From NCBI GenBank assembly GCA_023014335.1, contig JAECYW010000001.1:1798001-1862000 (forward strand): a stretch of 64,000 bases of DNA. Direction: 5' to 3'. A program made the position numbers and the translations under genes. Positions 1 to 64,000 of the stretch are shown here, piece after piece. Positions within the stretch are counted from its first letter, which is position 1. Every line of letters begins with the position of its first letter. The notes beneath the pieces are model-generated. The model searched no databases and was not told the origin of the DNA. It was given only the letters and a program-made list of their open reading frames with translations. The DNA is from Galerina marginata (taxonomy: Eukaryota; Basidiomycota; Agaricomycetes; Agaricales; Galerinaceae).

Positions 1-1344
1 ACCACTATAAAACTAGTGGACGACATCCCACTGAACGCGGTTGTAATTTTCAGAGGTTTTACTGAACTTCAAGATGGTAGGAATATCCGCTTGGAACTCG
101 ACACCTTGCATCTGGTCGAATTTAATCACGAAATATGTAACTTCATCGTACAATGCAGAGTCTCTGCGTTCTGCCTCTGGTTTTATAGCTCGGATAAGTA
201 TCTGCAGAGAGATGGCCTCGTATCTTCCGCCCTTGTTTCCCTTATAGGTTCCTTGGGCCTGCGTTGCTTATCCATCACAATCCAGAAGACTCTTGGGTGT
301 GGTTTAGACCCACCCGTGCGCCATCGCCAGAAGGTTATCCGAGTCCCTACCCACGGGGATACCCACCTGATATTTTTGCAAATCATGAACAATGTTTTAA
401 TTTGCAAACTCGACGCATCTTTCTTCTGCACTCCACCCCTCCGGCTCATCTTTCCCCTGGTGTTGCAGGGGGCGTCAGTCATTGATTTTTCTATCGACTG
501 CCCAACAGGGAATGAATTCGGCGATGTTCTCCACCACGTGCATTTTCCCATGCTGGAAACATTCAGCGCCACTGTCTGCGATCCCTCACCGATTCTTTTG
601 CCGGACTACTTCATCGTTCGCCATACAATATTGGAAAACGTCACACTTATAAATTCTGTCGGCCGCAAAGTCAACTTGGCAAACACCACACCAAGTTTGC
701 AACTCCCATCTTTAAAAACTATCAGACTTTCAGCAAGTTATGCCAGATGGACGGTGCAAGACCTTCGTGGTCTTTGTTGCCTGCACATACAGCCTGTCAA
801 ATGCACCACTGATCCAAACAGTCCGGCGTTTTGTGAAGCCGTTCGGTCACTAACTACGATGTTGATCTCGTCCCGCTATCTCCAATTTTCCGATGACTTC
901 AAGCTGACCATTGAATTTCCGACGCGCTTAACACGGCATATCTGGGTCACCACTTGCAATAACCCCAGGTTCAGCTGTACATGTGCGTGCAATCCAGGCG
1001 GCTGTCCTGTCGGTCAAGTTCACAATATCAAGACATTAGAACTATCAATCGATATCTTGGACGATGGATTTTATGTGAGTGAAATCCATCTACTCTTACT
1101 TCAAGAGCCTAAATTTCAGTAGGTATATCTGCTGCAGTGGCTTAAGGGATTTCCAGCCTTAACGGCGTTAATATTGGATTGCGACATTGTCGGGGTACAT
1201 GTAACGCCAGTCTGGCTGGCTGCCATTACGTCCGACTGCTGTCATTACCTTGAGCGCTTTCGCTATTTATGCGGCAACGAGACGACAAATTGGGAACGAG
1301 AGATACATCGAAGCGTGCCAGGTGGGTGGCAGGAGTGTTTTTAG
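1..1344 (+). CDS. F-box/LRR-like protein, 3' part (5' end outside window)
   Basis: The reading frame is already open at base 1, so the start lies upstream. Exon 1 runs to 1074. A 63-nt intron (1075-1137, donor GTGAGT, acceptor CTGCAG) joins in phase 0 to exon 2 (1138-1344), which ends GWQECF-stop. The visible 421 residues are leucine-rich with regular strand-like blocks, as in the LRR part of agaricomycete F-box proteins. The F-box itself, if present, would be upstream of the window. Such proteins are usually substrate adaptors of SCF ubiquitin ligases; no substrate can be named. The stop codon lies inside the first unit of a tandem repeat (1338-1540). The family call is inference from composition and gene style. 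Confidence 0.6.
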
Positions 1345-1540
1345 TTCCTCCTACTTAGGTCGAGTACAAGTACAAGTTGACCGAAATAGTAAGTGTGGGA
1401 ATCCGGCCGCTGTTTTTAGTTCCTCCAGATCCTACCTGAGTCGACAAGTTTATCGAAATGGTAAGTGTGGGAATCAGGCCGCCTGGAATTTAATGAATGC
1501 AGAAGAGTCCTACAATTTGATGAGTGCAGAAGAGTCCTAC
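1338..1540 (+). repeat. Two nested tandem repeats (about 75 bp x2, then 27 bp x2)
   Basis: Two imperfect copies of about 75 bp (1338-1412 and 1413-1486) start with TTTTTAGTTCCTCC and both contain a donor-like GTAAGTGTGGGAAT. They are followed by two 27-bp copies (1487-1513, 1514-1540) ending GCAGAAGAGTCCTAC. Unit lengths are multiples of three, and one plus-strand frame stays open across all four. The array overlaps the stop codon of the upstream gene. Confidence 0.85.
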
Positions 1541-1767
1541 TCCCGGTTACATTGCGTCTCTGAACCAACCATGAATTCCGCAATAATAGACAAGTTCTCT
1601 GTCATCTCAGACCAGAAAGTGAGAACTTGAAGAATCTGCATTGTAGAATCGAGATGAATCGTCACATGATTTTCGTGTCAGCAGGCAAACCTTGGTCGAA
1701 CTTGCTTAAAACTTGACAGTCTGCCCAGGATTAATCATTCAACTCACTGAGCCAACCTCTCTATTCA

Positions 1768-2501
1768 ATGAGTATCCTGGTCCGTCAAAACTCGGCCTTA
1801 GGATACTTTGGCTCGGGTAACGACATTTGCACGTCCCACTCGTCGGACCAGATCAAGACAGCCTGCCATGGCCTGAGGAACAAGGTGAACGTCGTTCTCT
1901 TCTTCCACTTTCACTGTTCCCTGAGATTCTGATGTATATCCAGCAGACCAGGGACAAGAGCGCACAAAGAGTGGCAGAGCGATATAAGACTCAGCAGCGC
2001 TTTTCCCTCGCTCATGCTCGAAGTTTGATTTGCGTAGCGCATCAATGTGTGACTTTCCAACATGACCAGGAAACCCAGTTATTGCTGAACCTAGTCGACT
2101 CCGAGTCTGGTGTCAAGCATACGCATCAAACTGCCCTTGACCTCGCCACATTAGCGAAGAATACTCTGATGGCTGAGGAGGACTTAGCCCTGTCCAGGCT
2201 GAAGGAATGCGAGCTCATGCTCATCATGCTCAAAGATGCCGCCAAAGAAGCTCGAGTCCACGTCACACAAGCAAACAACCAAGTTGGCAATCTCGTAAGC
2301 TACCTGGACAGTCGTCGTCTGCCTCTTCGTCGCACCTTTCAGGCCACCAACTCCCTTATCCATCCATCAGTCCTGTCTACCTACAAATCACACCTGGAAA
2401 CTTATCTCCCTGACAATCGGCATACCACCATGACTTCGACCATGCTTACTACATCACCAATCCATTCTTCCAAATCAGACGAGTTGGATGATGCGATCTG
2501 A
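1768..2501 (+). CDS. Lineage-specific coiled-coil protein, paralogue A
   Basis: Two exons: 1768-1884 and 1944-2501, with a 59-nt intron joining in phase 0, give a 224-aa protein. The N-terminal exon includes SHSSDQIK. The second exon is rich in Ala, Gln, Glu and Leu with helical heptad-like character (around AERYKTQQ, LAHARSL and EEDLALSRLKECE), so a coiled coil is likely. The start and the intron were set by comparison with its paralogue at 3057-3848 on the other strand, which has the same intron at the same place and phase. Conservation of splice sites and frame between the two copies argues that both are real genes. I do not recognise a named family, and no membrane segment or signal peptide is seen. 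The two genes converge, with 555 bp between their stops. Confidence 0.7.
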
Positions 2502-2789
2502 TGCGATACGGGAGGATAATCAAATAGCAGAGAATTACTCCTCTAGCAGTTTGTCGTAGTTCGCAGATTAGGACCTCTTTATATATTTGATTCCATTCTT
2601 CGTAATGTTCCTAGGGTCCATTGTACCTTCCGTTGTGTCTTCCTACTATATTTTTATCAAAATCTGTACCAATGCAATGTATGCTGTTATCGGTCGCAGT
2701 GCGAGTGCGAATTTAGAAGAAAGGTGGTTCCTAACGAAATGGAAATACCGTCCCATGTCAAACTTATCGCAGGGAGTGGCCGACACACG

Positions 2790-2905
2790 TCGTTTGGATC
2801 TGGATGTCGCGGAGCTCGACATTTCATACCTACTCAATTCAGGAATCACTATTCAATTTGGTTCCACGAAACCCTATTATGGATTGCAAAACATCAATGT
2901 TTGAA
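2790..2905 (+). repeat. Dispersed ~110-bp repeat, copy A
   Basis: Related to 13390-13500 and 20055-20160, both in inverse orientation. Shared blocks include ATGTCGCGGAGCT (copies A and C) and a CACGAAA...CCTATT core with AATTCAGRAATSACTAT. No ORF is needed to explain it. It may be a terminal piece of a transposable element. Confidence 0.6.
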
Positions 2906-3056
2906 GGAGATAGCGCCGATGTACAAACGGTAATAGACCAGTGTTACAGAATTTAGAGAAATGAGTAATACAGACTAGTCCAATAAAAAATGGAAGATTC
3001 TAGCGGACCCTGCTTGGAGAATAAGGGCCGAGAAATCATAAAAAAGGAATAAGAAA

Positions 3057-3848
3057 TTAGGTGGCCAAAGAACTTGAACCTCTTCGAAACACAGATACAT
3101 CGGCCTCTTCCTTTGTTTCCACTTCATCGAACTTGTCAGAATACGGGGAACGTCCTTTCAGCGCGGACCACATGCTCGTGCCAGAATGCCACTCGTTGGG
3201 AAGATATGCCCTCAGGCAGGACTGGTGTGACGATAGGGCGGCTTTCGCAATTGTGGAATTGAGGATATCAGTTGTAGGTTTAACGGACTCGTTGCGGCTA
3301 TGATGGTAGTCCGCGATGTCTGCGATCTGGAGCTGTGCGGCCTTAACGTGGGCGCGGGCCTGTTCGACGGCATCTTGGAGCACAGTGAACATGACCTCAT
3401 ATTCCTGGATCTTCAATGCGACCAAATCCTCCTCGGCAACAAGGGTATTCCTTGCTAATATAGCAAGGTCGAAACTTGTTTGGGGTGTCTGCTTGGATCC
3501 AGAGTTGGATAGGTGCTGCAGTAGTTGGTCTTCCTGGTCTTTTTGGTGAGCGGCACACTGATGCGCTACGCAAACCAAACTTCGAGCATGAGCAAGAGCC
3601 AGTTGTTGCTGAGCTTTATATCGCTCGGCATCTCGTTGCATGCTGATATCCTTTGTCGGCTGAATAAACATTATACGTCAGGATCTCAGAGAATAGTGGA
3701 AGAACAGAATGAAGTTGACCTCGTTTCTGAGGCCGTTGTACCCAAGGGTTAGCTTGATCTGGTCAGACGAGTGGGAAGGGTAAAGGTCGCTACTCAAGCG
3801 AGTGTATTCTAAGGCCGGGTTTTGAAAGACAGGCCTGTTCGCTGACAT
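3057..3848 (-). CDS. Lineage-specific coiled-coil protein, paralogue B
   Basis: Exon 1 is 3848-3720 and exon 2 is 3659-3057. The 60-nt intron (3660-3719) has a CTGAC branch-like motif and joins in phase 0, giving 243 aa. It aligns over its whole length with paralogue A: SHSSDQIK in exon 1, and AERYKAQQ, LAHARSL, CVAHQC, LAILARNTLVAEEDL in exon 2. The C-terminus is longer and more acidic (VETKEEADVS). Divergence is substantial at the protein level but splice sites and frame are kept, which suggests both copies have been under selection. The function is unknown. The pair is inverted and convergent, so the duplication produced an inverted repeat. Confidence 0.7.
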
Positions 3849-4349
3849 AGTGGGTTGGCCCAGTGAGCTGAGGCGAAGTGGATGGACGAATCCGAGTTAC
3901 TTTCTAATTCTCCCAAGCTTCTCCTCCTCCTTTCCCAGACTGACCATGCAGTCGTAATTACTAAACTGCTTACGTAAATTTTAAATTTTGATTTCACCTT
4001 TCGCTGGTGTTATGGTCAGACTGTCAGTTTACATGTGCTATGTACATACCCTTAAAAACCCAAAGACATGGGTATTATTTCCTCCTAAAGTAACTACACG
4101 TTCCCTTTCGTCATCAGTTGTCTATAGCACAGATCGATTGTGATCTGTAACAAGGTCCGCCGTGAGAGACTAGTACGTTGAGGGCGAGCCAGGTTTCACA
4201 TGCGATTAACGGTGAGATCTATCTGAACAATCAATGGTCAGTAAATTTTTAGAGATCTGGATTCTCGCCTCATCATTAGTTGATAGGTAATCCCAGCCGG
4301 AAAGATGGATGTCAAGCGCCTCTCGACAGCATGAGGTGAAGGTGCGAGG
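3849..4349. other. Intergenic, no gene seen
   Basis: AT-rich, with only short shadow ORFs. It would hold the promoter of paralogue B at its left end; no motif is clear enough to name. Confidence 0.5.
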
Positions 4350-5409
4350 GTTATCTTGGTGGGCTTTGTGATAGCTGATGGGAGGGGGGGTCAAGTGCCT
4401 TGGCGCAATAGGCGACACTACTTAAGTTGGACTGCCGCCTATGCTGGGAGTTGAACTCATCGGGCTGCGTCTGGATGGATACCAATACCGAAATCCGGGT
4501 CCTCGTCGTCTGAACCGCGATCATCTTCATCGGAAGGCACAATGCGCGAAGAGCACGAGGCAATATGTGGTTGGTGGCCCAGCACATCCGCTGTGAATTT
4601 GCAAATGATGGTGTCAATGAAGCGGCACGATTTCTACAAGTTGAAATACCCCCATCCGATCGATCTGTGAGTCCTAAGAACCGCTTATCCACCTTGTTGC
4701 CGTTTGCACCCATAATCTTCTCCTCAAACGCAATGCAGGATTTCTACGGTTTATAGGTCAGCATAATTGGCCCTTCAGGCGAAAGCGGTTACAACGTACC
4801 CACTCTTTCACGAATATGTCAGTATTCCACGAGTCCTTGGGCAACTTTTCAAGCAAAGCAAGCAGTTCAGCCTCCTTCTCCGCAGCTTGTTCCTTCTGGT
4901 GCTCAATCTAATCTCAAAAGATAAGATTAAAGCCAAACCCAACCAAAAAGCCCAAGAACTAACCTTCTCTTTCGTCAGACTCCAAACAAGGAGATTGTCA
5001 AAGTCAGAGTCCGCTTCGTTTCCCACTTCAGTTCCATCGACTTCTCCCCCCTCCTCCTCGTCGTTTTGTCTTCTGCATTTTTGAGAAGAGGCCGGATCCT
5101 GTGCTTCCGCAAATCCACGACGATAGCGGTTCGAGACCACGATCTCCTTGTTGACGATCGTTTGGACGAATCGGGCCTGGTTCATCAGCTTCTCGAATTG
5201 CGTCTGAATCTTGTTTACCACAGAATCCTAAATACATTGTTAGAATTATATTGTTCAACTGCCTAGTACTAACCTTGCATTTCTGATAATACGCCAAGCG
5301 CAATGGGTAGAAATCCTCCAAGGTCTCCTCAGGCGAATCATACTTCTTTATTTTGCCCTCAAAGTCAAAGCAAATCATGTTGCTCATGTTAAGCTTGGAC
5401 GTCAACTTG

Positions 5410-5517
5410 AAGAAATCTAGCAACAACGGTATGTAGCGACCCTACCATATGGCTCAGCCACAAAGGGGGAGTTCGAGGAATTAAAAAAAAAAAAAAAAGA
5501 AAAAAGAAATCTAGCAA
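5410..5517 (+). mobile_element. SINE-like A-tailed retroposon with 14-bp target-site duplication
   Basis: An 80-bp insert (5424-5503) ends in an A-rich tail and is flanked by exact copies of AAGAAATCTAGCAA (5410-5423 and 5504-5517). Removing the insert and one copy restores the topoisomerase II reading around LLDFFKLTS. These are marks of target-primed retrotransposition. Inside are TGGCTCAGCC and GAGTTCGAGGA, which loosely resemble Pol III A and B boxes; that reading is tentative. The element is very short, so it may be 5'-truncated. Confidence 0.8.
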
Positions 5518-6276
5518 GCCTTGTTCTTCAGCTTTTTCCAGGTCCTTGGTGTTTAGTTCTTCGCCGTTCATCAGCCTCAGAATATTGGCGACAACATCTG
5601 TCGAATTGTAGCAAGGAATGATAGTACTCCAACCTGTAAGATGAAGTGAGCTATCTTCAAATAAATATATCCTGGAGCTTACGCACCGTCGATGAGGCAA
5701 GAGGTACAATCGGCATGTAAAAATTGGGTTTGATCAGGGATTGTCGTCCTTCTGCTAGTTTAGGAGAGGGTCATCGGAAGGGTTGAACGTCGCTCTCGCG
5801 AGTGGCATCGGTTTGGTGAAGATATACCTGGCCGCGGCATGGTCCATGCGTACCGAACTGACCCTTGGGCCTCAACAAGTTCAGATTATTGCTGCCCTCA
5901 AATTCCTGTGCCAGATTGATAATAGTGGCGCCTAAACTGACTTCTCCGTGCCAGTGGTGGTATGCAGATTTCTCGGCGATGAAACCGCACAATTGGAAGA
6001 ACTACAAATTGTCATGAATTACGCAATGGGATATCTCGCAAAGCATTCGCGGCTTACCTTAGCCTCTAGCCTCAATTTTTAGTTCGCGTTTGAACGGACC
6101 CCAGATAACCTTCTTCAGACCAGCTTTTAGTCCATCGGCCACAGACGGTATCAAGCGAGTATTATCAGCCATAGAGAAGAGAATCAATTCCTTGTTGATA
6201 AAATCAGTGTATGGTATTTCGTCCATGCGATGGTCCACATAAGTTCCGGGCTTAAACTGACGAAGCCATTCTTTGC

Positions 6277-8024
6277 CATGTGGTTGAAGTACTCGCGAGT
6301 GTCCGCATCCTCACCGGTTCCTAAACCCTGTACCAGAATGTAAAAATGGGGAAGAATGCAAAAATATAAATTGCGAACCTTGAAGTACTTGGATACCCAC
6401 CTCTTTCCATCTGGCATGTCCTCCAGCCATTGCTCGTACTCAGGGATAGTAAAAAAATCACGGCGTTCTTTTCTCCACCAGGAATTCGGGTAGCTTCAAA
6501 AGCGATGAATGTGAGTATGGTTTAAGAAAAGAATCACTGGACGAAACTGATCAGTCATAATCATAATCCTGCCGTATCGAAGGTTCGTAGTCCTTGTTAT
6601 GCTGAAGGCCCATAATCTTTTTGATGTTCTGAATTTCCTCATTCTTCATGATTTGATCGTGCTTCGCTTTGTGGACGTTGAGTAGCTTTCCGCGCAAAGG
6701 GAATACGCCAAAGTTATCTCGACCAACAACTCCAAGACCACCAACAGCCAGAGCCTTGGCAGAGTCACCCTCAGTGAGTATGAGAGAGCAGTCCTTGGCA
6801 TGCTTGGTGCTAGCATTATTGGTGTCGGAAAGTTTCGTTAAACCAAGAAGCCTATGGGCAAAATGAGAAGATTTCCTCATAAACCAAATCATTGTAAACT
6901 CGCCTCTCGCGCTTCGTGACATCCGTCTTCTTGATTTGCTCATCGGCTTTATATTTCGTCAAGTTTAGAACAATCGACGACTTGAGAACTGAAAAACCTC
7001 TGTAACTCCGTATTCGGAAAAATGAGGTGGTCTTACCTTTTTCCATGAAGTCCTCCGTTTGCTTCCGAATTTTGAAGCCGGCAGAGTAAGTCTGGGCATG
7101 CGTTCCTCGCTTTCGTGTCGAAATCGAGTTGGCAAACGAGACATGCTGAAAGGAGCCATCCGACACCGCGAAGGCAATTCCCCATCGGGAGCCAGCTTGG
7201 CCATGGATAACGGTAGGCTTTGGCTGTGCAGGTCCTCCAGAGGTCTCTGCTGCTTCAGCTTGTGCCGAGTTGATGTACATTTCGACATATTGTTTGAAAT
7301 TCTTGATTTTGAACCGCTCGTCGTTGAGGAAAACTTTGATGTCCTTGACAACTCTAGCCATGTTGTAAACACGCTTCCTTAGAAGGCTAGCGGTGTCTTC
7401 GTCGATCTTGTCCATTCCGAAATGCTTCAAGTCCGGTTTGAATGTTATCTGGGTATACTCTTCGGACTTTGGATTCTTCGTGATTATGGGTTTCCCGCAC
7501 TTTCCCATATTATCCGTCCAGGTTTGCTTGTACTTCTGCTGCGTGTTCTTGTCTGCAGTCTCGACAGTAAACTCGTGAGAATAGATGTTCGCTAGTTTCG
7601 CGCCATAGCCGTTACGACCACTGGTGAGTTTCTTCTCGTTGTCATCGTAGTTCGACGAAGAAAGCAAGTGGCCAAAAATCAATTCTGACACGTATATCTT
7701 CTCTCGCTCATGAATCTCGATGGGGATCCCGCGGCCATTATTGAAAACGGATATTGTGCTTTCCTCTACATCAATGGTAACCTTCAGTGTGTCCATATTC
7801 GAGTCGTTGATCTAAATACTCGGTCAGATAGTTCCCTTGCAGGGTGCACATGACACAGACCTTGTTATTAGCAGTCCACGATCTTGAAGAACCCAGGCAC
7901 GTATTTTACATCCCGATGTCCGAATCCGGTCGTTTGAGGATATGTTCCAGTTGAGTGAGCTAAACCAATTCGTCAGACGAAATGATCCATAAAGCAGGGG
8001 AAACAGACCTTAGTATACGTCTCC
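6277..8024 (-). repeat. Inverted duplication, donor-side copy (1,748 bp)
   Basis: Matches 24326-26073 in reverse complement without any indel (paired coordinates always sum to 32350). I found one substitution (6909 versus 25441). The topoisomerase II homology runs on beyond both ends here but not in the other copy, so this is likely the parent. Confidence 0.95.
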
Positions 8025-8160
8025 GTGGCTGTCTCCTTCTTTGATTCAGATTTTCTGGTTGATGCATTGCGCTGTTCGTCGTCCTCCTTGGCGGTGTTGT
8101 CACAATCAACGAGGATCTTTTCGGGGGGCAGCCTTTGGTTGGCCGGGCGGCTGGACATAT

Positions 8161-8780
8161 AGCCCGCCCACGCGCAGCAAGCGTAAGACCGCGTCCGGCT
8201 TGTCCGTTTTGCGGTAGGAGGGCAGAAATGAGCTGCGCAGTGGATAATAATGAATCTGTGGCATTCAAATTCATCTCGATTCCGAAAGCTATGCAGGTTG
8301 ATCGGTACAATTTCAATGCTCTCTCATATTTGGATAAGTCAAGGAATCATGGGTCTTCTTTACCAGGTCAATGAAGGCCGGGCTTCAGAATCGCAGACTG
8401 ACATGACCTCCATGTAACTCAGTAAGGTGAGTTGTTCGACGTCAAATGGGTCGGAAGAAACAAGGGCCGAAGCGAGGCGAGATTGAGTTGAAATCTTTCA
8501 TCACCGTAGCTGACATAGTCGACAGAATCAATTTCACATTCACAGATTGAGAAAGAGATTGAAAGAGATTCACGCACTATAGGCTTAGACGACGATGACA
8601 TCAACAAGGAGCTCAGCATTGAATCAAGTCTTGGCGAGTGAAAACCCTCCATCTGTTAGTCACACTGGCCATAACTTCTTGGCTACTTCTTGGTCACTGC
8701 GCTTTCCGGCTTGCATCACGAGAATTCGTGGTGTGAGTTGGGATCGAGATCTGGTTTGGGTCTATAAGGCCCAGGGCGAT
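8161..8780. other. No clear gene; upstream flank of the topoisomerase II pseudogene
   Basis: Short ORFs only. The first part may be decayed topoisomerase II N-terminus or promoter, but no recognisable protein motif is seen. Confidence 0.4.
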
Positions 8781-8789
8781 TGGTATTGG

Positions 8790-9480
8790 TAGGTTAGGGT
8801 CGAAGAGAAACAGCAACCTCGAGTCAAAATTAGTTCAAGACGAACACAACATACAATTGGTACTGACTGGCTGTGGTCCAGAGCTGACTGCCTGGTGCAT
8901 GCTGGACACGGTGCACCAAAGTATGGCCATTTTGTACAGTAGTGTCGACAACAGGACGGTTACACTCGAAAAAGCCTGAAAGGTGTCAATATTTAATTTT
9001 TCAAATTTAGAGTAGTACTAACCGTGTGAGGGTCCGTTCGTCGTCATCTTCCGACTCAGGCCCTGGCTCAAAGTTGTCTTCGTCTGGTAAGAGGTCTGAC
9101 AAGACAGGTTAAATGTGGAAAAAGGAAGGACAACGAGAATTACCCGGCAGTTTCGGCTAACTGGATAGAAACTCATTCTCGCCCTTGATCGATGACACAA
9201 ATGGGTGACCATGAAAATAGTCAGGTTCCTCTATCTGCACCGCTCCCTCAGCTGATAAACCATCAACTAGTAAGAAATTGACATCAGAAACGTACAGAAG
9301 CACCTACTCATGGCCTGTGACCTAGATGGGACAACTGCAGATGAACATCGGCCATGGACAGAATATCCAAGGTGACACACATATGGAACTGCAACAAGTA
9401 CGTTAATTGTTCAACTAAGACTAGTCTTGTAAAATTGGCTGTACTGACCGATTATTCAGAGGGCAAACAATTCGCATGGT
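8790..9480 (-). pseudogene. Spliced coding remnant, acidic protein of unknown family
   Basis: On the minus strand, exon-like pieces join in frame through canonical introns and give a continuous stretch. It runs from about 9380, through IEEPDYFHGHPFVSSIK (near 9210-9230) and LLPDEDNFEPGPESEDDD (near 9060-9090), to a donor at about 9023. After the next acceptor the same frame stops at once, while another frame continues with VVDTTVQNGHTLVHRV and an in-frame stop. Either a one-base change or an unusual splice site is involved. The family is not recognised; acidic N-terminal regions like this occur in transposon-associated ORFs of agaricomycetes. Confidence 0.35.
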
Positions 9481-9618
9481 CATCCAACATTTGAATGGTA
9501 CCCGGATCCAATCGGTCAGCAGTGATTTTACTGGCTATGTTGATGCCTTTCCTAACCGCTTCCCGACGACAGCTATATGCCGCACAGGTGACAGCAGAAC
9601 CAGCAACCAGCTCTCGCG

Positions 9619-9972
9619 ATGCAGCTCGGTCTGCAAAGTACTTTCAATGTGGCATATAGCAATTCAACTGCCGTCCAGGCTGATCCGGCTCGCGCACCAC
9701 AGCCGAGTATCCAACTGGGTAACAACACCTTGATGACCTCTGTATACGTTGTAGATGTGCCTCTATTGGCAGGTCTTCAGAACATGCTAGAGGAACTCAA
9801 AAACAGCATACGTCAACAACAACAGCAAATTGAGGAGCTGAGGGGCGAAAATGGGCGTCTACGCGAGCATGATCAAATTGGCGAGACAACCAAAGAGCGC
9901 CCCAAAGAGCTTCAGGCGACATTCTGCAACATGTTCTTCTGCGTTTCAACTGATATTAACAAAACAAATTAA
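9619..9972 (+). CDS. Possible small coiled-coil protein
   Basis: An ATG-started ORF of 117 aa with a convincing short coiled coil (QQQQQIEELRGENGRLREHD) after a hydrophobic LLAGLQNMLEELK segment. The last 20 residues look like read-through into an intron; a following open stretch from about 9980 (VIRAVMIDLLHDERK) could be the next exon, but I cannot find a donor in the right phase. The family is unknown. It may be one exon of a longer gene. Confidence 0.35.
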   Translation: MQLGLQSTFNVAYSNSTAVQADPARAPQPSIQLGNNTLMTSVYVVDVPLLAGLQNMLEELKNSIRQQQQQIEELRGENGRLREHDQIGETTKERPKELQATFCNMFFCVSTDINKTN

Positions 9973-9989
9973 AAAGTCATTCGGGCTGT

Positions 9990-11017
9990 CATGATAGACT
10001 TACTCCATGATGAAAGGAAAACAGAGAGCGGACGAAAAGGGAGGAGACGCCTGCTACATCCCCTCGTGCCTGGAGTCGCTAAGGACCAACGTCGACCAAC
10101 GATTGGCCTTGTCAATCTGCATACAACCAAGCAGCGGTTGACGGTGTGAAACTACGTGAAAGTCATAGATGTCCCACGCCGTAGCTGAGTTTGATTCGTT
10201 TGAATTGCTTTGTCATTTCTCACCCAGTTCGTCCACGATCTTATCGCAATCTTATCATGTCGTTCACCTAATCTATCTGGCGTAACATATTCGTCCAATG
10301 CCCAACCGACGCCTTAAGCTTATATCTTTGCCTTTGCCTCACGAAAACCTCCTTCTGGACCCAGAAACCGACGAGCTCCGACGAGAGAAAGAGAAGGTAG
10401 CGGGCTTCGCCGCTCGCCGGCCCTACATCCTTATCGAAGGTCTTGCGTGACACAGCCCATACTTACATATTTTACAAGTCTTCGTAGAAACTATGATGCG
10501 CAAAGTACTGCAAAAGGTGCCGAGAAAGCAAATCATATACTGAGGATTGACGCTGCAGAAATGATTAGTCAAGATAGCGTGGAAAGGGATGCGAAAATGA
10601 CTTGCCAAAACGCACTCGCACCACCGCCAGTACGGGAGGCAACTTTCTCGTTGACTGGGTTATCGGCCAGCAATAATTTATCAAGAAATGGCCGTGGCTG
10701 CCAGAATATCCGGCTAGTGCGCACGCGGTGTGGCCAATTCGGGGCATCCGGGTCGTAGTGGTGACCAGCGAACCTTGCGAGGACAACGGTTAGGCTGGTC
10801 CAGAAGTAAATCAAAAGACCGCAGGAAGGGGGAAAAACAACGCGGATGCAAAGCGTATATCAGCATAAAAATGAATTATCTAAGCTCGTTCGCGATTCAA
10901 GACTATTTAAACATCCTTTCATCAATGGACAACCCAACCCAGTACAAAATCTCCAAATTGAGAGTTATGCGTGAGGTGCTAGGGTGTTTTCGTCAGTGAA
11001 CGTAGGCGATTTCCAAT
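9990..11017. other. No supported gene
   Basis: Only short overlapping ORFs on both strands (longest about 100 aa), with no recognisable motif and no consistent splice pattern. Probably decayed sequence. Confidence 0.4.
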
Positions 11018-12953
11018 CTATGTAAACAACCTACCCGGATCGATGAGCCCAGGTAGCCTCGTCCGTGCTGGACCTCCGCGGATAAGTGGCGCAATTTGAT
11101 GGTTCGGGTATTTACTAGCAGGACCTGGGTTTGAGTCCAACGGAAAATCCATTGTAGTTCTCGGTACGTCAGTTGCGGCGGTGATTGGGGACAGGTCCAT
11201 GGTAATTGTTGGTCTGTCAGTTGCGACAGGCATTGGAGATAAGTTCACCTGTCCATTATTGAAATTTGAAACTGATCCAACTAGTGAGGCAGAAAAAAAT
11301 GTTAGGTTGGGTAACAGTAACGACGTCGCCAACTGGCACAGAATATAGACCAAGATCGAGAGCGGGATGATCTGGACTGCCGAGTAGTCTCCAGACTTCA
11401 TGGAGGCCCTTTTTGGGACTTTTAAACGGTGATTAGCATCCTTAGTGGGATGGCATCAGAAATATATCTTGTTTCAAAATAGAAACTTACCATCCAGATT
11501 GTAAGGGTGCTCTCATATCCATCAACACGAGAAGCAGTAGCGATTATGTCGTGGTGATTGGAACTGTTAGAGGACGCCTGTTATATCATCAACAAGGCAG
11601 AAAGGAAAGGAACTCTTGTTACAAACATGGATCGCCTGAACACTAACACCACTACCTAGAACTGATTTTGGAACTAAACTATCGCCGAGGATGGTTGAAT
11701 ACGTACCTGATAGTTTAAATGTAGCTTCAAGGTTTACCTCATGGTCCCGAGTTCGGTACATGTTAAGCCGTCCTTTGGACGCTACAACAATGTAACAGCC
11801 ATCTCGGAGTACGGACATGCCTTGCGAGCAGCAGGGGTTGATTTCAAACCGCGCTGAAGACAATAGAGTAAATTTCTTTGAATCGTAGACATCAAATCCA
11901 TTTTTGAGATTGAAAACAAGGAGGCGGCCATCGTTTTGAAGCAAGATAGCGTTTCCTCTGATAAGCCCATTATTAGTCGAGTTTCTAAACTGATGCATGG
12001 CTCCTCACAGCTGTCTTTGGTCAATTTCTCCTTGATATTGGCCGAGGATATGCTTCTCCACTAGCGCCCATGGCTCAATAGTAAACTTTTGGCTGGAAAA
12101 ATGCAGTTTAGACAGGCATAGGAAGGTCTGGTAAATGAACCTTGCATTAGAATGTTCTCAAGAAACCCGACCAGGACATGGGTGCCTTTGTCCATGAAGC
12201 TGACGAACCTGGGTTCATAGAATGATGTCGGACTGGGGAGGTCTCGGGACAGTAACATCCCTCAAGGAGAAATTAATTTGAGTTGATTTTTATTGTAATT
12301 CCAAATGACCATGCGTACCATCACTCGAAACATCCCAAAGGCGGACGCTGCTCACACCTTGTCCAACTGAGACAAGACGGTTGGTGTAGGGACAAAAGTC
12401 GATGGATTGTACAGCCACCAACGATGCACCATCTCCATGAGCTTTGACATTGCATATTTCGAACAGGCGTTTCTAACTGACATGCATGACTAGGCTGGTG
12501 TTGTAGCGGAATGGATTTTTACGCACGGCGTCATTCTTCAGGCTAAAGACTACAAGCTTGCCACGGGTGGTTCCAGCGACCAAGATGTCAGATGTTAACC
12601 ACAAGAGTTCGGTAGCACCACCGAATTCAAGGGAAAGAGTCTTAAACTGCTGGGGAAGATCGGTTTCCGCAACGAGATCGTAAATCAGGATGCTACCTGA
12701 TTCGTCTTAAGAATGTGTAAGCGACATTTATCAAGGCCAGTAACCAAATTGAATATAACTTACTCGCAGCAGCTAGAAGGTTCCCTCCATCGGGTTGGAT
12801 TTTTATGGAATTGATACCACGATACTTGGTTCGGTATGTTCTATGCTGAGTAATACCCAGATCCTGTTGCCAGCTATAAGTCACGTCTGAAAGGGAATAT
12901 ACAAATCGGCTCACATTTCTGGAGTGAAATCTCAAGGAGGAGAAAAGTCCCAT
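11018..12953 (-). pseudogene. WD40 beta-propeller protein, decayed
   Basis: The start at 12953 (MGLFSSLRFHSRN) is followed by canonical introns and WD40-like blades: GGNLLAAA, GSILIYDLV, TTRGKLVVFSL, RLVSVGQGVSSVRLWDVS, NDGRLLVFNLKNGFDVYD. A C-terminal hydrophobic segment (IIPLSILVYILCQLATSLLL at about 11370-11310) would anchor it in a membrane. The reading is broken: TAG near 12475, TGA near 12010, and frame changes near 12150 and 11490 that no GT-AG intron resolves. WD40 propellers are protein-binding scaffolds; no partner can be named. The same strand carries a better preserved relative at 33325-34832. Decay is more likely than sequencing error because several stops occur. Confidence 0.65.
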
Positions 12954-13389
12954 TGTGGTTGTGGTTATCTGGGTAGCTTAGGTAGGAGGGAAATCCTTCA
13001 AGACTCAAATGATTTATAGGACGTCCGATGGGTGAAAATTCGAGCTCAATTTGGTGAGTGCCGTTAGCGCCACAACGCCTCGTAACCTTTCTGGCCCTGG
13101 CTGAGAGTTGAAACTTGCATTTCAGGTCTGGATTCTTTTGCAAGGTAAGGAGCCGACACTTTCGCGGAAAACCCATACAAGCGGTCCAGTCAAGCACAAA
13201 CGATTATGGAAGCGTGAGAATGCTTGAGAGCGTGGAGCGCTTTGTCGCGTTTTCTTTCCGCGGTATCAACGCCTAGCTTGATTAAACTCCTCCCCCTCCA
13301 TGCATAGGTTATTCATCACAGTTCGGGTAGGACTTGCGGCTCTTGCAAAATGAAGAAGGTCAGCCTCTGATATTATGTATCTCGCACAC

Positions 13390-13500
13390 CGTGACGTCCT
13401 GAGAAATAGACGTTTGGAAATCCATAGTAGGTTTTCGTGCAATCCAATTTGGATAGTGATTTCTGAATTGGGTAAGTAGGGACGTCGTCCTCAACGAATA
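13390..13500 (-). repeat. Dispersed ~110-bp repeat, copy B
   Basis: Reverse-oriented relative of 2790-2905, sharing the CACTATYCAAWTTGG and CACGAAAMCCTAYTATGGATT blocks. It lies in a 900-bp gap (12954-13867) in which no gene is seen. Confidence 0.6.
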
Positions 13501-13867
13501 TTCTCCCAGTTGGAGGGTAATGATCTGGCTATGTTCACATCCGCTGGATAAGTCTATCTGCATCGACCATTAAGTGTAACTCATCGGTAGGCGGGACAGC
13601 CTTGGAGAGGACAAGGAGGTAGTCGATCAAGTCAGACTCATAAGGGTCAAACCGTCAAAAGAGATCGCAGATCTTCTGCCTTCGACTTCTGGTGTCCGAA
13701 TTAACCACGGCATTTCGTCCATGTGATGGCTACTGCCGATTTCTCCCATGCAGCCTGTAACTTCAATTAAGGTCACCCCCCCCCACAAAAACTTACTTAA
13801 TTTGTGGCTGCATCACCCTTGCCGTGCATCATCTTAGCCGTGTTCGTAAATCTTCTCAACTTTTAAG

Positions 13868-14765
13868 ATGAAAAGGAACGTGGATTCGCTTGATTGCGCA
13901 AGTAAATCAAGTGGACGGGGTCCTAAGCACCCTAGAATAGAATCCCAAGGTTTTCACCGCGTATGTTTTAATTCTTTCGAAGTTCCTGCTCAAGAGCTAC
14001 AACTCCAGTGAAAGGCACTTATTGATGAGGTCGGAACCGAAGCCCCAGATTTACAGACTTTGAAGCGCTGCACGGTTTCCACCCTCAGATCGATATGTAC
14101 ACTCTGCAATGTGCTGGTATTGAAGACTGGTGGTATTAAAAGGCCTGTCAGCGTTAAGCAGGACTACATCAATGCAATTATTGGGCACCTCCTAGTGGTT
14201 AGCCAGACAACCACCCAGCCTACTGGTTTAGGAGGAGATGGAATGTTCATTGACGAGCCTATTCCTCATGTTAGGCAGACAACCGCCCAGTCTACTGGTC
14301 TAGGAGGAGATGGAATGTTTGTAGACGAGCCTACTCCTCACATTGCTTGTCCTAATGATGGACCCCAACCCCAGATGCAAAAGTAAGGTCATTAAAATTT
14401 CAAATTAAATTGGACCTAAATGCTCTTTCTCACAGGGGAGATGAACCCGATTGTCAGGTCAAGGTCCGACTCTTCAGGAATCCGCATGACTTTAAAACGA
14501 CATTCATAACCGAAATATCTCTTGCTTACTATTCAGAGGGGCGGATAAACCTTCAAAACTTAGCGCACGATTTGTCTTTGAAGGGGCTCTGCGATGTGAG
14601 ATATTTCAAAATAAATCTGTTCGTTTTGTAACGGATTTTCAGGTGATTGATCCCAGAAGTTACAAGCCTTTACGAATATCTGCAGATAGGCTCCTGGATC
14701 CACACCTAATCCCTATGCTGCTCGGTACGCAAGGTTTTTTACGGGTAACAGAACACAGAACCTAA
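13868..14765 (+). CDS. Lineage-specific protein with internal 22-aa repeat and SAP-like segment (247 aa)
   Basis: Four exons read cleanly: 13868-13960, 14015-14382, 14436-14595, 14643-14765. Introns of 54, 53 and 47 nt keep the frame throughout, so the gene looks intact. The N-terminus is basic (MKRNVDSLDCASKSS). Residues 32-70 (TLKRCTVSTLRSICTLCNV and following) have the length and pattern of a SAP-like DNA-binding helix pair; this is a tentative reading. Two tandem copies of a 22-residue unit containing TGLGGDGMF and DEP follow. The C-terminal half (RLFRNPHDFKTTF, DPRSYKPLRISADRL) matches nothing I know. Its stop touches the end of a minus-strand remnant. Confidence 0.7.
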
Positions 14766-15050
14766 GTTCCCTTCCTTCTGAGCTTTCTGTAGCCGATGTA
14801 AATGTATTGATTATGGAACATTGCTTCATCGTCGTCGTCGTTCTCCAGCTCCTCGTCTTCATCCACTTCCGGCTCGCTGTTGCTCATAACATCTTGAGGA
14901 ATGGCTTGTAGCGTCACAGTTTGCGTTGTCTTCTTCCGAGTCGTCTCCTTCGTCTTCTTCAACTTCCATTTCCTCAGGCTCCGATCTATGCATCCGCTGG
15001 GCTGGCTGGTGAATTATCCAAACGACTAATTCCACCACCAAAGTAGCGCA
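14762..15050 (-). pseudogene. Remnant of a transposon-associated acidic ORF
   Basis: The minus strand begins MRYFGGGISRL and meets a stop within about 22 codons. Other frames then give long acidic runs (EEMEVEEDEGDDSEEDN, then EVDEDEELENDDDDEA) ending at 14762. In agaricomycetes an MRYxGGG start followed by an Asp/Glu-rich tail is typical of an accessory ORF of Plavaka/CACTA-type elements; that link is from family knowledge and is tentative. The stop and frame changes mark it as broken. Confidence 0.45.
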
Positions 15051-15299
15051 TGATCATGACCCGATCAACGGAGCTGTCGACCTATGTCAGTAACAGATTT
15101 ACGGAAAGGATACCCTAACCCTTGTCACTCACTCATTCACGTAAAAGTTTAACCAGTCATGTATTCCGTACGGGCGTTTAACAATTTTATGAGCAAGTTC
15201 TTCCTATTAACACGGTATGAAAAAACTCGGGATTCAAAGGGAGATATTACATACCAGCGCCACTTGAGTTGAGAACGTCGGAAAATCGAAATTAGCAGT

Positions 15300-17110
15300 T
15301 TGAAATTATAAACGTTGACTGAATCTGACACAACATTAACTTGTTTTGTGGGCCACCGCTAGGCAGAGAGAAGTCCATTGTTTAGCACTGCAATGAAGAA
15401 CCTCAAGATTTGGCTGTGGACGTCGGACCAGTTGTCGGACCAGTGCGAGGTCGAGATTAGACAAAGTTGCAGTCAGTATGAATTATGTAGCATTACAAAA
15501 CCATTTGACAAAAGCACTGTGAGTAAAATGAAAGAGCGCCGAGTACAAAAATAGTCAGAAGCTTCACTTACCGCCAACGATGTGAATTCGGACGACAATG
15601 ATGCAGCATTTCCACAATGTATGCGATGACGGCGACGATAGAAAAAATCAAACCCGTCATCCAGTGACGATGGCAGCGACGACTTGGAAGTAATTGAGAC
15701 TGTTGTCTTTCCGTCGTCTAACGGCATTAACCCGGTCCCGATCGGTTTTGCTGCCGCCATCCTCGCTAGATCATGCCTCTTCTCCTACCCCTCCAGCTGC
15801 CGCATGAATTTGCCACCAGCAGTGACGGCGAGGGCGGTGGCTGCAACAACATCGACTACTGTAGTCGAGGCTGCTGTTCCAACTCAACTGGGCCTCGGTG
15901 CAATTGTTCCCGTCCTTATCGAAAGTGGTGTGGAGGAGTGAGCCGTCAACGATCACGGCGGTGGCTTCCTCAGAGCTTCTCCGATGATCGTACTGGCCGA
16001 ACATTGGGTAACGAGATTTCGCTGGGGTGTTAGAAACAAAGTAAGTTGTTGTTCGACACGAAAAGGAATGAAAACCCACCTGAGAGCTGTGTCCCTTGAC
16101 CTCGCTGGACCTCTGTTGCTGGGCAGACGCCTCGTGCCACTGGCGGTAACTAATCGAACACCATCTCCGTCAAATTTGGAGGGCGGGTCGGATGATGATA
16201 GACTGGTTGGGCTGTTCGCGGAGAGGAGGGCGAGGAGCCGGACCAGTGGGAGGGGAAGTCGGGGTGCGGATAAGGAGAGGGATGAGCAAAGGGATGAGGG
16301 AAATCAGTTGACGTTTGACGAAAGCTTGAAGGAATGCGCCTTCGATGAAGACGGCTTACAAGATGTTGCCCTGCCACCAAGAATAGTGGTCCACGAACCA
16401 CCCCCGAGCCCGATCGTGCTCAGTAACCGTCCCTCGACACCTCTCCCAAATGCTTCGTCGTCGTCACTGCGGGCAATCTCCTCTTTGCCTTCACCTTCTC
16501 ACCTACGCCCATCGCTAACGGAGTTGCGCGAAGGAGGCAGCACCGAATGAATGGCTGGGAATCACTACCTCCTAAAGCGCCTCTTGCAAACCTCACACAC
16601 CTTCGCATCGTTATTCAGGTGACGGACGGACGCAAAAGCAATGACGTTTGGGAATGGAAGGCAAAATGGGTGATGTGGGCGAAAGGAGGCTGGTTGGTAT
16701 GAACAAAGATGGACGGGCAATAAGAACATTAAGACTGCAGTCGTAGCAAGGCCAACTTTGCTGGCAAAAGTGACTGAAGGAAGGTAAAGTGATGATGCGA
16801 CAGGTAGCAAGTGGTGAGAGCTCCAAATCAAGAATGACGAGCACAGAACAAAAGTGCGATGGGAGAGAAGAAGTGCGTGGCGCGGGGGCGCAGTGACTCC
16901 TGTGGCAGTGTTGAGGAACCACAACGATGCGGGAGAAAAATGGTTGGGGCGGCAAGGACGCGAAAAAAATCGCAAAGCGCTTGCGCCAGGGGCAGGATTG
17001 AGGTATGAGTCACAATTGGTGATAGAGCTGGTGGGTAAAGAAAAAACAAGATTACTGTAATCAGGAATGGAGGGGCAATAATGGTGAAAAAACGTACCGA
17101 CTTTCAAATT
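15300..17110. other. Unresolved GC-rich stretch with overlapping open frames
   Basis: Several long frames overlap on both strands (plus 15984-16550, minus 16565-17107), as expected of GC-rich low-complexity DNA. The plus frame ending at 16550 is Pro/Ser-rich (PPPSPIVLSNRPSTPLP) and could be the disordered tail of a real protein. No domain or consistent splice pattern is visible, so I do not call a gene. Confidence 0.3.
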
Positions 17111-18127
17111 TCAAACTTTATGGAGGCCGTGATAAGACCATATGACGCGGACCAACATAAGGAACGAGAAGGGATATAGAGGACGAGAGAGGGAAGAAAG
17201 GACGAGAGAAAGAAGGATTGTCGCCGACAACGGAAACAAGTGAAACGGGCCAGAACCCGGACTGATGGCATCAAAGATTACCTAGATCAGATTTATGCCA
17301 GGCTTCGCATACGGACTTCGTCCGTCCATACAAAAATCGGCCGCTAAAAACACAAATTTTCCCAATATAATCAGCTCGTATTATTTCTTTCACGCAAGCA
17401 GCACATCTTTGGGACTTTGATAATTTTTATGGAACTTATAACAACTTACTACGCGAAAGGAAGCACGGGAATGCGCGAATACGAAGCTTCTTGCCGTATT
17501 TCATTTGGAGTTCATTTATTCGGCGGCTGTCATTCAAAGTCGCGGATCAGCTTACAAATTCGTGGGAATGCTGACAAAACTTTGGGCGGCCCGGGACTGT
17601 GTACCCTCCATAAGGCTGCCCGGGCCTTCCAATTTTATTTGCCTCTCGCGGCCACTTTTTGTCATCTCAATGCCTGCGCCGACGTTTAGTTAAAAATGAA
17701 GGCTTACTGCAACCTGGCTACGCTTGGCCCACAAGCCATTCAGCTGCAACCATTATCTGTGGCGCCGTTGAAATCTTCCGTGGCTCCTGAGTGAATGACA
17801 AGCCTCAATTCAGCGGTCCGAGCCAGTCCGAGCCGCAGTCCCCAGCCATTTAGTGAGGGAGAGATAATGCGCAGCGTCTGTTATCACGATTTCTCTCTTT
17901 CAAAGTTCCATGTACCACTATCATGCTAATATTTAAGTAACATTTGTCGGGAGTATATACTAGTCAGCAATGGGAAAAAATGTAGTCCGTACTACTTCTA
18001 ATTAAGGAATTCTCTCCCACTAAGGATTTGTCTCTCATCAAGGATTTGTCCCGCGTTCTGGTTCCTCGTCCTCGTCGAAGAATTCTTGAGGTACCTCTTA
18101 AGAAATTCGAGAGTTACCCAATCGCCC
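17111..18127. other. Gene-free stretch
   Basis: No ORF above 90 aa, no domain, and no clear repeat or terminal inverted repeat. Nothing further seen. Confidence 0.5.
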
Positions 18128-18747
18128 TCATATTCGGACAACACAGGGTGCCGTGTAGAAACCTTATACCCATGGTCATTTGTGATATCATTTGGATGAA
18201 GCGAACATCACATACCTCCTTTCGTAGCTCCTGCAGCTTGCTCTCTTGTTGGTCCTTTAACGTTGACGAGGTATCCAATATATCTTTTGCAAGGGAGTGA
18301 ATTAATGTCTATGTAATGGGCATGAGTACCCTGTACCGGTTGAATGGCTGAGGTAGTATGTACCTGTATGATAGTAAAGTCCTCACGAGTCCACTTGAGT
18401 ATTTGATGAAGGTTCGCCTTGTTTAAGTTGTTGGGCTTTTTGATAGCCTTATTATGCGGCCGAAGGGCCGAACTTGATGCCGCTGGGGCAAGGATTAAAC
18501 GATAGGCGCTGGCCTTTTGAATTGCCACAGGAGAAGTTTCTGGGTTTAGAGAGGCCAAGGTAGGTTGCTGGGGCTCCGAAGGGTTCAGTGTCATAAACAA
18601 CATCAAACGAGAAAATCGCCCAGTGTTGGTGAGGGTTCGGTGCGCGCTGACTCCAGGCAGGTTTTGCAACGCATACCATCGCAAAGTCGCGCGATCAGTA
18701 TTCTTTGATGAAGGGATCTTAGGCATGTTAGACGGTAAATTCGACAC
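18128..18747 (-). CDS. Hypothetical protein, 188 aa
   Basis: Exon 1 is 18747-18216 and exon 2 is 18162-18128. The 53-nt intron (donor GTATGT) splits a glycine codon and the frame ends properly at CVVRI-stop. The protein is hydrophilic, with a Pro/Ala/Asn-rich middle (around HNKAIKKPNNLNKANL) and a compact C-terminal part (ILKWTREDFTIIQVHTTSAI, ITPLPCK-like). No signal peptide, membrane span or known motif is seen. The single consistent splice solution supports a real gene; its function is unknown. Confidence 0.5.
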
Positions 18748-18909
18748 AAATTAAAATCTTTATATAAGTATCAAATGCGAGTGGCGTCGCTTGTGAGGGC
18801 TGGAAACAATGTGGACCCGTCTATTGTGTGCGATGTCAGAGGATTACAATAAGGTCTGTGTTTGTCTACTTGATATTTCCGTGCGATGCATTCCCTAAAA
18901 ATGTAGCGA

Positions 18910-19481
18910 TCATATCGCGGCTGGGCCAATTCTCGTCATATCTGGACAGTATTTCGAATTTATGTCTCGCCTGACATCCTTCATATGAGTAACATAAGCA
19001 GGTGGATTGCATCAATTCATACCTCTTCCTGAATTATTGAAATCGCTATTGGGGGCTGCTTGGTTATTGTCAAACCTTTGAACAATGTGCGCTGCTCGGT
19101 GTAATATCTGATACGAGCCTGTACGAATTTCTGTCATGGGAAGGCTCAGCTAAATAATTTAGCTCGAGAAAAGACAAAGAACCTGAACGATCTTGTACAT
19201 GGCCGGATCCCATTTTAAGACCGCCTGAAGATTGTAGCCTCCCCTCCCAGGCGATCCTACTTGGCCGCTTGGTTTAAGGATGAGATCATCTAGAGAGAGA
19301 CGGTATTACTATGACTAGCGACGCAAATACTTAGTGACAACACACCAGAAGATCGTTCACCGATGGGGGGTGATATCAATCGAGCCTGGTCTTCGTTGTT
19401 TGAGATGATCTTGCAGATTGATGGATTGGGATTTTGGAGCAACGGATACACAGTATCAATTTCATAGCACTGAGATAACAT
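18910..19481 (-). CDS. Hypothetical protein, 139 aa, four exons
   Basis: Exons 19481-19346, 19289-19183, 19130-19023 and 18978-18910 are joined by introns of 56, 52 and 44 nt, all GT-AG and all in phase. The result is a continuous 139-aa frame ending RIGPAAI-stop. The coding parts include LKWDPAMYKIVQKFVQARIR and YYTEQRTLFKGL, a helical segment. The family is not recognised. There may be a further exon upstream of 19481, since the N-terminus is not typical. Perfect phase across three introns makes chance unlikely. Confidence 0.6.
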
Positions 19482-20054
19482 CCAAAGAAGCAGATACGAA
19501 TGACGAAGTGGTTAATAATTAAGTACATTGTTGCAGTGAGGTTGCTGCCTTAATTGCCTCCTGAGCTGTGTCCCCGACTTACGGTGCACAGGTTGACATG
19601 GGATAAATCAGCAGTTGTCGACGGAATCCTGGCCGTGTCTCCTCTATCCATCATTGGATCCGCGGAAAAATGGAGGAGCGGAGAGGCGGAAAAAGGAAGC
19701 ACGGAATTATATGACTGCTTGAACTAGATAAGACAGCCAGTCACCCAGATTCCATATGAAAGCCTCAAAATTCACGGACCGAGATGCGCTACCGACGTGT
19801 CTCCGTGGTCACTACGGCCCTATAGATTATCCAGTCTTATCCATCCGTTGAAGGACAGGGTTGACGAAAATGAAGACAACGTTGCACCGGTGCGAACTAT
19901 CAGAACCAAGGCCATTGCGTTGAGGGATGTGGTGATTATCCGAGTCGAGGTTGGCCTCGAGTAATGGGCAGTGCAGGCGACCCTAGCCAAGAACCTCTGA
20001 TACCAGTATTGACCGTACCATGAGGTGGCCTCGCCTGACGAATAAAAATAAACT

Positions 20055-20160
20055 GACGTTTGGATATTCTCAATAGGTTTTCGTGCGACTCGACTGATTC
20101 CCGAATTGGATAGTCATTTCTGAATCGGGTGAGTGTGGAAGTAAAGCTCCGCGACATATA
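20055..20160 (-). repeat. Dispersed ~110-bp repeat, copy C
   Basis: Shares ATGTCGCGGAGCT with copy A, and CACGAAAACCTA plus ATCCAAACGTC with copy B. It ends about 40 bp before the start codon of the exon-array gene, so it may form part of that gene's promoter. Confidence 0.6.
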
Positions 20161-20198
20161 ACCACTACTTGCCCTCTTTTGAATTCGACCTTCATACC

Positions 20199-22765
20199 AT
20201 GGCAAACTACAACGCTGAGCTCCCCTACCATACCACTGAGCTCCCCTTCCCAACCGTTGCCGGTCCCCAACCAGCACACCCACACCCCTCTTTATTGGAT
20301 ACGCACGTTCTTATTTCCCTTTCACTCGACGCCTTGATTAATGCGGCTTTTTGTGTGTGTTTTTAGGGACATAGATCCCAATTCGTTCCTACCGGCATTT
20401 TTGTTGGATTTGACTGCCGATAGCACGAACGCGCTTTCTTCCAGTTCGTTGGAACCCTACAACCCTCAACGAGTTAATGTATGATCACTCATATTCGTCG
20501 CATTTTTAAACTTACCAAACGTCGCTTTATAAAGTTCGACCAGCGCTCCGACCAGATTAGCCAGGGAGGTTCTTCCCAACCACATCAGAACAATCGTTTC
20601 GCCCAGAGTGAACCCCAGTGGGGTTATGTATGGTCATTCATTTTCGTCACCCTTCTAAACTCACCAAACTTCTCTTTAAATTTTGACCAGCGCTCGGACC
20701 AAATTGGCCAGGGAAGTTCTACCCAGCGTTATCAATACAATGATGCCGGCCAGAGTGAACCCCAGCGGGGTCATGTATGGTCCTTCATTTTCGTCACCTT
20801 CTAAACTCACCAAATCCCTCTTTAAGTTCGATCAGTCCTTGGACCAATTTGGACCGGGATATTCTTCCGGCCAACAACACTATAACGGCCCCCGCGCGCC
20901 CCAGAGCGAACCTCAGCAAGGTCATGTATGATCATTCATATTTGTTGCATTTTTAAACTCACCAAAACCAGCCATTCGACCAATTCGGGCTGGGATATTC
21001 TCACCGCCAACAGCAATCTAGAGGCCTCCGCGTTCCCCAAAGCGAACCTCAGCGAGGTTATGTATGGTCCTTCATATTCGTTGCATTTTAAAACTCACCA
21101 AGCTTCTCTTTAAATTTCGACCAGTCCACGGACCCATTCAACCGGGGACATTCTTCCGGCCAACAACAATATCGCGGCGTCGCGCAGGAAGAGTCCCGTC
21201 AATTTAACCGCACTTCGCAGAAGCAACCTCAACGAGATCTCGTATGATCATTCATTTTCGTCACCTTTTTAAACTCACCAAATTTCTCTTTAAATTTCGA
21301 CCAGCACTTGGGGCTGGGAGATTTTTCCAGCCAACAACAATATAACGGCCCTCGCGCCCCCCGGAGTGAACCTCAGCGAGGTTATGTATGGTCATTCATA
21401 TTCGTCACATTTTTAAACTCACCAAACTTCTCTTGAAATTTCAACCAGGACTTGAACCATTCGGGACAGGCAAATATTGGCCAGTCCCACCCAGGCAATC
21501 GCGCTTCACAGAAGCGACCTCGGGTATGGTCATTCATTTTCGTCGCCTTTTTCAACTCGCTAAATTTTCTCTCTAAATTTCAACCAGAACAACTCCGCCG
21601 GGCTAGAGCAAGACAGCCGCGCGCTCCAGAGCTATCCCGGCTCCGTCCAAAATTCCGACGTAGTCTCGCAGGACATGTCCCAGCCCAACAGCCGCGTCGA
21701 AAACTCCGTTATCCACTTGCCAGAAAGTCAGCCCGAGGGGCAAGTATGGCAACAATACGTACCGCCACAAACGCCTGTCCCTAAAGCAGCAGGGCGGAAG
21801 CCAAAAAAAGCGAGAACCGAGCCCGCCCCCGCCTCCGCCCACGCCCCCGCCCCCGCCCCCGCGCCGCTCCTACCAGCTAATGGCATTAACTTCGCTGCCC
21901 TTCTCAGTGCAAAGAGCTACTTTGCTGCCCGGGCAAAGGCGAGTGATTTGTTCTTGCCACCCACCGCGTTAGATTACACGGTGGAATCCGATTTCGATGT
22001 GGTTTTTGTTAGCACTTTCAATTTCATACGGGATGTCCAAAAATTCACCGAGGACGACCTTCCGGACAACAAAGCCGTAAGGCTTGAGGTAAGGACTTTC
22101 TTTCATTTGTGTCGGCGTGATGCTGAGCGATATTTACTACTCTAGATAATTCTTAGGGTGAACAAAGACTTCGAGATGGAGGCGGCTATGTTGAACAAGA
22201 TTGTTTGCGCCATCTACGGCATCACAAAAGGGATGACTCGGACCACGCTCATGATGCTGCCCATAATGCACAATCTGTCAAATTGTGAACATGTTAATTC
22301 CCGGACGGATGAAAACGAGCAGGTAGTGCAACATCCATGTTATGGAATGAAACCACGCACTAACTGATTTACTCTTAGGGGGACAGATTATACTTCACTG
22401 AACCTGCCGCCAAGAAATTCACCCTACATTCATACTTTGGATCACCGGATTCTTCAGCAGTTGCCCATCCTGATCTATTCAAGAGGAAATTCACCTCGAA
22501 GAAGCTATGCTTGTCACACATCCGGGTCAGTATCACTTTGGTCCAAATGGCTTCTAAATTCATTGTTTTGATTAATTTTTGTTCAAAGGTTCGTTACAAC
22601 CTGGAGTCGCGCATACTCACTGAGAGTTTGATCGTGAGTGAAAGGTCGTACTGCGAGCTCTTACTCCCACAGTATATGCAATTTATGGATGACGCTATGT
22701 TGGAGCCTGAAGCTGGTATAGACCTCACCAAAACGTTTTCAGAATGGTGGGACGAGGGGGAGTAG
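20199..22765 (+). CDS. Multi-exon protein with tandemly duplicated exons (about 610 aa)
   Basis: Exon 1 starts at ATG 20199. Exons 2-13 are 20367-20478, 20544-20627, 20691-20774, 20836-20925, 20972-21061, 21125-21241, 21305-21385, 21449-21523, 21588-22088, 22146-22322, 22379-22525 and 22589-22765. All introns after exon 2 are phase 0. Exons 3-9 encode 25-39 aa units related to DQFGPGYSSGQQHYNGP followed by QSEPQRGY, giving a Gln/Gly/Ser-rich disordered repeat region. Exon 10 adds a basic stretch (GRKPKKART) and an Ala-Pro run, then a folded C-terminal part with alternating helices and strands (LPPTALDYTVESDFDVVF, MQFMDDAMLEPE). That part is agaricomycete-specific to my knowledge and I cannot name it. 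The exon 1-2 junction is out of phase by one base in the solution I can find. Confidence 0.75.
20367..21587 (+). repeat. Tandem array of exon-intron units
   Basis: Eight introns of 46-65 nt (20479-20543, 20628-20690, 20775-20835, 20926-20971, 21062-21124, 21242-21304, 21386-21448, 21524-21587) are near copies of one another. Each starts GTATGRTC, contains a TTTTTAAACTCACCAAA core and ends TTTCGACCAG or similar. They alternate with homologous exons of 75-117 nt whose lengths are multiples of three. The unit is about 145-180 bp. Confidence 0.9.
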
Positions 22766-23851
22766 GTCTGATTCTCTGTCATTAAAAATATCACCTGACC
22801 TTGCGATACAGAGCCATGGAAAGGACCTTACCGCGCCTAAACTTCGCACCACGACCACACTCACCAGCCGAGCCCACCATGCCCGTAGCCTCCGGCTCAA
22901 AATCGACGACAGAAATGCAGGGCTAATGAACATTGCCTGCAGCCATCCCGGCAAAGCAATCGTCGGGATCATTGTATTTTACTGGCTTTCTTGCGTCGCA
23001 TTCCGTTGTATTGGGTTTTCGGATAATTTGTATATCGCCGCAGAATAATTATTTGTCGCTTCGTTCCTAGAATGGAATTCGTGTATATTTACGGTTCAGT
23101 AGAAGCTGCAGCTGTGAAGGGCTGGATAACCTGATTGGCCGTCTTAATTCTCTCAATCCTAAACGGTGTCTTGAGCCCCATAGCAACAGGTACTTCCGTT
23201 TGGTTAGTGGCCCTAACCGATAATTGTGTATCGGCCCTCTGTTATGTACTTCAGTACATCACCGATCCCCTCGACCCCGATCCGCTCACTGGAAGTTCTG
23301 AGCTGGGAATTCTCTATGACACCCTCAACGAAATTAAGCGCTATGAAGACGGCGCTACACCCCCAACCGGAACTGCAAAGGCTCGGGTCAAGTACTGAAG
23401 TACTAGTGCCGGTAGATGACTTACTACATTATAATAATGTTTGCTTCGATGTTCACGACGTTTTGATTGAAAACAATTATCGCCGTCTTGAAATATAGTT
23501 GTTCATCCGTTGTTCATGGACTATGCTAGAAGTGTGGCTGAGTGAGCGACTGACATGCTGTCGAAGTTTTTCTAGTCGCGGGCGAGCGCAGCTCAGCCGT
23601 TGGTGCGCAGGAAGGCTTGGAGAAGGGACTGAGCGGCGACGAGGGCGGGAGTTGTGTATGACAGCGCGATGGCCTCAGTTACGCGTCTAGGAGGCTATGT
23701 CATCCTGCTTTTTTGTTGTTGTTAACTCAAGATATAACTACGGTAATCACTTGCACTTACAAACATTAATCACTTTTAATTGGATCACATTTGTCTAAAG
23801 TCTAGTATCTATAGTGCTACGATCAGTTGATCCAGAGAGATAAGAGGAAAG
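22766..23851. other. Gene-poor interval
   Basis: 3' flank of the exon-array gene, then short ORFs only. A frame at 23135-23398 begins with a hydrophobic run (LILSILNGVLSPIATGTSVW) but has no ATG start and no support from splicing. Confidence 0.4.
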
Positions 23852-23987
23852 AGAGAAAAGCGTGCGAAAGTGATGGCGCAGGAGGGAAGTCGCGCCGGAG
23901 TTCAGCTCCTCGGTAGTCTGGTTTACCGAGGAGCTGAACTCCGGCGCGACTTCCCTCCTGCGCAATCACTTTCGCACGCTTTTCTCT
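23852..23987. repeat. Near-perfect hairpin, 64-bp stem and 8-nt loop
   Basis: Left arm 23852-23915, loop 23916-23923 (GTCTGGTT), right arm 23924-23987. The arms are reverse complements with one mismatch. Weaker inverted similarity continues outward for about 30 bp on each side (GATCASTTGAT). No ORF overlaps meaningfully. Confidence 0.95.
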
Positions 23988-24230
23988 GTTTCCTCAAGAC
24001 CACTATCTAGTCATCAAGTGATCGTCCATCCAGCCTCGTAAGTTCATTTCATTCATCGTTAGCCAGTAGATAGAACATAAGAAATGAAATATAATAGTAT
24101 GGATCGTGTTTGGAAACGAGAAAACAAATGGGTCTGGCTATTTGGCTCTGAAGCTGTGATTGGGCTCAATGCGATGTTACAGAGGGATGCTCGCTAATAG
24201 ATTATTGACAGAAAATCGCCTTTGAAACAC

Positions 24231-26073
24231 CATGAGCCGCGTATGTTAATGTTCCATTCGAATTACGCCGGACTGATTATCTGCTTCTAGGAAGTTCCGA
24301 TCGCGGTTCGACGTTTCCTGGATGTGGAGACGTATACTAAGGTCTGTTTCCCCTGCTTTATGGATCATTTCGTCTGACGAATTGGTTTAGCTCACTCAAC
24401 TGGAACATATCCTCAAACGACCGGATTCGGACATCGGGATGTAAAATACGTGCCTGGGTTCTTCAAGATCGTGGACTGCTAATAACAAGGTCTGTGTCAT
24501 GTGCACCCTGCAAGGGAACTATCTGACCGAGTATTTAGATCAACGACTCGAATATGGACACACTGAAGGTTACCATTGATGTAGAGGAAAGCACAATATC
24601 CGTTTTCAATAATGGCCGCGGGATCCCCATCGAGATTCATGAGCGAGAGAAGATATACGTGTCAGAATTGATTTTTGGCCACTTGCTTTCTTCGTCGAAC
24701 TACGATGACAACGAGAAGAAACTCACCAGTGGTCGTAACGGCTATGGCGCGAAACTAGCGAACATCTATTCTCACGAGTTTACTGTCGAGACTGCAGACA
24801 AGAACACGCAGCAGAAGTACAAGCAAACCTGGACGGATAATATGGGAAAGTGCGGGAAACCCATAATCACGAAGAATCCAAAGTCCGAAGAGTATACCCA
24901 GATAACATTCAAACCGGACTTGAAGCATTTCGGAATGGACAAGATCGACGAAGACACCGCTAGCCTTCTAAGGAAGCGTGTTTACAACATGGCTAGAGTT
25001 GTCAAGGACATCAAAGTTTTCCTCAACGACGAGCGGTTCAAAATCAAGAATTTCAAACAATATGTCGAAATGTACATCAACTCGGCACAAGCTGAAGCAG
25101 CAGAGACCTCTGGAGGACCTGCACAGCCAAAGCCTACCGTTATCCATGGCCAAGCTGGCTCCCGATGGGGAATTGCCTTCGCGGTGTCGGATGGCTCCTT
25201 TCAGCATGTCTCGTTTGCCAACTCGATTTCGACACGAAAGCGAGGAACGCATGCCCAGACTTACTCTGCCGGCTTCAAAATTCGGAAGCAAACGGAGGAC
25301 TTCATGGAAAAAGGTAAGACCACCTCATTTTTCCGAATACGGAGTTACAGAGGTTTTTCAGTTCTCAAGTCGTCGATTGTTCTAAACTTGACGAAATATA
25401 AAGCCGATGAGCAAATCAAGAAGACGGATGTCACGAAGCGTGAGAGGCGAGTTTACAATGATTTGGTTTATGAGGAAATCTTCTCATTTTGCCCATAGGC
25501 TTCTTGGTTTAACGAAACTTTCCGACACCAATAATGCTAGCACCAAGCATGCCAAGGACTGCTCTCTCATACTCACTGAGGGTGACTCTGCCAAGGCTCT
25601 GGCTGTTGGTGGTCTTGGAGTTGTTGGTCGAGATAACTTTGGCGTATTCCCTTTGCGCGGAAAGCTACTCAACGTCCACAAAGCGAAGCACGATCAAATC
25701 ATGAAGAATGAGGAAATTCAGAACATCAAAAAGATTATGGGCCTTCAGCATAACAAGGACTACGAACCTTCGATACGGCAGGATTATGATTATGACTGAT
25801 CAGTTTCGTCCAGTGATTCTTTTCTTAAACCATACTCACATTCATCGCTTTTGAAGCTACCCGAATTCCTGGTGGAGAAAAGAACGCCGTGATTTTTTTA
25901 CTATCCCTGAGTACGAGCAATGGCTGGAGGACATGCCAGATGGAAAGAGGTGGGTATCCAAGTACTTCAAGGTTCGCAATTTATATTTTTGCATTCTTCC
26001 CCATTTTTACATTCTGGTACAGGGTTTAGGAACCGGTGAGGATGCGGACACTCGCGAGTACTTCAACCACATG
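24231..26073 (+). pseudogene. top2: DNA topoisomerase II pseudogene, short inverted copy
   Basis: 24326-26073 is the reverse complement of 6277-8024 with one substitution seen. It therefore carries the same ATPase block (24554-25498), the same TOPRIM block (25407-25799), the same frame breaks and the same loss of the DxD motif, so it was copied after the gene had decayed. The copy begins at the codons for ETYTK and stops at an ATG triplet at 26071-26073. A short upstream segment (24231-24325) reads MSR, a canonical intron, then EVPIAVRRFLDV in the frame of ETYTK, giving a short chimeric open frame of unknown origin. No intact enzyme can be made from it. Confidence 0.93.
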
Positions 26074-26289
26074 CCTTGTGTTTTGCTGCGATACTGCCGG
26101 TGTTGCAGGGAGCATCTTTCTGAACCGGTACGCACGGGTACCGGCTGGCTCGACCCAGGACCCAAGGACAAGATCCAGGATACAGCGAAGACCTGAAGGG
26201 AGGAAGGAAGGAGGAGGGATGGCAACAATGACAACCACTGGGTAGTCGGGGTCGTTGTCTGTGTCACATGGGGGTGGTCTAAAGCTGGT

Positions 26290-26980
26290 ATGTCCTTCTT
26301 TGCCCGAGCCTCCAACCTCGACCTTTCAATGTGCGCCGCGAAGCTAACCCCTACCCGCCTTGCAGCTCCTCCTCGACCCACAACCTACAATCTGCACCCG
26401 CGTCCCATATCCTCCCGCGGCTTCAGCTCCAGCCGCCGAATGTACGAACGAATGAAGGCAGCGGGGGTAAGGACTTGCAGTAAGGGTGACGACTACTGCT
26501 GGAAATAGTCAAGACCGCCGCATGGCCGGCAGCCGGTGCTGCGAGGGAGAGCGCAAGTAGGAGGGGTGTTGCTGGAGGAGGCTGGGTTGATTTGCAGTGA
26601 GTCTTTTGCTCTCATTTTTGTGTTTTCGACTAATAAATGTGCAGCGTAAATGAGGCATATGTGGATGCGATCACGACTTGGGAGTCAAGTAGGCGGGCAG
26701 GCGAAAGCGGGGTGTTGACATTGACGTCGAAATGCCGAAGTCTTGAGCGATCAAAACTTCGTCGTTTCGACGACAGACCTCTGTTTGTATTTTCGAAATC
26801 CAGCTCCTCGGCGTTGTAAGTTTTCGGGTGTCTCTAAGTATAATTTTAGCTGACGCGGGTATAGAAACCTCTTTGCCCAATTCTACTCTGGCGAACGCAA
26901 ACGTGTTCCTAAAGACGAAGTCAAGAAAGCTTTTGATAAGCTGACTTTGGATGAAAAGGAGGTCGGCAATGTTTGATATC
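26290..26980 (+). pseudogene. Possible gene fragment with mitochondrial-type presequence
   Basis: The frame from 26290 begins MSFFARASNLDLSMCAAK and runs through an Arg/Ser-rich stretch (RPISSRGFSSSRRMYERM), the composition of a mitochondrial targeting peptide. Further exon-like pieces (NEAYVDAITTWESSRRAGES; FYSGERKRVPKDEVKKAFDK near 26890-26950) are separated by plausible introns but I could not assemble one continuous frame. I do not recognise the protein. It sits between two topoisomerase II fragments and may be another captured piece. Confidence 0.3.
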
Positions 26981-27059
26981 ATAAAATCATTTGTTCGTCC
27001 ACTGTTAAAGAACCGTCTGCCTGAGATTGGCACGTCAACGGATGGCTCCAATGGTTTTG

Positions 27060-27175
27060 ATCAGCCATAGAGAAGAGAATCAATTCCTTGTTGATAAAAT
27101 CAGTGTATGGTATTTCGTCCATGCGATGGTCCAGATAAGTTCCGGGCTTAAACTGACGAAGCCATTCTTTGCCAT
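27060..27175 (-). pseudogene. top2: Topoisomerase II fragment, 116 bp
   Basis: Matches 6164-6279 in the same orientation with one difference seen (GTYLDH here versus GTYVDH in the long copy). It encodes KEWLRQFKPGTY and DFINKELILFSMAD. It ends exactly where the 24326-26073 copy ends, sharing the three bases of an ATG, but lies in the opposite orientation to that copy. Confidence 0.9.
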
Positions 27176-27301
27176 CGGAGCCAAGCCACGGGAGTTGGAG
27201 GTGAGAGGCTGCCCCTGCAGCAGGGCGGTATGGTTCGCGCTGATATGAGGGCCCTCCGCAGTTTTGCAGTGTCATAGTACCCATTACATCGGCGCCCGTC
27301 G

Positions 27302-27346
27302 ATGTGAGAGTGGGCTTGTCGCATGTCGGTACCCTTCACTCTATGT
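27302..27346 (+). repeat. 45-bp segment shared with 43314-43358
   Basis: Both copies read ATGTGAGAGTGGGCTTGTCG and end CCCTTCACTCTATGT, with one difference. The ends of the segment are themselves roughly inverted (GAGAGTG / CACTCT). Confidence 0.8.
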
Positions 27347-27687
27347 CTTGAAATTGTCCTCGCATAGTCGCCGGTTGATGTGCTGGTTCAGCCAGCGAAT
27401 AGGCACCGCAATGACAGCTGGGGCATAAGATTGTCTGATCAAGCCAGGGGAATATCCGAACTCGCAGATGCCGTTGGATGTGGGCCACAAGTGACAGAGA
27501 GCCAACGGGAAGGCGAAAGAGTTTTGATGGCGGTTGAGCGGTTGAGCTTTTACAAAAGTAAGCAGCAAGGCCAGAAGATGTATGATATCTACATATACAA
27601 AGCAACAAAGGTTTTGACTTTGACTGGGACAAGTCTTGAAGTTGTCTGGCACATAAGTTTGAAATCGGGCTTAAGTCATATGTTTTA

Positions 27688-28209
27688 CAGCGCTTCCATA
27701 ATCTAATGAGAATCGACTTTTTTTATTTTTTTCCGATTTCCCGATTTAGAACTGCTTAATTTGGGTATTTGAGGCACGTGCACTTCGCCTAACGCTTGGC
27801 CGGCCACTGGGCTGCCCTACACTTGGCCTCCTCAGTCGCAGAAAAGGCCCCAAAAGCAAGTAAAATCATTTTGTTCAGAAGTAGATGCTTTTTATTCCTG
27901 TATTATCACACAGAAGAACAAACACTATAGCCTCTCGACGAAACTTGTACAAAACTAAGTACTGCTGCCCTTCTTCTGGAGTTAAAACAAATTTATGGTG
28001 TTACTGGATGCTACAAGGATACCGTGTCGTCCTGTGAACATAAAGATGTCTGTTTTACCGATGAAAAAGTCAGAAATGCGGTGAAAGACGGCCAGATATC
28101 GATGATAGGCGAAGTGCACGTGCTTCAAATTCCCAAATTGAGAAATTCTTAATCGGGAAATCGGAAAAAAATAAAAAAAGTCGATTCTCATTAGATTATG
28201 GAAGCGCTG
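27688..28209. mobile_element. MITE with ~100-bp terminal inverted repeats and TA target duplication
   Basis: A 522-bp element begins CAGCGCTTCCATAATCTAAT and ends with its reverse complement. The terminal 59 bases match perfectly, and similarity continues to about 100 bp (27688-27789 against 28108-28209). It is flanked on both sides by TA (27686-27687, 28210-28211), as for Tc1/mariner-type elements. The interior has no transposase frame, so it is non-autonomous. Confidence 0.85.
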
Positions 28210-29880
28210 TAAGATCTTCGCATTTTCTTAACTTGCTTCATCTCAGTGCCATTGTAGTCACGACCGCTGGCTGTAGATTAGATATGGAAATGCCATCAGT
28301 GGCAGTGCAGTCCTGTTGTAGATGAGCCAAGTTGAACGAGCTCGAGGTTGCGACCTGCCATTGCTCGCCGCGTTTCTCATGCTTCGCTGTCTCAGCTTTG
28401 GCCAGAACTAGACTACTGGGGTCTGCCTGATACTCCTTCTCTACCATGTTAACTGCAGAGTCAACTTATGTCTCTGTTGTTTCTCAAAAGTTCATCTTTT
28501 AAGTTTCTGGGTCTCCGATCTTGCTCTGGATGTCCACTGCTTTGGTGCTCTTTCCACTCAGTACTCAGCACTCAACCTTCTAAGTTCTGGGGTGGGCAGG
28601 ATGTTTACCGGTACTTAGGGGTCGCTGATATGTTGCAGGCTGCCCAGAAAATCAATGGAAATTATTTGTTTCTCGACCCACTACTCTGACCAAAGGGCTT
28701 TTGATTGCGTGTGGAGGCAGGTCAACATCAATAGTCCTCGAATTCTAGGCCGTTGAATCCTGATACGAACACGCCTTAACCGATACCAGCATGGACTTTT
28801 CTCGCGGTTTAGGGCTCAGAGACAATCGCGACGGACTCTTTTTGCTTGCCCATTGTCACGGTCCCTTAATAACTTCGGCTTCCTTTCTGGAAGACGCCCT
28901 CAATCCTCCACTAGCCTTCCCACAATCTCAGAGTGTCTCCGAATTGAGGCGAAGGTTTGCCGGAAGTGGCTAATAGATTCCCAACTGCACGATTTAGAGC
29001 TGATTCCTTATATTTTCTGCTCTTTAGGTGACAGACGGTAGATCAAAGAACTCAAAATGACTCGAGGACCAAGTCAAAAGCAGGATTCAGGACGTCAATG
29101 CGTCAACAGCTTATATGGTAGTTTTTTGCTAACTATAAATTTTCACTGCAGCCAATCTGTTCGTGAACTATGTGCGTAGAGTTTGGACGATCGTTATTGA
29201 CTCCAAACTCTTTTGGTGGTTAGGTTAATATAATTTATACTGGAACCCTGGTTGCTGGCCGGATACCCATTATTCCGCCTTTCACTCCGGATCATCAAAT
29301 CTGTAAGCAAAAATAATTCCTGCTGCAATGCACATCTTGGCTCACAATAATCATTTATCATTGTAGTGCTGTCTGGAATTATTCCCTTCAGAGGCATCCT
29401 CGACTTGGATCACCTACGACAATAACTCTGCGTACTAATTCTTGAATGGCGAATAGCGCTTCTCATGGTTTCCTGTCTCGCGAACAGTCCGTCGGCGAGT
29501 CATTGGCATCTGCAAAGCATAGTAAGATTTTTTCTTGGGGGGGCGGGGTTTAAGCATTTATGTATTACACTGGATGCTTATTATTGGACGATATTTCTTC
29601 GATGAAAGCAACTCTCACCGTGCGGAGCACGGGTACCCTGCTAGTTGAATTCAAATGTGCAACTTACATACCTGATGATAACAAGTGAATGATCGAGCCT
29701 GACAGAATCCGAACGTCCAAGAAGTCAGCGCCATCATGTTTCTAAAAATAGGATGATGCATGTTCTGACGGATTCAACATCACACTTACTCACTCGATAC
29801 TTCTTTACACAAACCTACTGGGCAAGAAAACGAACATCTCGAAAGCTTCTTCGTCTCGATCGCGGAAAGAGACAAAAGTT
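28210..29880. other. No supported gene
   Basis: Only a weak minus ORF (28238-28447, 69 aa, MVEKEYQADPSSLVLAK) that could be one exon or chance, plus short frames with no motif. Otherwise nothing recognisable over 1.6 kb. Confidence 0.4.
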
Positions 29881-29883
29881 CGA

Positions 29884-30160
29884 ATGTTCTGCAATTCGTG
29901 TCACAAAAAAGTCACTCGCAGGACAAGAAAACAGCACTACAAGGCAGCTGGTCGTCGCATGTCAGATTCTGAAGGGTCTGAGCCTGACTTTTTCTCTCAC
30001 ACCGGTGTGGGCCGTGCAGCCACAGAGCTCGAGTCTGAATTTGCCATGTATGTCTTCAGATTTACTAAAACCTTTACTTTTCAGTTAATTTATCCTTTCA
30101 GTGAGGACGTCGAACCTCTGTCGGAGACTTGCAATATGTCGGGCCTGGTTCGCATGCTGG
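29884..30160 (+). pseudogene. Cys-rich N-terminal exon of a transposon-type protein
   Basis: MFCNSCHKKVTRRTRKQHY is the kind of zinc-binding N-terminus that opens Tnp2/CACTA transposase proteins of agaricomycetes. It is followed by an acidic stretch (SDSEGSEPDF). An intron (about 30046-30100, donor GTATGT) joins in frame to EDVEPLSETCNMSG. Immediately after, the sequence turns into the vacuolar protease fragment, so the exon is cut off from its own gene. The transposon assignment rests on general resemblance. Confidence 0.45.
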
Positions 30161-32278
30161 GATTTAGCTTTCTACAAGGGACGGAGCAGGTACCATACGA
30201 AGTACGATGCGGTCCAATACACGTTGGGAGGCGAGAAGAGCCTGTGGAGCATGATGGAGGTAGACATAGGTGTTGGAACAGGCTTGCTTGAAACGCCTGT
30301 TGGCAATGGGCCAAGGGCGAAGTGGATTTCGCAGATGAACCTGTGTACTTTGATCGTAAGCTTCTTTTTCTGTCAGTCCTGGTACTGTTTGGCTAAGTAT
30401 TATGACAGTGTTCAAAGTCGTCGTGGTCGTGTTCCCTCGCAAGCTTGTTGACATTCAATATCGTCACCCTCATCGTCGGTCCTGTCGTATTGGGTCTTCT
30501 CCTTGTCTAGAGGGTTATCCTCCGGCATCGGAACGAAGAGGTCGAAGAAGAGCTTGCGGAGCCGCATTGCAATACTCGACCATCATCAATTAGGAATCAT
30601 TAATCCCGCTCGCATAACGGACATCATGACGACGAGGAACATCCCAATCATCAGCACCACCCTCGGGCTCCCATAATAGTGGCATTCATTGGGTCCATTC
30701 TGTTTGGAGACACCTCAAGTTCTGGGTCGCTCTTGCTGTTACCGGTGGATTGCAGATACTGTTCATGTGGGCCTACGTGACGGTTAACCCTTTCGTGAGT
30801 CCCTGCTCCCGTCTTTTTCACGGTAGCGTTACTGTACTCAACCCAAAATTCTAGGCCATCTACTCCTCTCCATATATCGTCCTCTTCTCCTTCCTCACCC
30901 TCGCCTACCTAGCACTGGTATCCCTGACCTTTACCCTCCCGTCCTCCCTTCCCTTCTACCAAGCTGCAGAAGCACACGATCTTCTTCCATCTCTTCTTCT
31001 TCACCTGGGTCCTGCTCGTCCTTTCGGCCCAGCTCCATCCAGGTCTGGGCAGCGGGTACCTCGTCAGTGCGTGGAATGCCTGTGTCGGGGTTGGCTGTGT
31101 CATCGGCGCGATCGAAGGCCTCGTCACGTCGCCTTATTGGAAAGTCAGAGAGGAGTATGACGAGCTGGAAGGAGACGAAGGCGATGAAGACCGAGGCTTG
31201 CCCACCGGTCGCATAGGCACGATGAAGACGCGGACGAGTCGACGCCTCTCATATTGCGGGAGAACGAGGCTGCACATCCGCAGCACCTGACCCATGTTCC
31301 GGGCGAGGACGGAGGTCTGGCGACGTGGTGGTGGTTTCTGTCCCAGCCGCCCGCTCTCTCTATTCGTCTTCATCATCTTCTTATTTTCGACCCTGTATGG
31401 CCTGTTCGTTTTCCCATTCTCGGTCGAGAACCCATTGAAGGTTCCAGCAACGCATCTTTGTCCCCTCCGACGACCTTTCGCCCAACTCCACGTCAGCGAC
31501 TATGGTCCCAAGGCTCCTTACATCGCTGACCGGCCCCAGTCGGTACCTTTACAAGTCGTTGATACCCTCCCTGCCATCTTCGCAAGAGTCGACGGAATAT
31601 ATGCTGTGGGGGGGGATACACCAAGCCCGGACTCATGACTTGCGAGTGAGACAGCGGGCCAAAGTTGATGCCTGTTCCTGGGTCAGACACCTCGACATCG
31701 ACGTCGAAGAAATGGGAAGATGAACAGTTCTTCAAGGCTCAGGGTGAAAGTGAGGTACACCCGTGCGTGTAGACTCCATTTCGACAGCTCGCCGGTACAT
31801 GAGTACTCTGTTCGTTCGAGTCGTCGGCTTTCTCGTGTCGGTGGCCGTGAAAACGAAGCAGACAATGAAGAGGCCCGACCAGGAAATTTTTGGGAGTGTC
31901 GGTCATGATGGAGAGATGCAGGAGGGTTATGAGATTGGCCCGAAAGGCGTCAAGGAGGTAAGGCTGTGGAGCCGAACTTGGGAGAACGAGTTTAAGGTCG
32001 ACGTCGATTGGGCGAACGGCACACACCGCGGCGAAACAGTGGGCATGAACGGACGCATCGCCTGTGAATGGGTGGAATATGAGAGTGCGCTGGTGGACAA
32101 TGGGAGAGATCTTGGTCATGGTACTGGGATGTCTGTGGAGGAAATTGGGCAGGAAGTTGGTGATACAACACTGAAGATTCCTGCACTGGAAGAAGTGCTT
32201 GCGTTCTTGCCTGAGTGGGCTACGGTGTCAAAGTTTGGAGATGGTTTGGTCGAGGCTTGGAGGAAGTTTTCGGTTTAA
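30160..32278 (+). pseudogene. Vacuolar membrane protease (M28 family, Pff1-like) pseudogene, 5'-truncated
   Basis: Reads in pieces along fungal Pff1-type proteins: end of the M28 peptidase domain (DLAFYKGRSRYHTKYDAVQY, LWSMMEV near 30160-30270); transmembrane segments (VVVVVFPRKL; FWVALAVTGGLQILFMWAYV near 30720; YIVLFSFLTLAYLALVSLTF near 30870; WVLLVLSAQLHPGLGSGYL near 31010); a luminal part (STLYGLFVFPFSVENPLKV near 31380-31440); KWEDEQFFKAQGE near 31710; and the conserved C-terminus (GYEIGPKGVKEVRLWSRTW, IACEWVEYESALVD, EVLAFLPEWA, ending at 32278). Frame changes near 30450, 30975, 31200 and 31740 and several stops break it. The N-terminal two-thirds of the peptidase domain is missing. The intact family member is an integral vacuole membrane peptidase. 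Confidence 0.88.
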
Positions 32279-32279
32279 G

Positions 32280-33324
32280 TCGTCGTTTGCGATGAACACA
32301 ATGACAACTATGGTACGGCACTTACTTTTCACTAGTAGTTTCTTTGCTGCCTCGCCTCTGAACGTTTGCTTACTGATATTCATGGCATTATCTAACACAT
32401 GTAATTTTATAACGATTACCTCCTACACTCTATACAAGCTTTCACCTTCCTGCTTCTCTAGCATTCTTAGAATTGCTCCACCGTCTCTCCGCTTCAGTCG
32501 AAAAACCATCGATTGTCATTCAATTCAACATTGACTTCGCAAAGGCCGCGTAAATACTGGAGGTGAACCCAATACCTACTCATCCAACCACACTCGGTCT
32601 TCCGCTTTCCGGTTCTCTAACTAACGGCATTGTTCATCTCACATGCGCTATTCGCTTAGAGACCACAAGCTTACAAACTGTCGCTACGCAAACCACACTG
32701 TAAATTACTGTAGAAGCACGATCACCGAACACATAGCGCACCGAATATGGACAAGCGGATCACAGCCAATCGGAATCTCGTTTTAAAAAAACTATAGATA
32801 CACTTGACCAATGAATCCTTATTTGCCACATCTATCATTTTTTCGCGAGACGTGGGCCAAAAATTAGCTCTCTTACTCACTTTGAAAAGCGACTTGGTGA
32901 CCTTTGGTGTAGGGCAGAATCAACTCCTTCTCGGCTTTGTGGATGCTGACTTCTCTCAGCCATCGAACACTCCTCAAGGATCACAATGTAGCCGGTCTGA
33001 GATTTCGAGTCGGCCGGTAATGAATGGAAATTCGTCAAGAAAGGATATTGTAGTTTAGTAGGTCCGCAACGAACTTGACGCGCACTCATCGATTGACGCT
33101 TTGCTAGTTCTTCTCCCTAATTATACCAAAATCTCGCTACTCCTAATTTCTCTTCCTCGTTTCGTCGTCTTGATTTTTCCTCGTGCTCCTATCCCACTTG
33201 ATGCAAGGAAGTAAGCAGTATGTAAATTAAGGGAATATACATCAACAAGATCCCTATCAGACCCGCACACAGGACACCTTGTGCAGGGAGTGAAGGCCAG
33301 GGACAGCATTTTCGTTTACTGTGA
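32280..33324. other. No supported gene
   Basis: Short frames only, with no domain or clear repeat. It includes the 3' flank of the WD40 gene that ends at 33325. Confidence 0.45.
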
Positions 33325-34832
33325 CTAAACTGTTGTTACTGAGATCAGTGATGCAGGTGTATGAGTAGTTACACATACATCCCTCCAAGTCCATACAACT
33401 AAAGCACCGTTAGACGACCCGGCAGCCAGAATTCGGCGAGAAGGTATTGCCTATAGATACTGTAAATTCAGTGACAGACTAGAGCCTCGGTATCCTTACC
33501 GAAGCACAACGATAGGGACCTAGCACATAAATTTTAGACAGAAGGAAAAGTACAGGTAAAAACATGGAATTTTTACCGTCCACAGTTGAGTTGCGAAGAT
33601 GATAGACAAGGGTCATGTCGGAGATTTTGTAAATGCAAACCTCGCCAAAGCCTCCTGCAACAAGGCTGTCAGGACCAATAAAAGCTAATCCAAGGGTGAC
33701 ATTAGCCTGTGCCGGTATAACGTAGGGTATTTTCCCGCAATGGTTAAGCTGGGGCAATAAAAATACATCTATGCCATCAAGCAGATTTGTAAATGCGAAG
33801 ACGCGTCCATCCTCGCTTACAGCTGCCGAGCCGCTAGAATAGGGCACATGCCAGCTTCAGTGAGTGGAAACATAAGAACGATCATTGGCACTTACATCCG
33901 TCTGTTGAACTCAACAGATTTCACCAGCTTCCAGGGCTTTAAATAATATATGGCACTGTGATTGTTGGCATTATTCGACGCGATATCAAGAAATTGCAAT
34001 GTAACACCTACATGATGCTGTTCAGTCCAGCAGGATTTGAATCGACCAGTGAAATTATGACCATCTCCCCGTTTGAGAAAAAATGGGCAGTGTGAATGCG
34101 TTTACCAACAAGCACAGAGTTTGAGAGCTGAAGAGTGGATGCCATGGAACAGTGAATCGACCCCAGCATTTCAGATTTTGGGTCGCCTTTGATATCCGAT
34201 AAGGAGAAGGTTATGGAGGAGGCCTTACGACCTGTAAAAATTATTCCCACTTCCCATATTTGGATGTCCTTGTTGCCGACGACCGCGACTACATTTTCAC
34301 TAGTAGCTAGGCTTTCAACTGGGCCGCAGATAGAAGAGCAGCCGCCAAGGGAGAAGGGCGAGTGCGGAAAACCCTGATATAAGTGAGAAATCCTCATTAC
34401 GACCATCTAAAAGGAATCAAAGGGCTTACGCACAATATCAAATGAAAAGACAGATGCACAAATCCTATGAAGCATTAATTTGAAATACGATGGCGATGCA
34501 GAAAAGTATAAGCTCCCGGAACCATCCGAGGCTCCAACCCAAAATGTTTGACATCGCCTGCTCATTTCCACCCATGACACGACTGTGATATCAGAGCCAA
34601 TACGGATGGACTGATTGAGCCTCCCAGACGAAATATCCCATATCTTCAAGACTCCAGAGCTGCCTTTCCAGGACAGTCAGATTGGGTGGTACAAGGTAAA
34701 CATAGAGTTACTTACCTCCAGTCACTAACCGACGACCATCGGGAGATAGCGATACTGCGTGGATCACTTCTTGTAAGCGGGGTTGAAGCTTTTGGTTTAG
34801 AGTAAACCAAACTTTTACCTCCTGTGACATAG
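33325..34832 (-). CDS. WD40 repeat protein
   Basis: The minus-strand exons join in frame through GT-AG introns down to ISVTTV-stop at 33325. Blades seen in order: VIHAVSLSPDGRRLVTGG, GVLKIWDISSGRL, FWVGASDGSGSLYF, VVAVVGNKDIQIWEV, SAAVSEDGRVFAFTNL, LVAGGFGEVCIYKIS, LAAGSSNGALVVWTW. This would fill most of a seven-bladed propeller, a protein-binding scaffold. A stretch rich in hydrophobic residues precedes the last blades, but no clear membrane anchor is seen. The 5' end is uncertain: from ATG 34832 the frame meets a stop after 11 codons at a TCTCT run. Either two extra bases or an unrecognised short intron is involved, or the start is elsewhere. It is a relative of the decayed gene at 11018-12953. 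Confidence 0.65.
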
Positions 34833-34859
34833 AGGGATAACGACCAGGAAGTAAGGGTG

Positions 34860-37285
34860 CTAGAAACAGGACTAAGTCAGAGCTGGATGTTCCACCATGT
34901 CGCCTTATATTTTACCAATGTAGTCCCCATACGGCTAGATCGTGGCACATCCGTGAGATTGGAAGCTCCCGGCGTTCCTAGATTCATAATTTCATTGGAC
35001 CCTTCAAACCCCAGCTTTGACTTGGTTTGGACTAACAAGTAAATCAGACTACTAATCTAGTTTACTCGAGTCAAAAACAGTGAGGCATCAAACTAAAGTC
35101 TGATGCCAGTCGTGTGGAGTATACTGAGTATCATTCAACGAGGATATGGATTTTCACTCACCTTGTCAATTCAAAATTCAAAGGCCTGCGGGAACGTTGA
35201 ACGTTGACGGTTGGGTTCCAAGTCGGTGTGCAGAGGGAAAAGTCACTATATATAAAAGGTAAGCTAATTTTCGAATTTTAGAACGAAGTATTACTCCCTT
35301 AATTGCTTGTAACAGCCCCGACGCCTTGGTTTGCCCGCACAGCGTCGTCGAGGACATTCGCCACATTCGCGCACCCTACAAGGATATTGCGTCGAGACTA
35401 GATAGATAAGCCACTTACCTTCATAGGTAGTCATAACAAATGAAAGGAGGCCCGGGATGACGACGGCAAGGGGGTGCCAGCGGAGAAATCCGAGACGTCC
35501 ACTCAAGATCATGGCCATCAAAACTCGCGGGGTCTGCGACGGTTAGACTAGCGATGATGGTACTCAGAGAAGGCGAAAGGCGTGAGAAACTTCAGCGATA
35601 CGCAACCTTAGTCGAGCACACAAGACGATCCTCCATCAGCATCTCTTTCACCAACGTGGATAGTTTCGCTGCAGGCTCACCATCACCGAAACCTCCTTTC
35701 CTGCCGTCGATGCTCTTCGATGTGATTGCCACGGGTGCACCGTGCACCGTCACCGCAACCTCTAAGCAACCTCCTTCGCTGTCGCTACGGATGTACAATA
35801 TATACTTATTTCCTTTACCGCTATTGACGCGGTTGTCGACGCAGAGCTTTTCTCTCACTGTCGTTACTTCCTCAGCGGCCTCTTCTGACATCGACTTGGT
35901 CGTTGTGAGCCCACCATCACAACAACCTTCCTATTCGCTGCTGACATGATTTTTTTTGACGCAGAACTCCTCTTTCACAGGCAGTTACGGTTTATCATGG
36001 TCGCCACCGCTGTGCCAATGTCACGGGCTGCCGGCGTCCCCTTCGAAGAGCGACACATTATTGAACGCAAACCAGAACAGCAGTCAAGAACTTCCTCGAA
36101 GTCACATCGACGATCCGGCTGACATCGCCGAATAGGCGATCCGCCTACTGCCCATTCCACTGGCAAGTGATTTCTCTTAGCCAATTCACTTACTTTTATT
36201 GACGCGAAATTTCTCAATTGTAAAGGGCTGTCTTCAAAATGAGTTTATCATGTATATACCTGTAATGGCAAATCCATTATCGGCGATTTGCCCAAACTAT
36301 GCACTGGTTGAGGAAGAACAAGGCTCCATCAAAAGGCGGGTAAAACGATCGACGTCGTCGTGAGTAGGCTCGGGTGGCCCTGGAACTATGATGGCGTTCT
36401 CCACCACGTAACATAACGATGGCATCGTTGAATAGAGATTTGCAGAGGATGTCGACACTCCAAGTACTGGAAGCGTCGATCGAGGATGCTCAGCACTATA
36501 AATGTCTTCCGCGGTAGATTAAGTCAGCTCCACTGGTAATAGAGAAGAGCCGTAAACCTAACGGCCCTCACTTTGCACTGAATCTACAATAGAGGGTGAG
36601 TTGGTTTGGATTGATTCTCTATGTGATTCAACACTAACCTCTGTTCATGGCTCGAAGCGGGGATTCAGAGCAAGCGCGTGTTTACACCCTTATTAAAGGG
36701 TAGAAAGTCAGAATTAACAACAAGGACAGATTCCCAGGTTGGAACAATAGATCCCAGAACAAAGGCCCGACGCTTATCGTGACCAGGAGTCAATGCGACG
36801 GCGCTGTTGGATGGATACATTTTGGAGACGAATAATGGTAGACCCCTGGATCTGCGAAACATTTGTAATTATTATGTACATTCCAGAATCGAACAATTAC
36901 AAGGACCTTGTGCCTCCCTTCGCGCCCATATTAAGTACCTGTCAACGTTGTTCCCTCGTTCCCATGAGTCTAACGGCATTCTGGAGATACGAAGAAATCT
37001 CTTGTGCATTGGTCGAAATCGCGATCTGTTTGCTGTCCTTGTTCACTGGTTGAACCTCCTGCATCGCCCACCTTGACGACCACTGGAACAAATCCCTCGG
37101 CAACCGAAGAGGGCGCTCGTGATGCTTGTAATATCTAGTCGAGTCCAAGTTAAATTGGAGTTTTTCTCTGTAAAAAACATTCCGTCTTGAAAGAACGACT
37201 CAACATGAACAGAAGTTCGCCCTCCCTGTCCTGTCACAGATTTACTCAAACCAACAGAAATTTATATAGCGACCGTAACTGACAG
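34860..37285. other. Long stretch without a supported gene
   Basis: Many short overlapping frames. A plus frame at 36807-37076 (LDLRNICNYYVHSRIEQLQG) is the most protein-like but has no domain. Around 35790-36240 a TTGACGC motif followed by a CTCT-rich run recurs three times, a weak diverged repeat. The last part may contain the 5' end of the Tnp2 element; I could not identify its terminus. Confidence 0.35.
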
Positions 37286-40200
37286 ATTACGCAAAACGGA
37301 GGCAAGAAAGCGCCCGTCGCAGCCCGGACGCAGTGTACCTTCTCCTACGAAAGCGAGATTAGAAGGCCTAGCCCAACGCCGGGCTGGATTTTTGGCCGAG
37401 ACTGGGGCCCATAGATCCAGCGATACCGCTCCTGAAGGTACCTCCAGTATCTTACAAGAAAAGGGACAGTTAAATCTAACTTCATTTCCCTAGGAAACGA
37501 CATCCAGCCTCACTTTGCAAGCCAGCAGCAAGCTCACATCACTCTCACAGAGCCTGAGAACACCAATATTATTCCTCAGCGTAAGATTTGTTAGCCCAGA
37601 CGTATTACCTTGAGGTTAATCAAGGGCTTTCTTACCATATAGATGGTCTTTCCCATGATATGGAGCAGCTTCATTCCAGCCTTGCGGCGCTTTCGATGTC
37701 GAAAGCACGTCGGCAGGGATTCCCGCCTGCAGTAACATGTACAAGTACTTCACCGGAGTTCTATGACACTAGTAGGCGTTCTGTTACCCTCTCTACGACC
37801 TACAGCCTTCTGACAATAGTTTAACTCAGGTCGGTTCTACATTCCTACAACCCTTTCACAGGTGGCATCTTCGGCCTTGGTTTCTTCGTTTAATGCGCTT
37901 GCCTCAAATCTCTTCTGTGGAACCCCACTAAAGCTATCTGCGGCCAATCTCGCGGCCTCTAAGCAAATCAGGCAACTCACATTGGTAGAAGCCCGTGGAT
38001 TGGGTGGGACTACACCCATGGATGAGAAGTGTGTTGATTCATCTCCAGCGGACATCCGCACTGTCTACAGGATGTTTGAAACCCTCGATCCCAAACTCAC
38101 CGTGTATGCGTGCTGTCCCATTTCGGGATGTTCTACTATTTACCCTCCCATAGAAGGTGAGAGGGGTGTTCTTGAATACCCGGTGCAGTGCTCTCAGGTC
38201 AAGTTTGGTAAGACATGTGGTGAGATGCTGGTGAAAGACTGTGCCGTCGTCAATGGACAGAGTACACCACGACCTCTGAAACCTTATTCCTATCACCATT
38301 TTAACGACCATGTCGCTGCCATGCTCTCCCGCCCTAGTATAGAAGAGGCTATCGAATCCTACGCTCGAACTGGTGGGCTTGAAGCTGAGTTAACTGATAT
38401 TATCTCATCTCAGGTTCTCCGTGGGTTCCAGGACGCGTCCGGTCGCCCTTTCCTTAGGGATGAGGGTTCCGAACTTTGCCTCGTATGGGCGTTTGCCGCT
38501 GACTGGTTTAATCCGCATTCAAACAAAGCATCAGGAAAGGCCGTTTCTACTGGAGTTATGGCAATGATATGTTTAAGCCTTCCGCCAACTCTGCGATACC
38601 TCGAGGAAAACATTTATCTCGTTGGGGTAATTCCAGGACCTCGTGAACCGGCCCTCGACGCCATCAATCATTTTATGACCCCCCTAATGCACGACCTCAA
38701 GGCATCGTATGAATGTGGAGTCTACTATTCGCGCACTTTCAAACACTCAGCTGGCCGCACCTCCTTTTCCTGTGTTATACCTGTTATTGCTGATACTCTG
38801 GCATCCAAAAAGGTTACAGGTCATTGCGGACACGGCGGAAAATATTTCTGTTCCCGTTGTCGCCTTCCCCGTTCCGAAATCGATAACGTCGACCCTTCAT
38901 CCTGGCCGCCAGGACTAACACGGGCTGAACACGAAGCACACGCTGAAACCTGGCGCGCGGCCTGTAACAAGTCTAGACAAGAATCTCTTGTGAAGGCCCA
39001 TGGCGTGCGGTGGTCTGCTCTCCTCCTTCTTCCATACTGGCAACCAAGTGACTGGTCGATCACAGAAGGAGTACATGTTCTTCTTCTTGGAGTCACAGCA
39101 CGGCACTGCCGTGATCTTCTGGGGTTGAACTTTGGAAATCTTCCGCAAGAGGATGACGACGAGTCTCCGTCCTTAGAACGTATGGAACATGCTCGACGGG
39201 TATTCGCCAATGGGTCGCCTAGTCAGCTGCATAAGCTGAATATAGATACCCTTAAACAACTCTGCATCGAAGGGGGGCTTTCGCTTCCCCCTCGCAAGAA
39301 AGGTCGAAGGTCCAAGAAGGTGTACATTGCTGTTCTGCTGGTAGGTGTTTTCTTAATTTCATGTTGAGGACAACTACAATACAATCTTTTGGGATCAGGA
39401 TGATTCGTCCACTGTCCCTAGATCTAGTGATGATGACTTCGATCTCGGGACTTTTTTTGACGGGCATACAAAGGAGGCACACATTTCACCAACCTCGTTG
39501 AAAAAGACATCTGGAGGTAACTCTGGAGAAGATGATTTGGCGTCAACTCCTCCTGAAGTCATTACGCAACAGACTTTGATGGCAATTCGCAAGCATATCG
39601 AAGAAACCCTACGTCCCGATTGGCAGGCACACCTTCCAGCCGACTTTGGCTCCCCAGCACATGGAAAACTTAAGGCTGACCAATGGAGAACTGCACTGGA
39701 ATTTGACATCCCAGTTTCATTGGTGCAGGTTCTCGCGAGTCACAAGTCTACAGGAAATGTCGAAGCAGACGCACGCCTCCATCAAGTTGTTGAACACACG
39801 TTCGATCTCGCCATGGCACTTGCTTGGGGTCTCTCTCGACGGACATCTAAATTTCACGCAGAAAGGTATAGTTTTTACATGCAGCGTTATTTAATCGGCA
39901 TCCAAACCCTGTTTCCGGAGTACAACCTCAAACCCAACCACCATTATGCTCTTCATATCTCCGATATTCTTATCCTGTTCGGGCCACTGCATGGAACTTG
40001 GGCATTCTCGTTGGAACGACTAATTGGCAGACTTCAAAAGCTAAACACGAATTCAAAAATAGGTCAGCCCAACAAATATGTGATCTTGGAGAACAATTTA
40101 TCTGAAATTATTTCTAGGGGATATGGAAAATACGGCCATGCACATGTTCTGCCGGCGGTCCAACTTTATCCGTCTGATGGAGTCCCCAGATTGTCCTTCC

Positions 40201-40860
40201 TCTATCGTCGAGGCATGGTCCACCTTTCGCAGTCGTCTCGACCTTGGTGATTTGGACCGTGGTTTTCCTTGTCCAAAAAGGTCGACCGAAGCTGGGATAT
40301 GCTCCGGACGTATCCAAGGTACATTGGATGGCGAAATTCAGCAAAAATTTGAATCAAAATTTCGTCCGCGAAATAACGTGGGACCCAGAGTTTACTTTAA
40401 CCCCGAGACGGCACAACGCTTTCGTTCTTATGAATGTCGAAGCCTACGATACACAGATTTTCAGACATCGGAGAAACACAGCCTCGTTTACTTTGCTACA
40501 ACTTCTGGAGTCAAATCAAAAGATGGGGCAAATTTATACCCTGGTCAAATCCGCCAAATATTCCAACACAGCCATTTGGTCTCTGGAACTCATCTTTTTA
40601 CAGATATCTTTATCGCTATTCACGTCTATATTCCTGTGGAAATGACAAAAAACCCATTTGCGCCGTTCGTCGACTTTCGGGCTGCGATATTCCATCTGGA
40701 CCCGTCTCCTGTTGTCGAAGTGATTAGAGCGTCGCAGATCCAATGTCATGCAAACCAGCGGCCATGGGATAGCACTTCCGTGGTAATGAGAGCGATCGAT
40801 AGGGTAGGTTTCATTCAACCTGTATCACATCCAGTGCTGACTTGCCAATAGGACTACTAA
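37286..40860 (+). CDS. Tnp2-type (CACTA/En-Spm) transposase, 5' end unresolved
   Basis: Exons 37286-37437, 37494-37580, 37643-37818, 37862-39340, 39399-40062, 40118-40803 and 40852-40860 join in phase through introns of 43-62 nt, giving a continuous frame of over 1,000 residues. The big exon holds the transposase core as in agaricomycete Tnp2 elements: LVWAFAADWFNPHSNK, LPPTLRYLEENIYLVGVIPG, CGHGGKYFCSRCRLPR. The later exons hold the C-terminal region (NHHYALHISDILILFGPLHG, VYFNPETAQRFRSYE, NLYPGQIRQIFQH). No stop or frame break was found, so the coding part may be functional. The first coding exon, which should carry a Cys-rich zinc-binding start, and the element's CACTA termini were not found. 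Confidence 0.85.
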
Positions 40861-41336
40861 CTCCAGCAGCATCTCCAGAGGTAGCGCCTTCGAACGGGAA
40901 AACGTCCAGTTCGTCTTTGGCGTCTCCAGAGACTTGGTTTGTAGGCCATCGCATAGCATGGCAGGTTCGAGTCCTTTTTTTCCTTTTGCTCCAAGACATT
41001 CTATGTAGAAAAATGTAATTTGTTGAATATCTATCTACTACCCTGTTATGCTATCCACATTGAAGTCGAAAGTAGAAGTACCGTCATTGTCAATAGGCAA
41101 TAGCACGGGTAGACCCGTGGGTCTCCAGCTACCAATCCGGCGGGGTATATACACTATAAGCCGTGGGTCAGCTTGGTGCAGGTATTGCAGGTTCAACTAC
41201 GGGTAACCCCACAGGTTGTTTATTTAGTATAAAACACGGCTTAAACTACATTTACAGTCGTTAATAATTATCTAAATCTTACCGCGAGGTGTGCGACTCA
41301 GCACATCTCCAAGTTTATCTAACTCTATCTTAGCTG
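40861..41336. other. Intergenic between transposase genes
   Basis: AT-rich, with only short frames and no identified terminal inverted repeat. Confidence 0.4.
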
Positions 41337-42280
41337 CTACACGTCGAGGACCGTGACAGCCTCAACATCCAAATCCTTAACCAATCCTGCAAGACTCCAA
41401 GATCCAAGGCAGAGAAATGCGTGGGTCGACTCCGTAGACAGTCGGCTTCGTGTATGAGGGAGAATAAGGTGGCCGTGGCTGAAGAGGCGTCCGACATCAG
41501 TCGAGGTGGCTGTTTATTAAACATAGAGTTGGGAATAGAATAGAAAAGTCAGATGATTAAACGTACCAGGGATAGATAAATAGTCGAGGGCCATCCGGTG
41601 AAGCCGAGGGTATGTCTGTCGCTTTTCAAACCACCAGCGAAGTGGTAAGTGTGTCGTCTCAGGTGGGGCACTAAGATAGAGCTGCAGTTCGTCAAGGAGA
41701 ACCTTGGACTTGGGAGGTTTCTTCTGGGCAGGAAGGTTATTGAAAATGTTCGTAGATTTCTGTAATCAACAATTAGTCGACGAAAGCAAAGATAAAACAT
41801 TTCAAACGCACCTTTCCTCCTGGACGACAGACTCTGAGATCGAGTTTCTATCACTGTCGTGGTCATTCTTGTCCTTGCTACTGGAATCGGAATTGGCGGC
41901 GTATGAGCGTTCGAACTCATCTCTAACGAGGGGCTCAGCAGAATCGATCCACTCCGAAGTCCAGCCTGCTTGGCGGAAGTATTCCAGTTTGTGCTGTTGG
42001 TGATAAAGGTTGATTAGAAGGGTTTCTTAATCAATCAAAAGCACTTACTCATGGAAATCTACTTCATCAGTAAGCGAGTAGTATTTGTTGAGAGTCTTCT
42101 CTGCGAGCTGAAGTGCGTAACAAATGACGGGGTGAGCGTCGCTGTCCGGCTTGATTGCATTGGTGAAAGTAGTGTCGATATGATCCATGGCCGGAATAAC
42201 GGTCGCCAAGTTCGGAGTGCCGCGTGAAAAGAACTCGGTGCCATCCTTGAGGATCTAGAGGTGGAAGTAGGCATTGGGTG
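41337..42280 (-). pseudogene. hAT transposase, C-terminal remnant
   Basis: The minus strand reads ILKDGTEFFSRGTPNLATVI and AMDHIDTTF near 42250-42170, then an intron, HKLEYFRQAGWTSEW near 42000-41955, and an acidic linker. The classic hAT dimerisation region follows: LDELQLYLSAPPETTHLPLR, RLHRMALDYLSIP near 41690-41575, then TSTDVGRLFSHGHLILPHTR and ALVKDLDVEAVTVLDV-like residues to a stop at 41337. A gap with two stops near 41520 separates the halves, and the catalytic N-terminal two-thirds is not recognisable upstream. It is therefore a broken hAT element. Confidence 0.85.
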
Positions 42281-42299
42281 AGTGAGGGTTGAAGGTCTC

Positions 42300-43480
42300 C
42301 GTCAATGTGCACGTCAACAGTGGAGGAGGGGCGATGGTGGCTTCGTCGAATATCTATGGTGCTTCGGACGTGGACGCGGGTTCTTCGCCGATGTGGAGAG
42401 ACCTGGCGCAAGTCTCTAAGCGGCGGACATCGCAGATAGGTGCTCCTGCTGTGACGTGGCGGAAAACGCAGGGTGTCGTGGCGCGATGGGCTGGTCAGCA
42501 CTGGAATGTAAATAAGGTGCACAGTGGGGTTGTTTTCGCGACATACCTCGTGCATTCCCATCCACTTAACTTGAATATCCTTAGGTCGAAGCGGAAGTGG
42601 CAGAGGATGGAGCAGCAGAGGGTGGAGCAGCATCCAAATCCACGTCAATTTCACCCGAGGTGGTGGACGTGGTGTGGTTGCTCCGGCCAAGTTGACGACG
42701 TGGGGCGGCGTCAACCAAATCCACTGCGGTTGAGGAGGCAGATGTGGGGCTGCGTTAGCCAAGTCCAGGTGGGCGGAGGGGCAGCGTCGGTGGCATGACG
42801 TGGTGGAGGCCCTGGTGATTGGGCTGCTTCATCCGCGTTGATCTTGTTTGAGGCGGCAGATGCAGTGAATGCCGTCGACGAGGAGGGAGCGGTCGCACGT
42901 ATCCGCAATGGTTGACATGAGGGGTTTTTGCGTCCGCACCATAGGTGTCCTTGTTGTGACATGGCGGCAAACGCGGGTATCAAGGGGTGGCGACGTACTT
43001 GCGAGTGCTGGGATGTGATGAAGTGTAGGTTAGCTGCACAGCGAGGGTCGTTTTGCGACATACCTGGTGTGTTCTCCCCAGTTGAAATTGAAATCCTTAA
43101 ATTCGGGCCCACATCCCTCATTGGAGGGGAAGGGAATTCGGAACAGTGCTGAGCATCGTTTCGCCATATAAATTAGGGTGGTGGGACAGCAGACAGGGCG
43201 CACGGGTGGGGAGCATGGGTTGTGGTCGAAAGGAAAGAGCGTCGACGAGGACGGAAATAGAAGTGCGGAAATAAAAGTGGCGTGGGCGGGCCGGCTCGTA
43301 TATCAATATATCCATGTGAGAGTGGGCTTGTCGCATGTTGGTACCCTTCACTCTATGTGGTGGGTTCCTCACTGGTGGGAGATATCAGGCGCAACTCGCC
43401 ACGCAACGTCTTTCTCCGACGTGGCGGCAAATTCGGGGCGTCATAGTCGGCGAGTTGAGCCTCAGAGCGCGTAATGAACC
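42300..43480 (-). repeat. Diverged tandem repeats upstream of the hAT remnant
   Basis: Two blocks (about 42420-42600 and 42920-43110) share GGTATGTCGC, a CATCC/CATTCC-rich stretch and CCGCCACGTCACA or close variants. A third, weaker block lies near 43385-43440 (GACGTGGCGGCAAA on the plus strand). The minus frames are Pro/Ala/Thr-rich and could be the disordered N-terminus of the hAT protein, now scrambled. Confidence 0.4.
43314..43358 (+). repeat. 45-bp segment shared with 27302-27346
   Basis: Same orientation and one mismatch. See the partner entry. Confidence 0.8.
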
Positions 43481-44339
43481 GTATATGAAGTTATTATGAA
43501 CGTCGAGTTTAAGTGATGAAAATTACCTTTCTTTCTCAAGAACGCGAGTACGGCGCAGATAAGGGTGAAGTTGTTCATGATTGGGGCAAAACGAGGCGCA
43601 AGCAGGAAGCGACTGTGAGCTCAAGATCGGTGCTCGTGCGCTTCATAAGAATAAGCGCCCATATTTGCGAGACATGATGTGATCGTATTTGATGCGTTCC
43701 GGCCACAATTTGCCGGATATTCCTGATACACCGCCAAATGCATGAGTCTCGATATTATCTTGGTACGTTGAGTCCAGGGTTATCCGTTGGCCGAGTTTAT
43801 TGTTTGTGTTATTCGTAGCTTGGTGGCGCTGAACCGTCCCTTCGGCTCTCGATCGAGGAACAGATCGACTGATCACTTTGATCCAAAAAGGGTGCTCGAT
43901 CCTAAACACTTGGCTGGATCAGCTTGTGGTTAACTCAAATTCTCAATTGGGATTTCGGAGACTTCGAGTATCAGTGTTTTTTGTCAGTTCGCCCCCAGCA
44001 ATTCCCAAGCTGTCCGTTTTCGTATTCTCAATTGGGAACGCGAGTTGATCATACCCTTATACAGGGCATTGACCGAGAATCCAATGTCTGATATTCTCCC
44101 ACAACCACCCCTTTTGGATCCCAATTTTCCCATTTGGGAAGAGTGGTGAGTCACTACTAACGAGTAGACGATGAACTCAAAGTATTGCCCAGCTGTTTGG
44201 GTTTAGGATCTCGGATTGAGAATGTGTGGTCCGTCTGTTAATCAAGCGCCTTCGAAATAACTGAGCAGAATTTCACCACTTCAAAGCAACCACCACTTAC
44301 CTGACAAACCTCATCGACGCAGTGGCACGACCGTTTCAG
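43481..44339. other. Intergenic and promoter region of the DUF6699-type gene
   Basis: No gene. CTCAATTGGGA occurs twice and CCCATTTGGGA once within 250 bp, a set of short palindromic motifs whose meaning is unclear. Confidence 0.4.
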
Positions 44340-45035
44340 ATGCTCCACCACAACTTCAAGCACGTCCGTTTCACTGACCAAAATATATTCTACTCACCAC
44401 CACCTGCCAACCACCCGTCTCTATCGTATTCTGGCCCAACGGTCGCGCGATCCACCGGGAATTTCACGTATCGCAACGAGCCTGTCTGGGGCCTTCCCAG
44501 ATCTTTGCCATACGGTTTCTCGACCTCGTCCATCAGCAGGAGCTCCGGCTGTGTTCACCTACATCGTTACCTAGAGATGTCCTCCGTCACTTGGAATTTG
44601 TTAGACCCTCCATCGACAATCACGCGCGACCACCGCCCTATACAAAGCCGTATGTTTCTCGAGCCAGCTACCCACCCGCCTCTGTCCGTAATCACCATTA
44701 TCTCGCCCTATCTCCCGTGGATTATCAAGGTCCACGCGTCACATCGTCCATACCTTACTGTGGAAGACGTATTCAATGCAGTATACCGGTACCTCCGTAC
44801 GAACATCACAAAGGCGGAGTTCAACTCACTCCGCTCTGTGAATAGCCTGAGCCAACAGCGCGCCACACGCGCGTACGAGTGGCGCTACAGAAGGCACCGC
44901 GACGCCAGAGTGTACAGGGCGGAGAAGAACGGCGGGATGAAACGCGTCGATCTGCTAATGGGAAATTCCCGCTTCATCGGCATCTCTAATACCTGCTGTC
45001 TGTCGGACGAATGGCAACTTAACGTCACCTGGTGA
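44340..45035 (+). CDS. DUF6699-type protein, single exon (231 aa)
   Basis: The first ATG (44340) opens with MLHHNFKHVRFTDQNIFY and the frame is uninterrupted to NVTW-stop. The C-terminal 130 residues follow the pattern of the agaricomycete DUF6699 domain as I know it. They run from a PATHPPL motif through SPYLPWIIKVHASHRPYLTV and VEDVFNAVYRYLRTNITKAE to ARVYRAEKNGGMKRVDLL and GNSRFIGIS. The N-terminus is Pro/Ser-rich and likely disordered. No biochemical function is known for the family. It has no intron, which is common for this domain. Confidence 0.8.
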   Translation: MLHHNFKHVRFTDQNIFYSPPPANHPSLSYSGPTVARSTGNFTYRNEPVWGLPRSLPYGFSTSSISRSSGCVHLHRYLEMSSVTWNLLDPPSTITRDHRPIQSRMFLEPATHPPLSVITIISPYLPWIIKVHASHRPYLTVEDVFNAVYRYLRTNITKAEFNSLRSVNSLSQQRATRAYEWRYRRHRDARVYRAEKNGGMKRVDLLMGNSRFIGISNTCCLSDEWQLNVTW

Positions 45036-45059
45036 TGATTATAAGTTAATATAACCAGT

Positions 45060-45867
45060 CTTTCCCCGTAAGTTCAACCTTTGGATTGCTTCTCCGGATC
45101 CTCTTATGTTTAACTCTCGACATTCCAGCGCGCGCGCCTGGCGCCAAGTACCTCTGTTCTTATATTGCTTTTTTATATCTTTACTCTCTTCTTTGTAAAT
45201 CTATACCTAATTGAGTGCGCTGTACGACGGCGGCGCTTTACACCAAGTCACCAACCCGCAAACACCTAACCGGCCTGGCTCCACCTGCACCATTGACCGC
45301 GTAGCTGTCCTGCAGAGACACAGTAATCGCGGGGTATATGGCCAGTACCTTCCAATTCTTTTTTAGAATCTAGAATTTTCGATTTTTCGTGTACTTATAT
45401 CGCTTCTGGAAAGAAGTTTAATCAATTTCAGTGGAATATTGCCTTCTGGGTCTACTAGAATTGCTTTCTCGGTATTGAATCTTTTCTGTCTAATAAGAGT
45501 CAATTCGATATGGCCTATTCCGTCCCTGGAAATAACCACAAAGAGCTTAAATATTTTGGATGAGAAAATAAGAAGTTATGCCGAGCTTTCTTCCTCCGGG
45601 AACAGGAAATACTATCAACAAAATTCTGCAAAGATTTTGGACGAAGAAGGAATCAATATCGCAGATAAACTTGGCGGGTCCTGAAAAGTCAAAATAAATT
45701 TAGGCCCATATTTTTCCAGAATAAGATAATATGACTCGCATTGCACGGGTCAACTGATTTGAATTGCCTAATACAAGAGTTTCACTGGTAAAATGTACTC
45801 CCAAATTTAATTTCAATTTATGGATGCCTATACGGTCTTCGGGGCCCGATAAAGTCATTATTTTTAA
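45060..45867. other. Intergenic; no supported gene
   Basis: AT-rich. A plus frame at 45439-45684 is open for 81 codons but has no motif and no consistent splice extension. Confidence 0.4.
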
Positions 45868-47409
45868 ATGGTTGAGAATCACATTTTTCGTTGCTCAAAA
45901 GGTGCTTTTGCGCCTAGTGTTAGGAAGTGTAAAGGGAGAATCACTCTTGCCAGACGACTCCCTCCAGAAATACTGGCGTCTATATTTGAAGAATGTGTTC
46001 TCGACGGATGGACACGGACGCCCCTGGTCGCCTCCCATACTTGCTCTAGTTGGAGGAAAGCAGCGTATATTCCAACAGTCTGGTCGCACATATACGTTAA
46101 CCTCGGTGCTCGCGACCCGTGCCAGCGTACCCGCCTATGGCTCGACAGGTCTGAAGACACACTTCTCACGATTGACCTTGAGGTCGGGCCTGACCAAACC
46201 CACTTGAAGAATATCATGGAGGTTTTATTAACGGAGGTCCAGCGATGGAAAGTTTTGACCATAAAGTCTACATTTTTCGATCCTGTCAAACGAATCCTAC
46301 AAACTTGTCACAAGCCTACGCCTCAACTGCGCACTATTGATGTATCGGTTGACCAAGAAATCATGTTGGCCGCAAACAATGCAGACGACGATGCGCACGA
46401 ACTAGTGAGTTTGCGCACTTCCTTTGTGGATGCACCGCTGTTCCGGTCTCTTCGCATCTCCCGAAACATCCTTCCAGGTCGTCAGACCTTACCCTCCTCC
46501 ATCACCAACTTATACCTGCGACTGCCCTGCCACCACCCATCCACCACCCAATCACTCTCTTCCATTCTCCGTTTACTTGAGGAACTTCCCAATATTGAGA
46601 CCCTCTCTATGGAAGTGCCCAACGGACACCATCAACATTTTCAGTTGGACGTTGAAGGAGGAGAGTCGGTTGAGTTAGCAAGTCTCAAGTCTTTAACTTT
46701 GATGGGGTCGAACAATATGTTCGGCTTCCTGCCTCATGTTAGAGTATCGTCTCTGACGCATCTCGTCCTTCGCTCATCGCTGGATTATTTTCAAGCGGAA
46801 GAAATCGGCTCATGGGTCCTTCGTTTCCTTCAGGAGTCAACTCCTCCAATTTCCTTGCTTGAATTTCGAGATCTGGCACTCGACTCTCGTGTATATCACG
46901 GGCTCTTTGCCATGTTACCATTATTAGAAGAACTGCGCCTTCACGATAGTGATATTCTCGACATCATGTTAGAGCAGTTGAATGGACCCCAAGGTTTGTG
47001 CCCTTTGCTCAAGCGATTGGATCTCAGATGGTGTGGCAGGTTGTCAGGACGTGCCGTAGTAGAATTGGTTCGAAGTCGCTTGCGGACAGACACGGATAAT
47101 GCAGATATCTCATCGGCATCTCTACCTCTGGCAGAAATCACCCTCATAAACTGTTCCTTCGTAAACGAGGAAAATATCGTGGATCTCGCTGAAATCACTG
47201 TTTGTCGTTTAATTCATCGCGGACAAGATGATTTCTGCAGTACGTATTTGATAAACCTCCCAAAACGGACCCAATGTTCATGACAATACCTTTTCATAGA
47301 AGCCTATGGATGCTGCGACAATGAACGATATCGAAGGCGGCTAAAGCAACGAAGCATGTTCCACCCTTCAATCCGACGCAGCCATGCAAAGTTTCGACTC
47401 GTCTTTTGA
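45868..47409 (+). CDS. F-box protein with leucine-rich C-terminus (493 aa)
   Basis: Exon 1 (45868-47239) starts at ATG. A 60-nt intron (47240-47299, donor GTACGT) leads to exon 2 (47300-47409), ending SHAKFRLVF-stop. The F-box-like motif is at residues 26-75: ARRLPPEILASIFEECVLDG, then HTCSSWRKAAYIPTVWSHIY. The rest is irregular leucine-rich repeats (SLKSLTLMGSN, LTHLVLRSSLDYF, LLKRLDLRWCGRLSGRAVVE). By family knowledge such proteins bind Skp1 through the F-box and present substrates to an SCF ubiquitin ligase. The substrate is unknown; these genes are massively expanded in agaricomycetes. The gene looks intact. The foldback element starts 394 bp downstream. Confidence 0.9.
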
Positions 47410-47803
47410 TTTAGGCAAAGGGAGCTTACAGATGTAAATATATCGGGTAAATATGATATCGTCGATTGAATGTCGAAATAGAATCCATAGAATAAATAAT
47501 CTACTACTCGTATGTTGTATGCTAAACATCCAAGTCGATTAGAGTCGATTTGTCCAGAGGGAAACTTGAAATGTTGGTCACAAACTATGGCAAACGGTGG
47601 TGGGAGTACATCATCCGCCTCAAACAAGGACTCTCCTTCTCCCACATGATATTGAAAGTGATTGCACTGAGGACCATCACCCATATAAGAATAAGAGTTT
47701 GACGTGGTTGAAGGAAGAAATTGTGTGAGGTGTTTTTCTTTTGTAGCAAGACACGTGGGTCTTACCAAATGCAGACAACATCATCTCGACGCCAACTTCT
47801 TAC

Positions 47804-50255
47804 CACCTCGTCATCACGTACCTTATGACCAAATAGACTGTCAAACACCCCCGTTTTGCCGTGACCAACTGTTCTGATTCTTCTTATTCCCAGCCACTGC
47901 CAATAATTGTCGACTAATTCCTCGCTTATATGCCTAAGTCCCACATCAAGGTATGTTCCCTTTTCGTCACTGTCCTTCCCATGCCGTGTCCGCACTTCCC
48001 TCGGCATCACTTACCGTGCCTAATCCGGAAGGCGCATCCCGCGCATCAACCGCCGCCTGTGCTCGTCGTCGGTGGACGACTAGCACGATATTTTGACCAT
48101 TCCTGCACCGTTTCCCTCCATTTTTTTTGTGTATCATAGTCTATAGAACCTGTATACATGTAATATAACATTATATACTTAAAAATGCGACCAGGAGTGC
48201 TGTAAAGTACCATTCTGAGTATGTAGATAGAGGGCTACCACCCCCAGCACCACCTATACACCTCTGAGGGCCATGATAAATGGTCTATATAATATTTAAA
48301 TGGTCTATAGATATAGGGAGAGCATATGAGTGATCAGTGCTATGGCCTAAGGGGTCTATATGGGTGATGTAATGGGCTATCTACCTTTGAGGTGTTAGGA
48401 ATAATATGGGGTTGATTCAGGGTGGTTGTAAGGCCATAGGTGTGTTATAAGAAGGTCAATATATGGTATGAAGCAGCCAGAACAATGAGGAGGAGCACCT
48501 GGAGGGTGTTGATGCTTAACTTTCCCCCTATGAATACCCTATCCTCACATCGTTCCAAGGCCTTATAAAATAAATGGAGGCAGCCAATTACCTTTAGTAC
48601 ATTTTGGTAACATATTGTAGTAGTTTAAATAAATTATAGAGACCTTGGGACGCAGATCTGAGGGTGGGGAGCAGGATAACCTACCATACCATGGAAATGC
48701 GACCCCCAAGTCACAATAAAATTATTTCTCCACATGTAAAGACGTTTAAACATACTAGGTAGTATCCTTAACGTTATTTGGTAGTGGAGAACTGCCTGAA
48801 TATGAGTAGGGAAGATGATAGTGGGGAGGTAGGTAGGTGTGTCTCAAAAATGCGAATATCATTAATTGTGACACATGTATTGTAGCTAAAATTATTATGA
48901 GTAGACAGATAGAAGGTAGCGAGTGAGAAGTACGGATTACAAAAAGAATGGAGTGGATAGAGGAGGTGTAAAAATTGTAATGAGCAAAATGGTCTGAAAG
49001 CGACGCACAGGAAAGGTCATCGATGTGACGTGGGTAACGATATGCCTTTTTGATGGTCCCAAAATCATCATTGATATTTTCCTCCACAACGAAGCAAGCT
49101 ATTGCTTCAATTCCTTTTGCAGTCTTTACAATATGTATCCATCATTCACTTTGTCAATTCAGAATAATTTTAATAAGAGTATATGAGTCACAGTTGGCGA
49201 TATCCGCATTTTTGAGACACACCTACCTACCTCCCCAGTATCATCTCCCCTACTCATATTCAGGCAATTCTCCACTATCAGATAACGTTAAGAATACTAC
49301 TTAGTATGTATAAACGTCTTTACATGTAGAGAACTAATTTTATTATGACTTGGGGGTCGCATTTCCATGGTATGGTAGGTTATCCTCCTCCCCACCCTCA
49401 AATCTGCGTCCCAAGGCTTCTATAGTCCATTTAAACTACTAAAACATGTTACCCAAATGTACTAAAGGTAATTGGCTGCCTTTATCTATTTTATAAGGGC
49501 TTGGAACGAGATGAGGATAGGATATTTATGAGGGGGAAGTTAGGCATCAGCATCCCTCAGGTGCTCCTCCTCATTGTTCTGGCTGCTTCATACCATATAT
49601 TGACCTTCTTATAACACACCTATGGCCTTACAACCACCCTGAATCAACCCCATATTATTCCTAACACCTCAAAGGTAGATAGCCCATTACATCACCCATA
49701 TAGACCCCTTAGGCCATAGCACTGATCACTCATATGCTCTCCCTATATCTATAGACCATTTAAATATTATATAGACCATTTATCATGGCCCTCAGAGGTG
49801 TATAGGTGGTGCTGGGGGTGGTAGCCCTCTATCTACATACTCAGAATGGTACTTTACAGCACTCCTGGTCGCATTTTTAAGTATATAATGTTATATTACA
49901 TGTATACAGGTTCTATAGACTATGATACACAAAAAAAATGGAGGGAAACGGTGCAGGAATGGTCAAAATATCGTGCTAGTCGTCCACCGACGACGAGCAC
50001 AGGCGGCGGTTGATGCGCGGGATGCGCCTTCCGGATTAGGCACGGTAAGTGATGCCGAGGGAAGTGCGGACACGGCATGGGAAGGACAGTGACGAAAAGG
50101 GAACATACCTTGATGTGGGACTTAGGCATATAAGCGAGGAATTAGTCGACAATTATTGGCAGTGGCTGGGAATAAGAAGAATCAGAACAGTTGGTCACGG
50201 CAAAACGGGGGTGTTTGACAGTCTATTTGGTCATAAGGTACGTGATGACGAGGTG
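47804..50255. mobile_element. Palindromic foldback element, 2,452 bp, 8-bp target duplication
   Basis: The whole segment is an inverted repeat centred at about 49029.5: paired coordinates sum to 98059 with no net indel from the ends to at least 48858/49201. The outer part appears identical in both arms; the inner 170 bp of each arm has drifted. The ends are CACCTCGTCATCACGTACC and its complement, and both sides carry CTTCTTAC (47796-47803, 50256-50263). Length of target duplication suggests hAT or a similar class, but no transposase is encoded. Mirror ORFs near the ends (DVGLRHISEELVDNYWQW) are probably chance. It sits 92 bp upstream of the syntaxin start codon. Confidence 0.9.
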
Positions 50256-50354
50256 CTTCTTACCTTTTATTTAATCCACGTCCTTGACCTCCCTCCTTAC
50301 CTTCTCAACGCTGAGACCATTATTCCTCGCTAACAGTACATATATTTGCCCAAT

Positions 50355-51624
50355 ATGCCTTTCAGAGAAATCACAATTGAATTCCGAAAAGCAGTACAAG
50401 AACGGGACACTGCCCTTCCAGACGCGAAACGGAGGAAGGTGAACCAGCCTAGGACCCCAGTCGACAAAGTCTCCATTGACAAATCTTACGTTGCTGAGGC
50501 ATACAACATTGTAGGATTCTAATCTCCCGAACTGTGAAGTTAAACTGAACTTAGTACCCAGTTGAATCACATCAACACCCTGACAAGGATGCTTGCCAGT
50601 GTCCGCGCGGCTTACTTGAATACAGACTCGCGCCCTTCTCCTCTTTCACGCCAAGGATTTCGGAATATAGACTTGACCGAAGGCTCATCCTCGTGGGCTA
50701 ATATTCGACATTTATCAAACGAGGAGAGGGACCAAATAGACCTACAGGCCCGCGTGATACTCACGCGGTGTTCAGACCGGGTCAAGGAAATGGAGTCTTT
50801 AGAAAAGCGTACTTATTATTTATCTATTAATAAAACCATATTAACAACGACTCCGATACAGGACGCGCTGCACTTGTGGCCAGCAAGACGAATCCATTAA
50901 CTCGGCTTCTTCCAGCAAGACTACGGCAAGACGAATCAACTTTATCTTCCGATGTCATTGCTGCACACCACTCCAGCATAACGTGGTACTTGAGCAGAAG
51001 ATTGACGGAAACAAGCCAGACGCAGAAGGAGATGCAAGAAGAGCGCGTCAAGCGGCAGTTGGAGAGGACGAGAACACTAGGCTCCGGTGCAGCTCAAGAA
51101 GCCCTGACAATCGGCACACGAAACCATGCGACTGCTGTTCAAGCTCCAGGTAGCAAATCGCCAGGTAGCTGGCTGGAAAGCACAATTGCGGCCACCATTG
51201 GTGCTAGTGCTCCACAAGGAATCTTCACGGAAGGTTGCGGCCTACACACCGTCGGATTCAACCTATACCTCAGAGGACGATGACGACGACGAAATCGAGT
51301 TGTCAGCATCACAGATTTTACAATTCGAAGCCGAAAATGCCAACATCCTAAAAGGTGTACAGGATACCCTAGAATCCGTCCAGCAAGCGGAGTCACGACT
51401 CATGGACATCAGCGCCCTCCAAATGGAACTTGTTACACACTTGACACGACAAACCGAGATCACTGACCAACTTTTTGAAGATGCGCTTGCCACGACGTCC
51501 ACAGTAGAGAAAGGAAATGAGCAAGCTGAAAGAAGCAAAGCGACGCGCAAAGGACGGCCGACTATTCATTTTGGTCTTCCTAATTGGTGCCAGCTTGAGT
51601 TTGCTTTTCTTGCATTATTATTGA
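50355..51624 (+). CDS. ufe1: Syntaxin 18/Ufe1-like ER SNARE (frame interrupted near the membrane anchor)
   Basis: Exons 50355-50510, 50562-50808, 50862-51149 and 51208 onward are joined by introns of 51, 53 and 58 nt. The N-terminal syntaxin-18 domain includes ITIEFRKAVQERD, LTRMLASVRAAYL and LSNEERDQIDLQARVILTRC. VIAAHHSSITWYLSRRLTE precedes the linker. The Qa-SNARE helix is at ELSASQILQFEAENANIL through LTRQTEITDQLFEDAL. The family acts in retrograde Golgi-to-ER fusion. The C-terminal anchor LFILVFLIGASLSLLFLHYY is present but one frame away: an extra G at about 51525, in GAGCAAGCTGAAA, shifts the frame, and without correction translation ends at 51629 with no normal anchor. This is probably a sequence error, because the rest is well preserved. 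The gene is tail-to-tail with the Tvp38-like gene. Confidence 0.88.
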
Positions 51625-51820
51625 AATGATAGTGTGTTTTCTCTATATTACACACACCCTGCAGGCCCTTCCCTCAATAAATATAAGAATGTTCAAGGGC
51701 ACTACTAGTTATATCTATACATAGACCAGCACTTTGTATACCCACCATTATCCAATATTATCTATAATATCGTAAAATAACCCAAAACTAGGATTGTTGG
51801 AACGTTTTCACTCTTGTCAC

Positions 51821-53074
51821 TTACTGACGGGTTGGTGACAGCAGTGGTGCTTCTTCATCATAGTGTTCAATGGCCTCAGCAGCTAATTCGTCAACCTCGG
51901 GAGTAAAGCCTTCTAGATGTCTTATATGGCTCTGGACGAGGTTATAAACAGTCCTGTCATGCTTTTAATAAATATCACGCTTAACACACAAGGAGCAAAG
52001 ATGAAAACACACCAGCTTGTGAAAATGGCAATAATGATGCCGCCACCAACCAAGAGGCCATTGAGAACTTTAGTGCCTATAATTAAATAGATTTAGAGTC
52101 AGGTGGGATGGAAGGTCGAGATTCGAGAAAGCACCTACGGGTGTCCATGTGACCACGCTGGTCACCGTCAGATAATGCAGCTATCTTTGATCCTATGAAA
52201 GTATGAAGGAGGACCTTCGGCAGAACGAACAACGTTGCAACGACAAATTGCCATAATTTCACAGATCGAATTGACTGTGTAAAGTGCTCAGCGCACTTTC
52301 TGTGCCTTTGATACAAATAACTCACAGCAAAAAGCGAATTCGAGTATACCCACGGAGGGAAAGGTGATATTCGAATTAGAATGATAAGAGGCAGTCCTTT
52401 GACTGTCTTGGGCATGTAAGTATGTCAACGGTCCATAAGTAGGAGTGATAATTTACCACCACGGATTCTAACGCTTGCCATTTTTCATTTTGACTTGACC
52501 ATGTGTGCAACCTGTCGCTAAAGAGAAAGCGAAGCACAAGAAATGACAATGCAGAACCAACCACGGATGCGGTCGCGCCAATGTAAAATCCTTTCATCCC
52601 GTAGGCGAAACCGCACAAAGTAACAAGCGTTGTATGCCCAATGAGAGGTGGAAATGAAACGCATACTATGAGAGAAAACGGTTTCAATTCAATTTATACA
52701 CTTCCTGGTGAACTCCATACCTAGTGCACCGGCAAGAGCAAGCCAACCGAAACGTTTAGATGCAAGGATGCGGGCCTTGTCATAGAAATACTGTGCAATT
52801 CGTGCCGGAGTGACCACAATAATAAACAACCCTATAGCTCAGATAAGAAAACAGGTGAGGGTTCTTCTTAAAACGCTGCGCACCCATGCACAGATAAAAG
52901 AGAACCAGAAGCCAGATAAAAAGCTATGAATCACGGAGTATGTTCAGCGCTACCATATGACAAAATGGGATTGGAACAGACCTTTCCAAATACGTGAAGC
53001 TTTCGATAACGATTAAGACCATATTTCGCATATGCCTTAAGGACGGCCACAGGCCTAGACAGCTGCGCGAACAT
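51821..53074 (-). CDS. Tvp38/TMEM64-type membrane protein (SNARE-associated Golgi family)
   Basis: Exons join in frame on the minus strand. The N-terminus from MFAQLSRPVAVLKAYAKYGL (start 53074) could instead begin upstream with MSD and an extra intron. Transmembrane segments follow: LFIWLLVLFYLCMG, LFIIVVTPARIAQYF, FGWLALAGAL, then the family core FPPLIGHTTLVTLCGFAYGM, GATASVVGSALSFLVLRFLF, KGLPLIILIRISPFPPWVYS and LWQFVVATLFVLPKVLLHTF, IGSKIAAL, a last segment GLLVGGGIIIAIF and a hydrophilic tail ending LLSPTRQ-stop. Introns are about 50-78 nt, all GT-AG, and I see no frame break. VTT/SNARE-assoc proteins are membrane-remodelling, scramblase-like factors of the Golgi and ER. Confidence 0.88.
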
Positions 53075-53242
53075 GTTGTAGAAGGGAGGGGAGCCGAGCA
53101 GTGAGTGAGAATAAGGCACATCATAAGAGTTCCATTACATCACTCATAATGGCGACTTGCCGAAGATCACGTGTATTCTTCACGGTCCGCTGTTGCGGCC
53201 CAGCCAATGAGCCAAAGTTATCCTGGTCCACTGCCAGACTCC

Positions 53243-54703
53243 ATGGAAAAGTTTAGCGCCTACAGAGTACGCAAAGTCCAGTTTCTTTGAACCCAAGCTC
53301 TGGCTGAAATTAGTTTCCAGGATCCAGGAACTGGGATACAAGTTCGCTTATGCCCTGTGACTCCGTATTTAATCTGACAACCTTCACCACAGCCGTTCTT
53401 GACACCTATACCACCTCTGGGCTCTGATCTTCTTGCCAAAGTGACTTTACCACTCCGATACACGCTAGGCATCGTTAGAACAACCTTAATCTTGTTTTTA
53501 GCACTTGTATATGTTACCTTGATTGAAGGTCTTTGTCTAATCCTCGTAAGTCTCTCGTCCTTACACGACACTGGCTCTCGTTAACCGTTTTCCCAAGCTG
53601 CCCATTCCCTCAGCTATACCGCATTGTAGTGCATATCTTCACATATATCATTGGACGCACAATACTTCTTATACTAGGTATATTCTGGATCCATGTTGAA
53701 CAATTCAATAGGAAACGCGGGTTCGTAGAAGAGTTCTCCGTCAAGCACGTGCCCAGTTTTGATCTTGGTTACAGGAGAGGTCCCAAATTGCAGGAGACAT
53801 GGAATCCCAAAGCAGGCGATATCATCGTCTCGAATTGGGCGTCGTGGATCGATATTGTTTGGCTTGCAATTCGGTATGATGTTTCTTACCTATTCGTCAG
53901 GCTACTCCTCAACAACTTCAAAAGGTTCAACCCTATATTTGTCCTTCCAGGTTCCGGAATTCCTTCCTGAAACACCAGCTACTCCCCGAGCATCTACTAC
54001 AGTAATGAATACCCCCGGCCGTCGTACCGGTACGGGCTTCCGCGAACATACAAGACCCTTCCAGAGCAACCGTTCCTCGAATTCCTATTGGTGGATTCCG
54101 ACAAGTTTCTCTGGTTTCTCTGATCAATTACACTGGACACGTGCCTCCCTACGGTTCTGCAAGACCCGGTTCGAAATCACTCACCCTTGAGAACTAAGAA
54201 GAAGGAGCTCCAGACCAATCATCATGTTTCCAGAATGTACAACAAGTAACGGCCGTGGATTACTCCGGTTTTGCGATGTATTCCTCCAGAATGTACCAGT
54301 TAAGGATTACCAAGTCTTCATCATGTCAATTCGGTGGGCCTCTCGAATCAAGACTTACTTTATAGAATGCTGAATCCGTTATAGATACGACCCCCCAACT
54401 GACCTTGCTCCCACACTGACTCATACAATACCGTCCACTTTCCTAAATCCCCTTCCACATGTTTTCTCCCTTACCACTTCATTATCCCTGGCTCAGCTGT
54501 CCATCCGTCGTCTTGCCCCGTCAGAATCCCCAGGCTCTCGGTTATTTATCACAAGCGAAGTTCTCTCTGACTATGCAGGAGAGGACCCACTGTCAGAGAC
54601 ATGTGCATCTCTTGTTGCACAGATGGGAAAACTAAAAAGGACAGGCTTAGGCTGGGAGGATAAAAGCAACTTTTTGCAGTTCTACCGAGGGAAAAAGAAG
54701 TGA
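53243..54703 (+). CDS. Loa1/Vps66-like lysophospholipid acyltransferase (three one-base frame breaks)
   Basis: Two tiny exons, 53243-53266 (MEKFSAYR) and 53321-53341 (DPGTGIQ), lead to 53393-53545 (FLTPIPPLGSDLLAKVTLPL and a membrane segment). Then come 53614-53873 and 53925 onward. The acyltransferase motifs are GDIIVSNWASWIDIVWLA, where the usual His of the NHx4D box is replaced, and FPECTTSNGRGLL. The C-terminal part RYDPPTDLAPTLTHTIPS, SETCASLVAQMGKLKRTGLG and LQFYRGKKK-stop fits the family. Three single-base indels break the frame: an extra G near 53950, an extra T near 54038 and a missing G near 54186. All else, including splice sites, is preserved, so assembly error is likelier than decay. 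Family role: acylation of lysophosphatidic acid at ER and lipid droplets. Confidence 0.85.
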
Positions 54704-55045
54704 AGGTGTAATTAAATTTCGTTGTGGCTTAAGTGTCTGCGTTGGAAATTACTGGATGGAAATATAATGCCTAAGCCCTATATGTGTCCTATTGCTATAT
54801 TGGCTGTTCTTTGTCATTATGGCTTCAATGTTTGAATTTTGAACAGGGCTCAAAATGTGATGCATCGAAAATAATGTAAATCTGGAAGGAAAGCCGAAAT
54901 CGAGAGCAGAAAAAAAAAGAGAACAACTGGAAAGCCATTCCATCTAGTGGATCAACAGGCAGGGAGCATGCCTCTGATTAACAACAGCAGGGATTGATAC
55001 GAGGCCAAGTCCAAAAGGACCCATCCACAGCCATTCCCAGCCGTA
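54704..55045. other. Convergent intergenic spacer
   Basis: Separates the acyltransferase (plus) from the RRM gene (minus). It includes a run of A near 54910. No gene. Confidence 0.5.
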
Positions 55046-56530
55046 TCACTGATATGCATCCAGTGGGCGCTGGGATTGATATCGAGACATGTTGCTCCAG
55101 TCATACCCCGGGTTTTCGTCGTAAAACCTTTCGTAAGGATATTGACGATCATGGTAGTCGTATCCTCGACAGTGATCCTGATAGCCTGCCGTCCATGAAG
55201 TAGATACCCTTTGGACGGTTTCGACTGTTTCACTGTCGACAAATGCTCGGTGGACATATTCGTCCTTATCCCAGTTCTGATCCCTGGCGTTTGTCGGATG
55301 GGTAGAAGACGGGAATGCCGCATCTAAATAATCACAAGCTTGGTCGAGGAGCGAAGGCCGATGCGAAGAGGAACCTCTTTCGAAAACGAGATGTCCCGGT
55401 GTGACGGGAAGGGCGATTGTCATTTCTAGTGAGATCAGAGGTGGAATGCCTTGTCGGTGACCTTGAGCGGGACCGATTAAGATATCCCCGAACAGACTGC
55501 AAAAAACCGTTTGAATGACCTGATTACGACGGTATTGGGATGTCAAATCTTACCCGATGGTCGACGACATGCACCCGCCTTCCGCCGAGACGCTGGCCAT
55601 CCAAGACTGCGACTGCATGTCGTGCATCCCCGCACGTAAAATATTCGATAAAACTGCCACCGATTCCTGATCAGTATCATGGCCAATCGGGTGCCAATCA
55701 GATTCCCACAAACCCTCGTCCAGTTTGCGTCTTGTCAAGATCACAATATGCCACTGGCCTGCCGGACAGTCGACCAAAGTCCTTGAGCTCCTGAGTATGA
55801 CCAGGATTTAGCAAGGGTCTATTGAAAAATTCGGGCAGGACCATACAAACCTGCCAACAGATATTTCGTGGAATATCCATCACAACGACAGGAAACCGAC
55901 ATCTTGATGATCTCTGAGTGTAAGTTCGACTAAAAGAAGAATAAGAACATGTCTTCCTTTCAAGAGACTGACATACGACTTGGAGGAACTATCCTGCGCT
56001 TGATACAAGGGACATGTCTTTCCGAAGTGGGTGGGCAAATTCGATGATGACATCTTCACGAGAACGAGAAAACAGCGTAAACACCGCAGTACGGTGATGT
56101 TCAAAAGAATTGCCGACCTCTTCCCAGCAGTGGCTGGCCCCTAAAGGTTTGGAGAACGGCCTCAGAATCCTAATTCCCAGATCAGCTGACCTTCAAGACC
56201 AGTAGTCGTATATATGCGACCCACCTTTTCGGATTCAAACTGGACGAAAGCATAGTCTCAAGGGAGGGAGGTCATGCATATTGCACGGCTTGAAAGGGCA
56301 TAACTCACTGGGAAGTAGCTTTACTTCGCATATCATACCATAGCAAGACAAGTACTAGAGCCGCTTGTTATGTTTAGAGTCGAGCAAAAGTTGGTCGAAT
56401 CACCTTCAGCAAATCTTCTTCTAATACGCCATTTGTGAGACCTAGAACCGATAATTGTCAACGAATCATTATATAAGTGCAAACCCCCATGCCTGACCTC
56501 TTATGTATAGGCGTTTCGAGGGCTGCCTAG
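55046..56530 (-). CDS. RNA-binding protein with two RRM-like regions and an RS-rich tail (frame interrupted)
   Basis: On the minus strand, weak RRM1 traces (LTNGVLEEDLLKV near 56420; REDVIIEFAHPL near 56050) are followed by a clear second RRM. It reads RFPVVVMDIPRNICWQ, a 63-nt intron, ELKDFGRLSGRPVAYCDLDK, an intron, then GGSFIEYFTCGDARHAVAVL and GQRLGGRRVHVVDHR. The next exon gives NRSRSRSPTRHSTSD, an SR-type stretch, and another frame continues to DPLDAYQ-like residues ending at 55046. By family knowledge this resembles SR/Npl3-type splicing and mRNA-export factors. I could not join all exons in one frame, so either indels or missed introns remain, and the start is not fixed. Confidence 0.6.
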
Positions 56531-56829
56531 AGGGAAAATGCGGCATACTTGTACGAGTGAGGTTGTCGTCGTGGAATAAGCCTGAAGGTAATTAGGCGGA
56601 TCCTGAGCTCGGCCCAATTCGGTCTCCGACAAGTCTTCGAAAGTTCTCTCAACGCTAAGGAACTGTCAATTAACCAGGTCCAAGAATGTCCGACGCCGCG
56701 ACGCGCAAAAGCAGATCCAATCCTAAGCCCAGGTACAGCTCATGAAATTCCATTTGTAAATCGTTGAGAATACATCAAGCTGCCAACACTGGCATGAGCA
56801 TCCTAGGTTATCCCAACGTTGAGCCGAAT

Positions 56830-58711
56830 TCATCTTCTTTTCATAGTTTTACCTTGACCTGGGTGAAAGATGGATCGTGAACCGTTCATACTGCCAAACA
56901 AATAAAAACGCACCAGAGTCAATGTTTGGAAAGCTTGCTTCAGATCTGCTTTCAAGTCCTGGATTGTTGACTTCAATGAACGTTCGTATATTTAGTGCAG
57001 GTGCACTTACTTCAACTTCTTCCACCCCGATGCTCAATCTGACTAGACGTGGATCGGAAGTTGGATCGCTCTGAATCCGATGTTCGACCAGAGATTCAAC
57101 ACCTCCCAGGCTAGTTGCTGGCTATTTTTGTTTGTCAGACTTTGTCCAGGAATAGCATCAGGTTGAATTAAACTGACAACGAAAAAATTCACGGCATGTG
57201 GAAATTGCAGAGCATGCTCTGGCTTTGTGAACTACCGGTAGGTTAACTTCCTTGCATCTCAATCTCAATAAGGTGGTTGATGCTTACCAGTATAGCAAAC
57301 GTTGCATTCCAACCGCCCAGCATTTGCTTGGCGGGGTCAAAGCCACGCTCGTCTTTCCCCTGCAAAGATGAATGCCAGACCTGCGACAGAATCCCTCCTG
57401 GTACCCCATCGTAAGTCTTCCCAACGGGAGTTTTCGAGATCGAGTTTAACCATTGAGCAAGAACAGTGGCGGAAGCAGATTGACGAGGGACTCTTAAATG
57501 AAGAGTTCTCAAGGAACGAAGGAGCAACCAAGATTCCAAGGAGCCCATCATGCTTCCCAGAAAAGTGCGATCACTGTGAAGCTAAAAACAAGAAAGGTCA
57601 GCGGGGAATAAGAAAGACCAGAATAATGAAGAACTTGCCGTATTCCACTCCTCGATGGTCTTAACAACTAAAACGCCTGCGAGTAGGTCTGAATGCCCAC
57701 CGAAGTATTTGGTACCTATACGAGCATTACGTTAAATGCATGTCCCCACTGGAATAAATATATATTTCTGACCCGAATGGAGTATGCTTCGAAGGAGTAG
57801 AGTTATCTATATGACCAGCAACGATAAAAGAAAACCAAAACTGCTAACCAGTCAGCTCCAAATCTAAATGGGTATTGCAGTGGAGGAGGCCCGAATGTCG
57901 AGTCAACCACTAGTTTACCGCCTACTTTATGTATCTTGCAGCAAAACGCAAAAGTCGGTCGTCTGAACGAGCATAATGTTAAAGCGAACACACCTTGTCG
58001 GCGTAGTACTGGATATCCCTGATCGTAGTTAACTAAGTAAGGAAGCTTAGAACCGCCAGCAATAACTGCTACCTTGACTCCCCTGTGGGGTTTAAGAGGG
58101 GTTTCTAACCAACAGAGATCGCCAGGTCGGTATTCGGAATCTAGGTCGATCACTTCAAGTTGAATTCCCCGACTCTTCTTATAGACATCAATAGTGGCAT
58201 GACAGCCATGATAACCGCCTCTGATTGCGATTCGTTTTGGTCGATAGAAGACAAGAGCCTGCAGGTAAGTTGAACCTCTGTCTCCGAGAGACGCTAAGAA
58301 ACCAAACGTACTGCATAAGAAGCAGCGAGACCAGAGGAGTAGGTAAGTGCCAAGCCATCCTACAAACAATCTTCTCAGCCCCATAGCGTAAACATGGTGT
58401 ATAGAGCTTACATTAACTCGACTCAAGATGTGTTCCACCCGAGTGCTGACTTGTTGTGTGTATCTGGAATAGATATGCCGAGCGGGGTTCCTCATGTCAA
58501 AGTCTGCAAGTTTAGTGGAACCTTCCGCCTCAAGAGGCTTTGGAGCCCTAAATACTTTAGAACAATTTCAATTAAGGAAGGTGAAATGACTCAGAATATT
58601 AACGCACTGGTTGATACCGAGATAGACGGGTGCGACTTCACCTCCAGCGAGTCCGGAGTCGCCATGAATGAGATCCGTTCCATTCAGCTTGAGGGGTTTG
58701 GCGACAACCAT
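56830..58711 (-). CDS. Cys/Met-metabolism PLP-dependent enzyme (cystathionine gamma-synthase-like)
   Basis: The start is ATG 58711. Order on the minus strand: PSISVSTSAAPKPLEAEG, RHIYSRYTQQVSTRVEHILS, exon DGLALTYSSGLAASYA, ALVFYRPKRIAIRGGYHGCH, DLDSEYRPGDLCWLETPL, DIQYYADK, GGKLVVDSTFGPPPLQYPFR, a 14-nt micro-exon (57773-57786), then SGTKYFGGHSDLLAGVLVV carrying the PLP-binding lysine. It continues with FLGSMMGSLESWLLLRSLRT, FDPAKQMLGGWNATFAILFT, PATSLGGVESLVEHRIQSDP, RLVRLSIGVEEVEDLKADL and the stop at 56830. One intron (57582-57638) is GC-AG. Two single-base insertions break the frame: a G in GCACCCGTCTATC near 58645 and an A in CTTAAACCCC near 58090. The family makes or breaks C-S bonds in transsulfuration; the exact reaction cannot be told. 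Confidence 0.87.
57773..57786 (-). other. 14-nt micro-exon of the PLP enzyme gene
   Basis: Spliced between introns 57787-57848 and 57716-57772, CATACTCCATTCGG encodes C-I-L-H-S and part of G, restoring GADCILHSGTKYFGG around the cofactor lysine. Both flanking introns have GT and AG ends. Confidence 0.75.
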
Positions 58712-58972
58712 TGCAACTGAGCCTAGACTACGTTCAAAGAGTCCTGAAGTAGTGGCAGTTGCTCCGAGAGTCGTGGTGGAATATGATGATTCTGAAGAGT
58801 GAGAAAATGCGATTGCGAGCCACATTGTGAACATATATCTCGGACCGCTGCTGCCGACAACGGTTCACAGTTTACGTGTAAGGTGACATAGAGATGAGTC
58901 TTAGTCTGAGTTTCATTACATTTTACAGCATAACGTAGGCGTCCAACGTAGAGGACAAATAGTAAGTAGTTG

Positions 58973-61900
58973 TTAATAACTTTGTGACCCATCACCGTAG
59001 GACGGAACGGTCGCGCTGTAGGTTCCCATGGCATCCAGCTGCAAAAGTCCGGAGTCTCGCATGAAGGACATCCATTGTTCGTCCATTCCAGAGTCTCCAG
59101 TCATCATCATTCCGAGATCAACTAGAGAACCATCTGATGGATCAGTCCTGGTTTCCAGTCCTGACTCCTCGGTCAGCTCATAGGATTGACTGGCAAAGGG
59201 TGATACATCGGAAGGGATGTTGGCAAACTGTTTCCGGGGTTACAGGGCCGAATAATGATTGAGGCGGCCAAGTTTGCCAGCCAGCCTGCTGATCAGGATG
59301 GCCGGAAGCTAAGTTTACGTTCGACAAAACAGAGGAATTAATACCCAAAACCGTTTGCGCTCCGTCGTCAAAACGTTGGGATGTGTTTGATGGCGGGAAC
59401 ATGGAGAGATATTCAACGAGGGAGGGATGGACGTCTCGATTTGTATCAGAGGACGGTTCTTGGCTGGTATCATAGGAAGGCGGGGACCGAGAATCGCCAT
59501 CAGAAGATGGGCTAGAGACGGATGCCGAGGATGATGGGGACCGTGGCTCTTTTATGGACCTGCTAATCAACTTGCTGACAAGAACACGCGTCTGACCTCC
59601 AAACAAAGCGAGTTCATCGTCCCCATAGTCCGGTTTACCTATAGAAAGCGTCTTATTCGGCGCTACATTGCCCGACCGGAATTGAGAGTAAACCTGGAAA
59701 GCCTTTTCCCGCATCTTGTAGAGTATTGCCTTTGATAGGAAGGGTGAGCTCTTGGAATTGAATAGGTATCGCAGACTTACCAGGCCGCTTCGTGCTCGGG
59801 GGGAGTGCATAGCACCTTTTTCGAATAGATCACAAGCAAGACCCAATTCGATAAATGCACTCGAAGCCATGCTTGACGAAGGTGATCGCGTGACAATGCA
59901 ACCAACTATTATCTATGAAACATCGTTTGCAGCATGAGTAAATGTGAAGTAACGTGATGTGGTCTGAGATGGGCACTGACTGCGGCAGAAAATACTGAAA
60001 GAACAATAATCAGCGACCATGTGGTCTGTGATAGAGAGAGGCTGCATACAATGAGTCCAAAGCCCCCAATGTCTTCGAGACAACCCAGGAAATCGGTCAT
60101 AACGGTTCAAACTAGACTTGATCACCCCAGAAGCGCAGCGGTACGCTGCTAAAAAGGAGGGCGAATACGGGCTCTGTAGAGGGTTCACAGGATGATCTAG
60201 CATGGCTTGTGCGAAGAAACTGCGATGCAAGTATAGCAAGGCTTGACCAGTCAATCAATCAGTGCTGAATGGTGGGGAAATACCCATATACTTACTAACA
60301 GAACGATATTGCCCAAGGAGGCCCCTCTTCATATATTCAGAAGGCGTTATTTCCTCATCCTCTGAACTGATAAACGCGTTGAGATGGGGGAAGAATGTCT
60401 TTTCTCGGACTTTTCGATCGAGTTCTAGTATTGTTTTATATTGAGGAGCCTGAGCTGTCAGCGTGAGCTCAATAACAGAGGCGAAAATTTCCTTTGAAAA
60501 TTCGTATTTCCAGCGATAGTCTTGGAGACCAAGTATGTCAGTCTGCGTCGTCGGAATGGACAATAGACTATCTTACATCCCACCAAGGTATTTCCTTGTG
60601 CATCTAATGTCGCTTCATCGTCATCCGGAAATTCGCAATCGACGTACGATAGTCGTATTGACGGAGGTCTACCAAGGGCGAAACTCTATAGTAAGGTCAA
60701 ATGATTGTCTCTGTGCCTTGACCTGACCCTGTGAGAAACCTACATAGTAGAGTTCGAAAGAGAACAATTCCCAAAAAAGCTGTCGTCGGCGTTGCACAGT
60801 TTTTGAGTCCATATGCCACCTCGAGCTGTCACGATCTGGTTGTGCGGTGTTTAGAACTGCAGGACCAAGGAAGTGATCGAGTCACATACGGAGGCCTAAC
60901 TACTCTGGTTGTTAGTAACCAGTGGGTGGTGAGATGATGGTAATGTGTAAACTTACGCTTTGAGCCAGTTTGGCGCCAAGAGATATCAAGGCCCACTAGA
61001 AACTTCAATAAAGAGAGAAAGGATTGAGGTTATATATATGCCATACCGAACTAGTCCATGGTATACCTTTGCCCAGCGTTACCATGGTAGGTAGCCATTA
61101 ACAAGACGGCTTGAACAGTGGCGATCTCAGGGGAGTCGAATACTGAACGCAACGACAACGAAGCACGACCAAGCTGATAATAAGTTTCGGCCTCCTTGTT
61201 GTCTAGAAGGCGTGAATGTTAGCCCCTCTTCTAATAACAAGAAATATACACTTACAGGGCTCCAGAGTCAGGTCTACCAAAGCACCAGCCGCGAAAATAA
61301 GAAACATGGTCGCAAGTTTGTGGGCTGTGACTGTCGAAGTAAATGTACCCATGATTTGTTTTTCTTTCACAGTTTTGTAAATTGGTGAAAGTATGTCATC
61401 GATCAATTCGTCTCGCTTTATAGGACGAAACGCCCATGTAGAATGTTCCAGATAAGTTTCACAGAGTGACCATGCTCGAGGTTCTGGTGGAAGATGTTCG
61501 AACAAAAATTCCATAGGTCTGTCGACACTCCCATCCGCTCCAAATGGAAAGGCGGCAGAAAGACGGGCAATCTCCAGGGACACAGGTGCGTACCACTCGT
61601 CGTCATATGAAGATGGCGCCAAATCTGCCCCAGCCTATATTTCGAAGATAGGATAAACGTGAGAACGCGTGTAATCATTTTTTTGTTGAAGGAAAGGGTA
61701 CCATGAACAGTGTCTTAAAAGCAGAGTTTTAGTCGGTGGCCATCTTTGTGCCGTTTGACCACGCACCTCTGATCCCGCCGACGGCCCAAAATATTTCCCT
61801 AGCCCACCCTCCCCGATAGTCATGGTACCGAAGGCGTCAATCGGCGGTTCGAGCGACTCCTTTCCAGTGCGGGTGTCTTTCTCTGGAATATGTCCTTTGT

Positions 61901-62604
61901 CTGGGCCAAATTTGATTGATAGAAGCTCTTCCCTCAAGAGTGGATGGCAATCGTTGGATACACCTGCCTGAAAAATGGCCAAGGCATCCTCTAACTCTCG
62001 AATCCGCTGACCCATTTCTGCGATCTTGGTATGCAATTGTGATGTATCCGCAAGAACGAACCTTTGCCCGGGCCAATGGTGGAGGTAAGATGCCAGGCAT
62101 ATTCAACGTAAAATCAACTCACCTGGTTCCCTGGCCAGTCGACAAGCTTCCATTTGGACATATCGAAGGGCAACCTCGCCGAACTGAAAACAATCAGAAT
62201 TGGAGCAAGAGCAGGTGTACGGGCTAGTCAGTACCACAAGAGCTACATGGTAGTTTCTTGTCACATTTAAGTTTTAATCTGGGCATTGGTGGATGGTATC
62301 AGACTCGAAACGACGACGCAGAAGGGATGTTGTGCACTCACCGCCGGCATTCCGCACAAGAAATCTGCACGGGTAATTCAATTAGGACATTCGAGATGAT
62401 ATCAGGGCGACATACCTCTCCTCGGGCTCTCCTAGAATCAATCTCCTCCTCGCTAGTAAGCTTCCTGTTCGTTCGTCGCACCACAGGGTTGTGAGATGGA
62501 TCCACTGGCATACTTATCACAGAGTCAAGGGCAGAGAAGGCTGAGCCGGAAGGCCACACCACAGAGTGCCCGGACGGACCGACGGCCGGTTGCTTAAATG
62601 TCAT
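58973..62604 (-). CDS. Zn2Cys6 transcription factor with fungal-specific regulatory domain
   Basis: The start is ATG 62604 (MTFKQPAVGPSGH). The zinc cluster is split by two introns: ISCAECRR, LKLKCDKKLPCSSC, VRRGCPSICPNGSL, which fits CX2CX6CX5CX2CX8C. A coiled coil follows (LHTKIAEMGQRIRELEDALA). The middle homology region includes YDDEWYAPVSLEIARLSAAF, ATMFLIFAAGALVDLTLEP, DNKEAETYYQLGRASLSLRS, and LGLQDYRWKYEFSKEIFASV, LGQYRSV, MLYLHRSFFAQAMLDHPVNP. The Ser/Pro-rich C-terminus ends MMTGDSGMDEQWMSFMRDSG and a stop at 58973. A one-base insertion near 59240, in a CCCC run, shifts the frame before the end; otherwise translation stops at 59178. Nuclear DNA-binding activator or repressor by family; target genes unknown. 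Confidence 0.88.
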
Positions 62605-62920
62605 CTCGTCGATCCCGATCGTTTATGTCCCTTCAAAATCTTGGAAAGCTCCTGCAAAGCCAGGGAATTTATATCCACCGTTGCAAACGATAATTTAACT
62701 ACATATCTAACATGACATCCGCTTATCATTACCACTACAGCTACAGCAGAAAAACGTTGAACGCGATCGAGCATGAACGCGTATATTTCTTTGATATTTC
62801 TATTTCTGGAATATCTTTAGCGCACGGCGAGTTCTTCTCTCTGTCCTCAACTGTCGTGTTATTCGTTCCCTACAGAGTCATACTCATTCCCGCCTTGATT
62901 GTTTTCTCGACGCTCATAAG

Positions 62921-63854
62921 ATGGGAGGTTTCAAAGCGGGATTCTTTGCTTTTATTGCCATGTTTTTTCCCATTCTTGTATCTGCTCACCATGCGACCTC
63001 TGCGAGGGCAATAGCGGAAAGCAAATACAGCACGGCCCATTCACTCGGAGACAACTATGACTTCGACCCTCGGGACGGGTGGCAGAGCGTCAACGCGACA
63101 AACTTGGAATATAAGTACCGACGCCAGTTGGGACGTGACTTCAGTGATAACGACATGGAGGGTGGTTCAAACCACAGAAGGTCATCGCAGAGTAAAGGCA
63201 AACCAGGGATAGGCGGCACAATCAGCGGAGTCCTTGGAAGCGTCATCCAAGGGCTAAAGGGAATCGGCAAGTCCGAACCTGTCACTATTACATGGTAAGC
63301 CGCAGTCCGACCCAAGGGCCTGTCGAGCTTGGCTGAGTGAAACTTTAGGTATACTGGTCAGGACCTGAAAAACCCCAGTTGTTGGGCCGATGGAAATTGG
63401 GCACCCACAGTACGGACTACAGGGATTTTGTCTATATGCCTTCGTGCTAATGTTGAATTTAGGACCAATCTTTTGCGTGTGCATTGACGATGGAAGGATG
63501 GACGACTCGCCCAAAATGCTTCAAATTCTTAGAAGGTTAGTTTTAATGTAATCTGTCTTCAACTTATACTCACCTATACTATTCGATATAGTTTGCCAAT
63601 CGCCTAAGAAATGTGTGTTCGTCCGTGTCGTGGATACTTGCGCAGGCTGCGCCCCAGGGTCCAAGCATATAGATTTGACACGGGCAGCATTTGGCCAACT
63701 TGCAGACTACGATGTTGGCGTACTCAAGGTCCAGTTTAGGCCAGCGACCGACCCACACGGGTGGTAAGGATTAAACATGTCAGCATAACTCACAATACTA
63801 AATCTCTTTAACAGGCATGAGGCACTCTGGGGTCCCAAGGTGAATAAAAAATGA
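62921..63854 (+). CDS. Secreted expansin/barwin-like double-psi beta-barrel protein (239 aa)
   Basis: Five exons: 62921-63294, 63349-63409, 63463-63535, 63592-63763, 63815-63854, all GT-AG and in phase; intact. The N-terminus is a good signal peptide (MGGFKAGFFAFIAMFFPIL then VSAHH). A low-complexity Gly/Ser linker follows, then the barrel: EPVTITWYTGQDLKNPSCWA, ACALTMEGW, CVFVRVVDTCAGCAPGSKHI, DLTRAAFGQLADYDVGVLKV. The HIDLT and DxC patterns match single-domain expansin-like (loosenin-type) proteins of basidiomycetes, which loosen cell-wall polysaccharides without hydrolysis. The domain's final residues are GWHEALWGPKVNKK. Cysteines come in pairs, as expected of a secreted protein. Confidence 0.88.
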
Positions 63855-64000
63855 GATATTAACAAAAACGGAGGCCTTTATCATCGTTGGTCCGTGCTGC
63901 AGTGAAATAGGTGATTTAGATTTGTATTAACACGAAAACGCAGTTTTGTACGCACCTACTGTACGACTAGACACTACCCCTTTATACTAGTTACGCCTTG

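What the first reader, a model, noticed from the sequence alone, without database searches (positions are those of the whole stretch)
20367..21587. Tandem array of exon-intron units with introns more alike than exons
Eight consecutive introns share start, core (TTTTTAAACTCACCAAA) and end, and alternate with seven homologous exons of 25-39 codons, all phase 0. The gene grows by adding whole intron-exon units without breaking the frame, producing a Gln/Gly/Ser-rich repeat protein. The introns look more conserved than the exons, which is unusual: either recent unequal exchange, gene conversion guided by the introns, or selection on the intron sequence (for example for splicing of very small exons). 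Exon skipping would keep the frame and could generate many isoforms.
Basis: partly seen in the sequence, partly recalled or inferred. Interest (0 to 1): 0.85.

Follow-up and report, generated by a model that had tools for sequence, protein, structure and literature searches.

The report
Mushroom gene with repeated exon-intron units
A mushroom gene of unknown function carries seven copies of a small exon separated by nearly identical short introns; the copies look old and stable, and the introns look more alike mainly because the protein segment they interrupt seems free to change.

Summary
Eight introns (46-65 nt) alternate with seven homologous phase-0 exons (75-117 nt) at window 20479-21587. 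Mean pairwise identity is 84.8% for introns, 62.6% for exon DNA, 43.1% for exon protein. The array sits in a predicted 13-exon, 612-aa gene (20199-22765) with a weakly DUF6532-like C-terminus. The only homologue found, an annotated Galerina marginata protein, has the same seven repeat exons one to one, so the array predates the split from that lineage and unit number has not changed since. A second copy about 29 kb away has an identical array: one recent segmental duplication, but no recent unit growth. No introner family was found. Exons diverge equally at codon positions 1, 2 and 3 (0.34/0.38/0.37), introns 0.15, or 0.19 outside splice signals. Best reading: old duplication of whole intron-exon units, then loose exons beside splicing-constrained introns, possibly with some intron exchange. 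Ordinary in kind. A side lead is stranger: two DUF6532 paralogues keep introns 93% identical while fourfold sites differ by 45%, unlike one control pair.

The parts
20199..22765 (+). Whole predicted gene, 13 exons, 612 codons, ATG to stop
   Evidence: Open spliced frame; N-terminus and repeat joints agree with the G. marginata protein P0001
20303..20366 (+). First intron, GC donor (GCACGT), phase 2; inferred from the frame needed to reach DTDIDPNSF as in P0001
   Evidence: inference, no transcript
20367..20478 (+). Exon before the array; its 3' end resembles the repeat-exon ends
20479..20543 (+). Array intron i1 (65 nt); another AG at 20534 would add FDQ as in P0001; further AGs at 20555 and 20560
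20544..20627 (+). Repeat exon e1 (28 codons)
20628..20690 (+). Array intron i2 (63 nt; open and in frame if retained)
20691..20774 (+). Repeat exon e2 (28 codons)
20775..20835 (+). Array intron i3 (61 nt)
20836..20925 (+). Repeat exon e3 (30 codons)
20926..20971 (+). Array intron i4 (46 nt; lacks much of the 3' part of the unit intron)
20972..21061 (+). Repeat exon e4 (30 codons)
21062..21124 (+). Array intron i5 (63 nt)
21125..21241 (+). Repeat exon e5 (39 codons; 42 in G. marginata)
21242..21304 (+). Array intron i6 (63 nt)
21305..21385 (+). Repeat exon e6 (27 codons)
21386..21448 (+). Array intron i7 (63 nt)
21449..21523 (+). Repeat exon e7 (25 codons)
21524..21587 (+). Array intron i8 (64 nt)
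21588..22765 (+). Four C-terminal exons (21588-22088, 22146-22322, 22379-22525, 22589-22765) with a distant DUF6532-like domain
   Evidence: (PF20149 E 0.2, below cut-off)

Best explanation
An ancestral unit of one short intron plus a 25-30-codon exon was duplicated in tandem several times, most simply by unequal crossing-over (inferred), before the lineages of this fungus and Galerina marginata split (shown for the exons). Because the unit starts and ends at phase-0 splice junctions, each duplication kept the frame. The exons encode a Gln/Gly/Ser-rich linker, probably disordered (inferred from composition), with almost no amino-acid constraint, so they drifted at all three codon positions and gained or lost codons. 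The introns are so short that donor, branch site, acceptor and their spacing take up a large share of each (inferred), so they drift more slowly. The contrast 'introns more alike than exons' follows from those two rates, perhaps helped by occasional exchange between introns. Ordinary splicing then gives one 612-aa protein with a DUF6532-like C-terminal domain (predicted).
For: Unit anatomy and identities. Flat divergence over codon positions 0.34/0.38/0.37 and introns 0.153. pN 0.355 close to pS 0.389 over 21 exon pairs. Seven of seven exons one-to-one with G. marginata, 189 of 207 residues identical; that annotated protein has all seven in order. Unit number unchanged between the two lineages and between the two genomic copies. 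One control paralogue pair, L036/L048, also has introns less diverged than fourfold sites (70 of 197 against 50 of 102). No intron folds better than its shuffles at the usual level in 8 of 8 (z -1.71 to 1.44; at least 14 of 200 shuffles as good). The array matches nothing in the 69.3-Mb assembly but its own duplicate.
Against: Intron columns outside my definition of splice signals (18 of 66 columns removed) still diverge only 0.190 against 0.365 at exon third positions (bootstrap P 0.0026), so core signals alone are not enough. Like for like, intron over fourfold divergence is about 0.53 in the array and 0.72 in the control, so the array leans to the conserved side. Modelled introns of 46-60 nt elsewhere in this genome show that 63 nt is not the lower limit. 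Exon and intron distances are uncorrelated (Spearman -0.34 upstream, +0.34 downstream, P 0.13 each), and 20 of 45 informative intron site pairs conflict; of 919 simulated coalescent histories with a like number of informative sites 6 reach that. Star-like histories reach it in 16 of 33, but only 33 of 2000 of them give that many informative sites. So introns may have exchanged sequence. No transcript evidence; one control pair only.
Confidence: 0.6

Rival explanations
1. Gene conversion or unequal exchange inside the array homogenises the introns: the short, similar introns serve as pairing sites and exchange tracts end at the more diverged exons, so introns stay alike while exons keep their identity.
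For: Conflicting intron sites, 20 of 45 pairs, more than coalescent simulations (6 of 919). Intron and exon distances uncorrelated. Intron columns outside the splice signals less diverged than exon third positions.
Against: Exons have not been homogenised since the split from G. marginata. Tracts of about 60 nt ending near splice sites would be needed: identity drops from 0.87 (last 6 intron nt) to 0.43 (first 6 exon nt) downstream, and from 0.91 (first 6 intron nt) to 0.58 (last 6 exon nt) upstream, although exon nt -7 to -12 are at 0.73 (ungapped). Star-like histories also give such conflicts (16 of 33).
Confidence: 0.25
2. The intron sequence has a function beyond constitutive splicing, for example regulated splicing of the small exons to give isoforms of different repeat number.
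For: All repeat exons are frame-neutral. i1 has several AGs, and the G. marginata protein has FDQ there, which fits another one. Columns outside the splice signals show excess conservation.
Against: No RNA fold clearly beyond shuffles in 8 of 8 introns, no Rfam match at gathering score in the window, no isoform data. G. marginata's annotated protein contains all seven exons.
Confidence: 0.1
3. The introns are introner-like elements that inserted repeatedly into a pre-existing coding repeat.
For: Near-identical introns in several places are the hallmark of introners (PMC4457414, abstract read; PMC9860276, start of abstract seen).
Against: The array matches nothing else in the assembly except its own duplicate (2 matches, 2 candidates). 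The core at up to 2 mismatches gives 30 places, 14 of them in the two arrays; the other 16 do not exceed the reversed-pattern control (27). All copies sit at the same place in a homologous unit.
Confidence: 0.02

Closest known systems
Tandem exon duplication arrays (general; PMC9013439 and PMC12343006, only starts of abstracts seen)
   Same: Neighbouring homologous exons with their introns, phase-matched so that copy number can change without a frameshift.
   Different: Seven copies in a short fungal gene, introns of about 63 nt, exons much more diverged than introns; no evidence here of mutually exclusive use.
Galerina marginata CBS 339.88 hypothetical protein GALMADRAFT_607166 (P0001)
   Same: Same N-terminus and the same seven repeat exons in the same order.
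   Different: 18 of 207 aligned repeat residues differ, 3 more codons in exon 5, 3 extra residues at the first array joint; the model ends inside the first C-terminal exon.
DUF6532 (PF20149) fungal protein family
   Same: C-terminal domain aligns with paralogues L066 and L067 (33 and 31% identity); exon length and intron places around it correspond (147-nt exon between two introns in all three).
   Different: The window's own protein misses the Pfam cut-off (12 against 24 bits); the two paralogues sit at the cut-off (23 and 24.7 bits).
Snake three-finger toxin genes with segment switching in exons (ASSET; PMC2474615, passages read)
   Same: Intron segments highly alike (>85%) while some exon segments differ strongly; resembles the L066/L067 pair and, more weakly, this array.
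   Different: There the comparison is between venom genes with known diversifying function; here units of one gene of unknown function whose exon change looks like drift.

Membership tests
Tandem exon duplication array | Adjacent homologous exons, each with its own flanking intron | tested here: met
   Seven exons, eight introns, alignments
Tandem exon duplication array | Symmetrical phase so that units can be added or skipped in frame | tested here: met
   Seven of seven exon lengths are multiples of 3, joints phase 0
Mutually exclusive exon cluster | One exon of the group per transcript | not testable with these tools
   No transcripts held; the annotated G. marginata protein includes all seven, which argues against it
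Introner-like element | Near-identical introns in many unrelated genes | tested here: not met
   Only the array and its duplicate match; core scan elsewhere no higher than control
DUF6532 (PF20149) | Score above Pfam's gathering cut-off | tested here: not met
   12 bits against 24, E 0.2; not among the 46 matches of the family scan; link rests on paralogues L066/L067, so a distant relative only
Concerted evolution by gene conversion in the array | Repeats closer within than between species | tested here: not met
   For exons: best match is the orthologue in 7 of 7. For introns not tested: no G. marginata DNA was held.

The most novel reading that the evidence does not exclude
In one clade of DUF6532-like genes of this mushroom, non-coding parts evolve several times slower than silent sites of the coding parts, with the change falling near ATG, splice sites and stop, as in some snake toxin genes. 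The window array would be its intragenic form: coding units driven apart, or coding-specific mutation or segment replacement, while introns are held or exchanged. Basis: L066 against L067 has 20 of 271 intron positions different, 51 of 114 fourfold sites at conserved residues different, and flanks next to the gene mostly 82-98% identical in aligned, gap-free columns.
Probability: 0.15. Interest if true: 0.75.

Novelty: new member of a known kind. Interest (0 to 1): 0.4.

Why it matters
The array is a clean, relatively dated example of how a fungal gene can lengthen by whole intron-exon units without frame damage, and of why 'introns more conserved than exons' need not mean intron function when the exons are a loose linker. 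It gives matched clocks (intron, silent and replacement sites of the same age) inside one gene. If the L066/L067 pattern proves general in this gene family, it would open in a fungus the question raised by venom genes: what makes coding sequence alone diverge, even at silent sites.

Tried and rejected
Introner family: rejected. RNA structure in the introns, including pairing of TGGTC near the donor with GACCA at the acceptor: no intron folds clearly better than shuffles (z -1.71 to 1.44 over 8), dropped; no pair-count call was run. Introns as former or retained coding sequence: variable columns in the first 24 fall mostly on third positions of the host frame (2, 0, 6 by phase) but not in columns 25-40 (2, 3, 2), and six of eight have in-frame stops, so treated as chance. 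A first exon ending at the GT donor 20307: wrong frame, replaced by a GC donor at 20303 once P0001 was seen.

Similar arrays in other DUF6532 loci: one search listed self-matches in the fetched loci. L066 has five 69-nt purely exonic repeats without introns. L067 around 7586-7863 has one two-copy exon-intron duplication in a degenerate gene, exon 73 of 83 identical with 23 gap columns, intron 41 of 44. So absence of other arrays is shown only for copies of this one.

Deep intron similarity between the window gene and L066: three of three position-matched pairs beat shuffles (0, 9 and 3 of 500), six mismatched pairs did not (48 to 465 of 500). I first took it as unusual. In the wider comparison of 36 pairs it is modest (z 2.6 and 2.9 at 41% aa), mismatched introns reach z 3.1 elsewhere, and no control pair lies in that range of protein identity, so I do not lean on it. 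Cause of the L066/L067 pattern: cDNA-templated replacement was considered and disfavoured because the untranslated flanks are also conserved (inference); no donor found.

Solved structures: no usable match for the C-terminal domain (1 sequence at E 0.48, a designed protein). No structure prediction was run. Literature: DUF6532 is in 1 paper (listing only); (listings and starts of abstracts only) showed nothing I recognised as introns more conserved than exons in a fungal gene or as such an array; two searches returned none. The library holds open-licence papers only. The similar result for snake phospholipase A2 introns is recalled, not read. An earlier count gave a 9-bp target duplication for a nearby element; the flanks fit TA better.

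Full report
WHAT IS THERE. The window is positions 1,798,001-1,862,000 of contig 1 of a 69.3-Mb assembly of 43 contigs. The only protein homologue found (1 at E <= 1 in each of two searches) belongs to the mushroom Galerina marginata, 90% identical over the aligned part, so a close relative is likely (inference). In 20479-21587 eight introns that begin GTATGRTC and end CAG, seven of them with the branch-like CTYACC (the last has CTCGCT), alternate with seven exons. The core motif occurs 8 times in the window at up to 3 mismatches, against 0.32 expected and 0 of 100 shuffles reaching 8.

THE GENE. Joining the exons gives an open frame of 612 codons from 20199 to 22765 with 13 exons. The start and the first intron come from comparison with P0001 (GALMADRAFT_607166, 428 aa): both read MANYNAELP at the start and DTDIDPNSFLPAFLLDL later, which requires a phase-2 first intron; among the donors listed I took the GC donor at 20303. 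That is inferred. P0001 joins the seven repeat exons as the window model does, except at the first array joint, where it has three more residues (FDQ) that fit an acceptor nine bases upstream. P0001 is itself an annotation; whether transcripts support it was not seen. It ends inside the first C-terminal exon, so the last three exons rest on the open frame and on likeness to paralogues. The C-terminus is a distant DUF6532 relative (PF20149, E 0.2, under the cut-off), tied to the family through paralogues on contigs 25 and 12. A family scan gave 46 DUF6532 matches in the assembly (46 candidates scored); the window gene is not one of them.

INTRONS AGAINST EXONS. Introns average 84.8% identity over 28 pairs; exons 62.6% nt and 43.1% aa over 21 pairs. 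Exon divergence is flat over codon positions (0.34, 0.38, 0.37). Intron divergence is 0.153, and 0.190 when donor, branch and acceptor columns are left out (18 of 66 columns); a column bootstrap puts the latter below exon third positions with P 0.0026. pN 0.355 and pS 0.389 are close. At codons whose amino acid is conserved between exons, fourfold third positions differ in 34 of 119 and the other degenerate class in 39 of 126 comparisons (pairs are not independent). So the exons carry little amino-acid constraint, and introns change at about half the silent rate.

IS THAT UNUSUAL? As a yardstick I modelled parts of two DUF6532 paralogues of the same genome, L036 and L048 (four exons and four introns cut from longer genes). 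Fourfold third positions at conserved residues differ in 50 of 102, introns in 70 of 197 with 13 gap columns. Intron over fourfold divergence is about 0.72 there and about 0.53 in the array (0.153 against 34 of 119), so the array is somewhat, not dramatically, out of line. Only one such pair was measured fully; hydrophobin and P450 controls could not be cut out.

AGE AND MECHANISM. Each of the seven exons has its orthologue as best match in G. marginata (7 of 7), 189 of 207 residues identical, against 24-68% for non-orthologous exons across the two. Unit number is equal in both, and a second copy of the whole gene in this genome, inverted and about 29 kb away, has an identical array and codes for an identical protein. 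So the units arose before the split and have not multiplied since; continuing growth is not seen. Intron histories are less tidy: exon and intron distances do not correlate (Spearman -0.34 and +0.34, P 0.13), and 20 of 45 informative intron site pairs conflict. Simulated coalescent histories with a like number of informative sites reach that in 6 of 919 cases; star-like ones in 16 of 33, but star-like histories rarely give that many informative sites (33 of 2000 against 919 of 2000). Past exchange between introns is therefore possible, not shown. No RNA structure supports a special splicing device, and no dispersed family of this intron was found.

SIDE LEAD. Looking for similar arrays I compared two other paralogues, L066 (contig 25) and L067 (contig 12). 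Their coding sequences are 65% identical (pS 0.59, pN 0.27), but their five introns differ in only 20 of 271 positions with 1 gap column. Fourfold sites at conserved residues differ in 51 of 114, the other degenerate class in 31 of 84. Third positions differ by 0.45-0.55 in each of the four exons measured (exons 3-6 of six). Upstream, 13 aligned blocks of 50 columns are 0.82-0.98 identical without gaps in ten and 0.57-0.76 in three; with gaps counted, BLAST gives 76-79%. Downstream the first 50 columns are 0.95, then 0.68 and 0.59. The nearest relative of L066 found in this genome is L067 itself, so no donor of the coding parts was found. For the two introns shared by all nine genes compared, this pair scores z 10.3 and 14.7 over shuffles, while the four other pairs with 60-74% exon protein identity score between 0.6 and 7.5. 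This is a real outlier but a single pair; it resembles exon segment switching described for snake toxins (PMC2474615, passages read).

VERDICT. The explanation most in keeping with the evidence is old duplication of intron-exon units, loose exons and tighter introns, with intron exchange possible. That is a new member of a known kind. The stronger surprise lies next to it, in L066/L067, and needs more pairs before it is believed.

Noticed in passing
L066 2462-4286 (contig 25) against L067 2985-4465 (contig 12): Two DUF6532 paralogues whose introns are 93% identical and near flanks mostly over 80%, while the coding parts differ by 35%, including 45% at fourfold sites of conserved residues.
   Followed up: partly
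window 19912-23029 and contig 1 1785604-1788721 (L009 5604-8721): Recent inverted segmental duplication, 5 differences in 3118 bases, two gene copies with the same predicted protein.
   Followed up: yes
window 23182-26073, 27060-27175, 6164-8024; L009 and L010: Further pieces of the same duplication, rearranged: a stretch with weak gyrase B / HATPase-like matches (below Pfam cut-offs; topoisomerase II-like by recall) is present twice in opposite orientation in the window.
   Followed up: partly
contig 1 1789866-1790392 (end of L009, start of L010); relative at window 27685-28212: A 527-bp element with terminal inverted repeats and an apparent TA target duplication, inserted in the duplicated copy only; an 86% relative lies in the window.
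   Followed up: partly
L066 2637-2985: Five tandem 69-nt purely exonic repeats (98-99% alike, 23 aa each) in the N-terminal part of a related gene, so the same protein region grows there without introns.
   Followed up: partly
L067 7586-7863: A two-copy exon-intron duplication in a degenerate DUF6532-like gene; intron copies 41 of 44 identical, exon copies 73 of 83 with 23 gap columns.
   Followed up: partly
contigs 8, 14, 23, 29, 31, 35 (loci L037-L040, L045, L048-L055): Several DUF6532 genes occur as almost identical copies (99.5-100%) on different contigs, or five in tandem on contig 23 with about 19.5-kb spacing, as if recently dispersed.
   Followed up: no
window 47804-48907 and 49152-50255: Inverted repeat of about 1.1 kb at 95.5% identity.
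   Followed up: no
window about 19010-19285: Upstream of the gene, a stretch with 70-81% identical relatives on five other contigs, probably a dispersed repeat.
   Followed up: no
window 37820-39367 and 45868-47283: Open frames with a tnp2-type transposase match (PF02992) and an F-box-like match (PF12937), both over the Pfam cut-off.
   Followed up: no
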